Of a stretch of DNA of 64,000 nucleotides, positions 1 to 64,000 are shown in pieces. A model generated the notes under the pieces. It did not search any database. It worked only from the letters and a program-made list of their open reading frames with translations, and was not told the DNA's origin. Source of the DNA: Bacteroidales bacterium (GTDB lineage Bacteria > Bacteroidota > Bacteroidia > Bacteroidales > UBA932); contig JAQXHU010000124.1 of NCBI GenBank assembly GCA_029007435.1, forward strand, positions 1 through 64,000. Reading direction: 5' to 3'. Within the stretch, counting starts at the first letter, position 1, and each line of letters opens with the position of its first letter. A program made the position numbers and the translations under genes.

Positions 1-43
1 CGGATTAATTTAGTACATTTGCACGTTTAGGATAATAGAGAAT

Positions 44-1969
44 ATGGCAGAAATGAATTATACCGATGCTAACATCAAGACACTGGACTGGCACGCCCAT
101 ATCCGCCAGCGTCCTGGTATGTATATCGGAAGATTGGGAAACGGCAATAACGAAAGCGACGGCATCTATGTGATGGTGAAAGAAATCGTGGACAATTCCA
201 TAGATGAGTTCGCTATGGGGTTCGGGAAACAGATTGCCATAGATATTGTTGACAACAAGGTGTCAGTCAGGGATTTCGGACGCGGAATCCCGCTTGATTC
301 AGTGGTCAAGGCCACCAACAACCTCAACACCGGCGGAAAATTCGACGATGCGGCTTTCAAGAAGTCCGTGGGACTCAACGGAGTGGGCGCCAAGGCGGTG
401 AACGCACTGTCATCATCTTTTTACATTGAATCATTCAGGAACGGAGAGAGTTCCTGGGCTTCATACGAGCGCGGGGTGCTGAAAGATTCAGGCCGCAAGA
501 CAGGAGTGAACGAGAAGAACGGCACATTCGTGTCATTCGCACCTGACAGGCAGCTGTTCGGTGACTACGAGTACAATCTGGACTATGTCGAGACAATGAT
601 GAAGAACTACTCCTATCTCAAGAGAGGTCTCACACTGGTCTTCAACGGGACCCCATACAAGTCGGATAATGGGTTGCTCGACCTTGTGAATGAGAGACTT
701 ACAGAGGAGCCTATATACCCTCCGATACACCTTGAAGGCGCGGACATCGAGATTGTGCTCACCCACGGCAACAGCTACGGGGAGAATGTGGCCTCTTTCG
801 TGAACGGACAGAACACAAGGGACGGAGGAACACACCTCGCAGCCTACAGGGAGGCCATTGCCAAGACCCTGAAGGATTTCTTCAAGAAGAACTACGAGCC
901 GCAGGACTGCCGCCAGGGCATTGTAGGAGCGATCAGCATCCAGATCCAGGAGCCTAATTTCGAGAACCAGACCAAGACGCTTCTCGGCTCGACCTATATG
1001 TGGGAGAAACCGTTGAAAGACGAGAACGGAATTGAGGTCAAAGGTCCTGACGGAGCCATTGTAATCGACCGCGGCCCGACAGTAAGATCATTCATCAATG
1101 ACTTCATTTCCAAACATCTGGACAATTACCTGCGTATGCATATGGAGATTGTCCCGAAGCTTGAGGAGAAGATAAAGGCCTCCCAGCAGGAGAGAGAGGA
1201 GATTTCCGTAATCCAGAAAAAGACAAGGGAAAAGAACAAGAAAGCCAATGTCTATAACAAGAAGCTGAGAGACTGCCGCTACCATTTCTGCGACAGGCTT
1301 CCGGCATCCAAAGCGGAGGAGGGAGAGAAGTCCAGCATCTTCATTACAGAGGGTGACTCCGCAAGCGGAACCATCACAAAAGTCCGCAACGCCAACAACC
1401 AGGCCGTGTTCAGCCTCAGGGGCAAGCCGATAAACTGCTACAAGGAAAGCCACAAGAAAGTGGCCGAGAATGAGGAACTGAACCTGCTTATCTCCGCCCT
1501 CGGAGTGGAGGATGACCTCAAGAACTTGAGATACAACAATATAATTGTCGCCACCGATGCAGATGATGACGGAATGCACATCAGGATGCTCGTGCTGACT
1601 TTCTTTATGAAGTACTATCCGGAACTCATCAGAAGAGGACACGTTTACATTCTGCAGACCCCGCTTTTCCGCGTCAGGAACAAGAAAGCCACCCGCTACT
1701 GCTACTCTGACGACGAGAAGACCGCTGCAATAAAGGAGCTCAAGAACGGAGTGGAAATCACGAGGTTCAAAGGACTTGGGGAAATCTCTGCGAACGAGTT
1801 CGTGGACTTCATCGGAGAGAATATGCGTCTCGACCCCGTGAACCTTGCCAAGGACGAGTCCATCTCCAGCATTATGGAGTTCTATATGGGAGACAATACT
1901 ATTGACAGACAGAATTTTATCCGAAGGAACCTCCGCAGCGAGGAGGAACTCGAGGATGTGAAAATATAA
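44..1969 (+). CDS. parE: DNA topoisomerase IV subunit B (GyrB/ParE family)
   Basis: 641 aa; RPGMYIGR, EIVDNSIDEF, GRGIPL, GGKFD..GLNGVGAK, FITEGDSASG and DADDDGMHI motifs of type IIA topoisomerase B subunits; TACATTTG -7-like box at 14-21. Confidence 0.93.
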   Translation: MAEMNYTDANIKTLDWHAHIRQRPGMYIGRLGNGNNESDGIYVMVKEIVDNSIDEFAMGFGKQIAIDIVDNKVSVRDFGRGIPLDSVVKATNNLNTGGKFDDAAFKKSVGLNGVGAKAVNALSSSFYIESFRNGESSWASYERGVLKDSGRKTGVNEKNGTFVSFAPDRQLFGDYEYNLDYVETMMKNYSYLKRGLTLVFNGTPYKSDNGLLDLVNERLTEEPIYPPIHLEGADIEIVLTHGNSYGENVASFVNGQNTRDGGTHLAAYREAIAKTLKDFFKKNYEPQDCRQGIVGAISIQIQEPNFENQTKTLLGSTYMWEKPLKDENGIEVKGPDGAIVIDRGPTVRSFINDFISKHLDNYLRMHMEIVPKLEEKIKASQQEREEISVIQKKTREKNKKANVYNKKLRDCRYHFCDRLPASKAEEGEKSSIFITEGDSASGTITKVRNANNQAVFSLRGKPINCYKESHKKVAENEELNLLISALGVEDDLKNLRYNNIIVATDADDDGMHIRMLVLTFFMKYYPELIRRGHVYILQTPLFRVRNKKATRYCYSDDEKTAAIKELKNGVEITRFKGLGEISANEFVDFIGENMRLDPVNLAKDESISSIMEFYMGDNTIDRQNFIRRNLRSEEELEDVKI

Positions 1970-1974
1970 AAACA

Positions 1975-2535
1975 ATGGGTGCTTGGAACAAATTCTGCGG
2001 ATTCGCCCTTAAGACAATGGGCTGGACTTATGACGACGGTCCGGCACCGGAGGACAAATGCATTATCCTCGGCGTACCGCATACATCATTCTGGGACTTT
2101 GTAGTCTCATATCTCTATTATTCTCAATTCGAAGACCACAAGGCCTGCGTGATGATAAAAAAGGAGCTTTTCATCGGCCCGATCGGCTGGCTCCTGAGGA
2201 AAATGGGCGGCATTCCCGTTGACAGGAAGAATGCGGGCACATTGGTCAGAAGCCTTATCAAGGAAATGGAATCAGTTGACAAATTCCATCTTGCCATCGC
2301 TCCTGAAGGCACGAGAAAGGCCACCAAGAAATGGAAGACCGGCTACCATCTCATTGCGAAAGAGGTGGGATGTCCCGTATATATGGGCTATTTTGACTGG
2401 AAGACAAAACACGTGAGCAGAGGCAAAAAGGTCGAACTGACGGATGACGCAAGGGCTGATACAGACCGTATCCAGGCGCTGTATGAGGAAATGCACCTCG
2501 TAGGAAAGCATCCAGAAGGATATGTAACACATTAG
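1975..2535 (+). CDS. PlsC-like 1-acyl-glycerol-3-phosphate acyltransferase family protein
   Basis: 186 aa; PHTSFWDF (HX4D) and APEGTRK motifs; adjacent to parE. Confidence 0.8.
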   Translation: MGAWNKFCGFALKTMGWTYDDGPAPEDKCIILGVPHTSFWDFVVSYLYYSQFEDHKACVMIKKELFIGPIGWLLRKMGGIPVDRKNAGTLVRSLIKEMESVDKFHLAIAPEGTRKATKKWKTGYHLIAKEVGCPVYMGYFDWKTKHVSRGKKVELTDDARADTDRIQALYEEMHLVGKHPEGYVTH

Positions 2536-2546
2536 ACCGGATAATT

Positions 2547-4271
2547 ATGAGCAAAGGGATATACCGGAAACTTACAACCAACAGGGAAAATTATATCACG
2601 ACACTTGCGAAGCTGTTCGACTACTCCACCGCGGCATTCGGGAAACGCACGGCGCTCACTTATGTTGACGGCGGACAGAAATACACTTACAGCCAGTTGA
2701 GGAACAAGAGCATCGAGCTTGCGCATATTTTCGCGAGATACGGGCTCCGCGCCGGAGACCGCATTGCCATTCTCTCGCAGAATATGCCGAACTGGACAGT
2801 CTCCCTGTTCTCCATCACGGCATTCGGACGGGTAGCAGTGCCGATCCTGCCGGATTCTTCGGAAAGCGAGGTTACAAACATCCTGAACCATTCGGAATGC
2901 AAGGCCATCTTCATTTCACAGAGGATGATGGGCAAGCTGAATCCGGAAGTCAAGGACAAGCTCACGCTCGTGTTCGACATCGAGACATTCGAGATAATCC
3001 ACAAGGACGACAAGGCATTCACCTGCGAAGGATGGAGCAAAGAGCCTATGGCTGACGACCTTGCGATGATTATCTACACTTCCGGCACTTCCGGCAAGGC
3101 CAAGGGAGTGATGCTCAGCCACAGGAACTTCTGCCACAACCTGGTGGAGGCCTGGCACGCCCAGAAGACGAACCAGAAAGACCGTTGGCTCTCAATCCTG
3201 CCGATGTCACACACTTACGAGCTGAGTCTTGGAGTGCTGTACCCGGCATATGTGGGGGCCTGTGTTTATTATATCAAGAAACTTCCTACGCCGACAGTGC
3301 TGATAGACGCGATGAAGAAAGTCCGGCCTACCATAATGCTGTCCGTACCGCTCATCATCGAGAAAGTTTACAATTCCAGTGTCGTGCCGACAATATCCAA
3401 GAGCCGGGTTCTGTCCTGGATGAAAGAGCACACTCCGAGGACATTGTATTTCCTCGTCGGCAGGATGCTATACAAGACATTCGGCGGAAAACTCAAGTTC
3501 TTCGGCATCGGCGGCTCCAAGCTTGACCCTATGGTGGAGGACTTCCTGAAGAAAGCAAGATTCCCGTACGCTATCGGCTACGGTCTTACTGAGACCGCCC
3601 CTCTCATATGCAACGCCTGCGTCGGAAAAACCGCCGTCGGCTCAATCGGAGTGCCGGCCTACAATGTGCAGGTGAAGCTCCAGAATGTCAACCCTGAGAC
3701 CGGGGAGGGAGAGATTGTGGCAAAGGGAGACAATGTGATGCTCGGCTACTACAAAGACCCCGAGAGGACAAGGTCTGTGCTCACCGATGACGGATGGTTC
3801 AGGACGAACGACCTGGCCTGCGTTGACGCCAAAGGCCGTTACTATATCAAAGGCAGGCTCAACAATATGATTCTCGGTCCATCCGGCGAGAATATCTACC
3901 CGGAGGAAATCGAGCAGGTGATTAATCATTTCGGAGGCGTAATGGAATCCCTTGTAATGGAGCGGGACGGCAAACTCGTGGCCCTCGTGAAGTTTGACGA
4001 CAACGTGCTCAACTGGGACCAGGCTTACGAGGACAAGTTCTTCGACAACCTGCAGGCCAAGAAGAAAGCCGTGCTCGACTATGTGAACAAGCACGTCGGA
4101 AAGTCCTCCAAAGTGAATACGGTCGAGATTGTCAAGGACAATTTCGAAAAGACCGCCACGCAGAAAATCCGCAGGTTCAAATACAAGGACGCCCACGGGG
4201 ACGATGTGACTGCCGCCCAGCAGCAGGAAAAGTCCGGCAAAGAAGAGCGGGAATCAACCAAAGGTTGTTAA
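2547..4271 (+). CDS. AMP-dependent synthetase / long-chain fatty acid-CoA ligase family
   Basis: 574 aa; IIYTSGTSGKAKGVMLSHRN, GYGLTETAP and GWFRTNDL motifs. Confidence 0.9.
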   Translation: MSKGIYRKLTTNRENYITTLAKLFDYSTAAFGKRTALTYVDGGQKYTYSQLRNKSIELAHIFARYGLRAGDRIAILSQNMPNWTVSLFSITAFGRVAVPILPDSSESEVTNILNHSECKAIFISQRMMGKLNPEVKDKLTLVFDIETFEIIHKDDKAFTCEGWSKEPMADDLAMIIYTSGTSGKAKGVMLSHRNFCHNLVEAWHAQKTNQKDRWLSILPMSHTYELSLGVLYPAYVGACVYYIKKLPTPTVLIDAMKKVRPTIMLSVPLIIEKVYNSSVVPTISKSRVLSWMKEHTPRTLYFLVGRMLYKTFGGKLKFFGIGGSKLDPMVEDFLKKARFPYAIGYGLTETAPLICNACVGKTAVGSIGVPAYNVQVKLQNVNPETGEGEIVAKGDNVMLGYYKDPERTRSVLTDDGWFRTNDLACVDAKGRYYIKGRLNNMILGPSGENIYPEEIEQVINHFGGVMESLVMERDGKLVALVKFDDNVLNWDQAYEDKFFDNLQAKKKAVLDYVNKHVGKSSKVNTVEIVKDNFEKTATQKIRRFKYKDAHGDDVTAAQQQEKSGKEERESTKGC

Positions 4272-4362
4272 CCTAAGGTTAATTCATTGAACGTGCCAAC
4301 ACACAAAGTCGCCCGGAAGAGCGTATGTATGTCACACAATACGCCAGAGAAATACTGATGCT

Positions 4363-5058
4363 TCAGAAAGGATAGAGAATAAGACCGGCAATTCGGCAGG
4401 TGGTATTGTATTTGGTGCTGTGTTTCAGGGCCACGGTCTTGGGATTGCGCACCAACGGGTTCGGCAGGACGCAGGCTATGCTCACGGCCTGCGCTCTGCT
4501 CAATTTGGAGGCGGTGCAATTGAAATATTTCTCAGCCACAGCTTCCACTCCGTACAGGCCCTTCCCGGTTTCTGCGACATTGAGATAAACCTCCATAATG
4601 CGCTTCTTTCCCCATATCATCTCGATAAGGAAAGTATAATAAGCCTCAACGCCCTTCCTGAACCAGGTTTTTGAGCCGAATGTGAAACAATTCTTGGCCG
4701 TCTGCTGGGAAATGGTGCTGCATCCGCGGATTCTCGTACCCTTTTTATCGTGGGCTTGCTTCATTTCCCTGATTGCCTTGAAATCAAATCCGTTATGTTC
4801 AACGAAGCGGCCGTCCTCCGATGCGATTACGGCCTTCACCATCTCCTTCGATATATTGTCTATGTCAACCCAGATGCGCTGGTTAGTGAAATCCTTCTGG
4901 TCCCGATACTCCAAACTGCGTTTCAGCATAAGTGGTGTCCATCTGACCGGAACGAACTTGTACAGCGTCACCCAGGCGATGGAGAGCAGGATGAGTCCCG
5001 CCGGCAGATACAGAAACAACAACCTCGCGGTTCTTTTTATGGAAATCTTGATTTTCAT
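4363..5058 (-). CDS. mtgA: Monofunctional biosynthetic peptidoglycan transglycosylase
   Basis: VIASEDGRFVEHNGFD, STISQQTAKN and WGKKRIMEVYLNVAETG motifs of GT51; internal Met chosen as start over the 5109 start in the ORF track. Confidence 0.9.
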   Translation of the reverse strand: MKIKISIKRTARLLFLYLPAGLILLSIAWVTLYKFVPVRWTPLMLKRSLEYRDQKDFTNQRIWVDIDNISKEMVKAVIASEDGRFVEHNGFDFKAIREMKQAHDKKGTRIRGCSTISQQTAKNCFTFGSKTWFRKGVEAYYTFLIEMIWGKKRIMEVYLNVAETGKGLYGVEAVAEKYFNCTASKLSRAQAVSIACVLPNPLVRNPKTVALKHSTKYNTTCRIAGLILYPF

Positions 5059-5118
5059 ACATTTGAATGCCGCGACAAAGTTAATGATTTTCGAAATAAT
5101 TGCCAGCACATTGGGTTA

Positions 5119-5147
5119 TTACAGTTGCCAGACAGATGCAACTGTAA
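5119..5147. repeat. Perfect inverted repeat TTACAGTTGC-N9-GCAACTGTAA in a divergent intergenic region
   Basis: 10-bp arms read directly (11 bp with the outer A-T pair). Confidence 0.75.
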
Positions 5148-5227
5148 TGTTCCCGGCATTGTATCAAGCCGCGTGAAGCCTCATCTTTGCGGCAGAAATC
5201 AAGTTCAACACTTAAATTCTTATCGCA

Positions 5228-5626
5228 ATGAAAAAGTTCATCACCATCGCCATCCTGGCAATCGCCGGACTTTCGGCATCAGCGCAGTCACACTACTCAT
5301 TCCGCTACGACTGTACCAAGCACTATGACTCCGAGGGGTATTACATCAATACTACCTACGACAGCAATCTCCAGGGAAAGACCATCAGCTTCGTCTGGAA
5401 CTCCTCTACCCGAAGTTATGAAGATGTGGATATCGAGAAAACTTTCTGCTCTTTCAGTACGGAAGACGTGATCATTTATAATGGGGAGCGCTGCTATGTG
5501 GGTTCGGAATTAACCATCCTCTGGGGCTATATTGAATATCTTTCAACCGACCTCTCCAAGTATTATTATGAAACGGGTGACAAGAATGACGGAACCAAGG
5601 TTGTCTTTTACAAAAGAGCATATTGA
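5228..5626 (+). CDS. Small secreted hypothetical protein
   Basis: 132 aa with N-terminal signal peptide MKKFITIAILAIAGLSASAQ. Confidence 0.7.
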   Translation: MKKFITIAILAIAGLSASAQSHYSFRYDCTKHYDSEGYYINTTYDSNLQGKTISFVWNSSTRSYEDVDIEKTFCSFSTEDVIIYNGERCYVGSELTILWGYIEYLSTDLSKYYYETGDKNDGTKVVFYKRAY

Positions 5627-5640
5627 TAGTTCCCGTAATA

Positions 5641-7404
5641 ATGAGTAAATTGCAAACTGTGAACAGAATGCTATCATATCTGACCGCTCTCCTGCTTCCC
5701 CTTCTTGCGGGTTGCGGGAGGGCCGGCGATCCGGAGAGCCTGGAATATGTCAATTCGGCCGGCTTCCGCAATATGCCTGAAGGGTATGCGGCATATGCTG
5801 TCACATCGGCCAACCACATCTTCAGCATAGACCTGCGTTCCAGATCTGCAGCCTACGTCAAGAGCCTACCTCCGCATTGTGTCAATACCGCTGCGAAGCT
5901 GGACATTGTTCTGAACAGGGACGACGCCCCTTGTATTTTCTTTGCGTCGGATGACGAAGTTGTCAGGATGTCGCCTTCAATCTGGGACGGCAGGATTGAT
6001 GTCATTGAACTCAGGAAGGACAGGAAGAAAATATTAGACCATCAGTATCTGGATGCCAACACGATTTCAGGCTGGATTGATAATCCTGATGCTCCTGTGC
6101 TGTTCAGGCTTCTTCCTATAGAGATGGACCTGGATACCGGGAATCCGTGGCAGCCTTTTTTGCCTGATGCTCTCAATGAAACCGGCGAAATGGATTTCTG
6201 CGGCTACCACATAGCCCTGAAAGGCGGAAAACTCTCCGTTGACGGGGCGGAAGTGGATTGTCCAAGTCCGTCAATGATGCGCACAGCCCTGATCTGGCGT
6301 TTCCCGGCCGGCCTGCTGATTATGCTTTTCGCAGTATCGGTTTTCATCTTCCTTGTGGTATATCCTTTCATTGTCAAGAAAAAAGGGGCCAGAGCCTTTG
6401 AGCAATTCATAACAATGCGTGCGGAGCGGGAACGTTTCATGATCAAGATGTCGGACTCCGTATATGCCTCGGTATCAGGCGGTGACCTTATGAAAATGTA
6501 CGATGACATCTGCTCGAACCTGAATGTCGATGACCTGACCGGTATTTCTGCCAGGACGGAGCAATGGGAAAAGTTCGAGTCAATGCTCACCGAGGCTGCC
6601 GGCTATGCTGGACTTTCGGACTTTCAATGTCTTACGGAATCTGTTTCCGAAACTGTATCCGAGCTTTCATCGGTTGTGGAGGAATGCCGCTCCGCCCGGA
6701 TGGACAAGGTTGTGGAGTTGTCGGGCAGACTTGAGGCTGTGATGAGCCGGTTCAGCCAGGCCGTGCTGTCGGATGGCCAGGAATTGCTCAGCCTTGCGGT
6801 AAAGAATGCAGGGGTACCTGTCCAACTCTCGGCAATGTTTGTGGGCACAGAACCTGACACGGTTTCGGGGATAGTTGGCAGATTCAAGTCAATCCTCTCT
6901 GCTTCAACTCTTTGGCAGTCTCTGTCCCGTATCGGAGGAATAGTATCGGAAGTGCAATCCCTGCCGGCGCAGGACAAACTCAAGTACCTGGACGAGGAAT
7001 TCTACAAGTTGAAATCGCTGGATGCCATCAATGGCCTCCAGGACAGGTTCAAGGAAGAGTGCTCGTTGTTCTATCTCAATCTGGGCAAGGCCGATGAGGC
7101 TGCCCTTGAGAAAGCCGGTCTCGGAGCCAGGACCTCCTTTTTCAGGAACTTCATCCTGCTTCTTGTGTTCATAGACTATTCCTCCCGCATAGGAATAAGG
7201 GATATTGCGATACTTGCCAATACCAATATCCAGACTGTCTCGGCAAGGAAATCCGAGCTCGTGAACCGGAAGTTGAAGGACAGCATATGGGAACTGTCCG
7301 GTGATATGTCTGCAATGGCTGTCATCCTGAAGGTGGCTTACGCCAATGTCACCCGCGGGAAGAAATCCTCACCTAATTCCGTTAATGATAATGTAAATAG
7401 CTGA
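5641..7404 (+). CDS. Lipobox-bearing transmembrane protein with C-terminal HTH-like segment
   Basis: LLPLLAGC lipobox; TM near residues 230-250 (LLIMLFAVSVFIFLVVYPF); C-terminal RIGIRDIAILANTNIQTVSARKSELVNRKL resembles a helix-turn-helix. Confidence 0.65.
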   Translation: MSKLQTVNRMLSYLTALLLPLLAGCGRAGDPESLEYVNSAGFRNMPEGYAAYAVTSANHIFSIDLRSRSAAYVKSLPPHCVNTAAKLDIVLNRDDAPCIFFASDDEVVRMSPSIWDGRIDVIELRKDRKKILDHQYLDANTISGWIDNPDAPVLFRLLPIEMDLDTGNPWQPFLPDALNETGEMDFCGYHIALKGGKLSVDGAEVDCPSPSMMRTALIWRFPAGLLIMLFAVSVFIFLVVYPFIVKKKGARAFEQFITMRAERERFMIKMSDSVYASVSGGDLMKMYDDICSNLNVDDLTGISARTEQWEKFESMLTEAAGYAGLSDFQCLTESVSETVSELSSVVEECRSARMDKVVELSGRLEAVMSRFSQAVLSDGQELLSLAVKNAGVPVQLSAMFVGTEPDTVSGIVGRFKSILSASTLWQSLSRIGGIVSEVQSLPAQDKLKYLDEEFYKLKSLDAINGLQDRFKEECSLFYLNLGKADEAALEKAGLGARTSFFRNFILLLVFIDYSSRIGIRDIAILANTNIQTVSARKSELVNRKLKDSIWELSGDMSAMAVILKVAYANVTRGKKSSPNSVNDNVNS

Positions 7405-7408
7405 TAAT

Positions 7409-8023
7409 ATGACTAATAAAAAAATAGATCCTCTTTTCATAGGGTTCGGGATTTTCTTCGTCCTGTACACCCTGTCGCTGCTGATATCTTTTATCTTCAA
7501 TATATGTTTTATAGGTGAAGGATTCGTCAGCAATCAGAATGTCAGGATGCTCTTCCGAATGAAGGCTATGGCTGTCAATGTCCTGGGTTTCCTGATGACA
7601 ATCTGGGCAGGTCTCAGGACCGTCAACTTCGCCCGCCTTACGGGTGACCGGACAAACTTGACCTGCTCACTGGCGGTTATCTTCATTGTCCTGCTGATTT
7701 TTGCGGACAGGCTGACCGGATGTTTCACGGTCTCGCGCTTCATCAATGGCAGATACGTAGGATTTGATACCGCACCGTTATTCCTGATACTGCTCTGTAC
7801 AGTCCTTGCTCTAGTGTTGATATTCAGAATGTTTGGAAGCGAAATGAAGGCGGTGACAAACTGGGGCCTGAGCCTGTTCGCATTGTATGTATTCCTCCTG
7901 TTGCTGGATGCGTTTGATTACAGCAGTTATGTGAATGTTCTCAAGCCTATTCCAGTCTATTTCCTACTCCGCTCATCTGCTCCGATCTGGCGGGCGATGC
8001 GTCTCTTGCCGCAGAATGATTGA
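7409..8023 (+). CDS. Multi-pass membrane protein, unknown function
   Basis: 204 aa with about five hydrophobic segments, 4 nt downstream of the previous gene. Confidence 0.65.
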   Translation: MTNKKIDPLFIGFGIFFVLYTLSLLISFIFNICFIGEGFVSNQNVRMLFRMKAMAVNVLGFLMTIWAGLRTVNFARLTGDRTNLTCSLAVIFIVLLIFADRLTGCFTVSRFINGRYVGFDTAPLFLILLCTVLALVLIFRMFGSEMKAVTNWGLSLFALYVFLLLLDAFDYSSYVNVLKPIPVYFLLRSSAPIWRAMRLLPQND

Positions 8024-8062
8024 CTGCAATGAATAGCAACCTTCTCCCACGTCTGGACATTT

Positions 8063-8084
8063 TCCAATTTCCCCAGAAAATTTG
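8063..8084. repeat. Direct repeat copy 1 (TCCAATTTCCCCAGAAAATTTG) left of the ATPase gene
   Basis: Matches 9659-9684 apart from C-tract length and one T. Confidence 0.7.
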
Positions 8085-8103
8085 ATCACGCATGCCTATT
8101 TTT

Positions 8104-8175
8104 TCAAGATAATGACGAAATTTATATGTCTATTTCATCATTATGTCCATAAAAATATCAAGATAATGATGAAAT
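8104..8175. promoter_or_regulatory. Repeated operator-like elements upstream of the ATPase gene
   Basis: TCAAGATAATGAcGAAAT (8104-8121), TCAAGATAATGAtGAAAT (8158-8175) and inverted ATTTCATCATTAT (8132-8144). Confidence 0.6.
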
Positions 8176-8189
8176 GAAAAAAATTTGAT

Positions 8190-8197
8190 TATCTTTG
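8190..8197 (+). promoter_or_regulatory. Bacteroidetes -7 box TATCTTTG for the ATPase gene
   Basis: TAnnTTTG 23 nt upstream of ATG 8220. Confidence 0.65.
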
Positions 8198-8219
8198 AAC
8201 AACAAAAACATCTACTGAT

Positions 8220-9644
8220 ATGGAACCGAAACTGATTGGAAGACAATACGAATGGGAGTTGCTTGATGAAGTGATGAAGTCAGGTGAATCCGAATTGGTC
8301 ATTGTGTATGGAAGAAGGCGTGTCGGAAAAACATTCCTGGTCAACAAGTTCTTCGACAACACGTATGCGTTCAAACATACCGGAGTATTCAACAAAAGTA
8401 CAGGAACACAGTTGGAACGCTTTGCAGCCTCTCTCGAAGACTACTCCGGAGAAGCCGTCTCCGTTCCCGGGAACTGGTTCAAGGCATTCGATTTGCTGAA
8501 AACCTATCTACGCACCGTCAAATCAGAAAAGAAAGTTGTTTTCATAGACGAGATTCCGTGGCTGGACACTGCGGACTCCGACTTCGTTTCGGCGCTGGAG
8601 TCGTTCTGGAACGGATGGGCTTCCGCCGAGGACAACATTGTCCTTGTGGCTTGCGGTAGCGCGACTTCGTGGATGACCGACAAACTCCTTGGAGACAAGG
8701 GCGGTTTGTTCAACAGGTCTGCGACACGTATGTTCCTCAGGCCGTTCACATTGAAAGAGACTGAGGAGTATCTCAAGATCCGCGGATTCGAACTTACCAG
8801 ATATGATATCGCGGAGTGCTATATGATTATGGGCGGCATTCCGTTTTACCTGAAGCAGATGAATCCCAGATGGACACTTGCAAAGAATATTGACATGATG
8901 TTCTTCAAGGAGAAAGGATTGCTTTGGGACGAGTTCGACCATCTTTACAACACCCTTTTCAGGAATGCAGACACATATATTGCAGTAGTTGAAGCGCTTG
9001 CCGGAAAACGAATGGGAATGACCAGGAAAGAGATCGTGAAGGAAATAGGAATAAACGATAACGGTGACTTCGGGAAGGTACTTAAGAACCTGGTTGACAA
9101 CGAATTCATACGCCCGTACAACTATTTCGGAAACAAGAAGCGCGATACCATCTATCAACTGGCAGATTTCTACACTATGTTCTACTTCTCTTACATAAAG
9201 GACAATTACGGACGTGACGAGAATTTCTGGACCAACAGCGTCGATCTGCCCCTGCGCAGGGGTTGGGCAGGATATACATTTGAGCAGCTCTGCCTGCATC
9301 ATCTGGAGCAGATCCGCAAGAGCATCGGAATCTACGCCGTTCAATGCGAAACCTCAGCATGGTTCAGTAAAGGAGAGGAAGGAAAGCGCGGCGCCCAGAT
9401 AGACCTTCTGATAGACAGAAGAGACCGCGTCATCAACATATGTGAGATGAAATACTCCATCAACGAGTTCACCATCGACAGCGAATATGACAAAAGTCTT
9501 CGCAACAAGATACAGGTCTTCAGGGATGAGACAAAGACACGGAAGGCGCTACATCTGACGATGATAACGACATACGGTGTAAAGAGAAATATGTACAGCA
9601 ACAGCGTCCAGTCTCAAGTAGTGCTTGACGACTTATTCGCTTAG
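8220..9644 (+). CDS. ATP-binding protein of the ATPase_2 / DUF234 type
   Basis: 474 aa; Walker A VYGRRRVGKTFL, Walker B-like KVVFIDEIPWLD, C-terminal QIDLLIDRRDRVINICEMKYS nuclease-like DUF234 segment. Confidence 0.82.
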   Translation: MEPKLIGRQYEWELLDEVMKSGESELVIVYGRRRVGKTFLVNKFFDNTYAFKHTGVFNKSTGTQLERFAASLEDYSGEAVSVPGNWFKAFDLLKTYLRTVKSEKKVVFIDEIPWLDTADSDFVSALESFWNGWASAEDNIVLVACGSATSWMTDKLLGDKGGLFNRSATRMFLRPFTLKETEEYLKIRGFELTRYDIAECYMIMGGIPFYLKQMNPRWTLAKNIDMMFFKEKGLLWDEFDHLYNTLFRNADTYIAVVEALAGKRMGMTRKEIVKEIGINDNGDFGKVLKNLVDNEFIRPYNYFGNKKRDTIYQLADFYTMFYFSYIKDNYGRDENFWTNSVDLPLRRGWAGYTFEQLCLHHLEQIRKSIGIYAVQCETSAWFSKGEEGKRGAQIDLLIDRRDRVINICEMKYSINEFTIDSEYDKSLRNKIQVFRDETKTRKALHLTMITTYGVKRNMYSNSVQSQVVLDDLFA

Positions 9645-9658
9645 TCGAAATTGATCTC

Positions 9659-9684
9659 TCCAATTCCCCCCCCCAGAAAATTTG
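9659..9684. repeat. Direct repeat copy 2 (TCCAATT-C9-AGAAAATTTG) right of the ATPase gene
   Basis: Same element as 8063-8084 with nine Cs instead of four. Confidence 0.7.
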
Positions 9685-9704
9685 TTTGTTTTCCAGATAA
9701 TATA

Positions 9705-9729
9705 TATCTTTGCGTATCATAATTGATAC
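9705..9729 (+). promoter_or_regulatory. hipBA promoter -7 box (TATCTTTG) plus inverted repeat GTATCA-N4-TGATAC
   Basis: TATCTTTG 9705-9712; perfect arms at 9714-9719 and 9724-9729; upstream TTTG motifs at about the expected -33 spacing. Confidence 0.65.
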
Positions 9730-9736
9730 CTTATTT

Positions 9737-10072
9737 ATGAATATACTTAATGAACAGACAATCTACCAGGTCACTGATGAGCAAATACTCGGCGAGCTTC
9801 ACGACAGGCTGGTCAGGATGCGCCGTTCTTGCTGTTTCTCCCAGCAAGAGTTGTCTGACCTCTCAGGTGTCTCCATTGCAACTATCAAACGGATAGAGAC
9901 ACAGAGGGATAAGGACATCAGTCTCTCGACACTGATACGACTTCTGCGGACAATGACGCAGATGGAAGGCATCGGAGGCCTCATCCCTGAGGTGCCTGAC
10001 TCCCCTTTCCTTTCCCAGAAAAACGGCAAGACAGCCCAACGTGTTTCGCGTAAAAGAAAGAGGGTATCATGA
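9737..10072 (+). CDS. hipB: HipB-like XRE-family antitoxin/transcriptional regulator
   Basis: FSQQELSDLSGVSIATIKRIETQRDKDISLSTLIRLLR helix-turn-helix; overlaps hipA start; start placed downstream of the promoter. Confidence 0.82.
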   Translation: MNILNEQTIYQVTDEQILGELHDRLVRMRRSCCFSQQELSDLSGVSIATIKRIETQRDKDISLSTLIRLLRTMTQMEGIGGLIPEVPDSPFLSQKNGKTAQRVSRKRKRVS

Positions 10073-11310
10073 AAGGGGTAATGAACATCAATGTAGTGTT
10101 GTGGGGAGAGGTGATCGGAAGGATGACTTGGGATAATGCCCGTCAGGTGGCAACATTCCAGTTTTCAGAGCGTTACCATGAGATGCCATACAATATAATG
10201 CCGACAAGGCCAGCTAAACCAATACCAGCATTTCTTGGCACTATTGGGGACAAATATCACGGTCTGCCGCCATTCATTGCCGATTCGTTGCCTGACCATT
10301 GGGGAAGCATCATATTTGACAAATGGGCCATGGAGAAAGGAATTCAGCCAAAGGACTGCAATCCTCTCCTGAAATTGGCCTACATTGGCAAGAGGGGTCT
10401 CGGCGCCCTGGAGTTCGTCCCTGAAATAGATACTGCGGATTCCGAAACCGGAGACCTTGCCGGTCTTGAAGCAATGGCCCAGGAAATCTACAGGAAGCGT
10501 TCAGAAGTCGTTATTAAGGATGATGATATAAACACATTCGAATCATTCGCCCGACTCGGTTCTCCTCCAGGAGGTGCACACTCAAAGATACTCATCGCAA
10601 TCAACAACAAGGACAATTCTATCATTTCCGGGCAGACGGACCCTAAAGATGGATTCACCCAGTACATCCTCAAGTTCAAGGAGGATTATGATGTCCCGTC
10701 CTGTGAGATTGAATATGTCTATTATTTGATGGCGAAAGAGGCGGGAATAGATATTATGCCATCCAGATTGATTGAAATCAACGGCAGGAAACATTTCCTC
10801 ACGCAGAGATTTGACAGGCGCGATGGAAGGAAACTGCTCACGCAGACAATGGCGGCACTCATTCCGAGTGCAAGCGACTACCAGAACCTTTTCTTCCTTT
10901 GCAGGACTCTTGGATTGGCGGAATCAGCCAGAGTTGAACTGTTTCGCAGAATGTGCTTCAATGTAGTCGCAGGAAATACCGATGACCACAACAAGAACTT
11001 CTCGTTCATCATGCACGAAGATGGACATTGGGAACTGGCACCGGCCTATGACATCACTTTTACGGCTGACATCTGGAAGAGGTCGGATGATGACATTCAT
11101 TCGCTTGGGATATATACCAAGCGATGCTATTTTACAGAACAAGACCTCATATCTTTCGGTGAAGATTTCGAAATTCCGGAGCCAAGGAAAATTCTTGATG
11201 AAGTCAAAAATGCTGTTTCAAAATTTAGCCGTGTAGCCTATGAGAATGGGATATCGCAGAATTGGATTGATAACATTTCAAAGGTACTACTGACTCTGCT
11301 TCAGCGATAA
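10069..11310 (+). CDS. hipA: HipA-family serine/threonine kinase toxin
   Basis: 413 aa; PDHWGSIIFDKW, GSPPGGAHSKILI, NVVAGNTDDHNKNFSFI and APAYDIT motifs; looks full length. Confidence 0.88.
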   Translation: MKGVMNINVVLWGEVIGRMTWDNARQVATFQFSERYHEMPYNIMPTRPAKPIPAFLGTIGDKYHGLPPFIADSLPDHWGSIIFDKWAMEKGIQPKDCNPLLKLAYIGKRGLGALEFVPEIDTADSETGDLAGLEAMAQEIYRKRSEVVIKDDDINTFESFARLGSPPGGAHSKILIAINNKDNSIISGQTDPKDGFTQYILKFKEDYDVPSCEIEYVYYLMAKEAGIDIMPSRLIEINGRKHFLTQRFDRRDGRKLLTQTMAALIPSASDYQNLFFLCRTLGLAESARVELFRRMCFNVVAGNTDDHNKNFSFIMHEDGHWELAPAYDITFTADIWKRSDDDIHSLGIYTKRCYFTEQDLISFGEDFEIPEPRKILDEVKNAVSKFSRVAYENGISQNWIDNISKVLLTLLQR

Positions 11311-11311
11311 C

Positions 11312-11395
11312 CTTATGATTCATAAGATATTTGGATCCAAATAAACTGGGATCACATCAAAACAGCCGTGACTACTGATTGATAGTCACGGTTGT
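11312..11395. repeat. Cluster of three inverted repeats downstream of hipA
   Basis: CTTATGA-T-TCATAAG (11312-11326); ATTTGGATCCAAAT (11329-11342); ACAGCCGTGACTA-N8-TAGTCACGGTTGT (11362-11395, one G.U). Confidence 0.7.
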
Positions 11396-11525
11396 CCGAC
11401 GATAGCACACTGGCAGGAAAATCCAAGCAAAAAAATATCCTCGGAAGTATGTCCTCCATTTAAAAGCCCTGTGGGAATTACGATAATACCCTTTACTCCG
11501 TCCAGCACTTCACTCATTGGTTTCT
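11394..11525 (-). pseudogene. Short remnant ORF resembling part of an alkaline phosphatase
   Basis: Reverse strand reads MSEVLDGVKGIIVIPTGLLNGGHTSEDIFLLGFSCQCAIVGQP-stop; 21 bp (11437-11457) identical and in frame with the GGHTSED codons of phoA at 23293-23313; coordinates approximate. Confidence 0.4.
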
Positions 11526-11589
11526 GGTATCACAAAGACCCGCACTACACACTTAGTGAGTTTTCCCGGCATAAAAAGATAAATATGCA

Positions 11590-11628
11590 AGCATTCAAAT
11601 TCTGGGGAGATGTTGGAATATGAATGCT
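11590..11628. repeat. Inverted repeat AGCATTCA-A-ATTC ... GAAT-A-TGAATGCT
   Basis: 8+4 bp imperfect hairpin read directly. Confidence 0.55.
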
Positions 11629-11699
11629 GATAATCATAAAATCGCCATTTTTCTGTCAGGATGAATCGTTTTTGAGTTTTATTTTGTATTTTTGTTACT

Positions 11700-12020
11700 G
11701 CTTAGCTAGCCCAGATTCCAAATCGTTGGTCTATCGTTAATTTCGGCACTTTGGTTTGGAAGAAGGGTTGGGCGGGCAGACATACTGAAGACGTTACTTG
11801 ACGTTTATCTTCCGCATCAAACTTCGCAACTTTGATTTAATCGTAAGGAAGTAACGGCAACGGGAGCGTCCACTTGTGATGACGTTTGAATCGCCATGCC
11901 ATTGGGCGTGGGGTTTATTCATATCATCCTTGACGTGGGCTAGCTGCGTTGCTTATCCTTTACGATGGCAGCGAAGGCCTGATGCGGGATGAGCAAGAGT
12001 AAGACTCCCACGTCTTTTTT
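11700..12020 (+). ncRNA. Candidate structured leader RNA / small RNA with intrinsic terminator
   Basis: -7-like box TATTTTTG at 11687-11694; several nested complementary helices; terminator GACGTGGG (11932-11939) / CCCACGTC (12007-12014) followed by T6. Confidence 0.6.
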
Positions 12021-12066
12021 AGTATCCGTTCGGATCAGGGTGTCGCCGGACCTTTATTTTGTACCA

Positions 12067-13395
12067 ATGAGGTTTTTCTCCTTGACGAAGTCACTAATTC
12101 TTCTTTCAGTCGCATCAATGCTCTTAGCAGGATGCTTTGGAGGTAAAGGTGGCAATCGTGGTTCAAGTAATACCACAGTGAATGTACCTGAGAATTTTTC
12201 TGAACCGGAAAGAGATCACTCAGGGGTTTCGGATACGCAGGATACTCAAACAATTATTGACGGGCATCCCGTTATCAATGTTTACCTTGAGAATTCTGGC
12301 AGCATGAACGGTTACGTCGACAAAGGAAAAACCGAGTTCCAGCAGGCTGTATTCAATTACCTTACAGATGTCAATATTTCCGGCATTCCTTCTGCGCTTA
12401 ACCTGAATTACATTAACAGTCAGATAATCCCTAAAGGATCGGTTATAGATGATTTTATAAATAAACTGTCGCCAAGCAGTTTCAGCAGCACTGTTGGAAA
12501 TAAAGCGACAACTGACATCTCCGATATCTTAAAAACAATTCTTTCCAAAACCGACCCGAATACCGTGTCGATCTTTATCTCAGACTGCATTTTCTCCCCA
12601 GGGAGAAACAATAATCCAAAGCCTTATCTCGTAAACCAGCAGGTAGGCATCAAACAGTCGGTCGCTGATTATATCGCAGAGTATGGCAGCCTTGGAATGA
12701 CTGTTTATCAAATCTATTCCCAGTTCAACGGCCGTTATTTCGATTACAACAACACACCAAGGACATATCAGGGAATGAGGCCGTTCTACATTTGGATAAT
12801 TGGAAGTCCAGAGCATATCCTCAAGATCAGATATGCCGTACCTAAAGAGAAGTTCCAGGGTGAGGTGGCTCATGAATGGAGCATTTACAATACTCCTATT
12901 GATGTGAAATACAGCATACTTCCAAATCCTAGAAAAGGCTCTTTCAATAAAGATGGGGCATATGGAATGAGCCGGATTCAGAAAGATCGAAACGGAGATT
13001 TTATGTTTACTATCGGAGCTGATTTAAGAGTTCTTCAAGTCATGCTCGGAGACGAATATCTTATGGATACTGACAATTATGCAAGACTTGTCAACAAGGA
13101 GGTCTCACGTGATTACTATATCAATGTTAAGCATAATCAAGCGCAGAACTCCCCAGCTACTCACAATATCGAAATATCCACGGAGGTTTTGCCTACTAAA
13201 GGACAGTTCATTCTCCAAGTAAGTTGCAATACGCCTAAGTGGGCTCATGAATTAACTGATGAAGATGACCGGTCTTTCGACAGTGAGAATGAAAGGAAGA
13301 CATACGGCCTGGAGTACATATTCAATGGAATCCAGCAGGCGTTTACTGCCCATGATTCAAACCCTTACACAAAAATGATCATTAATATCAAATAA
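12067..13395 (+). CDS. vWA-like lipoprotein (operon gene 1)
   Basis: MRFFSLTKSLILLSVASMLLAGC lipobox; MIDAS-like VYLENSGSMNGYVDKG and TVSIFISDCIFSPG. Confidence 0.7.
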   Translation: MRFFSLTKSLILLSVASMLLAGCFGGKGGNRGSSNTTVNVPENFSEPERDHSGVSDTQDTQTIIDGHPVINVYLENSGSMNGYVDKGKTEFQQAVFNYLTDVNISGIPSALNLNYINSQIIPKGSVIDDFINKLSPSSFSSTVGNKATTDISDILKTILSKTDPNTVSIFISDCIFSPGRNNNPKPYLVNQQVGIKQSVADYIAEYGSLGMTVYQIYSQFNGRYFDYNNTPRTYQGMRPFYIWIIGSPEHILKIRYAVPKEKFQGEVAHEWSIYNTPIDVKYSILPNPRKGSFNKDGAYGMSRIQKDRNGDFMFTIGADLRVLQVMLGDEYLMDTDNYARLVNKEVSRDYYINVKHNQAQNSPATHNIEISTEVLPTKGQFILQVSCNTPKWAHELTDEDDRSFDSENERKTYGLEYIFNGIQQAFTAHDSNPYTKMIINIK

Positions 13396-13397
13396 AT

Positions 13398-13880
13398 ATG
13401 AACCTGTTCGAACTTCCTTATGCAGTCAAGGATTTCTACGGACCATCCTTGTACGAGCACCTGAAGGGATGGGACGATAGTTTAATGGATTACAATCCGG
13501 ATTTCTATCAGTTCACATCTATCTTCTTCTCAACCATTGGGATTGCTATTATTGCTTTTTTGTTGTTTTACTATATAATAAACTCTCCGCGTTTCAATCG
13601 TTGGTGGAGTTGGCTGATTGTGCTTCTGGCATCTATGGTATTTGCTTATGGGTTTGGCTTTCAGGTAATAAATGTGGATATTGTCCACAATGATATCGCA
13701 CCGAGTCTTGTATCTCAAATAGGCCGTAGCAATGCAATCCTCTTCGGATTATATAACAGCCTATTCTGTGGTTTGGTCTTTTTCCTCCTTTCTGAGGCAT
13801 TCAGGTGGTGGAGCCGCAACTGCAAGCACTCTCCTTGGACATTGCTTCCTACAAAATTAAATAACGGGCGCCATGAGTAA
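13398..13880 (+). CDS. Small multi-pass membrane protein (operon gene 2)
   Basis: 160 aa with about three hydrophobic helices; 2 nt after gene 1 and overlapping gene 3. Confidence 0.7.
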   Translation: MNLFELPYAVKDFYGPSLYEHLKGWDDSLMDYNPDFYQFTSIFFSTIGIAIIAFLLFYYIINSPRFNRWWSWLIVLLASMVFAYGFGFQVINVDIVHNDIAPSLVSQIGRSNAILFGLYNSLFCGLVFFLLSEAFRWWSRNCKHSPWTLLPTKLNNGRHE

Positions 13881-15312
13881 ACTTTACGTATTTGGTATTG
13901 GAGGAACTGGTTCCAGAGTCCTCAGAGCACTTACAATGCTCCTTGCAAGTGGCGTTAAATGTAACGCCGAGAAGATAGTGCCTATTATTATTGACCCTGA
14001 TGATTCTGCTGCTGATATGACCAGGACCGTATCGACAATGAATCATTATATGAGCATATTCAATAAGATTGAGAGGAATGACGATAACAAGAACAAGTTC
14101 TTCAGCACAGAAATACGCCCTGTGCCAGGAATGAGCAATTTCAAATTCGCGATTAAGAATACAAGAGACTGCAAGTTCAAAGATTTCATTAAAACTAACG
14201 CCTTGAACAAAGAAAACGAGGCTCTTGTACGAATGTTGTTCTCCGAAAACAATCTTGAATCTGACATGGTCGTGGGATTCAAAGGCAATCCCAATATCGG
14301 AAGCGTCGTTCTTAATCAGTTTGCAGATTCTCAAGAGTACAAGGATTTTGCGACAGATTTTCAGCAGGGTGACAAAATATTTATCATAAGTTCAATTTTT
14401 GGCGGCACTGGCGCCAGTGGTTTCCCTCTTCTTCTCAAGACGCTTAGAAATGACAAGACCTCTGCGAGCTGGAGCCTGATCAGCAAAGCAAATATTGGAG
14501 CAGTGACTGTTCTTCCTTATTTTAAGCTGAAGCAGGATGACAACAGCGCGGTCGATTCATCTACGTTCAACTCAAAAACCAAGTCCGCCTTGGCATACTA
14601 TGAAAGGAATATCAGCGATAACGGCAATATTGATGCATTATTCTATATCGGAGATAACCGTTTTGCCACTTATGAGAATCATGACGGGGGTTCGGTGCAG
14701 AAGAACAACGCTCATTTTATTGAGCTCGTCTCAGCTTTGGCGATACTGAAGTTCGCCGCACCTGAAGACAGTGTGCATGAGATGGGAACTCAGCATTATG
14801 AGTATGGTCTTGATGTCGATATGCAAAAGGAGGAGAATCAGAATTTCGGACAGGTGATTTTCAAGAATCTTGGCAAGGAGACGAAGGCTCTTATTCAGAG
14901 ACCTCTGACACAGTTTATTCTATCATGCAAGTATATGACACATTGCAGGGAGAAAGAGTTCAAACATCAGCCGTGGGCCATTGACAATAAACTTGACGCA
15001 TCCTTCTTCTCCGGTGATTTTATCAAGGACTTAGCTGAATTCTGTGATTATTATGTCGAGTGGCTAAGGGAGATGGGTAACAATGCCCGTTCATTCAAGC
15101 CATTTAACGAGGACAAGATCAAGCCTTTATTTGACATTGTAAATGGAGAGGACGCACGCAAATGGCTTCCAAAACTTCACAGAAACTATGCTCTGTTTGA
15201 CAGCACACTAAATGGAACACATTGCAACAAGGCAGCAAGCAGAGAACAAAAGATGATGGAGCTATTGTTCAGAGCTTCATTAGACCTTGTTAAACACAAA
15301 TACAATATGTAA
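13873..15312 (+). CDS. Tubulin/FtsZ-like GTPase family protein (operon gene 3)
   Basis: N-terminal LYVFGIGGTGSRVLRAL nucleotide loop; IFIISSIFGGTGASGFPLLLKTLR resembling the tubulin signature G-box, as in Tubulin_2-like proteins. Confidence 0.75.
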   Translation: MSKLYVFGIGGTGSRVLRALTMLLASGVKCNAEKIVPIIIDPDDSAADMTRTVSTMNHYMSIFNKIERNDDNKNKFFSTEIRPVPGMSNFKFAIKNTRDCKFKDFIKTNALNKENEALVRMLFSENNLESDMVVGFKGNPNIGSVVLNQFADSQEYKDFATDFQQGDKIFIISSIFGGTGASGFPLLLKTLRNDKTSASWSLISKANIGAVTVLPYFKLKQDDNSAVDSSTFNSKTKSALAYYERNISDNGNIDALFYIGDNRFATYENHDGGSVQKNNAHFIELVSALAILKFAAPEDSVHEMGTQHYEYGLDVDMQKEENQNFGQVIFKNLGKETKALIQRPLTQFILSCKYMTHCREKEFKHQPWAIDNKLDASFFSGDFIKDLAEFCDYYVEWLREMGNNARSFKPFNEDKIKPLFDIVNGEDARKWLPKLHRNYALFDSTLNGTHCNKAASREQKMMELLFRASLDLVKHKYNM

Positions 15313-15315
15313 GGT

Positions 15316-18300
15316 ATGGCAAAAGTATTGAGATTGCATAATCAGTCAAATGACAACATCACCGATTGGGGTAAATGCGCCAAGTATGGCTCTAATGTCA
15401 TTAATCAGATAGAAGATCCCGCTGGGGCTACAGCAAAGAAGGAAATCACATCCATTCCTTCCCCTTTTGCGCGTATCGATCTGGCAAAGACCGCGTTCAG
15501 GATTGTTGCCAATTCAAATAACCTTGATGGAAACACAATTCATCATAAACTGGTTTCAGACTGTCTTGATATCGGGGAAATCTTGTTTAATTATGACAAA
15601 CTCGCCGATCAACTTGATATTATCGTATGGGACAGGGAAACTGAAATCAACAGGCTCAAAAGCAGTAGAGAAGATGGGCATCGAATCCTTGGTCAGACTC
15701 TTGACATGTACCTTAATCAAGATGCAAAGGCATATAATTTCGACAAACTTGACAAGATATTTCTTTTGAACTATAAGGGTAAAGGCCGCCCAGATCCTTC
15801 AATGAATATAATCGGTGCAACATCACCATGCACTCTATTCTTCAGCTCGGCCAATGACCTTCAATATGCGTCAGAGTATCTTCGCTCGAGTGGAAAAGAC
15901 AAGCCGTTCGATAGCGAATACTCGCCTCTTTATCAAAGAGACTTCCAGTTCCAGAAATATATATACTCTCTTAGAGAAGCTTATGGGCAATCTCAGTTTG
16001 CAAAAGATTTCCCGGAGTTTGATCTATATATTGAAGAGAGCAGCCGATGGCTTACAGATGAGCAAAAAGACGAGATTGACAAGTTGAACAATCAAAGTAT
16101 CAATGCCTACCCTCCGCTTGAAGTTGGAGGCAATACAGTCAGTGTTTGTGGAATGAAGTTCAGAAAGAGCATTGGAACAACCGCTTCTATCATTCGCAGT
16201 GACTTTACCGTCAAGAGTTCCATTGAACACGATAAGATGCCTCTTGTCATCCCTGTTGAGACTGGTAACAGCTATACTGATCTCACTTATATTCAGGATA
16301 AATGGCAGGATACAAATCACGCTCCGTACGAAGAGAGAAAGTCTATTTCAGAAAGGACGCTTCCTCACTCAGCGGACAAATATCCATATCTCACTATCAG
16401 TGATTTCCTGCAGCCAACAGTTCTTTCGATGCCTTATCCACTCAGCAAAGATTATTTCAATGGCAATATCAGTGGAAATTTGAATGACAGTTGTTTCTTG
16501 TTACCATTGACAGATACATTTTTTGAGTATTTTACCGTTGAAGATCTCCAGACACAAATGCCTGATGGAAAAGATATGATTGAAATGAAGGCTCTTGCCG
16601 GTGGCAGTCTTTCAGTGACATTGAGAATTCCTATTCAGAAAGGAAGATACGTTCAGTACTATAGGGAGTATTATAATAGCAACAAACCGGACATTGAGCA
16701 GAACAAGGGTTCCGTGAAGGAGATAAGCTTTGGCCTTGGCGTATTCCCTCTGGTCAAGTTTAATGAGGGAACGGATCCTTATTATAGAATTGCGTTCCTG
16801 AGTAAGCAACGAGGCAGCAGCCTTTCTTTCGCAAAGAGTAATACCGCTGTTGAGTGCATCAAGACAACCAGACGGCAGCCTGGCGACAACTGTGGTGTTG
16901 AATCCTATGTCGTAGAGAACCGGTTCTCTCACATCTATGTATTAGCGAATGGAGTTAAAAATGTCATTATACCTCTATTCAAGCAACTAAACAACTCAAA
17001 GGTATTTACATTTGCTGTTGATTTCGGAACAACAAATACTCACGTGGAGTATTCAATTGACGGTTCATCAACATCTTTCCCGCTGGATATAAAGAGCACT
17101 GAAGTTCAGATGGTCAGGATGCATTCACGATACTCTGACCTTGATATAAATGGCGCCTTTGCAGATGCATTTGTGCCAGAAACCATCAATGATGGAGACG
17201 AGTACGCATTCCCTATGCGCACAGCATTTGCCGAGTATGTAAATATTGATTATAATAGGAATACAAACAGTCTTGCCGACGGTAACATACCATTCCGCTA
17301 TGAGAAGGTGGATACACCTAACTATCATGATGTAAAGACAGACATCAAGTGGTCTAATCGCGAGTCAGCCAGGGTAAAACTGTATCTCGACAACCTTTTT
17401 CTCATTATGAGAAACAAGGTTCTCATCAACGGTGGCCGTCTATCTGAGACAAAGGTGGTATGGTTCTATCCTGTCAGCATGACGAGAGCACGTAGAAATG
17501 AGTTTGACAACGTATGGCAGTCACTTTACAAGAAGTATTTTGGCGAGGATGTTGAAAATAACCTTCTCACAATGTCAGAATCTGTTGCTCCTTATGACTA
17601 TTATAAGAGGAAGAAGGGAGCTAAATCCAATGTAGTGACAGTTGATATCGGAGGTGGCACAACAGATATCTATGTAGTTGAAGACAGCAAGCCTAAGTTC
17701 TTGTCATCATTCAGATTTGCCGCAAACTCTATCTTTGGTGACGGCTATAACTTCCCGAGCGAGAACAACGGATTCGTTGTCAGGTATAAGGACAAGATAA
17801 TGAGCATTCTTGAAAGCAACAGCGGCCAGAAGGGAATCAACGATTTGATTAGTGCTTATGAGGACATTGAGCATCGTGAGAATTCAAATGACGTAATTGC
17901 TTACTTCTTCTCCCTGGCTTCTCATAAAGCCATCGTTGAGAAACGGATTCCTCTTAACTTTCAGGAGATGCTTGCTAAAGATGAGAAACTCAAGTATGTC
18001 TTCATCGTATTTTATGGTGCAATCATCTACTATGTAGCCAAAATGATGAAAAATGAAGGATTGAGCCTGCCCCAGACAATTGCATTCAGCGGTAACGGGT
18101 CCAAAACATTGAAGGTGCTTTCTACCGACAAGGAAACGGTTGCAAAGTTTGCATCGCTCATTTTCGAGAAAGTATTTGGTCAGAAATATTCCGAAACCAA
18201 TCTTGAGGTAATATTTGACAGCGAGCCTAAACTTGCTACCTGCAAAGGCGGTATTGTAAATAAAGACAAACAGACATTTGATCAGATTCAGGAACTCAGG

Positions 18301-18657
18301 AAGTCTCTCCTTGGTACTGATGACAGCACATTGTCTGAAGGTCTTACTTACGCTCAAATAGATGAAAGCATCAAGAAGAATGTCGCCAATCAGGTAAGAG
18401 AGTGCATCGACTTCATCTTCAGTATAAATTCCGAGAACAAGAACTTTTTCATCAATGATCTTGCAGCAGATTCCGGCAGTCTTGAGACTGTAAAGAGAAT
18501 CTGTAAGACTGACCTTATGGAATATACAAAGCAGGGATTTGACAACAAGATGGAAGAGCTCAGGTCCTGGGGCCTTGGTGCAGATGCTGAGATTGAGGAA
18601 ACGCTGTTCTTTTATCCGCTTGTCGCTATTTTAAGTAAACTTGCAAGGGAGGTTTAG
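15316..18657 (+). CDS. Large protein with C-terminal actin/Hsp70-like ATPase domain (operon gene 4)
   Basis: 1113 aa; FAVDFGTTNTHVEYSIDG (phosphate-1), VVTVDIGGGTTDIYVVED (phosphate-2), IAFSGNGSKTL (adenosine motif); about 570-aa N-terminal region unassigned. Confidence 0.82.
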   Translation: MAKVLRLHNQSNDNITDWGKCAKYGSNVINQIEDPAGATAKKEITSIPSPFARIDLAKTAFRIVANSNNLDGNTIHHKLVSDCLDIGEILFNYDKLADQLDIIVWDRETEINRLKSSREDGHRILGQTLDMYLNQDAKAYNFDKLDKIFLLNYKGKGRPDPSMNIIGATSPCTLFFSSANDLQYASEYLRSSGKDKPFDSEYSPLYQRDFQFQKYIYSLREAYGQSQFAKDFPEFDLYIEESSRWLTDEQKDEIDKLNNQSINAYPPLEVGGNTVSVCGMKFRKSIGTTASIIRSDFTVKSSIEHDKMPLVIPVETGNSYTDLTYIQDKWQDTNHAPYEERKSISERTLPHSADKYPYLTISDFLQPTVLSMPYPLSKDYFNGNISGNLNDSCFLLPLTDTFFEYFTVEDLQTQMPDGKDMIEMKALAGGSLSVTLRIPIQKGRYVQYYREYYNSNKPDIEQNKGSVKEISFGLGVFPLVKFNEGTDPYYRIAFLSKQRGSSLSFAKSNTAVECIKTTRRQPGDNCGVESYVVENRFSHIYVLANGVKNVIIPLFKQLNNSKVFTFAVDFGTTNTHVEYSIDGSSTSFPLDIKSTEVQMVRMHSRYSDLDINGAFADAFVPETINDGDEYAFPMRTAFAEYVNIDYNRNTNSLADGNIPFRYEKVDTPNYHDVKTDIKWSNRESARVKLYLDNLFLIMRNKVLINGGRLSETKVVWFYPVSMTRARRNEFDNVWQSLYKKYFGEDVENNLLTMSESVAPYDYYKRKKGAKSNVVTVDIGGGTTDIYVVEDSKPKFLSSFRFAANSIFGDGYNFPSENNGFVVRYKDKIMSILESNSGQKGINDLISAYEDIEHRENSNDVIAYFFSLASHKAIVEKRIPLNFQEMLAKDEKLKYVFIVFYGAIIYYVAKMMKNEGLSLPQTIAFSGNGSKTLKVLSTDKETVAKFASLIFEKVFGQKYSETNLEVIFDSEPKLATCKGGIVNKDKQTFDQIQELRKSLLGTDDSTLSEGLTYAQIDESIKKNVANQVRECIDFIFSINSENKNFFINDLAADSGSLETVKRICKTDLMEYTKQGFDNKMEELRSWGLGADAEIEETLFFYPLVAILSKLAREV

Positions 18658-18659
18658 TT

Positions 18660-19301
18660 ATGGAACAACTTACATTATTATCCCCATTCATAGCAGTAGC
18701 AGCAACGATTATCGCTATACTTGCCAGTGTTATATTTTTTGTTAAATGCAGTTGTCTCAGTGACAAGATTGATGAATTAAACGAGCGTATCGATAAGCGC
18801 AAGGCTGATGCTAATCTTATGGATTTAAGATTCAGGCGTGAAATTGAAGCCCTTAAAACTCAGTTACACTCATTGTCGCCTCAAGATAATCAAGCACATA
18901 GAGCATCGGAAGAAAAGAATGCCGATTCGAATGAAGCAGCATATGCAACTGTTAAATCAGAATTTCTGCCTGTAACAGATAAAACAAAGGATGCAGAGCA
19001 TACTCTATATGCTTCCTCATACGACAGCGAAAGGAACCAGTTCTTCGCTATAGAGTCATCTCCCTCGCAGAAAACAATTTATGAAATAACCTATTTCGAA
19101 AGTAATCCTCAAACTGGATATTTTACAATTTATAAAGAAGCTGAACATAAAGTGGTTGAATGCAGAGACCACCTTGATGCAGCTTCAGAAATCGAAGGCA
19201 GAGGTAAAAAAATTGATTGGAGCACTCTCAATCCGGGAAAACTTTCAAAGAAGGAGAATAATTGGGAAGTCGTGACACCCCTCACTGTAAAGTTTGTTTA
19301 A
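18660..19301 (+). CDS. Single-TM coiled-coil protein with C-terminal small domain (operon gene 5)
   Basis: 213 aa; N-terminal TM, charged coiled-coil, C-terminal YEITYFESNPQTGYFTIYKEAEHKVV...NNWEVVTPLTVKF. Confidence 0.65.
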   Translation: MEQLTLLSPFIAVAATIIAILASVIFFVKCSCLSDKIDELNERIDKRKADANLMDLRFRREIEALKTQLHSLSPQDNQAHRASEEKNADSNEAAYATVKSEFLPVTDKTKDAEHTLYASSYDSERNQFFAIESSPSQKTIYEITYFESNPQTGYFTIYKEAEHKVVECRDHLDAASEIEGRGKKIDWSTLNPGKLSKKENNWEVVTPLTVKFV

Positions 19302-19304
19302 GAC

Positions 19305-20819
19305 ATGTCGAATATTTTAATATCACTCATCATTCTTGGCTTTGCCGTATGTTTTCAATGGGCTTCTTTTGTTAAAACGCAGAAAACTCGAAAGAAACTG
19401 AAAAACATTTTTCCGAAATCATTCGCAAACTCCGTAGCTGCAGAACGAGATGAAGAGGAAAATACTGTTTGCATAAAGCTCCTTAAAAGCGGCTCGGAGA
19501 GCAAAATATTCGTTAAGATTGTTGAGTCCATCAATTATTATCTCCGCAAGAACAAAGGTGCAACCGATTATGCTATCCTGAAGGATATTACAGATCGCAA
19601 TTGCGATAGCCTGGAAGATGAGATTGATTCAACCGCCAGTGTACCGATTTACATTGGTCTATGTGGTACTGTTCTTGGCATAGTTTTCGGCGTTGCTATT
19701 CTCGCATTCGGCGGTGGTCTTGATCAGCTGCTTTCCAAGGAAGCCATAAACGGTGCGCAAGGAATCAAGGAACTTATGCAGGGTGTTGCTGTCGCAATGC
19801 TCACAACATTTTTTGGCGTTATCTTTACCATATTTGGGTCTCTGTCTCATAAAGAATCACAGAAAATCAATGAACAGCGTAAAAATGAGTTCTTAAGTTG
19901 GATGCAGGGAGAGTTGCTTCCTCAGATGAACACCAATATGGTCAGCACTCTGGATATGCTCCAGAGAAATCTTAACCAGTTCAATAAAGATTTCTCAGAT
20001 AACTCAAAAAATCTTAAGGATATCTTTGGTAATATCAACACTACGTATGACAACCAGGCGGAGATCCTTCGGCTGATAAAGAAACTCGATATAAATGGGA
20101 TGGCTGACGCAAACGTCAGAGTTCTCAGGGAACTTCAGGGATGCACAAGCCAAATTTCACTTCTCCAGTCTTTTCTCAATCAGTCGAACCAGTATTTAAG
20201 TGAAGTCCAAAAGATGAATCAGGAGCTGACTGACTATCAGGACAGGACTAAGCTTATTGAAAATATGGGCGAATTCTTCCAAAGCGAGATTGAGCAGATT
20301 GGTTTGCGAAAAGCTGCTATTAGTAAAGCAGTTGCTGATATTGATGCTGCCGTCGGAAAGTCATTCGAAGACCTCAAGACACATACTGTCGATGAATACG
20401 GCCAACTCAAAAGCTATACAGCTCAGGAGCATGCTGCCTTTCTTAAGGCAATAGAAGATCAGCAGGCTGCTCTTAACACACGACTTGCCGAAACAACCCA
20501 GATACTCGACGAATTGAAAAATCTTGTTGCAGTCAAGGAACAACTGGAGAAGATGACGTCAGCATATACATCTCAAACTGAAAAACTGGATACTCTCGCT
20601 GCAATTATGAAGCGTGTTGCAGATAAGGAGCCTAAGGTAATTGTGCAGGAAGGCGGTTCATCAAACGGAAGCATGCAGGCTATAATTTCTAAACCTGAGT
20701 TCCCTAAGGCAATGAAATGGAAGATGCCTTGGTGGGCGGTTGCGATTATGGGAATAACCAGTGCGAGCGTCGTTTCATGCTGTGTTTTATATGCTCTCCA
20801 CTTATTTGAGTTTATCTGA
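19305..20819 (+). CDS. MotA/TolQ/ExbB (ZorA-like) stator protein (operon gene 6)
   Basis: VPIYIGLCGTVLGIVFGVAILAFGGG...GIKELMQGVAVAMLTTFFGVIFTIFGSL; long coiled-coil; extra C-terminal TM WWAVAIMGITSASVVSCCVLYALHLF. Confidence 0.83.
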   Translation: MSNILISLIILGFAVCFQWASFVKTQKTRKKLKNIFPKSFANSVAAERDEEENTVCIKLLKSGSESKIFVKIVESINYYLRKNKGATDYAILKDITDRNCDSLEDEIDSTASVPIYIGLCGTVLGIVFGVAILAFGGGLDQLLSKEAINGAQGIKELMQGVAVAMLTTFFGVIFTIFGSLSHKESQKINEQRKNEFLSWMQGELLPQMNTNMVSTLDMLQRNLNQFNKDFSDNSKNLKDIFGNINTTYDNQAEILRLIKKLDINGMADANVRVLRELQGCTSQISLLQSFLNQSNQYLSEVQKMNQELTDYQDRTKLIENMGEFFQSEIEQIGLRKAAISKAVADIDAAVGKSFEDLKTHTVDEYGQLKSYTAQEHAAFLKAIEDQQAALNTRLAETTQILDELKNLVAVKEQLEKMTSAYTSQTEKLDTLAAIMKRVADKEPKVIVQEGGSSNGSMQAIISKPEFPKAMKWKMPWWAVAIMGITSASVVSCCVLYALHLFEFI

Positions 20820-20820
20820 T

Positions 20821-21450
20821 ATGTCTCGCAAAAAAAGAGAAGAATCATTCTGGACTGGTTATTCTGACCTCATGACGAATCTATTTTTCGTCATGTTAAT
20901 GCTCTTTGTACTGGCAATTGCATTGCTCCATAAACGAGTAGTGGCTACTCAGGAACAATTGGACAGGATAGAAGAGTTAAACCAATCTATTGAGAAGATT
21001 GACCAAAAATATTTTGAGTATGACTCTCTATATAAAAGACATACACTAAAAGATATTCAAGTTTCTTTCAGGACAAACAGTTCAGACATAAATGACATCG
21101 ATCAGAGCCAGCTTGATAAGTTGGATAGTGCTGGTAGAGCAATTGTCACTTTTATGCAAAACGCAAAATCCTCGATTCCCGATGCGCAATACCTGCTTAT
21201 TATTGAGGGGCAGTCATCAAAGGATGGTTATGTAAGAAACTATGAGCTGAGTTACGAACGAGCTTTGGCGCTGATAACCTATTGGAAAGGTAATGGCATT
21301 GAATTTGATTCATTAGGTAATTGCGAGGTATTGATTGCAGGCAGTGGGCAGTCAAGTCGTTTTCGTTTAGAGCCGGACAATGGCGGTAATAAGAAGAACC
21401 AGCGTTTTGTCATACACATTATTCCTAAACCGGGTACTTTTGAGAAATAA
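20821..21450 (+). CDS. MotB/OmpA-domain (ZorB-like) stator partner (operon gene 7)
   Basis: FWTGYSDLMTNLFFVMLMLFVLAI with the MotB-type Asp at the TM start; C-terminal OmpA-like YLLIIEGQSSKDGYVRNYELSYERALALITYW...NQRFVIHI. Confidence 0.85.
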   Translation: MSRKKREESFWTGYSDLMTNLFFVMLMLFVLAIALLHKRVVATQEQLDRIEELNQSIEKIDQKYFEYDSLYKRHTLKDIQVSFRTNSSDINDIDQSQLDKLDSAGRAIVTFMQNAKSSIPDAQYLLIIEGQSSKDGYVRNYELSYERALALITYWKGNGIEFDSLGNCEVLIAGSGQSSRFRLEPDNGGNKKNQRFVIHIIPKPGTFEK

Positions 21451-22301
21451 TGCCAAGAAGTTTATCAATTCTTATTCTATCAATCCTTTGTGTATCCTGT
21501 AGTTGTGGAAGCACAAAGCAGAGTCTTCATAGCAGGAGTGACAGGATTGCAGGGTTGGATAACAGCTCTTACCAAACGCATCCATATTCGACGAACAAGC
21601 AAGAATATCAAAAATCCGCTTCTCTTGAGATTCCGATTGACAATAGACCGGTTAGTTCTCAGATTCTTAAAAGAGATGGATATCTCTTATCATATAATTC
21701 TGATACAAGGAATTGCAATTGGGTCGCTTACGAGTTGACACGAGAAGAGGCGAATGGTGAAATCCCTCGCAACAAAAAGTTCTATGAGGACTTTGATGTA
21801 ATAAGCCCGAGAGCAACCAATGAGGATTATAACGGATCTGGATGGTCCCGTGGACATATGGCTCCAGCGGGAGATATGAAGTGGAGCGAAAATGCAATGT
21901 ACCAAAGTTGTTTGCTTACTAACATCTGTCCTCAAGATGCTTCTTTGAATAGCGGCGCATGGGAGAGCATAGAGAAAAAGTGCAGATCGTTAGCTAAGCA
22001 AATGGGAAGAGTGTACATAGTATGCGGACCACTGTATAGTGGACCTGTAAGAACAATTGGCCACAATAATGTCAGAGTCCCTGACTCATTCTTCAAAGTT
22101 ATATTGGTTCCGGAAGGACAGTCATATTCATGCGTAGGATTCATCTTGCCCAATGAGCCTGTTCCTACTGCGCAGAAAGATAAATATGCAGTGAGCGTTG
22201 ACGATGTTGAACAAATTTGCGGAATGGACTTCTTCTCTAAGCTTCCTGATTCAATTGAAAATACTATTGAAGCTATAATACCTTGGTCATTAGTTAATTA
22301 A
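21450..22301 (+). CDS. Secreted lipobox-bearing DNA/RNA non-specific endonuclease, NUC1/EndoG family (operon gene 8)
   Basis: SILCVSC lipobox; GWSRGHMAPAGDMKWS, LLTNICPQDASLN and GAWESIEKKCR match the HNN/beta-beta-alpha-Me nuclease core. Confidence 0.87.
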   Translation: MPRSLSILILSILCVSCSCGSTKQSLHSRSDRIAGLDNSSYQTHPYSTNKQEYQKSASLEIPIDNRPVSSQILKRDGYLLSYNSDTRNCNWVAYELTREEANGEIPRNKKFYEDFDVISPRATNEDYNGSGWSRGHMAPAGDMKWSENAMYQSCLLTNICPQDASLNSGAWESIEKKCRSLAKQMGRVYIVCGPLYSGPVRTIGHNNVRVPDSFFKVILVPEGQSYSCVGFILPNEPVPTAQKDKYAVSVDDVEQICGMDFFSKLPDSIENTIEAIIPWSLVN

Positions 22302-22309
22302 GTAAAATT

Positions 22310-22786
22310 ATGAATCAATTTAGACTTTCCATTTTCGCCGTAATAATGGCATTACTCACAGCATCTTGTGCTTCACAATCTATGCCACAGAAGTTGAATG
22401 ACTTCGTTGATAAGGCTGAGTTGAAGTCTTCTTCATATTCGGAGTCAGATTGGGCAGAATCTGCCGCTGAATATCAGCAGTTGGTTGATGACTACATTAA
22501 TTCCGGGAAAGAATACAATGAAGAAGAGAAAAAGATGGCGGCAAGAGCAATGGGCAGATACCACGCACTGTTAATTAAGAATGGACTCGAAAAAGGTGCA
22601 TCTTTCTTGAAAATATTTGGCAATATGCTACCCGAGTATCTTGATGGATTTTCATCCGGCTTGGATGACAATGCGGATAGTTTAGGCTCTACTCTTGACA
22701 ATCTCTTTGATGAGGAGAAAATAGAGAGGTCGCTTGATGCTCTTGAAAACACACTTGAGAAAATTTTCGGTAACGAAATTGAGTAA
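22310..22786 (+). CDS. Small lipoprotein, unknown function (operon gene 9)
   Basis: 158 aa; MNQFRLSIFAVIMALLTASC lipobox; helical remainder; 8 nt after the nuclease gene. Confidence 0.65.
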   Translation: MNQFRLSIFAVIMALLTASCASQSMPQKLNDFVDKAELKSSSYSESDWAESAAEYQQLVDDYINSGKEYNEEEKKMAARAMGRYHALLIKNGLEKGASFLKIFGNMLPEYLDGFSSGLDDNADSLGSTLDNLFDEEKIERSLDALENTLEKIFGNEIE

Positions 22787-22824
22787 TAAAATGACAAAAC
22801 TGATACCCACATCAGAAACGAGAC

Positions 22825-22899
22825 TGACCAAAAAGTCTGTAACATCGAGCGAAGCACGCAGTGCGTAGTCGAGATGACAAATAACAGGCTTTTTGGTCA
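22825..22899. repeat. REP-like hairpin element at the right edge of the operon
   Basis: Perfect 11-bp arms TGACCAAAAAG/CTTTTTGGTCA enclosing CATCGAGCGAAGCACGCAGTGCGTAGTCGAGATG. Confidence 0.65.
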
Positions 22900-22944
22900 C
22901 CCTCGTCCTATGATTGCCCGGAAAGAAATTTCCAGCAAGGATGA

Positions 22945-24591
22945 TCAGAGATAATTCAGGATTTCCCTGGAAATATAGAAATTTCCGTTCTGCGGGACGA
23001 ATACTGAAAGGCTGGCGACCGGCTGTTTTTCTTCGTTGACGTAGATATACGAGCGGTTGGCAGGGACACGTACTTTGCCGCCGTCAATACTGAGGACAGC
23101 CTTGTCTTTCTCGCCGGACACCTCGAACTGATGGCCGTCAAGAAGCACATCGTGACGCACATAGATACTCGAAGTCAGTTCCTGCAGGGACACAGGGAGG
23201 CCTGCGAGACGGGCCATATAACCGGCAAGCTCTGTGGCTTTGATATGTCCCTCGGGACGCTGGCCATAAGGATTGTAAACCGCCAGGAAAACATCCTCGG
23301 AAGTATGTCCTCCGCTCACATAGCCGATATGGGTATGAGCAGCCATAATACGTGCGACCTCTGCCTGAAGATTATATGAATAATTGATATTCATATAGTT
23401 GGTCTCTATCTGGTCTTTCGCCTTGACAAGAGCCGCCAGTTCATCCGGACGGAGGTCAAGCCCGGTGCACTCCTTGAACACCTTGGGTACATCAGCTACA
23501 GAGGCCTTTCTTACACGCTCCTCAATCGCCGGGGCGGTAGCCTTGAAGCCGCGGAGATTCACAAGAGCTGAGTCGAGGCCTTTCTCCGTATAATTGTAAT
23601 AATTCCTGCCGCCTATGCTCACGCCTGAAGTGCCGTGGTCCGGAGCGATGATGACAGCGGTGTTGCCCTGCTCCCTGGCATAATCCAGGGCCACCTTGAC
23701 AGCCCTGTCGAATGCATCGAACTCGGAAATGAGGCCGCCTGCGTCATTGCTGTGAGCGGAATAGTCCACCTTGCTGCCCTCCACCATCAGGAAGAAACCA
23801 TTCTTGTTTCTGGAAAGCAGTTCTATGGCCTTCGACGTCATCTCCTCGAGAGACGGTTCCTGCTCAGGATTCCTGTCAATGTCATAAGCCATTTCCCCGT
23901 CGGAGAAAAGAGACCAGACACGATCTCCCTGATAAGCCCTGAACGCCTCGATGTCTTTCTCTATGTAATCAATGGAGTTGTCAGCAAGAATTGCCTTGAC
24001 ATCGTCATCCATATATTTGATGCCGCCACCGAAAACCACATCCAGCCTGTTCGAGGCCATCTGCCTGATGATGGCCCGGCCATCATTGCGGGAAACGCTG
24101 TGGGATGCAGTGCCAGCAGGAGTCGCGTGATTGGCGCGCACAGTGACCACCACTCCAAGTGCCTTGTCCTTCAATATCTTGGCGCCTTCCATCACCGTAG
24201 CGAGAGGCTGATACGCACTGTCCGGATTTACCCTGATGATGTCCTGTCCCGGATGCGCGGCAGGATATACGCAGATATTCGGCCCCTGGACAAACTGGCC
24301 TGTCATATAGGCTGTCATAGCGGCCGATGATTCCGCAATAGGAGAGTCGGAATTCTGCTCCCTGACAAGCCCGCAGATATACGGGTCAAGGGCCAGGGCC
24401 GCATTGCCATTGTCCGGAGAAGTGTATTCCCGGTACCAGCGGACAACTGAAAGCAGGCTGGTGGACGTGCCGTCCGGAATCATCAGGATAATGTTTTTCA
24501 CCGGCTTGATTTCATTCCGGCCGCAGGAAAGAACAGATGCCGCCAGTACTGCCGCCGCGGCCAGTTCAAGAAGAAGTTTTTTTGATCTCAT
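22945..24591 (-). CDS. phoA: Alkaline phosphatase
   Basis: 548 aa; IILMIPDGTSTS, DSAYQ, SSAAMTAYMTGQ, HATPAGTASHS, EGSKVDYSAHSND, APDHGTSG and SGGHTSEDVFL motifs. Confidence 0.9.
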   Translation of the reverse strand: MRSKKLLLELAAAAVLAASVLSCGRNEIKPVKNIILMIPDGTSTSLLSVVRWYREYTSPDNGNAALALDPYICGLVREQNSDSPIAESSAAMTAYMTGQFVQGPNICVYPAAHPGQDIIRVNPDSAYQPLATVMEGAKILKDKALGVVVTVRANHATPAGTASHSVSRNDGRAIIRQMASNRLDVVFGGGIKYMDDDVKAILADNSIDYIEKDIEAFRAYQGDRVWSLFSDGEMAYDIDRNPEQEPSLEEMTSKAIELLSRNKNGFFLMVEGSKVDYSAHSNDAGGLISEFDAFDRAVKVALDYAREQGNTAVIIAPDHGTSGVSIGGRNYYNYTEKGLDSALVNLRGFKATAPAIEERVRKASVADVPKVFKECTGLDLRPDELAALVKAKDQIETNYMNINYSYNLQAEVARIMAAHTHIGYVSGGHTSEDVFLAVYNPYGQRPEGHIKATELAGYMARLAGLPVSLQELTSSIYVRHDVLLDGHQFEVSGEKDKAVLSIDGGKVRVPANRSYIYVNEEKQPVASLSVFVPQNGNFYISREILNYL

Positions 24592-24595
24592 AGTC

Positions 24596-25408
24596 TCAGA
24601 GATTTATCAAAGGTGAAGGGCTCATTCTCGGAAGGGTGCGAAGGTTGACCTCGCCCTCCCCCGCTCCGGCTTCCCGCAATGCCCCAAATGCGGAATTATA
24701 AGCAAGTTCCGGAGTATTGTTATGTTCACTCAAATGGCAGAGGAACAGATTCTTCAGTCCCGGATGGTAAATCCTGCGGACAGCTGCCGCGCACTCGTCA
24801 TTGCTCAGATGCCCGTGACCTTTGCAAATACGCATCTTGAGTTCGTGAGTGTAAGGGCCTCCCATCAGCATATCCATATCGTAGTTGGACTCCATAACCA
24901 CCGTGCAGGCCTCAGAAGCGAACTTCTCCGCCTCCTCGGTCATACGTCCTAAATCAGTCATAATCACGAATTGATGTTCCCCGGCACGGATAGCATAGCC
25001 GACAGTCTGGGTGGCGTCGTGCGGGACCTCGAAAAACCTTACCGAGAATCCGGCTACATCATTCCATACCTCAGGCTCAAGATCCCTCCTGCACTGGTCG
25101 AGATACGGCACACCGAAAGAATGGGACGCAAGAGCCCTGTGCAGCGTTTCCGTCGCATATACAGGCTTCGACAGCCGTTTGCAGTACGATGCAAGACTCC
25201 TGATGTGGTCAAGATGGTCGTGGGTGATGAGAATCGCACTGAAAGAGTTCTCGTCCAGACCGTTGAATGAGAATATCTGTTTCAGCCGCCTGAGGCTCAC
25301 CCCGGCATCTATGACGATTCCGCAATGCCCCCTGACGGCATCCTCCATCTCAAGATAATAGCAATTTCCACAGCTTCCGCTGGACAGACTCATAAAACGG
25401 ACCATCAC
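24596..25408 (-). CDS. MBL-fold metallohydrolase (YycJ/WalJ-like)
   Basis: SLSSGSCGNCYYLE, LITHDHLDH, LCHLSEHNN motifs. Confidence 0.85.
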   Translation of the reverse strand: MMVRFMSLSSGSCGNCYYLEMEDAVRGHCGIVIDAGVSLRRLKQIFSFNGLDENSFSAILITHDHLDHIRSLASYCKRLSKPVYATETLHRALASHSFGVPYLDQCRRDLEPEVWNDVAGFSVRFFEVPHDATQTVGYAIRAGEHQFVIMTDLGRMTEEAEKFASEACTVVMESNYDMDMLMGGPYTHELKMRICKGHGHLSNDECAAAVRRIYHPGLKNLFLCHLSEHNNTPELAYNSAFGALREAGAGEGEVNLRTLPRMSPSPLINL

Positions 25409-27414
25409 CTGTTATCCTCCTCTTCGCAATATTTCTTGATGACACTGTATGCGTCAGCAACGCCAAGTTCTCCGGCGTGGGATAAGTCTATACATCCTTT
25501 CTCCTTGTCTTTCAAGTAGATAAGAACGAGCCCCCTATTGTAGAACGCATCTCCCATATATGGATAGAGCCTGATTGCCTCTGAATAATTCTCTATAGCC
25601 TCGACAAATGAAGAGGACAGGCAGAGAAGATTTCCGAGATTGAAATAAATATAAGGAATGTCCCCCACTATCCCGGCCGCTTTTCTCAAGTCTGACACAG
25701 CGTCGGTATAGTCATAATTGCGGCTGACCTGGTCTTTCACCCTCGCCCTGGTCGTGCCCTTGTCATCCATCGTGAGAGTCTGCACATTGCTCTCGATTGA
25801 GGTGATGAAGTCAATCATATCAGCTCTCAGAACTCCCCTGTTCATATAATAGAACGCCTTGTAAAGTTCGCCGTACTTGTCCGGAGCGCTCTCCTCGACA
25901 GAATTGCCGTAATGGACCATAGCCGAATTGAACTGCTTGACGGATATGTCGCAGAGGGCTTTCAGGAACTCCGACCCTGAACCGGACGGCAGAGAGAAAA
26001 TTCTGGACATTGTCTTGTCAAGATTCTTTACCCTAACTGTGTCTGAGGAAGTTATGGCAACCGGCACGGCAGAATTGCTGATGAATCTGTCAATTAAAAG
26101 GTTCTCATATCTGTACTTAAGAGCATACTGTACATTGTCCCTCGTATCTGAAAGGACGAAACGGTAAAGCGGACGCAGCCTGATATCTATGTCCCTGTGC
26201 TGCAGCATCTCGTTGTCGAAATCTTTCTTTGCGAACTCCGCATCAAGAGCGAGCAGGGAGCTGTATTTCTTCGTAGTGTCCGCAAACGAACCTTCTGCAT
26301 CCTCGTTCTTGGCCCGGTACTCGCTGACCTTCCTCCGGCCGGTGTCGTAGTCCCGCTTCGACTCCTCTTTCATCCCGAGCATATTCTCCACATACGACCT
26401 GTTCATATATGCCTTTGCGAAATCCGGATACAGTTCAATGGCCCTGTCATAATCCTCCAGGGCGTCCTGCCAGCGCTCCATATTGACGAAGAACGAAGCC
26501 CTGTTGAAATATGCCAGGACATTGCCCGGATTGATGCCGATGACACGGTCCATATCCTGCAGAGCATCCTCATAATTGCCCACCTGGGCATTGATCAGGC
26601 TTCGGTTGTACAAAGTGAGGGCATTGCCCGGCTCATCCTCGAGAACTCTGTTCAAATCAGACATCGCCGCATTGTAATCACTTTGCTCATAATACATTAT
26701 GGCCCTGTTGAAATAAGCGAACGTATTGGCGGTGTCGAGACTTATCGCCATATTCATATCGGAAATGGCCTCATTGTATTTTCCGCTTGCTGCATACAGT
26801 CTTCCCCTTCTGATGAATCCCTCCGGCTCGAAACGGTCGAGAGCGATGGCCTTGTTGTAATCCTCGAATGCCCTGACAGTGTCCTTCAGGAAAAGGCGGC
26901 TCGCCCCCCTGTTCAGGTATGCTGAAGGGTCTTTCGGCTCTTTCCGTATATACCGGTCGAAGTCAGCCACGGCGTTCTCGAACTGCTGGGCAAGGAAATA
27001 AGTCACTCCGCGGCTGAAATAAAGGCCCACATAGCCCGGACGGAGCTTGATAGCCTTCTCCAAATCCCCGAGAGCCTGGTCATAATTGCCGGACCGGCTT
27101 TCAGCAATGGCCTTGTAATGGTAACCTGAAGTGAATACGGGATTCAGACGGACCGAGTTGTTGAAATCCTTCAACGCTCCCCGCAAGTCTCCGAGATTGT
27201 ACTTTGCTATTCCTCTGTAAAAAAATGTCCAGTAATCAGTTGAGTCGATTCTGGAAAGCACGTTGAAGTTTTCAATAGCCTGGGAATACTTGCCGTCGGC
27301 AAGAGCTGTCCTTCCCCTGAAGAAGAACACATCCTTGTCATACTGTCCCCGAACCGCTACCGGGAACAGTGTCAGAAAGGCAAATAAAATGGCGAATTTT
27401 ACCGCAGGTTTCAT
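25405..27414 (-). CDS. Tetratricopeptide-repeat protein with signal peptide
   Basis: Many TPR units (e.g. AYFNRAIMYYEQSDYNAAMSDLNRVLEDEPGNALTLYNRS); MKPAVKFAILFAFLTLFPVAVRG signal. Confidence 0.88.
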   Translation of the reverse strand: MKPAVKFAILFAFLTLFPVAVRGQYDKDVFFFRGRTALADGKYSQAIENFNVLSRIDSTDYWTFFYRGIAKYNLGDLRGALKDFNNSVRLNPVFTSGYHYKAIAESRSGNYDQALGDLEKAIKLRPGYVGLYFSRGVTYFLAQQFENAVADFDRYIRKEPKDPSAYLNRGASRLFLKDTVRAFEDYNKAIALDRFEPEGFIRRGRLYAASGKYNEAISDMNMAISLDTANTFAYFNRAIMYYEQSDYNAAMSDLNRVLEDEPGNALTLYNRSLINAQVGNYEDALQDMDRVIGINPGNVLAYFNRASFFVNMERWQDALEDYDRAIELYPDFAKAYMNRSYVENMLGMKEESKRDYDTGRRKVSEYRAKNEDAEGSFADTTKKYSSLLALDAEFAKKDFDNEMLQHRDIDIRLRPLYRFVLSDTRDNVQYALKYRYENLLIDRFISNSAVPVAITSSDTVRVKNLDKTMSRIFSLPSGSGSEFLKALCDISVKQFNSAMVHYGNSVEESAPDKYGELYKAFYYMNRGVLRADMIDFITSIESNVQTLTMDDKGTTRARVKDQVSRNYDYTDAVSDLRKAAGIVGDIPYIYFNLGNLLCLSSSFVEAIENYSEAIRLYPYMGDAFYNRGLVLIYLKDKEKGCIDLSHAGELGVADAYSVIKKYCEEEDNR

Positions 27415-27494
27415 AATCTCGTCAAGAATTCCTAAATTTGAGGTTTTATTCCAGAAATGCAAAGATAAGCAATAATTGTGCTCCGATTGACAAA

Positions 27495-28517
27495 ATGAAC
27501 AAAAAAATACTCAATATTCTGTTGTGCCTGTGTATGGCTGCGGGGGCTGCGGCACAAACAGGGAATTCTGTAACCTCCTTCGGCGTGATAAGTAGCGCCC
27601 AGGCCCATAACGCAGTATGGGAAAATAAGTTATACCGGCAGATCGAATTTCTTTGCGACTCTCTTTGCGAAGGCAGGGCCACCGGTTCAAGGGGCAGCAC
27701 CGAAGCCGCTTTCTGGGTGATAAGAAGATTCCGGAGTCTTGGCCTGATACCTCTCGGGAAAGGATACGCCACACACTTTTACGAACCTTTCGGCAGAAAT
27801 GTAATAGGTATGCTCCCGGGCACTTCCAAGAGGCAGAACGATTCATACATCATTGTCTGCGCCCATTATGACGGTCTCGGCATCCTGAACGGCATAAGAT
27901 ATCCGGGAGCCGACAGCAACGCCTCGGGAGTTGTGGCTATGACAAGCCTTGCCGAGATGTTCCACTCTATGCACCTGCTTGGAAGAGCTTATGACAAGAA
28001 CATATTATTCGTAGCCCTGGACGCCAAGAGCAGCAGTATGAAAGGCTCCCGGGCGCTATGGAAATCCATATCCGAAGGCACGATAAGCGACCCGGTGAGC
28101 GGAAAGCCCATCACTCCGGAAAAGATTTCCCTGGTGGTGAACATCGACCAGATCGGCGGAACGCTCAGCACTCTGAAGTCGGGCAGGCCTGACTTCATCA
28201 TTATGCTTGGAAGGGACGAACTCGGAAAGAGGAGCGGAGACCTGCTGAGCTGGTGCGACAGCCGGTACGGCATTGCCCTTGAGCTCGGTTTCGACTATTT
28301 CGGCAGCAAGGATTTCACGAACATTTTCTACCGGAGAGTCTGCGACCAGAGAGTGTTCCTCGAGAACGGCATCCCGTCAGTGCTGTTCACCTCCGGCATC
28401 ACTATGAACAACAACAAGCCCTGCGACACCGTTGATTCACTGGATATGTCAATTCTAAAGAGAAGAATCTGGCTTATGTTCCACTGGATTGACGAGTATT
28501 TGAAGAATTATGATTAA
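27495..28517 (+). CDS. M28-family zinc peptidase, secreted
   Basis: IIVCAHYDGLG, YPGADSNASGVVAMTSLAEMF motifs; signal peptide. Confidence 0.85.
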   Translation: MNKKILNILLCLCMAAGAAAQTGNSVTSFGVISSAQAHNAVWENKLYRQIEFLCDSLCEGRATGSRGSTEAAFWVIRRFRSLGLIPLGKGYATHFYEPFGRNVIGMLPGTSKRQNDSYIIVCAHYDGLGILNGIRYPGADSNASGVVAMTSLAEMFHSMHLLGRAYDKNILFVALDAKSSSMKGSRALWKSISEGTISDPVSGKPITPEKISLVVNIDQIGGTLSTLKSGRPDFIIMLGRDELGKRSGDLLSWCDSRYGIALELGFDYFGSKDFTNIFYRRVCDQRVFLENGIPSVLFTSGITMNNNKPCDTVDSLDMSILKRRIWLMFHWIDEYLKNYD

Positions 28518-28562
28518 ATTTGTGTGTGACCGCAAATTGTGAATGATATTAAAAAACACTGA

Positions 28563-30401
28563 TTGATGAAAGAATTCTGGCGCGTACTGAAAAAATACGT
28601 CACTCCCTACAGACATTACCTCGCAGGCTCGGTCCTGCTCAATATGCTTTCAGCAATATTGAACATCTTCTCGTTCTCGCTGATAATCCCGATGCTTCAG
28701 ATCCTTTTCAAGATGAACACCAATGTATATGAGTTCATCCCCTGGGACAGTGCTGAAGCGGGATTCAAGGAAATAATGCTGAACAATGCCTATTATGGCG
28801 TCACGGTGCTCATCCAGAGCAAAGGAGCGTCCATCACGCTTCTCCTGATGTGCATAGCCCTTGGCGTTATGACATTCTTCAAGACAGCCTGCTATTTCGG
28901 TTCTTCCGCCGTGATGATTCCGATACGCACAGGCGTGGTCAGGGATATGAGGAGAGAGCTGTACAACAAGATTCTGTCCCTGCCTCTCGGGTTCTTCTCG
29001 CAGGAACGCAAGGGAGACATCATAGCAAGAATGAGCGGTGACATAAACGAGGTGGAGACGTCCATTATGAGCACCCTCGATATGCTCATCAAAGACCCGA
29101 TTCTGATAATTTTCTATTTCGGTGCACTTCTGTTCACAAGCTGGGAGCTGACATTGTTCACAATGCTTGTCGTTCCTGTCCTCGGATGGGCAATGGGAGC
29201 GATTGGAAGGCAGCTGAAGAAGAAATCACTTGAGGCACAGAACCTCTGGAGCGACACAATGGCCCAGGTGGAAGAGACTCTCGGAGGGCTCAGGGTGATC
29301 AAGGCATTCATCGCCGAGGGCAAGATGGAGGACAGGTTCAACAGCATCACTGAGGCAGTCAAGAGAAAAACCGGACGCGTTGCAACCAGGCAGGCTCTCG
29401 CCCACCCTATGAGCGAATTCCTCGGAACCGTCCTGATAATGATTGTGCTCTGGTTTGGAGGCACATTGATACTCAGCGAGAAAGCCACATTTGACGCCCC
29501 GACTTTCCTGTTTTATATGGTAATGCTCTACAGTATCATCAACCCTCTGAAAGAGTTCTCCAAAGCCAGCTACAGCATACCGAAGGGTATGGCTTCAATG
29601 GAAAGGGTGGACAAGATTCTCAAGACCGATAGCAATATCAAGGAGATAAGCTGTCCTGTGAAAATCAACGGGTTCTCTGACAAGATAGAATTCAGCGGAG
29701 TCAGCTTCACTTATGACGGAGGCCGGAAAGTCCTCGACCAGGTGGACCTCACCGTACGGAAAGGCCAGACAGTGGCCATAGTAGGAGAATCAGGGGCCGG
29801 CAAGACCACGCTTGTGGATCTCCTGCCGCGTTTCTATGACGTCACCGGAGGAGCAGTGAAAATCGACGGCACGGACATCAGGGAAATGGAGCTGCACAGC
29901 ATGAGGAGCCTGATGGGGAATGTGAACCAGGAGCCGATTCTGTTCAACGACACGATATTTAACAACATAGCCTTCGGTGTAGAGAACGCGACGATGGAAG
30001 ATGTCATAGCGGCCGCCAAAATTGCCAATGCCCACGAATTCATTATGGCGAAGGAAGATGGTTACAACACCAATATCGGAGACCGGGGAATGAAGCTTTC
30101 AGGCGGACAGCGCCAGAGACTTAGCATAGCAAGAGCCATTCTCAAGAACCCTCCAATTCTTATTCTCGACGAGGCCACAGCTTCGCTTGACACTGAGTCA
30201 GAGAGACTTGTGCAGGAAGCCCTGGACCGCCTGATGAAATCCAGGACCACCATCGCCATAGCCCACAGGCTGTCCACTATAAAGAATTCGGACGAGATTG
30301 TCGTGATGCACGAGGGCCGGATAGTTGAACGGGGAAAGCACGAAGAACTTCTCGCATTGAACGGATATTACAAACGGCTCACTGATATGCAGAGCCTATA
30401 A
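28563..30401 (+). CDS. ABC transporter ATP-binding/permease (MsbA-like)
   Basis: TM domain plus GESGAGKTTLVDLLPRF, LSGGQRQRLSIARAI, LILDEATASLD. Confidence 0.9.
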   Translation: MMKEFWRVLKKYVTPYRHYLAGSVLLNMLSAILNIFSFSLIIPMLQILFKMNTNVYEFIPWDSAEAGFKEIMLNNAYYGVTVLIQSKGASITLLLMCIALGVMTFFKTACYFGSSAVMIPIRTGVVRDMRRELYNKILSLPLGFFSQERKGDIIARMSGDINEVETSIMSTLDMLIKDPILIIFYFGALLFTSWELTLFTMLVVPVLGWAMGAIGRQLKKKSLEAQNLWSDTMAQVEETLGGLRVIKAFIAEGKMEDRFNSITEAVKRKTGRVATRQALAHPMSEFLGTVLIMIVLWFGGTLILSEKATFDAPTFLFYMVMLYSIINPLKEFSKASYSIPKGMASMERVDKILKTDSNIKEISCPVKINGFSDKIEFSGVSFTYDGGRKVLDQVDLTVRKGQTVAIVGESGAGKTTLVDLLPRFYDVTGGAVKIDGTDIREMELHSMRSLMGNVNQEPILFNDTIFNNIAFGVENATMEDVIAAAKIANAHEFIMAKEDGYNTNIGDRGMKLSGGQRQRLSIARAILKNPPILILDEATASLDTESERLVQEALDRLMKSRTTIAIAHRLSTIKNSDEIVVMHEGRIVERGKHEELLALNGYYKRLTDMQSL

Positions 30402-30411
30402 GAATATAATT

Positions 30412-31068
30412 ATGTCTAAACTGATGAGAATACCATTCATCGAAGGGCTGGAACAGGCCGCTTCGTTGGAAGATTTCGCCGCAGCGCTGGAAAGCGGCGT
30501 GAAAGGGAATGTTGACTGTGTCGACTGGCCGGATTCTTATCCATACAGGCCTGAATGCTCCTTCAAGGCAGGATGGTCAGAAGAGGGACTCGGAATCCTG
30601 TTCAATATCAAAGGTCTGGATGTCAGGGCGATGGCTCTTGAGGACAACGGCAAGGTATGGGAGGACAGTTGCTGCGAGTTCTTCATCGCCCATCCGTCAG
30701 ACGGGACATATTACAACTTCGAACTGAACTGCATCGGCACATTGCTCGCAGCAAAACGCAGGTCGAGGACAGACTGCGTACATTTCAGCAATAATGAGAC
30801 AGCGCAGGTGAGACGTTTTTCAAGCCTGCCGCACAATACCATTGACATTGAAGGCGAGACTGCGGAGTGGAGCAACGGAATGTTCATCCCGCTCCGGCTG
30901 ATAGGCATAGACGGCAAGAATCCTCCGGCTTCAATAAGGCTGAACATTTACAAATGCGGAGATATGACAGCGCACCCGCATTTCCTGAGCTGGGCTCCGG
31001 TCGGGACTGAACAGCCGGACTTCCACAGACCTGAATATTTCGGAGAGGCGGTTCTGGCAAAAGACTGA
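30412..31068 (+). CDS. Carbohydrate-binding family 9-like protein
   Basis: WEDSCCEFFIAHPSDGTYYNFELNCIG and HFLSWAPVGTEQPDFHRPEYFG motifs. Confidence 0.75.
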   Translation: MSKLMRIPFIEGLEQAASLEDFAAALESGVKGNVDCVDWPDSYPYRPECSFKAGWSEEGLGILFNIKGLDVRAMALEDNGKVWEDSCCEFFIAHPSDGTYYNFELNCIGTLLAAKRRSRTDCVHFSNNETAQVRRFSSLPHNTIDIEGETAEWSNGMFIPLRLIGIDGKNPPASIRLNIYKCGDMTAHPHFLSWAPVGTEQPDFHRPEYFGEAVLAKD

Positions 31069-31073
31069 CGGAT

Positions 31074-34000
31074 TTGATGAAACGGCTTTCAATACTGGCA
31101 GTGGCTGTACTGCTGGCCGCTTTTCCGGCCGGCGGTCAGAACTTGACAACTTCTTTCCGTGAGAGATGTGACTCTTTGAGCGTGCTCGTGGAGGAACGCA
31201 CATCGGTCAGATGCAGCCTCAAGCTGTCTTCCGTCAAGAACCACAACGGACTGCTGGACTTCTATTTCACCGGCAGCCTCGGAGAAGTCCCGTTGCATCC
31301 GGACGACATTCCGTGGCTCAAATCAACCCTGAAGGAGATAGCTCCGGACAATTGCAGGCAATACAGGATCGGGGCGATATACTGCGACGGACTCCCGGTC
31401 CAGCAGCTGATTACACATCCTGCCGGAAATGACGGGACTCCACACCAGAACCGCTGGAAGAAAGAGGACCCGAAACAGTACAACAAATATCCTTTGGTCA
31501 GGGAAATCGACGGCCAGCAATTCCATAAAGGATTATCAAACAGATACATAGCCCTTTGGCAGAGTCACGGACGATATTATGAGGCCAAGACCCACAGATG
31601 GGAATGGCAGAGAGCGCCGCTGTTCACCACCGTGGAGGATATGTACACCCAGAGTTACGTACTGCCTTTCCTGATTCCGATGCTGGAAAACGCCGGTGCA
31701 TACGTAATGACGCCGAGAGAGCGGGACACGCAGAGAAACGAATCCGTATGCGACAATGATATGCCGTTCTCGTTCATAGAGGAGAACAGGCCGAGGTCGC
31801 TGGGAGAATATTCCGAATCAGGCAAATGGGAGGATGCCGGCACCGGTTTCGCAGACAGCAAGGCCATCTACACAGGCAATGACAACCCGTTCACAATGGG
31901 CACCGCAAGGAAGACAGCCTGCGTCAAGGACCGCAGGGGAACGGCGTCGGCAGTCTGGACGGCTGATATCCGGGAAAGAGGAAGATACGCCGTGTACATT
32001 TCCTACAAGACATTGGCAAACAGTTCTGAAGCAGCGCATTACACAGTCAGGCACCTTGGAGGCGAAAGCCATTTCTCAGTGAACCAAAAAATGGGAGGAG
32101 GCACCTGGATATACTTGGGGACTTTCGAATTCGGGACAGGCTCAGACGGTTCTGTCACCCTCGACAACGGAACACCTGAAGGACATACTTTCCGTCCAGG
32201 CACAGTTGTCACTGCCGACGCTGTCAGATTCGGAGGCGGAATGGGAAAGATTGCCAGAGGAGATGAGGAGACCTCATACGAACTGTCCGGACTGCCGGCA
32301 TTCGCGGAGGGAGCGCTATATTCTATGCAATGGGCCGGAGTGGACTCGACAATCACAAGGAAACACGAGGACGACTACACCAACGATTATGCAGACAGAG
32401 GAGCCTGGGTGTCATTGATGAGCGGAGGTTCGAGAGTGAATCCGTCCGGAAAGGGCAAAGGCATACCGGTTGACCTCTCGTTCGCTTTCCACACTGACGC
32501 CGGGACCACTGCGAATGACTCCATTGTCGGCACGCTTGCGATATACACGCTCAAATGCGAGGGAAGCCGCAGACTGCCTGACGGAGAGGACCGTATGACA
32601 GCCCGGGTGCTCGCCGACGATGTCCAGAGCCAGATTGTGTCGGATGTACGTGCGCAGTTCAATCCGGAATGGAGAAGAAGACAAATCTGGAACAGGTCAT
32701 ACAGCGAATGCCGGACAGGAGGAGTTCCTTCAATGATACTTGAGCTCCTGTCCCACCAGAATTTCTCCGATATGAAATACGGGCTCGACCCTTCATTCAG
32801 GTTCACTGTCAGCCGTGCCATATACAAAGGAATACTCAAGTATCTCAGCAGCAGATACGGTTTCCACTATGCCGTGCAGCCTCTCCCTGTGAATTCATTT
32901 TCTGTCACAATAGAGGACGGACGGAAAGCCGTTCTCCGATGGCTGCCTACAGTGGACACTTTAGAGACGACCGCCAATCCTTCAGGATATATCCTGTACA
33001 CCAAAGTGGACGACGGAGGTTTCGACAACGGTCGGATAATCAAGCCCGTACGCAGAAATGACGGAAGCCTGTCTTTCGAGACGCAGATATGGAAAGGACA
33101 TCTGTACAGCTACAGGATATCGGCCTTCAATGACGGCGGAAGGAGTTTCCCGTCAGAAACCCTCAGCGCCGGCATACCCGAGGCAGGCTGCCCTGAAAAC
33201 AGGACAGTGCTGATAGTCAACAATTTTGACAGGGTTTCCGCTCCTGCCTGGTTCGATACACCTTCACACGCCGGATTCGACGACAGACTGGATGCCGGAG
33301 TGCCTTATATGTACGAAATCAACCGCATAGGCGAAATGTACCAGTGGAGAAGAGACCTCGGATGGTCTGACGATGACAATCCTGGATTCGGGGCTTCATA
33401 CACCGACTGCGCCGGTAGAATAATCCCTGGAAACACCTTCGACTACCCTGCAACCCACGGAGCCGCATTGATGAAAGCCGGATATTCATTCTGCTCCGCA
33501 AGCTCTTCCGCATTTGTAAGGGACAGTTCCATATTCAAAAAATACTGGGCGGCGGACATCATATGCGGCAAACAGGTGACGACGCCTGCCGGAAGCGGCA
33601 GCCTGCTGGACAGCAGATTCCGGGTATTCCCTGACGGCCTGCGCAAAACGCTGACTTCATTCTGCAGGAACGGAGGCAACGTGCTCGTTTCCGGGGCCAA
33701 TATCGGGACAGACCTGTGGGACAAAGTGTACCAGTTCACCCCGGACAGCACATATCAGACTGAATCACAGGCGTTTGCAAAAGACATTCTCGGTTACAGG
33801 TGGCTCACCAACTATGCTGAGCGCAATGGACAGGCAAGAGTCATCCGCTCCAAGGGAATAGATTTGGGAGAGTTCAGGAAGCCGGTTTCGTTCTACCAGC
33901 TGCCGAACAGTACCGTTTACAATGTGGAGACCCCGGACGGACTGATGCCGGCAAATGACAGGGCCTCGGTCTTCCTCAGATACGGAACTACCGGAATACC

Positions 34001-34133
34001 TGCCGGCGTATGCTATGACGGAGACGGATACCGCTCGGTCAGCATAGGTTTCCCTATAGAAGTAATCAAGGACGAGGAGAGCCGGGTGGCGCTGATGAAA
34101 GGAATGATGGAATATTTCAATAACCGTAAATAA
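31074..34133 (+). CDS. Golvesin-C-like / N-acetylmuramoyl-L-alanine amidase-type ('xanthan lyase'-annotated) secreted protein
   Basis: 1019 aa; signal peptide; SNRYIALWQSHGRYYE and YTGNDNPFTMGTARKT...YAVYISYKTL; Fn3-like region. Confidence 0.65.
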   Translation: MMKRLSILAVAVLLAAFPAGGQNLTTSFRERCDSLSVLVEERTSVRCSLKLSSVKNHNGLLDFYFTGSLGEVPLHPDDIPWLKSTLKEIAPDNCRQYRIGAIYCDGLPVQQLITHPAGNDGTPHQNRWKKEDPKQYNKYPLVREIDGQQFHKGLSNRYIALWQSHGRYYEAKTHRWEWQRAPLFTTVEDMYTQSYVLPFLIPMLENAGAYVMTPRERDTQRNESVCDNDMPFSFIEENRPRSLGEYSESGKWEDAGTGFADSKAIYTGNDNPFTMGTARKTACVKDRRGTASAVWTADIRERGRYAVYISYKTLANSSEAAHYTVRHLGGESHFSVNQKMGGGTWIYLGTFEFGTGSDGSVTLDNGTPEGHTFRPGTVVTADAVRFGGGMGKIARGDEETSYELSGLPAFAEGALYSMQWAGVDSTITRKHEDDYTNDYADRGAWVSLMSGGSRVNPSGKGKGIPVDLSFAFHTDAGTTANDSIVGTLAIYTLKCEGSRRLPDGEDRMTARVLADDVQSQIVSDVRAQFNPEWRRRQIWNRSYSECRTGGVPSMILELLSHQNFSDMKYGLDPSFRFTVSRAIYKGILKYLSSRYGFHYAVQPLPVNSFSVTIEDGRKAVLRWLPTVDTLETTANPSGYILYTKVDDGGFDNGRIIKPVRRNDGSLSFETQIWKGHLYSYRISAFNDGGRSFPSETLSAGIPEAGCPENRTVLIVNNFDRVSAPAWFDTPSHAGFDDRLDAGVPYMYEINRIGEMYQWRRDLGWSDDDNPGFGASYTDCAGRIIPGNTFDYPATHGAALMKAGYSFCSASSSAFVRDSSIFKKYWAADIICGKQVTTPAGSGSLLDSRFRVFPDGLRKTLTSFCRNGGNVLVSGANIGTDLWDKVYQFTPDSTYQTESQAFAKDILGYRWLTNYAERNGQARVIRSKGIDLGEFRKPVSFYQLPNSTVYNVETPDGLMPANDRASVFLRYGTTGIPAGVCYDGDGYRSVSIGFPIEVIKDEESRVALMKGMMEYFNNRK

Positions 34134-34139
34134 AGCATT

Positions 34140-35459
34140 ATGACTTCACGTGAATCTGAAATCATCGGTCTGATACACAGAGAGGTAAAGCCCGCTTTAG
34201 GATGCACCGAGCCTGTTGCAGTAGCGCTGGCGGCGGCTAAGGCCGTGGAACTTCTGGAAGATTCATTCCCTGGCACAGACTTCAGGAATGACAAGAGCCT
34301 CGACATTGATGTCCGCGTCAGCGGCAACATTCTGAAAAACGGAATGGGTGTCGGCATTCCCGGCACGGGAATGATTGGCCTGAGAATCGCCGCCGCGCTT
34401 GGAACGGTCTGCGGCAGGGCCTCTTACGGGCTTGAAGTATTGAAAGATCTGTCGGATGACGGCGTTCGTGCCGCAAAAGAGCTTGTGACAGGGAACAAGG
34501 TCCGCATTGACATTGAGAAAAACAGCCCGAAACTTTATGTGAAGGCATCCGTCACCGCCTGCGGACATTCCGCCGGAGCCATTATAGAGAATATGCACGA
34601 CAGGATTGTGGAGACTATGGTGGATGGAGATGTCAATGATTTCAGGCATTGCCACGGAGATTCCACAGAGCCAGTTGAAGACGACAGGGACACACTTGAT
34701 TACCATTTGACAGTCAAAGAGATATGCGAGTTTACGGATACTGTTGCATTCGATGACATAAAGTTCATTTTAGATGACAGGAAGCTCAATCTCGCACTTG
34801 CAGAAGAAGGGCTGAAAGGAGATTACGGACTCAAAGTCGGCAAGACCATCCTTTCCAACACGGAGGAGGTCTTCGGCAATGATTTCCTGACCTACGCTAT
34901 GGCGATGACGGCCGCAGCATCCGACGCAAGGATGGCGGGCTGCACCCTTCCGGCGATGAGCAATTCCGGAAGCGGGAACCAGGGCATCACGGTAAGTATG
35001 CCGATCATTGCTTACGCCCTCAAGCACGGGACTCCTGACGAGAATCTGGCAAGGGCATTGATACTCAGCAATCTCATAGCAATTCACATCAAAGGTTATT
35101 TGGGAAGGCTGTCTGCTCTCTGCGGGTGCGTGGTGGCGTCCACCGGCTCCTCCTGCGGACTTGTCTGGCTCAAAGGAGGACGTTACAATGAGATTTGCGC
35201 CGCGATAAAGAATATGACCGGAAACATCACCGGAATGGTCTGCGACGGGGCCAAGGTCGGCTGCGCTATGAAAGTGGCCTCCGGGGTTTCGAGTTCAATC
35301 CAGTCCGCCGTGCTGGCTCTCAAGGGAATATGCGTCTGCGAGACCGACGGAATCATTGACAGGGATATTGAGAAGACTATCAGCAATTTAGGAAGCATCG
35401 GCTCATCCGGGATGGAAATGGCCGACAGCCTCATCCAGAAGATTATGGTATGCAAATAA
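34140..35459 (+). CDS. cyuA: L-cysteine desulfidase / UPF0597 (serine dehydratase-like) family
   Basis: HREVKPALGCTEPVAVALAAAKA, MSNSGSGNQGITVSMP and GMVCDGAKVGCAMKVASG motifs. Confidence 0.8.
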   Translation: MTSRESEIIGLIHREVKPALGCTEPVAVALAAAKAVELLEDSFPGTDFRNDKSLDIDVRVSGNILKNGMGVGIPGTGMIGLRIAAALGTVCGRASYGLEVLKDLSDDGVRAAKELVTGNKVRIDIEKNSPKLYVKASVTACGHSAGAIIENMHDRIVETMVDGDVNDFRHCHGDSTEPVEDDRDTLDYHLTVKEICEFTDTVAFDDIKFILDDRKLNLALAEEGLKGDYGLKVGKTILSNTEEVFGNDFLTYAMAMTAAASDARMAGCTLPAMSNSGSGNQGITVSMPIIAYALKHGTPDENLARALILSNLIAIHIKGYLGRLSALCGCVVASTGSSCGLVWLKGGRYNEICAAIKNMTGNITGMVCDGAKVGCAMKVASGVSSSIQSAVLALKGICVCETDGIIDRDIEKTISNLGSIGSSGMEMADSLIQKIMVCK

Positions 35460-35483
35460 TATTAACACAAATCAGATAGAATT

Positions 35484-37160
35484 ATGGCAGACGAGAAGAT
35501 CATCTTTTCGATGAACCGGGTGGGAAAGATCCTCCCGTCAAGCAACAAAGTGATATTGAAGGACATCTGTCTTTCATTCTTTTACGGAGCGAAAATCGGC
35601 ATCATCGGTCTCAACGGCTCAGGAAAATCCACTTTGATGAAGATAATCGCCGGAGTGGAGAAGAGTTTCCAGGGCGAGGTGGTATGGGCTCCGGGATACA
35701 CTGTAGGGTATCTGGAGCAGGAGCCACAGATGGACCCGGAAAAGACAGTCATTGAAGTGGTTCAGGAAGGAGTCCAGGAGGTGATGGACCTGCTGAAGGA
35801 ATATGAGGAGGTCAATCTCAAGTTCTGCGAGCCGATGGACGACGACCAGATGAACGCGCTCATCGAAAGGCAGGGAGAGCTGACCGAGAAAATAGAGCAC
35901 TGCGGAGGATGGGAGATTGACGCGAAACTTGAGAGGGCGATGGACGCTCTCCAGTGCCCGCCATCCGACGCAAAAGTCGCCACCCTCAGCGGAGGAGAGA
36001 GAAGAAGGGTCGCCCTGTGCCGCCTGCTGCTCCGCCAGCCTGACGTGCTGCTCCTCGACGAGCCCACCAACCATCTTGACACCGAGAGTATCCAGTGGCT
36101 TGAGGCTCACCTCCAGCAATATAAGGGAACCGTAATAGCCGTCACCCACGACCGTTACTTCCTCGATGACGTCGCCGGATGGATTCTTGAACTCGACAGA
36201 GGCGAGGGAATTCCGTGGAAAGGCAATTATTCTTCCTGGCTCGACCAGAAGACAAAGCGCCTTGCGATGGAGGAGAAACAGGAAAGCAAACGCCGCAAGA
36301 CCCTTGAAAGGGAGCTTGAATGGGTGAGGATGGCGCCTAAAGCCCGTCACGCGAAGTCCAAGGCCAGGCTCGGAGCATACGAGAAACTCGCCAGCCAGGA
36401 CAGCAAGGAGAAGGAGGCCAACCTTGAGATTTACATTCCTGACGGGCCGAAGCTCGGAAACAAAGTCATTGAGTTCAAGGACGTTTCGAAAGGATATGGG
36501 GACAAACTGCTGTTCGAGCACCTGTCATTTATGCTTCCTCCGGCCGGTATTGTCGGAGTGATCGGCCCTAACGGTGCGGGCAAGACTACCCTTTTCCGCC
36601 TGATTATGGGCCTTGAGCAGCCGGACAGCGGAGAAATCACCATTGGAGAGACTGTCAAGCTCGCCTATGTGGACCAGCAGCACAAGAGCATCGATCCTGA
36701 CAAGACCGTGTTCGAGACCATTTCCGACGGATTCGACTGGATCAGGCTCGGCAAACGCGACGTGAACGCAAGGGCGTACGTGTCCCGCTTCAATTTCACC
36801 GGAGCAGACCAGGAGAAGAAGTGCGGAATCCTCTCAGGAGGTGAGCGCAACAGGCTCCATCTGGCCCTCACTCTCAAGGACGAAGGCAATGTCCTGCTTC
36901 TCGACGAGCCTACCAACGATGTGGATGTCAACACCATACGCGCTCTTGAGGAAGGTCTGGAGAACTTCGCCGGATGCGCTGTTGTAGTATCCCACGACCG
37001 CTGGTTCCTCGACCGTATCGCCACACATATTCTCGCATTCGAAGGAGACTCTTCGGTATATTTCTTTGAAGGCACTTATTCAGAATATGAGGCCAACAAG
37101 AAGATGCGTCTCGGGAACGAGGAGCCCAAGAGGTTCAAATACAAGAAGTTGATGGAATAA
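35484..37160 (+). CDS. ettA: ABC-F protein, EttA (energy-dependent translational throttle)
   Basis: Two ABC domains (GLNGSGKSTL, GPNGAGKTTL), LSGGERRRVALCRLLL, YIPDGPKLGNKVIEF. Confidence 0.9.
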   Translation: MADEKIIFSMNRVGKILPSSNKVILKDICLSFFYGAKIGIIGLNGSGKSTLMKIIAGVEKSFQGEVVWAPGYTVGYLEQEPQMDPEKTVIEVVQEGVQEVMDLLKEYEEVNLKFCEPMDDDQMNALIERQGELTEKIEHCGGWEIDAKLERAMDALQCPPSDAKVATLSGGERRRVALCRLLLRQPDVLLLDEPTNHLDTESIQWLEAHLQQYKGTVIAVTHDRYFLDDVAGWILELDRGEGIPWKGNYSSWLDQKTKRLAMEEKQESKRRKTLERELEWVRMAPKARHAKSKARLGAYEKLASQDSKEKEANLEIYIPDGPKLGNKVIEFKDVSKGYGDKLLFEHLSFMLPPAGIVGVIGPNGAGKTTLFRLIMGLEQPDSGEITIGETVKLAYVDQQHKSIDPDKTVFETISDGFDWIRLGKRDVNARAYVSRFNFTGADQEKKCGILSGGERNRLHLALTLKDEGNVLLLDEPTNDVDVNTIRALEEGLENFAGCAVVVSHDRWFLDRIATHILAFEGDSSVYFFEGTYSEYEANKKMRLGNEEPKRFKYKKLME

Positions 37161-38693
37161 ATGAAATCCTGCACCAAGTTTCTTACTGTAGCCGCGGCTT
37201 TCGCCGCCTGCTCCTGCTCTGGCCGGAAAGAGACCCGGCCCAACATTGTGTTCCTGCTCTTCGACGACCTCGGATACGGAGATCTCGGATGTTACGGCCA
37301 GGAGAAAATCGAGACACCGCACATTGACTCTCTTGCGGCCGAGGGGCTCATTTTCACCGATATGTACTCGGCTGCCCCGCTCTCGTCCCCTTCAAGATGC
37401 TGTCTTATGACAGGCAGGCATATGGGACACAGCCAGATACGCAACAACGAGGAGCATTATGTCCCGACCGACAGCCTCGGGTGGAACGGGGTGTTCCTGA
37501 ATCCGGACGCACAGGGGCAGTTCCCGTTGGAGGTGGGCACGGAAACCATCGGCACGATGATGCAGAAAGCCGGATACCGGACAGCTATGGTGGGGAAATG
37601 GGGTCTGGGATTCCCCGGAAGCGGCTCAGTTCCCAATACAATGGGATTTGACTATTTCTACGGATTCAACTGCCAGGCGCTCGCCCACTCCTATTATCCT
37701 GTGGAACTTTGGGAGAACGGGGAGCGCATCCAGACCGGCAATGACCTTGTCGTGCAGGGTTGCCGGCTGCCGGACAGCCTTGACAAATATGACGCGGCGA
37801 GCTACGAACAGTACGGAGGAAAGCATTACAGCTGCGACCTGATGTACGACAAGATGGAGAAGTTCATTGAGGACAACGCTTCTTCCCCGTTCTTCGTTAT
37901 GTGGACCACAACCGTGCCACACAGCGCCGTGCAGGCCCCGATGGATGAGGTGATGTATTATGTGGACAAGCTCGGTGACGAGGAGCCGCGCACCGAACCC
38001 GGGATGTATCTGCCGAACAGATACCCTCACGCCACATATGCGGCTATGGTCACCCACATCGACAAACAGGTGGGCCGCCTCGTCAGCAAACTGAAAGAGC
38101 TCGGAGTGTGGGAGAACACCATTTTCATTGTGTCATCCGACAACGGGCCGGCGCATAACGGCAATTCCCCGATGGAATATTTCAACAGCGGCGGACCTTT
38201 CAGATGCTGCGCCGGATGGGGCAAATCATCTCTCCGCGAAGGCGGCATAAGAATGCCTTTCATCGTCTGCCGGGGAGGCAAAAGGCAGGGTAAAACCGTC
38301 AGCAGGATTTCAAGTTTCGCTGACATTATGCCTACTCTGGCTGAGGTCGCAGGTGTAGAAGCTCCTGAGAATGACGGAGTTTCGTTCGCTCCGGTCCTGT
38401 ATGGAAAAGAAGCCGCCGAACACGAAGCCCTTTATTGGGAATTCCCGGGAGGCAAAGGCTGGGTGGCAGTGAGAATCGGAGAGTGGAAAGGCCTGCTGCG
38501 CAATGTCAGAAGCGGAAATGCGGTGATGGAACTCTATAACCTCCAGGACGACCCGCAGGAGACGACCGACCGCGCAGCAGAACATTCGGAGATAGTGGAG
38601 AAGATGTGGGAAGTCGTGCGGACCAGCCACACTGACGCAAACCCTGAAGTGGAGAAATTTCAACTGGATATACCGGAAAAATTTGATAATTGA
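37161..38693 (+). CDS. Arylsulfatase family protein
   Basis: PNIVFLLFDDLGYGDLGCYG and sulfatase signature SAAPLSSPSRCCLMTGRHMG. Confidence 0.88.
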   Translation: MKSCTKFLTVAAAFAACSCSGRKETRPNIVFLLFDDLGYGDLGCYGQEKIETPHIDSLAAEGLIFTDMYSAAPLSSPSRCCLMTGRHMGHSQIRNNEEHYVPTDSLGWNGVFLNPDAQGQFPLEVGTETIGTMMQKAGYRTAMVGKWGLGFPGSGSVPNTMGFDYFYGFNCQALAHSYYPVELWENGERIQTGNDLVVQGCRLPDSLDKYDAASYEQYGGKHYSCDLMYDKMEKFIEDNASSPFFVMWTTTVPHSAVQAPMDEVMYYVDKLGDEEPRTEPGMYLPNRYPHATYAAMVTHIDKQVGRLVSKLKELGVWENTIFIVSSDNGPAHNGNSPMEYFNSGGPFRCCAGWGKSSLREGGIRMPFIVCRGGKRQGKTVSRISSFADIMPTLAEVAGVEAPENDGVSFAPVLYGKEAAEHEALYWEFPGGKGWVAVRIGEWKGLLRNVRSGNAVMELYNLQDDPQETTDRAAEHSEIVEKMWEVVRTSHTDANPEVEKFQLDIPEKFDN

Positions 38694-38712
38694 CAGAAAG
38701 ATAGTATCTTTG
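38682..38712 (+). promoter_or_regulatory. Bacteroidetes promoter for rplY (TTTG-N19-TATCTTTG)
   Basis: TTTG 38682-38685 and TATCTTTG 38705-38712 with 19-nt spacing. Confidence 0.8.
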
Positions 38713-38800
38713 CGCCCGCATATTACAAAGCCGAATGGCTTTTGGTGCAATGGGGTCTGTGAGGTCACAGACTGAGTAACACATTTTAAACAACAGACAA

Positions 38801-39364
38801 ATGAAACATTTCGAATTGAACGGCCAGGTGCGCGAAACAGGCAACAAGGCCACAATCAAAGCGCTCCGCAAAGAGGGCCTCGTACCTTGCAACCTTTACG
38901 GGCTCGGCATCGAGAACGTCCTCTTCACTGTGAAAGCAAAAGAGCTTAAAGGACTTACACACGTTCCTGCATCTTTCATCGTTGACATCACTCTTGACAA
39001 CGGAAAGAAATATACAGCAGTCGTACACGAACTTCAGTTCCACCCGATTGAGGACATCTGCCTCCACGTGGACTTCCTCGCAGTAAACGAGGAGAAACCT
39101 ATCGCCATCGACGTTCCTATCTCCTTCGAGGGCCACGCAGCCGGTGTGCGCGCCGGTGGTAAATTCGTCGGACTCTGCCGCAAGGTACGTATCAGCGCCC
39201 TGATGAAAGACCTTCCTGACAACCTCGTAATCAACGTTGACGAGCTCGAGATCGGCAAGAGAATCGTTGCCGGAGACCTCAAGTATGACAACCTCACCGT
39301 CATCTCTCCTAAGACAACCATCCTCTGCACTGTGAAGTCAACACGTCAGGCTTCAAAGTCTTAA
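38801..39364 (+). CDS. rplY: 50S ribosomal protein L25/Ctc
   Basis: LRKEGLVPCNLYG, VHELQFHPIEDICLHVDFLAV motifs; 187 aa. Confidence 0.92.
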   Translation: MKHFELNGQVRETGNKATIKALRKEGLVPCNLYGLGIENVLFTVKAKELKGLTHVPASFIVDITLDNGKKYTAVVHELQFHPIEDICLHVDFLAVNEEKPIAIDVPISFEGHAAGVRAGGKFVGLCRKVRISALMKDLPDNLVINVDELEIGKRIVAGDLKYDNLTVISPKTTILCTVKSTRQASKS

Positions 39365-39389
39365 TTGAATAACTGAACAAGTATCTGGT

Positions 39390-39959
39390 ATGAATTACCT
39401 TGTAGCTGGTCTCGGTAACATCGGGCCGGAATATGCAGATACCAGACACAATGCAGGTTTTATGGTGTTGGATGCCTGGGCCCAGGCATCCAATGCTGTT
39501 TTTCAGACCAAACGATACGGCGACATAGCCACCGTATCATTCAGAGGCAGGAACATTACACTGCTGAAGCCTTCCACCTATATGAATCTCAGCGGCAACG
39601 CAGTCAGATATTGGGTGAACAGTCTGAAAATCCCTATGGAGAACCTGCTCGTGATTTGCGACGACCTCAACATTCCTTTCGGAACAATGCGGATGCGCAA
39701 AAAAGGCAGTGACGGAGGACATAACGGACTGAAGAATATCCAGGAACTGCTCGGGACCCAGGAGTATTCAAGAATCAGAATCGGAATAGGCAACGACTTC
39801 CAGCGCGGAGGGCAGGTTGACTTCGTGATAGGAAAGATGAGCCCAGAAGAACTGAAGGCTATGCCGGAGCTCTGTGAAAAGGCTATAGAGGGCATAAAAG
39901 CCTTCGTAACTGTCGGACCAGACAGGGCTATGAACCTGTTCAACACGAAAGGAAAATAA
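39390..39959 (+). CDS. pth: Peptidyl-tRNA hydrolase
   Basis: VAGLGNIGPEYADTRHNAGF, KPSTYMNLSG, GSDGGHNGLKNI motifs. Confidence 0.93.
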   Translation: MNYLVAGLGNIGPEYADTRHNAGFMVLDAWAQASNAVFQTKRYGDIATVSFRGRNITLLKPSTYMNLSGNAVRYWVNSLKIPMENLLVICDDLNIPFGTMRMRKKGSDGGHNGLKNIQELLGTQEYSRIRIGIGNDFQRGGQVDFVIGKMSPEELKAMPELCEKAIEGIKAFVTVGPDRAMNLFNTKGK

Positions 39960-40079
39960 GCCTAATCATCTGGCTGTTAGCATTTTTTCAAAATTTTATT
40001 TGCAAGTTATTCTATTATTTCATAAATTGCAGTCTGTTAATAAAAGGAATTTATTGTTTAACAAATAATGCCACAGATT

Positions 40080-40253
40080 ATGAAAGAACTCATTGAGAAA
40101 ATCAAAGCTGCTTACCCGGAGTTCGTAGCCAATGCTGACGCACAGGCTGAGAAAGGAACAAAAGCAGCAGGTCTCCGTGCGCGCAAAGCCGCTCTTGAGA
40201 TGATCAAAGATCTTAAAGAATTCAGAAAACTCTCTGTTGAGGCCGGCAAATAA
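40080..40253 (+). CDS. Histone H1-like (Hc1-type) DNA-binding protein
   Basis: MKELIEKIKAAYPEFVANADAQAEKGTKAAGLRARKAALEMIKDLKEFRKLSVEAGK. Confidence 0.75.
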   Translation: MKELIEKIKAAYPEFVANADAQAEKGTKAAGLRARKAALEMIKDLKEFRKLSVEAGK

Positions 40254-40279
40254 TCGCCGATTTTCTGATGAAACTTGGT

Positions 40280-40319
40280 AAGAATATCTGAAAAAAGCAG
40301 ATATTCTTATTTTTTTTTG
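40280..40319 (+). terminator. Intrinsic terminator after histone-like gene
   Basis: Perfect AAGAATATCTG / CAGATATTCTT stem followed by a T-rich tract. Confidence 0.88.
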
Positions 40320-40386
40320 TTTTTTGATGCAACATTCCGGATTCAATCTGCATCTATATAGCAAGGTTTAGGTTTTAGTACACGTC

Positions 40387-40439
40387 TTAAAGGCGGGCAA
40401 AGTCAAATGTCGTGATGACATTGATATGCCTGCCTTTAA
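40387..40439. repeat. Long two-part intergenic hairpin
   Basis: TTAAAGGCGGGCA / TGCCTGCCTTTAA (one G.U) enclosing AATGTC-gtgat-GACATT. Confidence 0.6.
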
Positions 40440-40509
40440 AAATTTGTCCCCTTATTTGCTTTGATAAGTCAATTTAATTGCGTAACTATGCAGAATAGTC
40501 CGCAGATTT

Positions 40510-42642
40510 ATGAGATTGACTGAATTGAAAAAATACATTATCCTGACCATTATATTGCTGATCCCGTCATTATCGGAGGCCAAGCAGGCTTACAGAGGGG
40601 AAATCACCCTCCGGCAACCTGACGGTTTCATAATCCAGGCCAGGCTCCGGGGTGACGAAAATGTCCACGTGCTCACCGATTTGTCCGGCCACGTGCTCAG
40701 ACAAAACGGCGACGGATTCTGGTGCTACGGATTATTCAGCCCGGACGGAACCATAACCAGCAGCGGATTCATCGCAGGAGATGAAGTTCCCGCCCATATC
40801 CTGTCCGCATCATCCTATATCCCATACAACACCCTGAGGCTGAAGGCTGCCGAAACAAGGAGAATAGTTGCATCAATACGACGGCCGGCCACCAGAGCAG
40901 ATGAATCCGCTGACGGTCCGGTAAAGAAGCGCTGCATTATCCTGCTTGCCGAATTCTCCGATGTGAAGATGACATACACTGAGGACGATTTCAGGTCAAT
41001 CATCAACACGGCGGAAAACAGTGCGAAAAGATATTTCGAGAACCAGTTCCAGGGGGCTTACGAATTCACATTCGACATCGGGCCTGTCGTTACGCTGTCA
41101 GGCAAACAGGCCTATTACGGCAACAACGACTCCTCCGGCAACGATGCGAAAGCGGCGGAGGCCGTGGAGGAGGCGTGCAGGCTGGCTTCCGAAAAGGGAG
41201 TCGATTTCTCGAACTATGACGAAGACGGAGACGGAGAGGTGGACAATGTCTTCCTGTTCGTGGCCGGAAAAGACGAAGCGGAATGCGGCGAGGAATGCTG
41301 CATCTGGTCACATTCGTGGTATCTCACAGCGGCCAATATCAATCTTGTCCTGAACGGGAAACGCATCGACAGCTACGCTGTGTCATCTGAACTGTCCCTG
41401 AACTTAAACTCCGGAAGATATATGTGCACGACCATCGGCACATTCTGCCACGAATACAGCCATACACTCGGCCTTATGGATATGTATGACACCGATCTTG
41501 AAGAAAACGGAAGTTCAAAATGCCTTTGGAGCAGCACCGCACTGATGGACAGCGGGAACTACAACGACAACGGCCGCACTCCTCCGTATTACAATGCGAT
41601 TGACAGGGATATGCTGGGAATCGGACGTCCGGAAATCATAACGGAAGGCACATACGAGCTGGAGCCGGTAAACAGGAACGGACATTACCTCAGGTACGAA
41701 ACCGGGAACGAAGGGGAATACTATCTGTTCGAATGCCGGAGCGATTCCGGATGGGACAAGTACGCAGGCGGCACCGGGCTTGCCATCTACCACATTGACA
41801 AGTCAGCAAACGACACTGGAGCGTCAAGCTATCTGGGAAGGACGGCAAAAGCAAGCGAACGCTGGTATTACAATGAGGTCAACTGCAATTCATCCCACGA
41901 ATGCGCGGATATGATAGAGGCCTATCCTGATGCAGTGGCCGCGTCCCAGGTGTTTTTCCCGTACGAACGCAACAACACCTTCTCATATATGACGTCTCCG
42001 GCATTCAGGTTCTGGGACGGGACGTCCTCGCCTATCGCTTTGAGCGGCATTTCAAGAAATGGCGAAAATATCACATTCTCAGTCGTTTCCGTCGGAAGTC
42101 AGGTGCCGGCAGGAGTGACTGTCACCAGCACCGAGGTATTCCAGGACGGCGCCATTATAAGATGGGAGGCTGATGCCTCATATTTCGGAGATGCAACTGT
42201 GGAATGGGGCAGAAGCGGAAAAGAGACTGCCACTGAAACTGTCTCCGCCTACGAACCCGGAAAATACGCCCTGAGTCTTGACGGGCTGCAGGGGACCACG
42301 GCCTACGGAGTCAGAATATGGTTCGAGGCCGGAGGAATAAAAGGAAAGAAAGCTGTTGTCAATTTCACGACAAAAACCATTTACAGCGGAGGTTATCCGT
42401 TCATCTTCATCCGGAATGTCAGCAGGAACGAAGACGGATCGTTTCCTTCCGGCGCACTTCTCCCGCTGAGAATCTATAATAAGGAGGAAGACTCCACTGT
42501 GGAATGGTATATGAACGGAAGAAGCATCTCAGCCGACAAGGGAGGTTATTATGAACTGACGCATTCCGGTCTGCTTAAAGCAGTTATCACGGACAAAAAT
42601 GGAGAAAAAGACATTATCTGTAAAGAGATGAACGTAAAATGA
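40510..42642 (+). CDS. M6-family metalloprotease, secreted
   Basis: TFCHEYSHTLGLMDMYD zinc site; GDGEVDNVFLFVAGKDEAE; C-terminal Fn3-like domain. Confidence 0.87.
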   Translation: MRLTELKKYIILTIILLIPSLSEAKQAYRGEITLRQPDGFIIQARLRGDENVHVLTDLSGHVLRQNGDGFWCYGLFSPDGTITSSGFIAGDEVPAHILSASSYIPYNTLRLKAAETRRIVASIRRPATRADESADGPVKKRCIILLAEFSDVKMTYTEDDFRSIINTAENSAKRYFENQFQGAYEFTFDIGPVVTLSGKQAYYGNNDSSGNDAKAAEAVEEACRLASEKGVDFSNYDEDGDGEVDNVFLFVAGKDEAECGEECCIWSHSWYLTAANINLVLNGKRIDSYAVSSELSLNLNSGRYMCTTIGTFCHEYSHTLGLMDMYDTDLEENGSSKCLWSSTALMDSGNYNDNGRTPPYYNAIDRDMLGIGRPEIITEGTYELEPVNRNGHYLRYETGNEGEYYLFECRSDSGWDKYAGGTGLAIYHIDKSANDTGASSYLGRTAKASERWYYNEVNCNSSHECADMIEAYPDAVAASQVFFPYERNNTFSYMTSPAFRFWDGTSSPIALSGISRNGENITFSVVSVGSQVPAGVTVTSTEVFQDGAIIRWEADASYFGDATVEWGRSGKETATETVSAYEPGKYALSLDGLQGTTAYGVRIWFEAGGIKGKKAVVNFTTKTIYSGGYPFIFIRNVSRNEDGSFPSGALLPLRIYNKEEDSTVEWYMNGRSISADKGGYYELTHSGLLKAVITDKNGEKDIICKEMNVK

Positions 42643-43064
42643 CCAAGATTATATTAAAATATCTGCCCGCATTATTTGCGATAGCATCGGCCTTTCTTTC
42701 AGGCTGCAGCAAGGGATATGACCCGGATCCTGATTTTTTGGCATCCGACAGGATAATGCTCAAAATCGGAGGCACGGAAAAGATGGTCTATGCTCCGGAC
42801 AACTGCCAAATCGGGTTCAACCGGTCACTGAAGCAGTTCAGGGTATGCAACGACAATATGTCGGAGTATTACATTCTGACATGCAATGCACTCCCTGTTG
42901 AAGTAGGACAGAATATCACTTGTTCTCTCAAATATGCCTCAGGCGCATCCTCCTATATCCGTGGAAATCTGTCATTCCGGGTGGAGAAAATGGACGCTGA
43001 AGGAAACATCCGGCTGTGGTGCAAAGACAAAGGAATCGGAGTGGGAGTCTGTCTCTTAAATTAG
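42639..43064 (+). CDS. Hypothetical lipoprotein
   Basis: ALFAIASAFLSGCSKGYDPDPD lipobox; overlaps end of previous gene. Confidence 0.65.
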   Translation: MTKIILKYLPALFAIASAFLSGCSKGYDPDPDFLASDRIMLKIGGTEKMVYAPDNCQIGFNRSLKQFRVCNDNMSEYYILTCNALPVEVGQNITCSLKYASGASSYIRGNLSFRVEKMDAEGNIRLWCKDKGIGVGVCLLN

Positions 43065-43157
43065 AATTTTTAAAAATTAATTTGGAAATTGGTTTCCGAA
43101 TCACTATCTTTACCAAACCGATTCCAAATTATAATTATTCTAAAAAGGAGACATTTT

Positions 43158-43721
43158 ATGAGAAGCATCACAACTTTTGACTTGCAGTATGCACACAGAT
43201 TCTACGGATTCCAGGGCGAAGCCCAGTACCTTCACGGACACACGGGCACCCTCACCATCGAGGTAGAGGACAGCGTGAACCCGGGTGTCAATATGGTTTA
43301 CCCTTGCAACGAAATCCAGAAAGTGGCCTGGGACGTTCTCAAGAACTTTGACCACGCCCTCATCCTCAGGGAGGACGATCCTCTACTTCCTGCAATCCTT
43401 GATGTTTATGAGAAGCAGGGAATCAAGAACGGACATCCCCAGAACAAGATGAAAGGAGAGGCTTTCCGCACATCATTGGCTTCCGCTTATCCTGATTCAC
43501 GTCTCGTAGTCACAAAGGAGACTATGACTGTTGAGGGGATGATAAAGATTGTTTATGAGTTACTTAAGGACAAGCTCAATATCGCGAAGATAACATTCAC
43601 GAGCGGCGTGAATGCGGCAAGCGCCGAGTTCGACACCACAGGCTCTGTTGACCGCTGCCCTCTCTGCGGCATTTCGCTTGACGAGAACGGTGTCTGCCCT
43701 AAGTGTGGATACCGCAAATAA
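43158..43721 (+). CDS. 6-carboxytetrahydropterin/6-pyruvoyl-tetrahydropterin synthase family (QueD-like) with C-terminal zinc ribbon
   Basis: YAHRFYG..QYLHGHTGTLTIEVE, FDHALILREDDP; CPLCGISLDENGVCPKCGYRK tail. Confidence 0.82.
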   Translation: MRSITTFDLQYAHRFYGFQGEAQYLHGHTGTLTIEVEDSVNPGVNMVYPCNEIQKVAWDVLKNFDHALILREDDPLLPAILDVYEKQGIKNGHPQNKMKGEAFRTSLASAYPDSRLVVTKETMTVEGMIKIVYELLKDKLNIAKITFTSGVNAASAEFDTTGSVDRCPLCGISLDENGVCPKCGYRK

Positions 43722-43743
43722 TTTAGCGCCTGTCAATAAAAAA

Positions 43744-43776
43744 GGCCCCGAAGTCAAATGGCTCCGGGGTCTTTTT
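43744..43776. terminator. Terminator between convergent genes
   Basis: GGCCCCG...CCGGGGTC followed by TTTTT. Confidence 0.8.
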
Positions 43777-43790
43777 ATGTGAGCAATATG

Positions 43791-45398
43791 CTACCAGACG
43801 AACTCGAAACGGATATCCACAGGAACACCGCCCCGGTTGACGTTGGCTATGTCCGCAGACAGGGCCTCAGGAACTACAGCGTGATTCGTATCATATTCCT
43901 TGGCGAACATATAATTGCCGGTTGCCTGGGTTGTAAGGATGAGATTTGCCCAGGCCTCCACGACAGCCGGAACCTTGTCGAAATTGATATGATAGCGTCC
44001 ATCCTTGTTGCGCTCGAAAGCGCCGTTTTCTTTAAGGAAATTGTAGCACATCATATTAGCGCGACCGTGTGCCTCTCCGGCACCGAAACGTACAGAACGG
44101 ACAAGACTTGTGATGTATGTCGTGATGGCGGACTCCTTGGAAATCACCGGAATCTCTCCCTTGTCAATCAGGTTGCAGACCATATAAAGTCCGAGAATGT
44201 CGGCCTTGGCCTCCTCCCATACTGAAGACTCGTTCCCAAGTGCCTTGTCGACAGGTCCGAGACCGTTGACTGTCTCTTTTACGCCAAGACCGTGCGCCAC
44301 CTCGTGGAAAGTCACATTCCAGAAGAACGCGTCGGCACTGAGATAGCGCTGCTGCTCCGGCTCGATCAGGATTGAACCGATAGGATAGACAATCTTGTCG
44401 AACTTGGCCTTGATGACATTGCGTAGCTGGAGACGGCGGGTGCCCTTCTCAGCGTGCACTTTCGGGTCGTTTGGAAGGTTGATGGCGATTGTCTTTCCGC
44501 CGGCATTGGCGTCACCGGAATAATATATTGCGTCATAAACGAACATATCCGACTCGGTACCTGGTACGAAAGTCTTGTACTCAGGCGGACAAGGCAATGA
44601 TTTCTGGAGGTCAGGAAGCATAGAGATGTACTTGGTGAGCTCCTCAGTACGCTTGAGGTCCTTGAGAAGGATGAAGCACTCATAAGCGGCCTTCAGGCCG
44701 TTGATACCGTCCTCATAGTCCTCAATCGGGCCAATCACAAGATCAATCTTGCTGTCATTCATATCCATCCAGGCAAGATCAGACTCGTAATAGTTGTCTG
44801 TGCGGAGCGCCTCGACACGTTTGAGCAGGTAATTCCTCACGCTCTCCTTTATGGTCATCGTTGCGGCGCCCTCGAGATAACGGGCTATCTTGTCGATGCT
44901 CTCCTTGTATGCGTCGTGATACCATACAGCCTTGAGACTGCCGTCCTCAGCCCTTCTGATAAGGGTGTAAGGACTGAATTTCGCAGAATCCGGCATTGCG
45001 TCGAACTCTTCCTTAGTCATATCTGCAGGATAGAAATTCGCTCCAGCCGGCCTCGGGCCATAGCCCCCGACAAACGGCTCGTTGTTGTCCATCCTGTCCC
45101 AAGGACCGTAATTAATCATAGCATAGTCCTTGGCAGGGCCGTCAGGAAGAGATAGCATTTCGTTCTTGTCCCCGAATACCTGCTGCCAATAAATCTTGTC
45201 AACCTCATCGGCAGCGAGCCTGAAAAGGTTGAGCACTTCCTTTCCGTTGTCGGTCAGTCCCTCCATATAAGGCGAGCCAATCTGGAAAGTGGCAAAAGCA
45301 TTCACTTTGTTCTGGAGCGCTGACGACGGAGCACGTCTGTCAGCGCAGCCACAGAACAATGATACACAAGCAACTATGAATAAAATTCTTTTAATCAT
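43791..45398 (-). CDS. M49-like (dipeptidyl-peptidase III-like) metallopeptidase lipoprotein
   Basis: FHEVAHGLGVKETVNG and EEAKADILGLYMV motifs; lipobox VSLFCGC. Confidence 0.72.
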   Translation of the reverse strand: MIKRILFIVACVSLFCGCADRRAPSSALQNKVNAFATFQIGSPYMEGLTDNGKEVLNLFRLAADEVDKIYWQQVFGDKNEMLSLPDGPAKDYAMINYGPWDRMDNNEPFVGGYGPRPAGANFYPADMTKEEFDAMPDSAKFSPYTLIRRAEDGSLKAVWYHDAYKESIDKIARYLEGAATMTIKESVRNYLLKRVEALRTDNYYESDLAWMDMNDSKIDLVIGPIEDYEDGINGLKAAYECFILLKDLKRTEELTKYISMLPDLQKSLPCPPEYKTFVPGTESDMFVYDAIYYSGDANAGGKTIAINLPNDPKVHAEKGTRRLQLRNVIKAKFDKIVYPIGSILIEPEQQRYLSADAFFWNVTFHEVAHGLGVKETVNGLGPVDKALGNESSVWEEAKADILGLYMVCNLIDKGEIPVISKESAITTYITSLVRSVRFGAGEAHGRANMMCYNFLKENGAFERNKDGRYHINFDKVPAVVEAWANLILTTQATGNYMFAKEYDTNHAVVPEALSADIANVNRGGVPVDIRFEFVW

Positions 45399-45409
45399 AG
45401 ATTGTTCAA

Positions 45410-46165
45410 TCAGAATGACAATGCGATCTGGATGAAGTCATCGGCCTTGAGAGCGGCACCGCCGATAAGACCACCGTCGATATCCGGGCATGCGAAAAGT
45501 TCTTTGGCGTTGGACGGCTTGCAGCTTCCACCGTAAAGGATGGTGGTGTCATCAGCAACCTGTGCACCGAACTTGTCAGCGAGCACCTTGCGGATGCAGG
45601 CGTGAATCTCCTGAGCCTGCTCGGCTGTGGCGGTTTTGCCTGTTCCGATTGCCCATACCGGCTCGTAAGCCACAACAATCCTGGACATTTCCTCGGCGGT
45701 AAGTCCGAAAAGAACGTTCTCAATCTGGGCTGTGACAACCTCGAAGTGCTTGTTGGCGTCTCTCTGCTCAAGATTCTCGCCTACGCAGTAGATGACATCA
45801 AGTCCGTTGGCAAGAGCGAGCTTCACCTTCTCAACGAGGATGGCGTCTGTCTCACCATAATACTGTCTTCTCTCCGAATGTCCGAGGATTGTATATTCGC
45901 AACCTGCTGAAGCAAGCATAGCGGCTGAAACCTCTCCTGTATATGCGCCTTTCTCTTTGTCTGCGCAGTTCTCCGCGGAGAGCTGCACCCTGGTGCCTTT
46001 CACAACCTCTGCAACTGGCACGAGATGAGTGAACGGAGTCGCTACAACAAGGCCGACTCCCTCAGGAACCTGTGCTGATTTCTCTACTACTGCCTTTGCA
46101 AGAGCTACACCTTCCGGAACAGTGGTGTTCATTTTCCAGTTTCCGGCAACAATTTTCTTTCTCAT
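45410..46165 (-). CDS. tpiA: Triosephosphate isomerase
   Basis: [41 protein letters not shown] motifs. Confidence 0.96.
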
Positions 46166-46252
46166 AATGCTATTGTATTAAAATAATAATTTCCGCATAA
46201 GCCATTATATCTTGCAAATTTAATGGTTTTGTCAGAAAATAGCAATTATAAT

Positions 46253-47335
46253 TCATTTCAAGGAGTACTCAATCCAGCTCACTTTGGTCGTAAGTCCCCT
46301 GTCCTCATCAGTATTCCTGTAGCCTACGGCATAAGCAACATACTCCGTGGCATTGTCCGACACCACGTCCTGGAAATCCACTGTCTGCGGCCCGCTCAAG
46401 ATATAGTTTTGGAGAACACCGTAATTTCTGAGGACTGTGGCATACTCCCTTGCAAGCTCCTCCGGAGAAGAATATGAATCCCAGATTTCTTTTGTGGTGA
46501 CATCGCAGATATAGGTGTAATTTCCTGACGGCGCCACTGTCAGGGACGAGCCCGACATTGACAGGCTGAACGTCATTCCCACCTGGGTTGCAGGGAGGGT
46601 CCTGAACTGGCAGGTCTCGACCTCGCCGCTATACGATGCATTCCCGTTCTCATCAAATGAAAGGTCAAAAGCTATCGCATAATACTCGGTATTGTCCGAG
46701 AAATTCATACTTTCGCCGGACTCTCCGGCAGAGTCATAATAGCCCGTCATAAGAAACGCGTCCGGAGACACCCCGTATATCGCTGCCATCTGCTGAATCT
46801 GGGCCACAATCTCCTGGATGTATTTCTCAGGACCCAGTGCATCATACCCCGACTTCGTATAAACAGAATAGAGATACGGCATCGCCGGATTCACAGGGTC
46901 CACTTCTATTCTCGCACCGCTCGTTGTGATATCGGAAACTGATATACCGAAGTTGTGGAAAACCGTCTGGCCCGAGGCCTCCGTTGACTGCATAATGTGC
47001 AGTACAGCGGTCTCTGTACCCTCAGCGGAGAGAGTTATCGCTCCGGTGCGGACCTTCCCCGTAGTATTGCCGGACACGGTGAATTCCACCTGGCACTGCG
47101 ACACATCGTCCGGGACAATCCAGTCAGCATCGGAGACAGCATCGGCAATTACTCCTGAAGCAGGACCGTCAATGTCAAAATCAACCGTGAAAGAACCGCC
47201 ATCGACACCGGCTTTCACAAGATGGGTATAAAGCTCAAATGTTGACAACGGAGTCACCTCGTCATCGCCGCACGAAACAGCGGCGATGACGGCGGTTGAC
47301 ACCATAATCAGATATTTGACAATTTTTGAATTCAT
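46253..47335 (-). CDS. BACON-type surface lipoprotein, unknown function
   Basis: VIAAVSCGDDEV lipobox with acidic surface-export-like residues. Confidence 0.65.
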   Translation of the reverse strand: MNSKIVKYLIMVSTAVIAAVSCGDDEVTPLSTFELYTHLVKAGVDGGSFTVDFDIDGPASGVIADAVSDADWIVPDDVSQCQVEFTVSGNTTGKVRTGAITLSAEGTETAVLHIMQSTEASGQTVFHNFGISVSDITTSGARIEVDPVNPAMPYLYSVYTKSGYDALGPEKYIQEIVAQIQQMAAIYGVSPDAFLMTGYYDSAGESGESMNFSDNTEYYAIAFDLSFDENGNASYSGEVETCQFRTLPATQVGMTFSLSMSGSSLTVAPSGNYTYICDVTTKEIWDSYSSPEELAREYATVLRNYGVLQNYILSGPQTVDFQDVVSDNATEYVAYAVGYRNTDEDRGLTTKVSWIEYSLK

Positions 47336-47343
47336 ATTGAATG

Positions 47344-49596
47344 TCAATCAGCAGTAAATGTCACTTCAAAGCTGTACAGGCCGATTTTTGACCAGTTGCC
47401 GTTGTACAGATTGAAATATGAATAAAGATCATTGTCGTTCAGTGCATAAGAGCTGTACGGATCCGAACTGGTCTCGTCGACGAAATCGTTCAGCCTCGTC
47501 CAGGAGTTTCCGTCTTCGGAAAGTTTGGCGGTGAAATTGTAATTGCTTGCAATCATCTTCTTGGATGCTGTAGCAGCGATTCTGGAAATCTCGCCGACAG
47601 GAGAAGCGCAGTAGAAACCTTTTTCGAAATAGAATACCGACTCGGTGGATTCAGCCACGTGCGCGGCCTCGGCAATCATCTTGACATTTTTCTCCGCTCC
47701 TGAGCCGTCAGTGGCTACAGCGGTGAATTTGCCGTGAATCTTGTAGCTTGAGTAATCCCCGACAGTGATCCCGGCAGTCTCAAGACTGTCTTTGGCCGCG
47801 GTCACCATTTTGTACAGGTCTGCCGAGCTGACTGAAAGCTTGTATGTTTTGGCCGTAGCGCTTTCCTGTATGAACTCGACGCTGTCTTTCACTTCTGAAA
47901 GGCCTTTGCCATACAGATAGACTTTAGCCGACCTCTTGACACCGGTGTTCTCCTCTATTGCACAGCTGAGTTTGCCGTCTGCGTATGAAGCGGTTATCCA
48001 GGATTCGGTGGACACCACTTCCGGAGCCTCAGACGCAGCATAGACAGGGCAGGACAATTCAGAAGAAGAAGCAGCTTTTCCAACCTTTATCTTGCGGGAC
48101 TCGATGTCGAACCACGGAGCCGGATTGATGGTGATGTTGCCCACGAACGGACGGCAGTTCGACTCGGTAATATTGTCGAAAGTCAGAACGAGGTCTCCAT
48201 ATCCGGATGTTTTTTCTGCGTTGAACAGCAAGTACTTGGCATCATAGTTACCTGTTTTTCCGGTTACTGTGACCTTGCCGAGTTCATTGACCTCATCGCC
48301 ATTGACCAGGCTGACAGTGAAATCGCCTGAGGCATTGTCCGTGGCCACGCCGAGATTCATCTTGATCATCTTGACTCCGCCGAATGAAGCGTCAGAACGG
48401 AGAATTACAGAACCGCCGCTGATATTGCTGTATGCAAGGACCTGGACGTATGAGCCGTCACTGTCGGTTGCCCCGCTTCCGTAATTGACATTGTTTGCTC
48501 CGGGATACGAAATGGAGAAGACCATTTTCTTTCCATCCGGACCCCAGGCCCGTTCAGGATTGTAGCTGTTTATGTAGTTTAAATACGAGAGCCCTGCAGA
48601 CCAGAGTTCGCCGTCGCTGAGGATGACATCCTTGATCTCAGCTGTATCCGCTGATTTGAAATGCACAGTCGGACGAGCTATTGAGCTGCGGACCACATTC
48701 AGGCCGGAACGTTCGAACACCAGGTCGGCCCTGGCGGTGGACACTGTTATCTTAACATCATACAGTCCCGGATTGAGGACAAGCCAGGCATGATAATCGG
48801 AAACCGTGGTGATTCCATCCCCCTTGAGAGTCACTGAAGAATATGAACTGAAAGGAGTCAGGGTGACAGTGTCAACGTCTGCGGTCACATCCACAGTGAA
48901 CACGCCGACAAGGTCCTTGTTCTCGCCTGTCGCCTCCACAACAATGCTCTTTACGACATTGTCCCTGTATTCCTCCGGAATGTCGGCGAAAGATATGTCA
49001 GCGAATCCGAACAGATGCGCGAACTCCACTTTCTCAGCATTATTGGTGGAGTACTCATCATATTTCTCATCATACGAGTTGTCCGCAGTGGAAATAGTCA
49101 CGGGCTTGATAACCATTGCATCATACCTGCAGTCCCAGGATGTCTGAGAAGGGGACTGAGTATCCTTCACCTGCACTTTCCATTGAGTGAGATCGGAACC
49201 GCTGTTGTAAAGCTCTCCGCTGACACCGTACATAATGTATTCATCTGAGAAATCATCACCAACGATGCTGTAGAAATGGCCCGAGAATTCAGGAGAAGCA
49301 GCAGATGCGTCTTCAATTGTGAAACCATAATAATACTGGGATGCAAGATAGCCTTTCGAACTGGCCACTTTCACAGCTTCAGCCGGGCTTGAAGGCTTGG
49401 CGATTGCTGCGTTGAACTTGTCTCCGGACTCAAATGCAACAAGTCCTTCCCCGTCGAATACCGATTTGGTAGCAGGGACGGCGGCTCTTACTGACACTGC
49501 GATATCCCTTGTCCCGGAGATCTCCTGATTCAGTTCTGACTTGGAGCAGCTTGCTACCGCAATGAGGGAAGCTGCTATATATAAAGTCTTTTTCAT
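47344..49596 (-). CDS. Large lipoprotein with BACON-like region
   Basis: LIAVASCSKSE lipobox; 750 aa; CPVYAASEAPEVVSTESWITASYADGKLSCAIEENTG. Confidence 0.65.
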   Translation of the reverse strand: MKKTLYIAASLIAVASCSKSELNQEISGTRDIAVSVRAAVPATKSVFDGEGLVAFESGDKFNAAIAKPSSPAEAVKVASSKGYLASQYYYGFTIEDASAASPEFSGHFYSIVGDDFSDEYIMYGVSGELYNSGSDLTQWKVQVKDTQSPSQTSWDCRYDAMVIKPVTISTADNSYDEKYDEYSTNNAEKVEFAHLFGFADISFADIPEEYRDNVVKSIVVEATGENKDLVGVFTVDVTADVDTVTLTPFSSYSSVTLKGDGITTVSDYHAWLVLNPGLYDVKITVSTARADLVFERSGLNVVRSSIARPTVHFKSADTAEIKDVILSDGELWSAGLSYLNYINSYNPERAWGPDGKKMVFSISYPGANNVNYGSGATDSDGSYVQVLAYSNISGGSVILRSDASFGGVKMIKMNLGVATDNASGDFTVSLVNGDEVNELGKVTVTGKTGNYDAKYLLFNAEKTSGYGDLVLTFDNITESNCRPFVGNITINPAPWFDIESRKIKVGKAASSSELSCPVYAASEAPEVVSTESWITASYADGKLSCAIEENTGVKRSAKVYLYGKGLSEVKDSVEFIQESATAKTYKLSVSSADLYKMVTAAKDSLETAGITVGDYSSYKIHGKFTAVATDGSGAEKNVKMIAEAAHVAESTESVFYFEKGFYCASPVGEISRIAATASKKMIASNYNFTAKLSEDGNSWTRLNDFVDETSSDPYSSYALNDNDLYSYFNLYNGNWSKIGLYSFEVTFTAD

Positions 49597-49607
49597 ACTT
49601 TCAAAAT

Positions 49608-50537
49608 TTACCAGTTGAGATATTCGTTTTCATCACTTACATACACACTTCCTCCAAACGTTCCATAACTGTCCGGTTTGATGGAGATATACTGCGCCGC
49701 ATATCTGGAATCGCTGTTCCTGACAGCCTTCACCATAACATATCCGGCAACCACTACTTTTGGAGCTGTGACTTTGATTTCAGCCTTTTCCTCGTCAAAG
49801 TCAACATCGTACTGAGGGCTTTCCACTATCACGTGGGTGGTCTCGTCAGCCCCGGTAAGTTCATACGTGAATGTCAATGTCTCAAGAGGGCTTACCTTTT
49901 CATTGTAAGATGCAACTTTGAGAGAGAAAGGTTTGGAATCCTTGCTGAGAGTGATGACAGTTTCCCCATATGTGAAAATATAAGCTGTTTCTGTCTCTGT
50001 GACAACAAGCTGGGGAGCCTGGGTCCCGTACACCGGCACCTTGGTCCATTCCGTGCCGTCAAAGGAATAATACCATTCTCCGTTCTCTATCTTGAGCTGT
50101 GGATTCTTGCCGTCCTTTCCGTCCGAGCCGTTCTGCCCGGTAACAGGCACTTTCTGGCCATTGTTCAACAGGAATTCCCCATTTACAGTCCAATAATAGA
50201 CTCCGCCTTCTTCAGCCACGCCGATAGAAGGAGTGACCCCGTCTTTGCCGTCAGCGCCGTCTTTGCCGTCGGAACCATCCTTGCCATTCGTAATCACAGC
50301 CGAGGTGCCGTCGCTGAAATTGATAGTGTAACCGTCTTCCGAGCTGACGACAGAAGTAACGGTAACTGCCTTTGATGCAGCCTCGACAAGTTTCGCAATG
50401 GAGGAAACATTGTCATTGACTTTTGTCTCAAGGGCATCGACTCTGGATTCAAGGGAATCCACACGATCTTCAAGATCGCCCGTGCAGGAGCAGACCACAG
50501 CTGCCGCTGCAAGCATTGAGAAAATTGTTTTTTTCAT
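49608..50537 (-). CDS. DUF4988/PL29 N-terminal-domain-type lipoprotein with collagen-like GKDGxDG repeats
   Basis: AAVVCSCTGDLEDRVDSLESRVDALE; NGKDGSDGKDGADGKDGVTP. Confidence 0.75.
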   Translation of the reverse strand: MKKTIFSMLAAAAVVCSCTGDLEDRVDSLESRVDALETKVNDNVSSIAKLVEAASKAVTVTSVVSSEDGYTINFSDGTSAVITNGKDGSDGKDGADGKDGVTPSIGVAEEGGVYYWTVNGEFLLNNGQKVPVTGQNGSDGKDGKNPQLKIENGEWYYSFDGTEWTKVPVYGTQAPQLVVTETETAYIFTYGETVITLSKDSKPFSLKVASYNEKVSPLETLTFTYELTGADETTHVIVESPQYDVDFDEEKAEIKVTAPKVVVAGYVMVKAVRNSDSRYAAQYISIKPDSYGTFGGSVYVSDENEYLNW

Positions 50538-50563
50538 AAGTGATATTGATTGATTTGAAATTA

Positions 50564-52285
50564 TCAGAATGCCAGGACCGGATGGCATATGACAGGATCA
50601 TCTACCCAGCCGCAGGTCGGCTCAAGAAGGCCGTTGTCCCCAAGCCAGAAGAGGCAGCACATTCCGTCAGAATTGTCATAGAGGGTGGATGCCATAAGTT
50701 CAGCTACTCCGAACCCGTTACGGTCCCTGGTTGTGAACAAGTCTTCTTTCTGGCTGTCCGGAACCAGAGCCCACGCCGAGTTGATTGCACCTATCACATT
50801 ATAGCCCAGAACTTTGTCTCCATAATAGCTGGAATAATATGTAATATCGCTGCTGTAGCCCCTCAAGGTCTTAAGGAACTCTGCGGCGTCATTTCCCCCA
50901 AGATTTGCGATGACATCCCATAACTGGCCGGCAGAAGGGACATACCAGTCGGAAGTATTGGAAGGAGCGGCCGGTGAGAAGTCCGTAGTGACCCAGTCAA
51001 AGGCCGGGCATTTCTGGAGATTGCCGGCGAATTCATCAAGAACGCAGTTTGTCCACCTGCGTCCGTTGACGTCAGCATACCAGGAGGTTCCCAGCTTGCA
51101 GACAGGAACAGTCTCGAACGAATACTCGAACGAATACCGAGTAAGCTTTGAATCCGGTCCGTGGGCTCCCTTCGTGCAGAAAACAAGGCCGTGAGTGAAT
51201 CCGTCAGCCTTGTCCTCAGAAGAGAATCTCTCCGGATCCGTCTGGAAGACTATGCCTATCACTGTCTTGCCCTCAACAGGAGACGGCTTCTCAGCAGCCC
51301 AGACAGGATTCGTCCCGTCAGAATTGATGGAAATGAGGCCTCCGTCGCTCCAGGTACCGTCAGAATAATAGTAGTCACCTATCTTCGGTGGTGCGACAGG
51401 TTCCTCTTCAGGGTTCACGACCACTTTGCATACCGCCTTGACTCCGTCCGCTGAGGCGGATATTTCGGCCTGTCCGGCCTTCTTTGCCGACACTTTTGCC
51501 GCAACTATGTTGTCGCCCTCGACAGCGTCAATGATATCAAGGGAAACAATATCAGGATTGTCAACCGCCCATTTCACATTCATATACGAAATGTTCTCAG
51601 GGAGAACCACAGCGGTGATTATGAATGTCTCATTTTCTGTCATCTCCTTGTCCGTCACATCAAAGGTGATGCTACCAGCCCTGATGACATTGACAGTGAC
51701 ACGGCATTCAGACCTTGCGTTCCCGCACTCAGCAGTTATGACAGCAGTCCCTTCCGAAAGTCCGGTCACGAGACCCCTTGAAACAACAGCCACATCCTCA
51801 TCCGAGGATGACCATCTGATGACGGGATTGGTTGCGGAAGAAGGCTGGACAGTGACACTCAGGACTTCACTCTTGTTCACATCCAGAGAAAGTTCCCGGC
51901 GGTCCAGTTCAAGACCCTCCACCTGTACCGACCCTACATTTATGTCGCAGGAGACAAGGACATCATCCAGAACGGCCACCAGCGAAGTTTCACCTATGCC
52001 GACACCGTCCACAACAAAATCAATATGGCCCGGCAACAGCTCCGTTGATACAATCTCAGCGACCGTTGTGTCCGCTACGGAAAACTCGACATCACTCACC
52101 CTGTCCTCCGGAGTGACATTCAGGACAAGAACAGTTCCCTTTTCACCGTAGTTGAAAGACAGGCTGGTGGATGCAAATTCGAGTGAGGAAGAAGGAATCT
52201 CAGGAGTTTCATTACTGTCACCGTCACATCCGGCTAATGATATAAATGAAGCTAAAACACCGACAAGCAGCAATTTACGATTCAT
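50564..52285 (-). CDS. Big_2 Ig-like-domain lipoprotein with FISUMP-like C-terminal region
   Basis: LISLAGCDGDSNE lipobox; repeated Big_2 units (VIRWSSSDEDVAVVSRGLVTGLSEGTAVITA); C-terminal SDWYVPSAGQLWDV. Confidence 0.75.
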   Translation of the reverse strand: MNRKLLLVGVLASFISLAGCDGDSNETPEIPSSSLEFASTSLSFNYGEKGTVLVLNVTPEDRVSDVEFSVADTTVAEIVSTELLPGHIDFVVDGVGIGETSLVAVLDDVLVSCDINVGSVQVEGLELDRRELSLDVNKSEVLSVTVQPSSATNPVIRWSSSDEDVAVVSRGLVTGLSEGTAVITAECGNARSECRVTVNVIRAGSITFDVTDKEMTENETFIITAVVLPENISYMNVKWAVDNPDIVSLDIIDAVEGDNIVAAKVSAKKAGQAEISASADGVKAVCKVVVNPEEEPVAPPKIGDYYYSDGTWSDGGLISINSDGTNPVWAAEKPSPVEGKTVIGIVFQTDPERFSSEDKADGFTHGLVFCTKGAHGPDSKLTRYSFEYSFETVPVCKLGTSWYADVNGRRWTNCVLDEFAGNLQKCPAFDWVTTDFSPAAPSNTSDWYVPSAGQLWDVIANLGGNDAAEFLKTLRGYSSDITYYSSYYGDKVLGYNVIGAINSAWALVPDSQKEDLFTTRDRNGFGVAELMASTLYDNSDGMCCLFWLGDNGLLEPTCGWVDDPVICHPVLAF

Positions 52286-52429
52286 AATCGACAATTAATT
52301 GGTTCTTAAATGACTTGTTAACGTTTATTATTGGCCGAAAGTTATAATTAGTTTCAATCATTAGCAACAGTTTTCTTATTTTTTACGTAAATTTGCAGAC
52401 TACTGATTTAAGTAAAATTTTTGTTCATT

Positions 52430-53722
52430 ATGAAGAATTTTGTAGAGGAACTCAGGTGGAGGGGTATGATCCAGGACATTATGCCCGGAACCGAAGAAAA
52501 ATTGATGGAAGGACCAGTCGCTGCATACGTGGGAATCGACCCGACTGCCGACTCACTACATATAGGACATCTCGTCAGCATTATGATACTCAAGCATTTC
52601 CAGGAATGCGGGCACAAGCCTATAGCACTTGTGGGAGGTGCCACCGGTATGATTGGAGACCCGTCCGGGAAATCCCAGGAGAGGAATCTGCTGGACGAAG
52701 CTACATTGAACCACAATATTGATTGCATCAAGAAACAGCTTTCAATATTCCTGGACTTCGAGTCGGACGCTCCAAACAAAGCGGAGCTCGTCAACAACTA
52801 CGACTGGATGAAAGATTACGGCTTCCTGAATTTCATCAGGGATGTGGGCAAGCATATCACAGTCAACTATATGATGGCCAAGGACTCGGTGAAGATGCGT
52901 CTGTCCAACGAGTCCAGGGAGGGAATGTCATTCACCGAGTTCAGCTACCAGCTGCTCCAGGGCTATGACTTCCTGTGGCTGTACGAGCACAAGAACTGCC
53001 GTCTGGAAATGGGAGGAAGCGACCAGTGGGGCAACATCACCACCGGAACGGAGCTCATCCGCAGGATGCTGGGCAAGACTGACGCCTATGCGCTCACCTG
53101 CCCGCTCATCCGCAAAGCCGACGGCAAGAAATTCGGAAAGACGGAGAAAGGCAATATCTGGCTTGACCCGGAAAGGACATCTCCTTATGAATTCTACCAG
53201 TTCTGGCTCAATGTCTCAGACGAGGATGCTGAAAGATATATAAAAATATTCACCCTGCTCGGCAAAGAGCAAATCGACGCAGCCATTGAGGAGCACAGGC
53301 AGGATCCTGGCCAGCGCAGGCTCCAGAAACTGCTCGCCAGGGAAATCACAATCCTGGTACACGGAGAGAAAGAGTATGAGAACGCCCTCGCCGCTTCGAA
53401 GATGCTTTTCGGCAACTCCACATCTGAGGAACTCAGGAAACTTGACGAGAGGACATTTCTTGCAGTGTTCTCCGGAGTGCCTACCTTCGACATCCGCAAA
53501 GAGGACCTGCCTTGCGGAATAATAGACCTTTTGGCAGTCAAGACCCAGGTTTTCCCGTCCAAGGGTGAATGCCGCAAGATGATCCAGGGCGGCGGAGTCA
53601 GCATCAACAAGGACAAGATCAACTCCATCGACTTCGAGGCCGGCGAGAAGGACATTGTGGACGGGAAGTACATCCTCGTCCAGAAAGGCAAGAAAAACTA
53701 CTTCATCATCAATGTATTGTAA
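52430..53722 (+). CDS. tyrS: Tyrosyl-tRNA synthetase
   Basis: [40 protein letters not shown]-terminal S4-like domain. Confidence 0.95.
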
Positions 53723-53740
53723 ACACCGGACTGTATTATA

Positions 53741-54088
53741 ATGGAAAACGGAGCAAGCACAAGACAGCTCAAGGTAGCGAAAGAGCTGCAGAAGGACCTG
53801 GCCGAAATCATCCGGAGAAAAGGAATGGCGGCATTCGGCGGGGCTATGGTGTCCGTCACCGAAGTCAGGATCAGCCCTGACCTTTCGGTGGCAAAAGTGT
53901 ACCTGAGCGTGTTCCCTTCAGGAAAGTCCGGAGAGGTGATGCAGACGGTCAACGACAATGCCAGGACAATACGCGGCGAGCTCGGCCACATCGTGGCGAG
54001 GCAGCTGAGGATTGTCCCTGAGCTGGCATTCTATCTGGACAGCTCGCTCGACTATGCCGCGCATATAGACGAACTGCTTAAAAAATAG
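53741..54088 (+). CDS. rbfA: Ribosome-binding factor A
   Basis: 115 aa; STRQLKVAKELQKDLAEIIRRKG, VRISPDLSVAKVYLSVFP. Confidence 0.88.
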   Translation: MENGASTRQLKVAKELQKDLAEIIRRKGMAAFGGAMVSVTEVRISPDLSVAKVYLSVFPSGKSGEVMQTVNDNARTIRGELGHIVARQLRIVPELAFYLDSSLDYAAHIDELLKK

Positions 54089-54094
54089 CAGGTT

Positions 54095-55309
54095 ATGAAC
54101 CTGTCCCTGAGGTTTGCGCTCCGGTATCTGTTCGCGAGGAAATCACACAATGTGATAAACATCATCTCCGCGATAAGCGCCGTCGGTATGGCTACAGGAA
54201 CGGCGGCCCTCATTATCATAATGTCAATATACAACGGCTTCGACGGCCTTGTCAGGGACTCGCTGGGCAATATCGAGCCCGACATTCTCATCACTCCGTC
54301 GGAAGGCAAGGTATTCGTTCCGGACTCGCCCGCATTCGACTGGGCATACAGCCAGGACGAGGTGCTGAATATGTGCAGTGTGCTGGAAGAGAACATTTTC
54401 CTGAATTACGACGGACACAGCGGCATTGTCAAGGCCAAAGGAGTTGACAGGGTTTACGAGGAGGAATCACCTCTCAGGGACCATATCCGCTCCGGAAAGT
54501 TCTCATTGCACAAGGGGGATGTTCCGCTTGCGGTTGTGGGAGCGGGAGCTGCTGCGACAATGGACATAAACCCAAGGTTCGTCTCCCCCATTGAAATGTA
54601 TTTTCCGGCAAGAGACCGGAATATCTCGCTCACTAATCCGGCAGCGTCGCTGGAGATGGTCAAAGTATTTCCGGCCGGGACATTCTCTGTCAATGCCGAC
54701 GTTGACGCATCCCTGATGATTGTGCCAATTGAGACGATGCGGGAGCTTCTCGAATATGACGATGAAGTGTCAGCCATAGAGATACGTGTCAATCCGGCCT
54801 ACGGGGAGAAAGCTGTTCCGAAACTGGTGCGGGAAATGCAGGACAGGCTTGGTCCGGATTACAGAGTCCGGGACAGGTTCAGGCAGAACGAGGCCCTTTA
54901 CAAAATGATGAGATACGAGAAGGCGGCAATATTCCTCATCCTTGTATTCATTATCATAATCATAGCTTTCAGCGTGTTCGGAAGTCTCTCGATGCTCATA
55001 ATCGAGAAGAAAGAAGACATCGGCACACTGCGCAGTTTCGGGGCGTCAGACAGCCTGATTGACAGGATATTCATCACGGAAGGCTGGCTCATTTCATTGC
55101 TCGGGCTGCTTGCCGGCACCGTCATAGGAGCAGGTTTCGCATTGTTGCAGCAACAGTTCGGATTCATCAGGATGCCGGGAGGATTCGCCTCTCCGTCATA
55201 TCCCGTGATTCTGCAATGGGGAGACATAGCTCTCACCGCAGTATGCGTCACAGCCATAGGCCTGCTGATGGCATACATACCCGTAAAGGCCAATATCAAA
55301 AGGAGTTAG
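54095..55309 (+). CDS. LolC/LolE-like ABC transporter permease (FtsX fold)
   Basis: FALRYLFARKSHNVINIISAISAVGMATGTAALIIIMSIYNGF; MacB-like periplasmic domain. Confidence 0.85.
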   Translation: MNLSLRFALRYLFARKSHNVINIISAISAVGMATGTAALIIIMSIYNGFDGLVRDSLGNIEPDILITPSEGKVFVPDSPAFDWAYSQDEVLNMCSVLEENIFLNYDGHSGIVKAKGVDRVYEEESPLRDHIRSGKFSLHKGDVPLAVVGAGAAATMDINPRFVSPIEMYFPARDRNISLTNPAASLEMVKVFPAGTFSVNADVDASLMIVPIETMRELLEYDDEVSAIEIRVNPAYGEKAVPKLVREMQDRLGPDYRVRDRFRQNEALYKMMRYEKAAIFLILVFIIIIIAFSVFGSLSMLIIEKKEDIGTLRSFGASDSLIDRIFITEGWLISLLGLLAGTVIGAGFALLQQQFGFIRMPGGFASPSYPVILQWGDIALTAVCVTAIGLLMAYIPVKANIKRS

Positions 55310-55312
55310 ACA

Positions 55313-56644
55313 ATGTCCGCCGAATTGCTCATAATTGGATTTCTCATCCTGGCGGTACTGGTCACAGCCTTCGTATATGCCAGGAAGGCCGACCGTCTTC
55401 AGAAAGAACTCGATGCCGAGAAGAAGATTTCCGCCGGGCTGGCAGGAGAGAAGGCCGGGCTGGTGGCCGAATTGGATGCCCGGAAGCGTTACGACCAGAT
55501 GTTGAAGGAGGAGCACGACAAGGCAATGATGCAGGCCAAGGAGCAGAGGGAGAGAGAGCTCAAGGCTATGTCCGACCAGTTTGCCCTCCTGAGCAGCAGG
55601 AACAGCGATGATTTCAAACAGAAAAGCGAGAAATCCATCTCGGAGATACTCAAGCCTGTCGAAGAGAAATTCAAGGAATTCAGCGAGGCGGTCAAGGCAT
55701 CCCAGAAAGACACAGTGGAACGCCATTCAAGACTCGAACAGAAGATTCAGGACCTGGACTCAAGGTCAAAATCCATCGGAGACGAGGCGAGAAACCTTGC
55801 GAACGCCCTCTTGGGATATTCCAAAATCCAGGGAGATTTCGGAGAAATGATTCTGACAGACATACTTGCCAATGCCGGATTGAAAGAGGGGGAGCATTTC
55901 CGCACGCAGTCTGTCATCACTGACGAGGAAGGCAGGGAAATCAAAAGCGGGGACGGACACAGGATGATTCCGGACGTCACTGTCTTCTATCCCGACAGGA
56001 CAATGGTGGTCATTGACTCGAAAGTCAGCCTCAACGCTTACTGCGAATTTATGAACGCCGACAATGCGGAGGACAGGAAAAGAGCGGCAAAAGAGCATAT
56101 AGACAGTGTTCGGAAACATATAAACGAGCTGAAAGACAAGGACTACAACGGGTATATCCCGGAAGGTTGCAGGAGAGTGGACTATACGATAATGTTCATC
56201 CCGATGGAGGGGGCGTTCCGGCTTATGCTTGAGGAAGAGCCATTGCTGTGGCAGGAGGCAAAGGACAACGGAATACTGGTAGTCAGCCAGATGACACTCA
56301 TCATCGTGCTGAATATGATACAGATGAGCTGGAAACAGCACCTGCAGGAGAAAAATATCGCCCAGGTATATGAGACCGCCGGCAGCCTGATGTCCCAGAT
56401 CAGGGGCTGGCTTGAGGAATTCATCAAAGTGGGCGAGAAACTGCAGGCCGCGCAGGATGCCTACAACGACTCCAGGACAAGGCTTTCAGGCGGGCAGGGA
56501 GCTTTAAAGAAAGGGGACTCCCTGCTTGACAAGATAAGCCGGCTTGAGGAGCTCGGGCTCAAGCCTTCGCCGTCCAAAGCCAAAATCAAGGCGAAAAGCA
56601 TTTCCGCTCCAGGCACTGTCATTCCTAAAGAACTTCAAAGATGA
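55313..56644 (+). CDS. rmuC: DNA recombination protein RmuC
   Basis: LLGYSKIQGDFGEMILTDILANAGLKEGEHF, VDYTIMFIPMEGAF motifs. Confidence 0.92.
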   Translation: MSAELLIIGFLILAVLVTAFVYARKADRLQKELDAEKKISAGLAGEKAGLVAELDARKRYDQMLKEEHDKAMMQAKEQRERELKAMSDQFALLSSRNSDDFKQKSEKSISEILKPVEEKFKEFSEAVKASQKDTVERHSRLEQKIQDLDSRSKSIGDEARNLANALLGYSKIQGDFGEMILTDILANAGLKEGEHFRTQSVITDEEGREIKSGDGHRMIPDVTVFYPDRTMVVIDSKVSLNAYCEFMNADNAEDRKRAAKEHIDSVRKHINELKDKDYNGYIPEGCRRVDYTIMFIPMEGAFRLMLEEEPLLWQEAKDNGILVVSQMTLIIVLNMIQMSWKQHLQEKNIAQVYETAGSLMSQIRGWLEEFIKVGEKLQAAQDAYNDSRTRLSGGQGALKKGDSLLDKISRLEELGLKPSPSKAKIKAKSISAPGTVIPKELQR

Positions 56645-57639
56645 CACGCAGAGGAAGACTCACAGTGGCCTATCTATCAGGCGCGGCAGCCTTGGCAGTT
56701 CTCGCCCTGGCGGACTTGTGCTGCGGGTCCATACACATCTCGCTCAATGACCTGGCCAGCGTCCTGACAGGTGGAGGAAATCCGCTCAACAGTGACATTG
56801 TCACCCTCATACGTCTCCCGCGCATTCTCAGTGCGGCAATAGCAGGGGCGTGCCTTGCCCTTTCTGGAGCCCAGATGCAGGCCCTGTTCAGGAATCCGCT
56901 CGCAGACCCGCATATTTTAGGACTCAGCGCAGGCGCCGGCACAGGGGCGGCACTGTATTCGCTTGCCGGAGGCGTTTCAGGAATTGCGGCAGGAGTTGAA
57001 CTGGGAATCACCGCCTCCGCAGCTTTGGGTGCGCTGTTTTCAGCCGGCATAATAGCTGCCATATCAGCAGGAATACGGCGTTCCTCCTCCCTGCTCCTTG
57101 CCGGAGTGATGCTCGGATTCATAATGGGGGCAATCACGTCTATTATTGAGTATCAGGCAGATGAGACGAGTGTAAAAATATACTGGAACTGGGCTGCAGG
57201 GAGTTTTTCCGGCAATACCTGGACAGGAGTGTCAACTATGGCAGTCGCCCTCACCGCAGGGGCTGCCGCAGCTATGCTCAACCACAAAGGCTTGACAGCA
57301 TTGCTGTTCGGAGAGGATTTCGCTATTTCAAGCGGCCAGAATGTCAACAAAACAAGAACAGTGTCTATCCTGAGCTGCTGCATTCTGACAGGAGCCGCGA
57401 CGGCATTCTGCGGGCCTGTAGGATTTGTCGGAATAATCGCCCCGCATATTACAAGATGGGTGAGCGGCAGGTCGGCAATGAGGGAGACACTGCCATTAAG
57501 CCTGCTATACGGAGCGTCGGTATGCCTCGCAGGAGACATCCTCTCACAGTTATGGAGCTCACCTCTGCCCGTCGGCAGCACTATCGCCATTCTGGGCATA
57601 CCGGTGATATTTTACCTGATTTTCAGATTCAGGGACTGA
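56641..57639 (+). CDS. FecCD/BtuC-type iron-siderophore or cobalamin ABC permease
   Basis: RLPRILSAAIAGACLALSGAQMQALFRNPLADPHILGLSAGAG; FVGIIAPHITR. Confidence 0.92.
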   Translation: MTRRGRLTVAYLSGAAALAVLALADLCCGSIHISLNDLASVLTGGGNPLNSDIVTLIRLPRILSAAIAGACLALSGAQMQALFRNPLADPHILGLSAGAGTGAALYSLAGGVSGIAAGVELGITASAALGALFSAGIIAAISAGIRRSSSLLLAGVMLGFIMGAITSIIEYQADETSVKIYWNWAAGSFSGNTWTGVSTMAVALTAGAAAAMLNHKGLTALLFGEDFAISSGQNVNKTRTVSILSCCILTGAATAFCGPVGFVGIIAPHITRWVSGRSAMRETLPLSLLYGASVCLAGDILSQLWSSPLPVGSTIAILGIPVIFYLIFRFRD

Positions 57640-58327
57640 CAGATTCAAAACAGGACGACAGAATTTTCAGGCGGGATTCTTTCCCCGCGTTCTTGCCGCT
57701 GTCAAGAAAAACGCCTCCTGATGCAAGTCCGAAAACTCTTGTGACGCAATTCACTGCGTCAAGGATATCGTGAGACGAGAACAATACAGACAGGCCTTCA
57801 GAAGTAATGTCCCGAAGAGCCCTCAGGACTGCGGCCCGGCTGTCCACATCCAGGAATGCTGTCGGCTCGTCCAGCATAATCAGCCCGGCATCCCTGACGA
57901 CAGCAGAAGCTACGCAGGCTTTCTGGAACTCTCCGTCACTGAGAGTTGAAATATCCCTTTCCGAAAGCGGGCCTATGCCGACAAGTTCCAAAGCATATTC
58001 CATCCTTCTTTCAAAACGTCCGGGAAGACGTCCTGACCAGTCCGTATGGGAAGACAGGGCGGTTTTTATGAACTCCTTGACTGTGAAGCCTTTCACCTTC
58101 GGAATCCTCGAAGGCACAAGCACTGCCGGGGCGTCGGTGCAGATTGTTCCTGACACTGCGGGAATGGCTCCTGCAAGCGTGCCCATCAGCGTGGTTTTCC
58201 CAGCCCCGTTCGGTCCGCACAGCATAATACACTCTGCCGGGCCTATCCCGAACGAGATATTCCCGGCAACAGTATTACAATTATGGCCAATGGCCAGATT
58301 TACAGCGGATAAACGGAATCCCATCAA
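57629..58327 (-). CDS. FecE/BtuD-type ABC ATP-binding protein
   Basis: MLCGPNGAGKTTLMGTLAG, LSDGEFQKACVASAV, LIMLDEPTAFLD. Confidence 0.87.
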   Translation of the reverse strand: MMGFRLSAVNLAIGHNCNTVAGNISFGIGPAECIMLCGPNGAGKTTLMGTLAGAIPAVSGTICTDAPAVLVPSRIPKVKGFTVKEFIKTALSSHTDWSGRLPGRFERRMEYALELVGIGPLSERDISTLSDGEFQKACVASAVVRDAGLIMLDEPTAFLDVDSRAAVLRALRDITSEGLSVLFSSHDILDAVNCVTRVFGLASGGVFLDSGKNAGKESRLKILSSCFESVSP

Positions 58328-58731
58328 TATGTGATTACACCCGGAAGGGTCTTTGCCTCGTCAATCATCTTCTGAAGCTCGGACTCAACAGGAACACGGC
58401 GTACGAGTTTCTTCTCCTCGTTGACCTCGGCCATCTTGGCAGCGAGATTTGCAGGGACACGGTGAGCAAGTTCCTTCACTGTATCAACACCGGCGGCCTC
58501 AAGCAGTTCCGCGAACTGAGGACCTACTCCGTGGATACGGAACATATCAGCATAATTTGTCCATTTGAGGATGAGTTTCTCGGTGATGCCGGTAGCCTCC
58601 GCAAGCTCTTTGCGTCCTTTCGGAGCGGCGCATTTTTCAAGAAGATCATCAGCGGTGACAACGCCCGCAGCTACGAGTTTCTCGGCATATACCGGGCCGA
58701 TTCCCTCCAAGTCAATGATTTTGTAAGCCAT
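58324..58731 (-). CDS. DUF4332 (helix-hairpin-helix) protein
   Basis: IEGIGPVYAEKLVAAGV-type repeats, RIHGVGPQFAELLEAAGVDTV. Confidence 0.8.
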   Translation of the reverse strand: MAYKIIDLEGIGPVYAEKLVAAGVVTADDLLEKCAAPKGRKELAEATGITEKLILKWTNYADMFRIHGVGPQFAELLEAAGVDTVKELAHRVPANLAAKMAEVNEEKKLVRRVPVESELQKMIDEAKTLPGVITY

Positions 58732-58800
58732 ATTATCTGTTTTATAGGTTATTAGGGCATAAAGATACATTTTACGCCGAAAAAAAACAATACCGCAGGA

Positions 58801-60708
58801 TTAATAATCGAAAGGCGGCACCTCTCCTGAATCAATCATTTCCCGGAGAATGGCCAGATAATCCGGGGACCATCCGGCGGAAGGGCTCCCGAACTCGTCA
58901 TTCACCTGCTTGAGGGAATAGCGACCTTCCGGCAGGGAGGAGATGAATTTCTTCAGGGCATCAGCCGTCGCCTCCACTGAAGATGAAGAACGGCTGACGG
59001 CTGACGAAGAGGCTTTGGATCTGCACACGTCGCATTTTCCACAGTCCACCGTCTCTTTCTGTCCGAAATATTCCAAAAGATAACGTGAACGGCATATGTC
59101 ATTTCCGCTCACATAGTCCACCATCGCCGCCATCCGCCTGTGGGCCGTCTCCTTGAGCATCTTGTAGCGTTGCGGGGACAATCCCACATTACCCTCGGCA
59201 AGTCTCTCATTATGAAGAAAGAGCACATCCGAGCGCTCCCCAGGGACATACCTGATGATGTGCTGGAGCGACAATTTGTAAAGCATCTGCCGCAGCTGGG
59301 GCACTGTCACCCCGCATTTTTCCGAGAAGAACTCCTCGTCAACAGGCACAGTGAAAGAGAAAATGCCTTCGCATTTCCGCATCAAAGACTCCAGCAGCCC
59401 AGGCAGGGCCGGGTCATCGAATTCCACATTGTAGAGTTCATCTCTTTCCACAATGATTCTCACCCTCGTTGGCACCTCGAGGTCTTCCGAAAACGTCCAA
59501 TGGCCTTCCCTCTCAAGATAGCGCATCGCATAGAATACAGGAGCGCGGGACAGCCTGAATCTGGAACAGAACTCCGCAATGTCGAAACGGAGCTGCCGGC
59601 CCTTTCCCTGCCCATAAGCTATGTCAAAGAAAGCGTGCACTTTATGGTAAATGTCCTCGATATACTCCAATGTCGGGAAAGTCACAGCCTCTATCTGGTT
59701 GAGGCGGCGGATGTCCACCGCATTCCATATCAGCACCGCATAGGAGGAGTTGCCGTCCCTTCCCGCCCTGCCGGCTTCCTGGAAATATGCTTCCGGGGAA
59801 TCAGGAACATCGAGATGAACCACGAAGCGGACATCCGGCTTGTCAATGCCCATCCCGAAGGCATTGGTGCAGACCATTATGCGTATCTTGCCTGACTTCC
59901 ATTCCGCCTGGCGGGACGTGCGGACAAGATGGGTGAGACCGGCGTGGTAGAACGATGCTGAAATTCCCTGGGCCTGAAGCATAGCGGCTGTTTCCTCGGT
60001 TTTCTGGCGGCTCCTGACATAGACAATGCCCGAGCCTTTGACGCCGTTGCATATCCCGAGAAGCTGCCCAGTCTTGTCTTCGCACCTCCTTACTATATAT
60101 GACAGGTTAGGCCTCTCGAATCCGCTTTTCAGGAGATTCTTCTCCTTGAAACGGAGCTTTTCCATAATGTCGTCAGCCACCTCAGGTGTCGCCGTGGCGG
60201 TCAATGCGATGACAGGCGCTCCTGTCATCTCCCTCAATTTCCCTATCTGCAGATAGTCAGGCCGGAAATCATATCCCCACTGCGAGATGCAGTGAGCCTC
60301 ATCCACTACGATATAGCTGATATTCATCACCTGGAGATATGACTGGAACAGCTGGGTACCAAGCCTTTCAGGAGATAGATACAGGAACTTGAAGTCTCCG
60401 TAAGCGGCATTGTTGAGGGCCAGATCCACTTCCCTTCTGTTCATTCCCGCATAAACAGCCAGGGCCTTGATGCCCCTGTCCTTGAGGTTCTGCACCTGGT
60501 CTTTCATCAGGGCTATCAGGGGAGTGATCACGAGGGCTATTCCGTCTTTCATCATCGCCGGAACCTGGAAACATACTGACTTTCCGCCTCCTGTGGGAAG
60601 AATCGCCAGCACGTCCCTGTCCTGAAGGGCTGTCTCGACAATCTTCTCCTGCATCGGACGGAAAGAGGTATATCCCCAGTATTCTGACAATATGTCAATC
60701 GGCTTCAT
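58801..60708 (-). CDS. recQ: RecQ-family ATP-dependent DNA helicase
   Basis: [62 protein letters not shown]; four-Cys zinc motif. Confidence 0.93.
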
Positions 60709-60982
60709 TTCAAATCGTTCTTTGATTAAAAACAGGTTTCGGAACCGCTTTCAATTCGGATTTCCCGAGCTTTCGTTTCAAAAGTTCCCAAGTAAAACAA
60801 TTTACTTTCCGGCACACAATGCGAAACCTTGCGGATGGCAGAATTTTTGCAGTTGTTTCCAGCCGGAATATACACAAAATTAACATTTTTTAATTAATTT
60901 TGCAGCCGTGAAGCTGAAATGGTTTCCGCTTCCGGACAAGTTTTGAAAATTAGTTATAATATTTAAAATATTATTTTTCATT

Positions 60983-62587
60983 ATGCCAACATTGGATTTA
61001 AGCAAGTATGGAATCAAAGGCGTGAAAGAAGTCCTTTACAATCCATCTTACGAAGTTCTCTTCAACGAAGAGACAAGGCCGGAACTCACAGGTTATGAGA
61101 AAGGTCAGGTTACCGAACTCGGTGCCATCAACGTGATGACCGGTATCTACACCGGACGTTCCCCTAAGGACAAGTACATCGTGATGGACAAGAACTCCAA
61201 GGACACCGTATGGTGGACATCAGAGGAGTACAAGAACGACAACCACCCTCTCTCCGAGAAGAACTGGAAGGTCCTCAAGAAAATCGCACAGAAACAGCTT
61301 TCAGGCAAGAGACTGTTCGTAGTTGACGGATTCTGCGGCACCCATCAGGACACCCGTATGAAAGTCCGCTTCATTATGGAAGTTGCCTGGCAGGCTCATT
61401 TCGTGACAAACATGTTCATCCGTCCTCAGAACCAGAAAGAGTTCGACCAGGAGCCTGATTTCATCGTTTACTGCGCTGCAAAGGCAAAGGTTGAAAACTA
61501 CAAGGAGCTCGGCCTCAATTCAGAGACAGCAGTCGCATTCAACGTGACAAGCAAGGAGCAGGTCATCCTCAACACCTGGTACGGCGGCGAGATGAAGAAG
61601 GGTATGTTCTCAATGATGAACTACTATCTGCCTCTCAAGGGCATCGCTTCAATGCACTGCTCTGCAAATACCGATATGAACGGCGAGAACACAGCCATCT
61701 TCTTCGGCCTTTCAGGAACAGGCAAGACCACCCTTTCAACCGACCCTAAACGTCTCCTCATCGGTGACGACGAGCACGGCTGGGACAACAAGGGCATCTT
61801 CAACTTCGAGGGCGGCTGCTATGCGAAAGTAATCAAACTCGACAAGGAGTCTGAACCGGATATCTACGGAGCCATCAGGCGTGACGCACTTCTCGAGAAC
61901 GTGACTGTTGACGAGAACGGTGTAATTGACTTCAACGACAAGAGCGTTACCGAGAACACCCGAGTTTCATACCCTATCTACCACATCAACAAGATTGTGC
62001 GTCCTAAGTCACAGGGCCCTGCAGCAAAGCAGGTTATCTTCCTGTCAGCTGACGCATTCGGAGTTCTTCCTCCAGTATCAATCCTCGACGCCGAACAGAC
62101 CAAGTACTACTTCCTCTCAGGCTTCACAGCCAAGCTAGCAGGAACAGAGCGCGGTATCACCGAGCCTACTCCTACATTCTCAGCCTGCTTCGGACAGGCA
62201 TTCCTCGAGCTGCATCCTACAAAGTACGCTGAGGAACTCGTGAAGAAGATGAAGAAGAGCGGCGCGAAGGCATACCTCGTGAACACAGGCTGGAACGGTA
62301 CCGGAAAACGTATCTCCATCCGTGACACCCGCGGTATCATCGACGCCATCCTCGACGGCTCAATCGACAAGGCTCCTACCAAGGTTATCCCTTACTTCAA
62401 CTTCACTGTGCCTACAGAGCTCAATGGTGTTGACACTCACATCCTTGACCCTCGTGACACTTACAGCGCAGCTGAGGAGTGGGAAGTTAAGGCAAAAGAC
62501 CTCGCCGCAAGGTTCATCAAGAACTTCAAGAAATATGAAGGCAACCGCGCTGGCAAGGCTCTCGTAAAAGCAGGTCCTCAGCTCTAA
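60983..62587 (+). CDS. pckA: Phosphoenolpyruvate carboxykinase (ATP)
   Basis: [28 protein letters not shown]; 534 aa. Confidence 0.96.
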
Positions 62588-62610
62588 TCCGCTGAATACT
62601 ACTGAATAAA

Positions 62611-62646
62611 GAGGGATGTCCGCAAAAAGGGCATCCCTCATTTTTA
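62611..62646 (+). terminator. Intrinsic terminator after pckA
   Basis: GAGGGATGTCC-gcaaaaa-GGGCATCCCTC followed by ATTTTT. Confidence 0.85.
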
Positions 62647-62744
62647 TATTTCAGTACTATGCCTGACCATGGCATAAAAAATTGGTATTTGCTGCTACAA
62701 TATAAATTTTTATATTTGTACAATGTAAAAACTATATCAAGACA

Positions 62745-64000
62745 ATGAAACTACGTTTGACATCGATTGCTATGGCGGCATTATTCTGTGCCTCCTGTTT
62801 TCCTACCAGAATTGTCACCGTGTCATCAGTGCACGACACCCCGTCATACAGCACAGTTGTCACTGCGCCAAAGACTCACGTAAGCACAACGACCACACAG
62901 GTTTACGCTACCGAGCCAGACATATCGCTGTATCTTGACCTTCAGGCAGTTGCCGCAGCATTCGCACAGTCATCGAGCATCAGGGAATTCGAATCCCTGC
63001 TCAACAATTCCTCATATATGATATCAAACCTCGACCTGAACAGGGACGGATATGTTGATTATCTGAGGGTGATGTCCGCGATGCAGGGATACAATCACGT
63101 ATTCGTTATCCAGGCGGTACTCGCACCGAACATTTACCAGGATGTAGCGACAGTCGTGGCGGAAGTTCCTGCTTTCGGAAATTATTATGTTGAAGTGATA
63201 GGTTCTTCATACATCTACGGGCCGAACTACATCATCCGCCCGGTATATTACACAAGGCCAGTCATTTTCAACCATATCTGCAGGCACGACTACAGTCCCT
63301 GGAAATCGCCTTGGTACTGGAATCATTATCCGACATATTACAAACACCCGGCTCCGGTCCACGTGAACCATTATCACGCATATGTGAATACGTTTATGAA
63401 GAACCACCGTTACTGCCACGAGGTACAGTATTACAGCCATTGCCATTATCCTGATTATCAGCGTCTCTGCACAATATTCAGCCGGGATGACTATGGAAAG
63501 CAGTATCCTGAGCGCTCATTCACCGTGCGCAATGCCAATGTGGCAGTCCAGAATTCAGCAGTTGAGCGCGCAGAGAATGCAAGGAAGCAAGCCAATGCCT
63601 ATGATGTAAGGGTGGCTTACGATGCGACAAAGAGGACCACTACATCATCCGCCACAAGGGGAACAGCTTCAAGCGGTTCAGCATCAAGCAGTTCGGCTAC
63701 AAGAGGAAATTCCGGCAGTTCGGCCACAAGGGGAAGCGCTGCCTCATCATCTTCAAGCGCTACGCGTGGAGCATCCAATTCCGGCAGTTCGGCCAGCAGG
63801 AACGCTTCTGGAACGGCATCGTCCGGAAGCTCCGCATCAAGGGGCGCCGCATCATCAGGAAGCAGTTCCTCAGGCAGAACGACCGGTTCATCCGGCAGCG
63901 CAAGCAGGTCAACAGGCTCATCAAGCAGCGCGGCAAGTTCCTCAGGCAGCTCCAGCGCCACGAGAACAACCGGCACAAGCGTAACCCGCTCGTCCACAAC
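62745..64000 (+). CDS. Hypothetical lipoprotein with Ser/Gly/Ala/Thr/Arg low-complexity C-terminus, runs off window
   Basis: Open from ATG 62745 (MKLRLTSIAMAALFCASCFPTRIVTV...) to window end; TATATTTG -7 box at 62711-62718; not in the supplied ORF track because no stop is reached. Confidence 0.75.
   Translation, partial: MKLRLTSIAMAALFCASCFPTRIVTVSSVHDTPSYSTVVTAPKTHVSTTTTQVYATEPDISLYLDLQAVAAAFAQSSSIREFESLLNNSSYMISNLDLNRDGYVDYLRVMSAMQGYNHVFVIQAVLAPNIYQDVATVVAEVPAFGNYYVEVIGSSYIYGPNYIIRPVYYTRPVIFNHICRHDYSPWKSPWYWNHYPTYYKHPAPVHVNHYHAYVNTFMKNHRYCHEVQYYSHCHYPDYQRLCTIFSRDDYGKQYPERSFTVRNANVAVQNSAVERAENARKQANAYDVRVAYDATKRTTTSSATRGTASSGSASSSSATRGNSGSSATRGSAASSSSSATRGASNSGSSASRNASGTASSGSSASRGAASSGSSSSGRTTGSSGSASRSTGSSSSAASSSGSSSATRTTGTSVTRSST

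What the first reader, a model, noticed from the sequence alone, without database searches (positions are those of the whole stretch)
13873..18657. A tubulin-like and an actin/Hsp70-like NTPase encoded side by side
Gene 3 carries tubulin/FtsZ-type loops and gene 4 carries an actin/Hsp70 ATPase core behind a roughly 570-aa N-terminal region I cannot assign. They are 3 nt apart. Pairing both cytoskeletal superfamilies in one operon with a motor is very unusual and suggests stoichiometric coupling. The gene 4 N-terminus is a good candidate for a new domain.
Basis: partly seen in the sequence, partly recalled or inferred. Interest (0 to 1): 0.8.

Follow-up and report, generated by a model that had tools for sequence, protein, structure and literature searches.

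The report
Obligate tubulin–actin-like pair in envelope operon
Two cell-skeleton-type enzymes, one built like tubulin and one with an actin-like core, are encoded next to each other as an inseparable pair in patchily distributed, often mobile bacterial gene clusters, here joined to a proton-motor-like complex and a secreted nuclease, which suggests an undescribed cell-envelope machine, possibly an antiviral one.

Summary
Gene 3 (13873-15312, 479 aa) is a tubulin-superfamily protein by profile and predicted fold. Gene 4 (15316-18657, 1113 aa) has an actin/Hsp70-type ATPase core behind a ~560-aa N-terminal region matching no Pfam family and no known fold. The pair is not a one-off. It lies in a conserved four-gene cassette (lipoprotein, 3-TM protein, tubulin-like, actin-like) found in about 50 loci from Bacteroidota, Firmicutes and cyanobacterial plasmids. 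In 200 genomes of the window's family, all 14 with gene 4 also have gene 3; the other four gene-3 genomes have a gene 4 beside it or a contig end. Gene trees match (r=0.96), and one Firmicutes MAG fuses both into a single 1660-aa protein. The ZorAB-like motor (genes 6-7) and nuclease (gene 8) are exchangeable add-ons. Gene 3 barely matches Tubulin_2/FtsZl1 and appears to be a separate tubulin family lacking a conserved T7 loop. Relatives sit next to integrases, a relaxase, a phage terminase, plasmid genes and restriction-type genes. Best reading: a mobile, envelope-spanning, NTP-driven machine, most likely a defence/conflict system; that role is inferred. Novelty: new variant of a known kind (vWA/tubulin/HSP70 conflict systems).

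The parts
11989..13395 (+). g1: lipoprotein, vWA-like by motif (ENSGSM; DASGSM in the cyanobacterial relative); invariant lipobox Cys; core gene 1
   Evidence: alignment, invariant C49; lipobox LAGC; no Pfam VWA hit, so vWA is an inference from the motif
13398..13880 (+). g2: small inner-membrane protein, 3 predicted TM helices; core gene 2; overlaps g3 by 8 nt
13873..15312 (+). g3: tubulin-superfamily GTPase-type protein (T1 GIGGTGSR, T4 SIFGGTGASG conserved; T7 not conserved; C-terminal half helical in the model); core gene 3
15316..18657 (+). g4: ~560-aa N-terminal region of unknown fold (motif TSIPSPFAR, Ig-like beta-sandwich pieces at its C-terminal end) followed by an actin/Hsp70-type ATPase core; core gene 4
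18660..19301 (+). g5: bitopic membrane protein with coiled coil; occupies the slot-5 position that in most relatives holds a signal-peptide + single-TM protein
19305..20819 (+). g6: MotA/TolQ/ExbB-type channel subunit with long coiled coil and an extra C-terminal TM; ZorA-like
   Evidence: (PF01618 over cut-off)
20821..21450 (+). g7: MotB/ZorB-type subunit, TM Asp in GYSDLMT kept, OmpA-like domain
   Evidence: (ZorB 1e-14)
21450..22301 (+). g8: DNA/RNA non-specific endonuclease (SRGH active-site motif) with N-terminal signal, probably a lipoprotein
   Evidence: (PF01223 E 1.5e-52)
22310..22786 (+). g9: small secreted or lipoprotein-type protein (LTASC); homologue found only in L024
13873..18657 (+). 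the obligate tubulin-like/actin-like pair (fused into one 1660-aa ORF in L053)

Best explanation
The locus is a horizontally moving, modular, envelope-spanning NTPase machine. Its invariant heart is g1 (lipoprotein with a vWA-like motif), g2 (inner-membrane protein), g3 (a divergent tubulin-superfamily GTPase) and g4 (new N-terminal domain plus actin/Hsp70-type ATPase). Shown by sequence: g3 and g4 are inherited as one unit and can be one polypeptide. Inferred: they form a fixed-ratio cytoplasmic complex docked to the membrane through g2 and slot-5 proteins, and their nucleotide states report or drive an assembly event triggered by a change in the envelope. In this locus an output module is attached: a proton-motor-like complex (g6/g7) anchored to peptidoglycan, and an exported nuclease (g8). 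The most likely role is defence or conflict, analogous to Zorya and to the NTP-dependent conflict systems of Kaur et al.: the envelope part senses attack, the g3/g4 pair acts as switch or amplifier, and the exchangeable module acts as effector.
For: Same four-gene order in Bacteroidota, Firmicutes and cyanobacterial plasmids. All 18 g3-positive genomes in a 200-genome family sample have g4 beside g3 or end at a contig edge. g3/g4 tree distances correlate at r=0.96 over 47 loci. Fusion protein in L053. Patchy: 14-18 of 200 genomes in the family, 11 of 396 in the phylum. Lower GC than its flanks, 0.40-0.42 against about 0.50. Mobile or defence neighbours: relaxase and integrase (L098), terminase and resolvase (L099); integrase-type ORF beside L033; type I restriction-type genes beside L113 and L044; HipBA-type genes 0.7 kb upstream in the window. 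g7 resembles ZorB and g6 ZorA; in Zorya such motors with PG-binding domains sense infection and recruit nucleases (PMC11890865).
Against: No experiment. No PADLOC system calls g3 or g4. No enrichment test against random loci was made, so the defence neighbourhood is anecdotal. The nuclease carries an export signal, unlike the nucleases reported for Zorya, so a nutrient or DNA-processing role is possible. The restriction-type and integrase-type neighbours in L113, L044 and L033 were named by reading the sequence, not by a family search.
Confidence: 0.45

Rival explanations
1. A membrane-remodelling or vesicle-forming machine, as Makarova and Koonin proposed for FtsZl1 operons: the tubulin-like and actin-like proteins build cytoskeletal structures on the inner membrane and the motor/OmpA protein couples them to the wall.
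For: FtsZl1 operons also combine a tubulin-like protein with vWA, OmpA-family and membrane proteins (PMC2875224). Most window genes encode envelope proteins. ftsA-ftsZ shows that such a pair can remodel membrane (established knowledge).
Against: g3 is not a close FtsZl1 member (21 columns, probability 7.5). Rare, patchy, mobile distribution does not suit a basic cellular process. No conserved T7 loop.
Confidence: 0.25
2. A transport or secretion apparatus: the TolQR/ExbBD-like motor energises an outer-membrane process, with g3/g4 as cytosolic ATPases and the exported nuclease as cargo or for DNA scavenging.
For: g6 carries the ExbB/TolQ-type channel motif; an exported endonuclease is in the operon in six or more loci.
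Against: Core occurs without motor and nuclease in Prevotella, Firmicutes and cyanobacteria; no outer-membrane channel gene was recognised.
Confidence: 0.15
3. A DNA segregation or plasmid-maintenance device like TubZ or ParM.
For: Cyanobacterial copies are on plasmids; tubulin- and actin-type proteins segregate plasmids (established knowledge).
Against: No DNA-binding adaptor gene in the cassette; lipoprotein and membrane partners; most copies found are not on known plasmids.
Confidence: 0.04
4. The pairing is an accident of gene order in one genome.
For: None found.
Against: Conserved in about 50 loci from at least three phyla, with a fusion.
Confidence: 0.01

Closest known systems
FtsZl1 / Tubulin_2 (PF13809) operons, Makarova and Koonin 2010 (PMC2875224)
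   Same: Tubulin-superfamily protein with intact T1/T4 loops, unclear T6-T7 region, mostly helical C-terminus; vWA-type, membrane and OmpA-family neighbours
   Different: g3 is ~480 aa, not ~1100 with coiled coil; it scores 29 bits against 179-236 for canonical members; the partner is an actin/Hsp70-type protein, which the paper's main text does not mention as a component; no GTPase gene
GTPase-centric conflict systems with tubulin or HSP70 plus vWA, Kaur et al. 2020 (PMC7159879)
   Same: NTP-dependent assemblies combining tubulin, HSP70, vWA and membrane parts with exchangeable effectors
   Different: Tubulin and HSP70 are described there as non-overlapping themes in GAP1-N2 systems; no P-loop GTPase is consistently present here; g4 N-domain and motor not described
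Zorya (ZorAB), PMC11890865
   Same: g6/g7: MotA-type subunit with long coiled coil, MotB-type subunit with the TM Asp motif and OmpA-like domain
   Different: No ZorC, ZorD or ZorE; g6 ends in an extra TM helix; g7 scores far below the NCBIfam ZorB1 cut-off (34 vs 400 bits)
FtsA-FtsZ
   Same: Adjacent actin-like and tubulin-like NTPases, one linked to the membrane
   Different: Different families, accessory distribution, large N-terminal domain on the actin-like partner
SrfB (PF07520)
   Same: Large protein whose family weakly matches the actin-type core of some relatives
   Different: Window protein has no match at E<=1; four relatives match only at E 0.01-0.1

Membership tests
Tubulin/FtsZ superfamily (g3) | T1 and T4 glycine-rich nucleotide loops | tested here: met
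   GIGGTGSR and SIFGGTGASG conserved in the aligned relatives
Tubulin/FtsZ superfamily (g3) | Tubulin-type GTPase fold | tested here: met
   Top 50 PDB fold matches all tubulin superfamily, best E 3e-4, TM modest
Tubulin/FtsZ superfamily (g3) | T7 catalytic loop (NxDxxD/E) and C-terminal beta domain | tested here: not met
   No conserved acidic T7 motif after H7; model is helical after residue 335
FtsZl1 / Tubulin_2 PF13809 (g3) | Score above curated cut-off over the domain | tested here: inconclusive
   29.2 vs 27 bits, but the best stretch spans only residues 151-223
FtsZl1 / Tubulin_2 PF13809 (g3) | Profile similarity to canonical long members with coiled coil | tested here: not met
   hhalign 21 columns, probability 7.5, against a two-sequence profile
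Actin/Hsp70/sugar-kinase (ASKHA) superfamily (g4 core) | Phosphate-1, phosphate-2 and adenosine motifs in order | tested here: met
   MreB/FtsA/actin chains are the best profile hits
Actin/Hsp70/sugar-kinase (ASKHA) superfamily (g4 core) | Core fold and subfamily (actin-like vs Hsp70-like) | not tested
Zorya | ZorA/ZorB motor subunits | tested here: inconclusive
   Homologous but far below the ZorB1 cut-off
Zorya | ZorC/ZorD or ZorE effector genes | tested here: not met
   No PADLOC hit to them in the operon
Kaur GTPase-centric systems | DO-GTPase/GAP1 genes in the operon | tested here: not met
   No P-loop gene recurs in the cassettes; GAP1 itself not searched for by profile
vWA domain (g1) | vWA fold with MIDAS motif | tested here: inconclusive
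   DxSxS/ExSxS-like motif in alignment, no Pfam or PDB profile hit
SrfB | PF07520 match | tested here: not met

The most novel reading that the evidence does not exclude
A so far undescribed class of bacterial immune machine in which a tubulin-family GTPase and an actin-family ATPase work as one unit (sometimes one polypeptide), wired through the envelope to an ion-driven rotary motor and an exported nuclease; g3 founds a new tubulin family and the g4 N-terminus a new domain.
Probability: 0.3. Interest if true: 0.85.

Novelty: new variant of a known kind. Interest (0 to 1): 0.62.

Why it matters
Actin- and tubulin-family proteins are the two known families of cytomotive filament formers (PMC10058229, abstract). 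An obligate pair of them that can be one polypeptide makes direct coupling between the two families testable. It also adds a tubulin branch without a conserved T7 loop and a large orphan domain, and it links the pair to a modular motor/nuclease arrangement that resembles known antiviral systems.

Tried and rejected
Lone-genome coincidence: rejected by conservation. SrfABC identity: rejected, no PF07520 match in the window protein. Plain FtsZl1 membership: rejected by length, score and profile comparison. Phage origin: no hit in the phage collection and no confirmed relative with the single-sequence viral-contig scan; the alignment-based scan found five loci in IMG/VR, two of them clearly beside mobile-element genes. 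Motor as an essential part: rejected. Fold of the g4 N-region: PDB and BFVD gave only Ig-like sandwich fragments with TM about 0.13. vWA by Pfam or PDB profile: nothing. Promoter and terminator scans gave no clear operon boundaries; promoter-like sites were at background. Search for further g3-g4 fusions in Firmicutes found none.

Full report
OBSERVATION. Gene 3 scores just above the cut-off of Pfam Tubulin_2 and below that of Tubulin; 15 of 17 aligned relatives match each of these, and the PDB chains its profile reaches are CetZ, FtsZ and an Asgard tubulin, all weakly. Its predicted structure (pLDDT 82, pTM 0.89) has only tubulin-superfamily proteins among its 50 best PDB fold matches. TM-scores are modest because the C-terminal half is different: it is helical. 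The T1 and T4 loops are conserved; no acidic T7 motif is. So it is a tubulin-superfamily protein, but not one that should be assumed to form FtsZ-type protofilaments.

GENE 4. The C-terminal half carries the actin/Hsp70-type nucleotide motifs, conserved across relatives, and its profile reaches MreB, FtsA and actin chains. The N-terminal ~560 residues match no family. They were modelled with fair confidence after residue 47 (pLDDT 81, pTM 0.66), but PDB and viral fold libraries return only Ig-like sandwich fragments. In the phylum sample the complete N-region was always found in an ORF of more than 1100 aa, that is, joined to the core. A new domain is therefore a fair description, with the reservation that no library of cellular AlphaFold models was available.

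THE UNIT. Fetching relatives and labelling their genes with profiles shows a conserved cassette g1-g2-g3-g4 in Bacteroidota (Bacteroidales, flavobacteria, Hymenobacter, Pedobacter and others), in Firmicutes MAGs and on cyanobacterial plasmids. A few of the roughly 50 loci are near-duplicates of each other. Among 200 genomes of the window's family, g4 was found in 14 and g3 in 18, including all 14 (Fisher p 3e-18). Of the remaining four, two have a divergent g4 next to g3, one has a g4-like ORF with the PTPWAR motif cut by the contig end, and one g3 is itself cut by the contig end. One short g3 without g4 was seen in a Firmicutes genome (L077). Tree distances of g3 and g4 correlate at 0.96 over 47 loci, and on the motor-bearing subset this pair is the best correlated of all gene pairs (0.94). 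In L053 (Syntrophomonadaceae MAG) both are one continuous 1660-aa ORF joined end to end. This is the strongest support for fixed-ratio coupling, but it is a single case in a MAG, and searches for more fusions found none.

MODULARITY. The motor pair g6/g7 follows the cassette in 24 loci compared, and an endonuclease in a few. Prevotella, Firmicutes and cyanobacterial copies lack them; some carry zinc-ribbon or TerD-type genes instead. The motor also occurs away from the cassette (L114, L115). The gene after g4 usually encodes a single-pass membrane protein, often with a signal peptide. g7 keeps the SDLMT aspartate motif of MotB/ZorB-type subunits and an OmpA-like domain; its nearest solved relatives are MotB-related proteins including 8vvn and 8qyd.

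WHERE IT LIVES. The copies are rare and patchy (7-9% of the family sample, under 3% of the phylum sample), compositionally distinct in the window, and several lie beside mobility genes: relaxase and integrase in L098, terminase and resolvase in L099, cyanobacterial plasmids. L033 has an integrase-type ORF next to g1, and L113 and L044 have type I restriction-type genes nearby; these three were named by reading the sequences only. The window has HipBA-type genes just upstream.

PRIOR ART. Makarova and Koonin described FtsZl1 operons with vWA and OmpA proteins. Canonical members found here are long and score 179-236 bits; g3 is a separate kind. Kaur et al. described NTP-dependent conflict systems with tubulin or HSP70 components and vWA domains, presented as non-overlapping themes within one class. 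Zorya provides the model for an ion motor with a peptidoglycan-binding domain that senses infection and recruits a nuclease. I found no paper describing this pair, but the library holds only open-licence PMC papers and no preprints.

MECHANISM. Shown: shared inheritance, conserved order, membrane and lipoprotein partners, nucleotide motifs. Inferred: a cytoplasmic g3/g4 complex attached at the inner membrane, switching state with GTP/ATP in response to an envelope signal relayed by g1/g2/slot 5, and passing it to exchangeable outputs, here the motor and the exported nuclease. I put 0.45 on a defence or conflict role and about 0.85 on g3 and g4 acting as a physical unit.

Noticed in passing
L053:2442-7424: One 1660-aa ORF fuses the tubulin-like and the actin-like protein end to end (Syntrophomonadaceae MAG JAISDD010000105.1).
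   Followed up: partly
L079, L080, L098, L110: A divergent subtype of the pair is followed by an ~470-880 aa gene and TerD-type genes (one confirmed as PF02342; the others by sequence reading).
   Followed up: partly
L113:2635-9999: g1-g2-g3 at a contig end beside a recombinase-type ORF and several type I restriction-type ORFs, named by reading the sequence.
   Followed up: no
L114:5541-7647, L115:8174-10261: The g6/g7 motor pair occurs without the tubulin/actin pair, with two other conserved genes and (L115) a trypsin-like-looking ORF.
   Followed up: no
window 8220-11310: AAA ATPase gene, then HTH + HipA pair (HipBA-type) directly upstream of the operon, in a stretch of lowered GC.
   Followed up: partly
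L037:18814-22154: Two DnaJ-domain-like ORFs downstream of the cassette in Christiangramia, which may bear on whether the g4 core is Hsp70-like.
   Followed up: no
L025/L026 (G105): One genome carries two diverged copies of the cassette.
   Followed up: no
L101:4881-8279, L102:5032-8658: Canonical long Tubulin_2 proteins in other Bacteroidota; L102 has a neighbour with a vWA-like NSGWM motif.
   Followed up: partly
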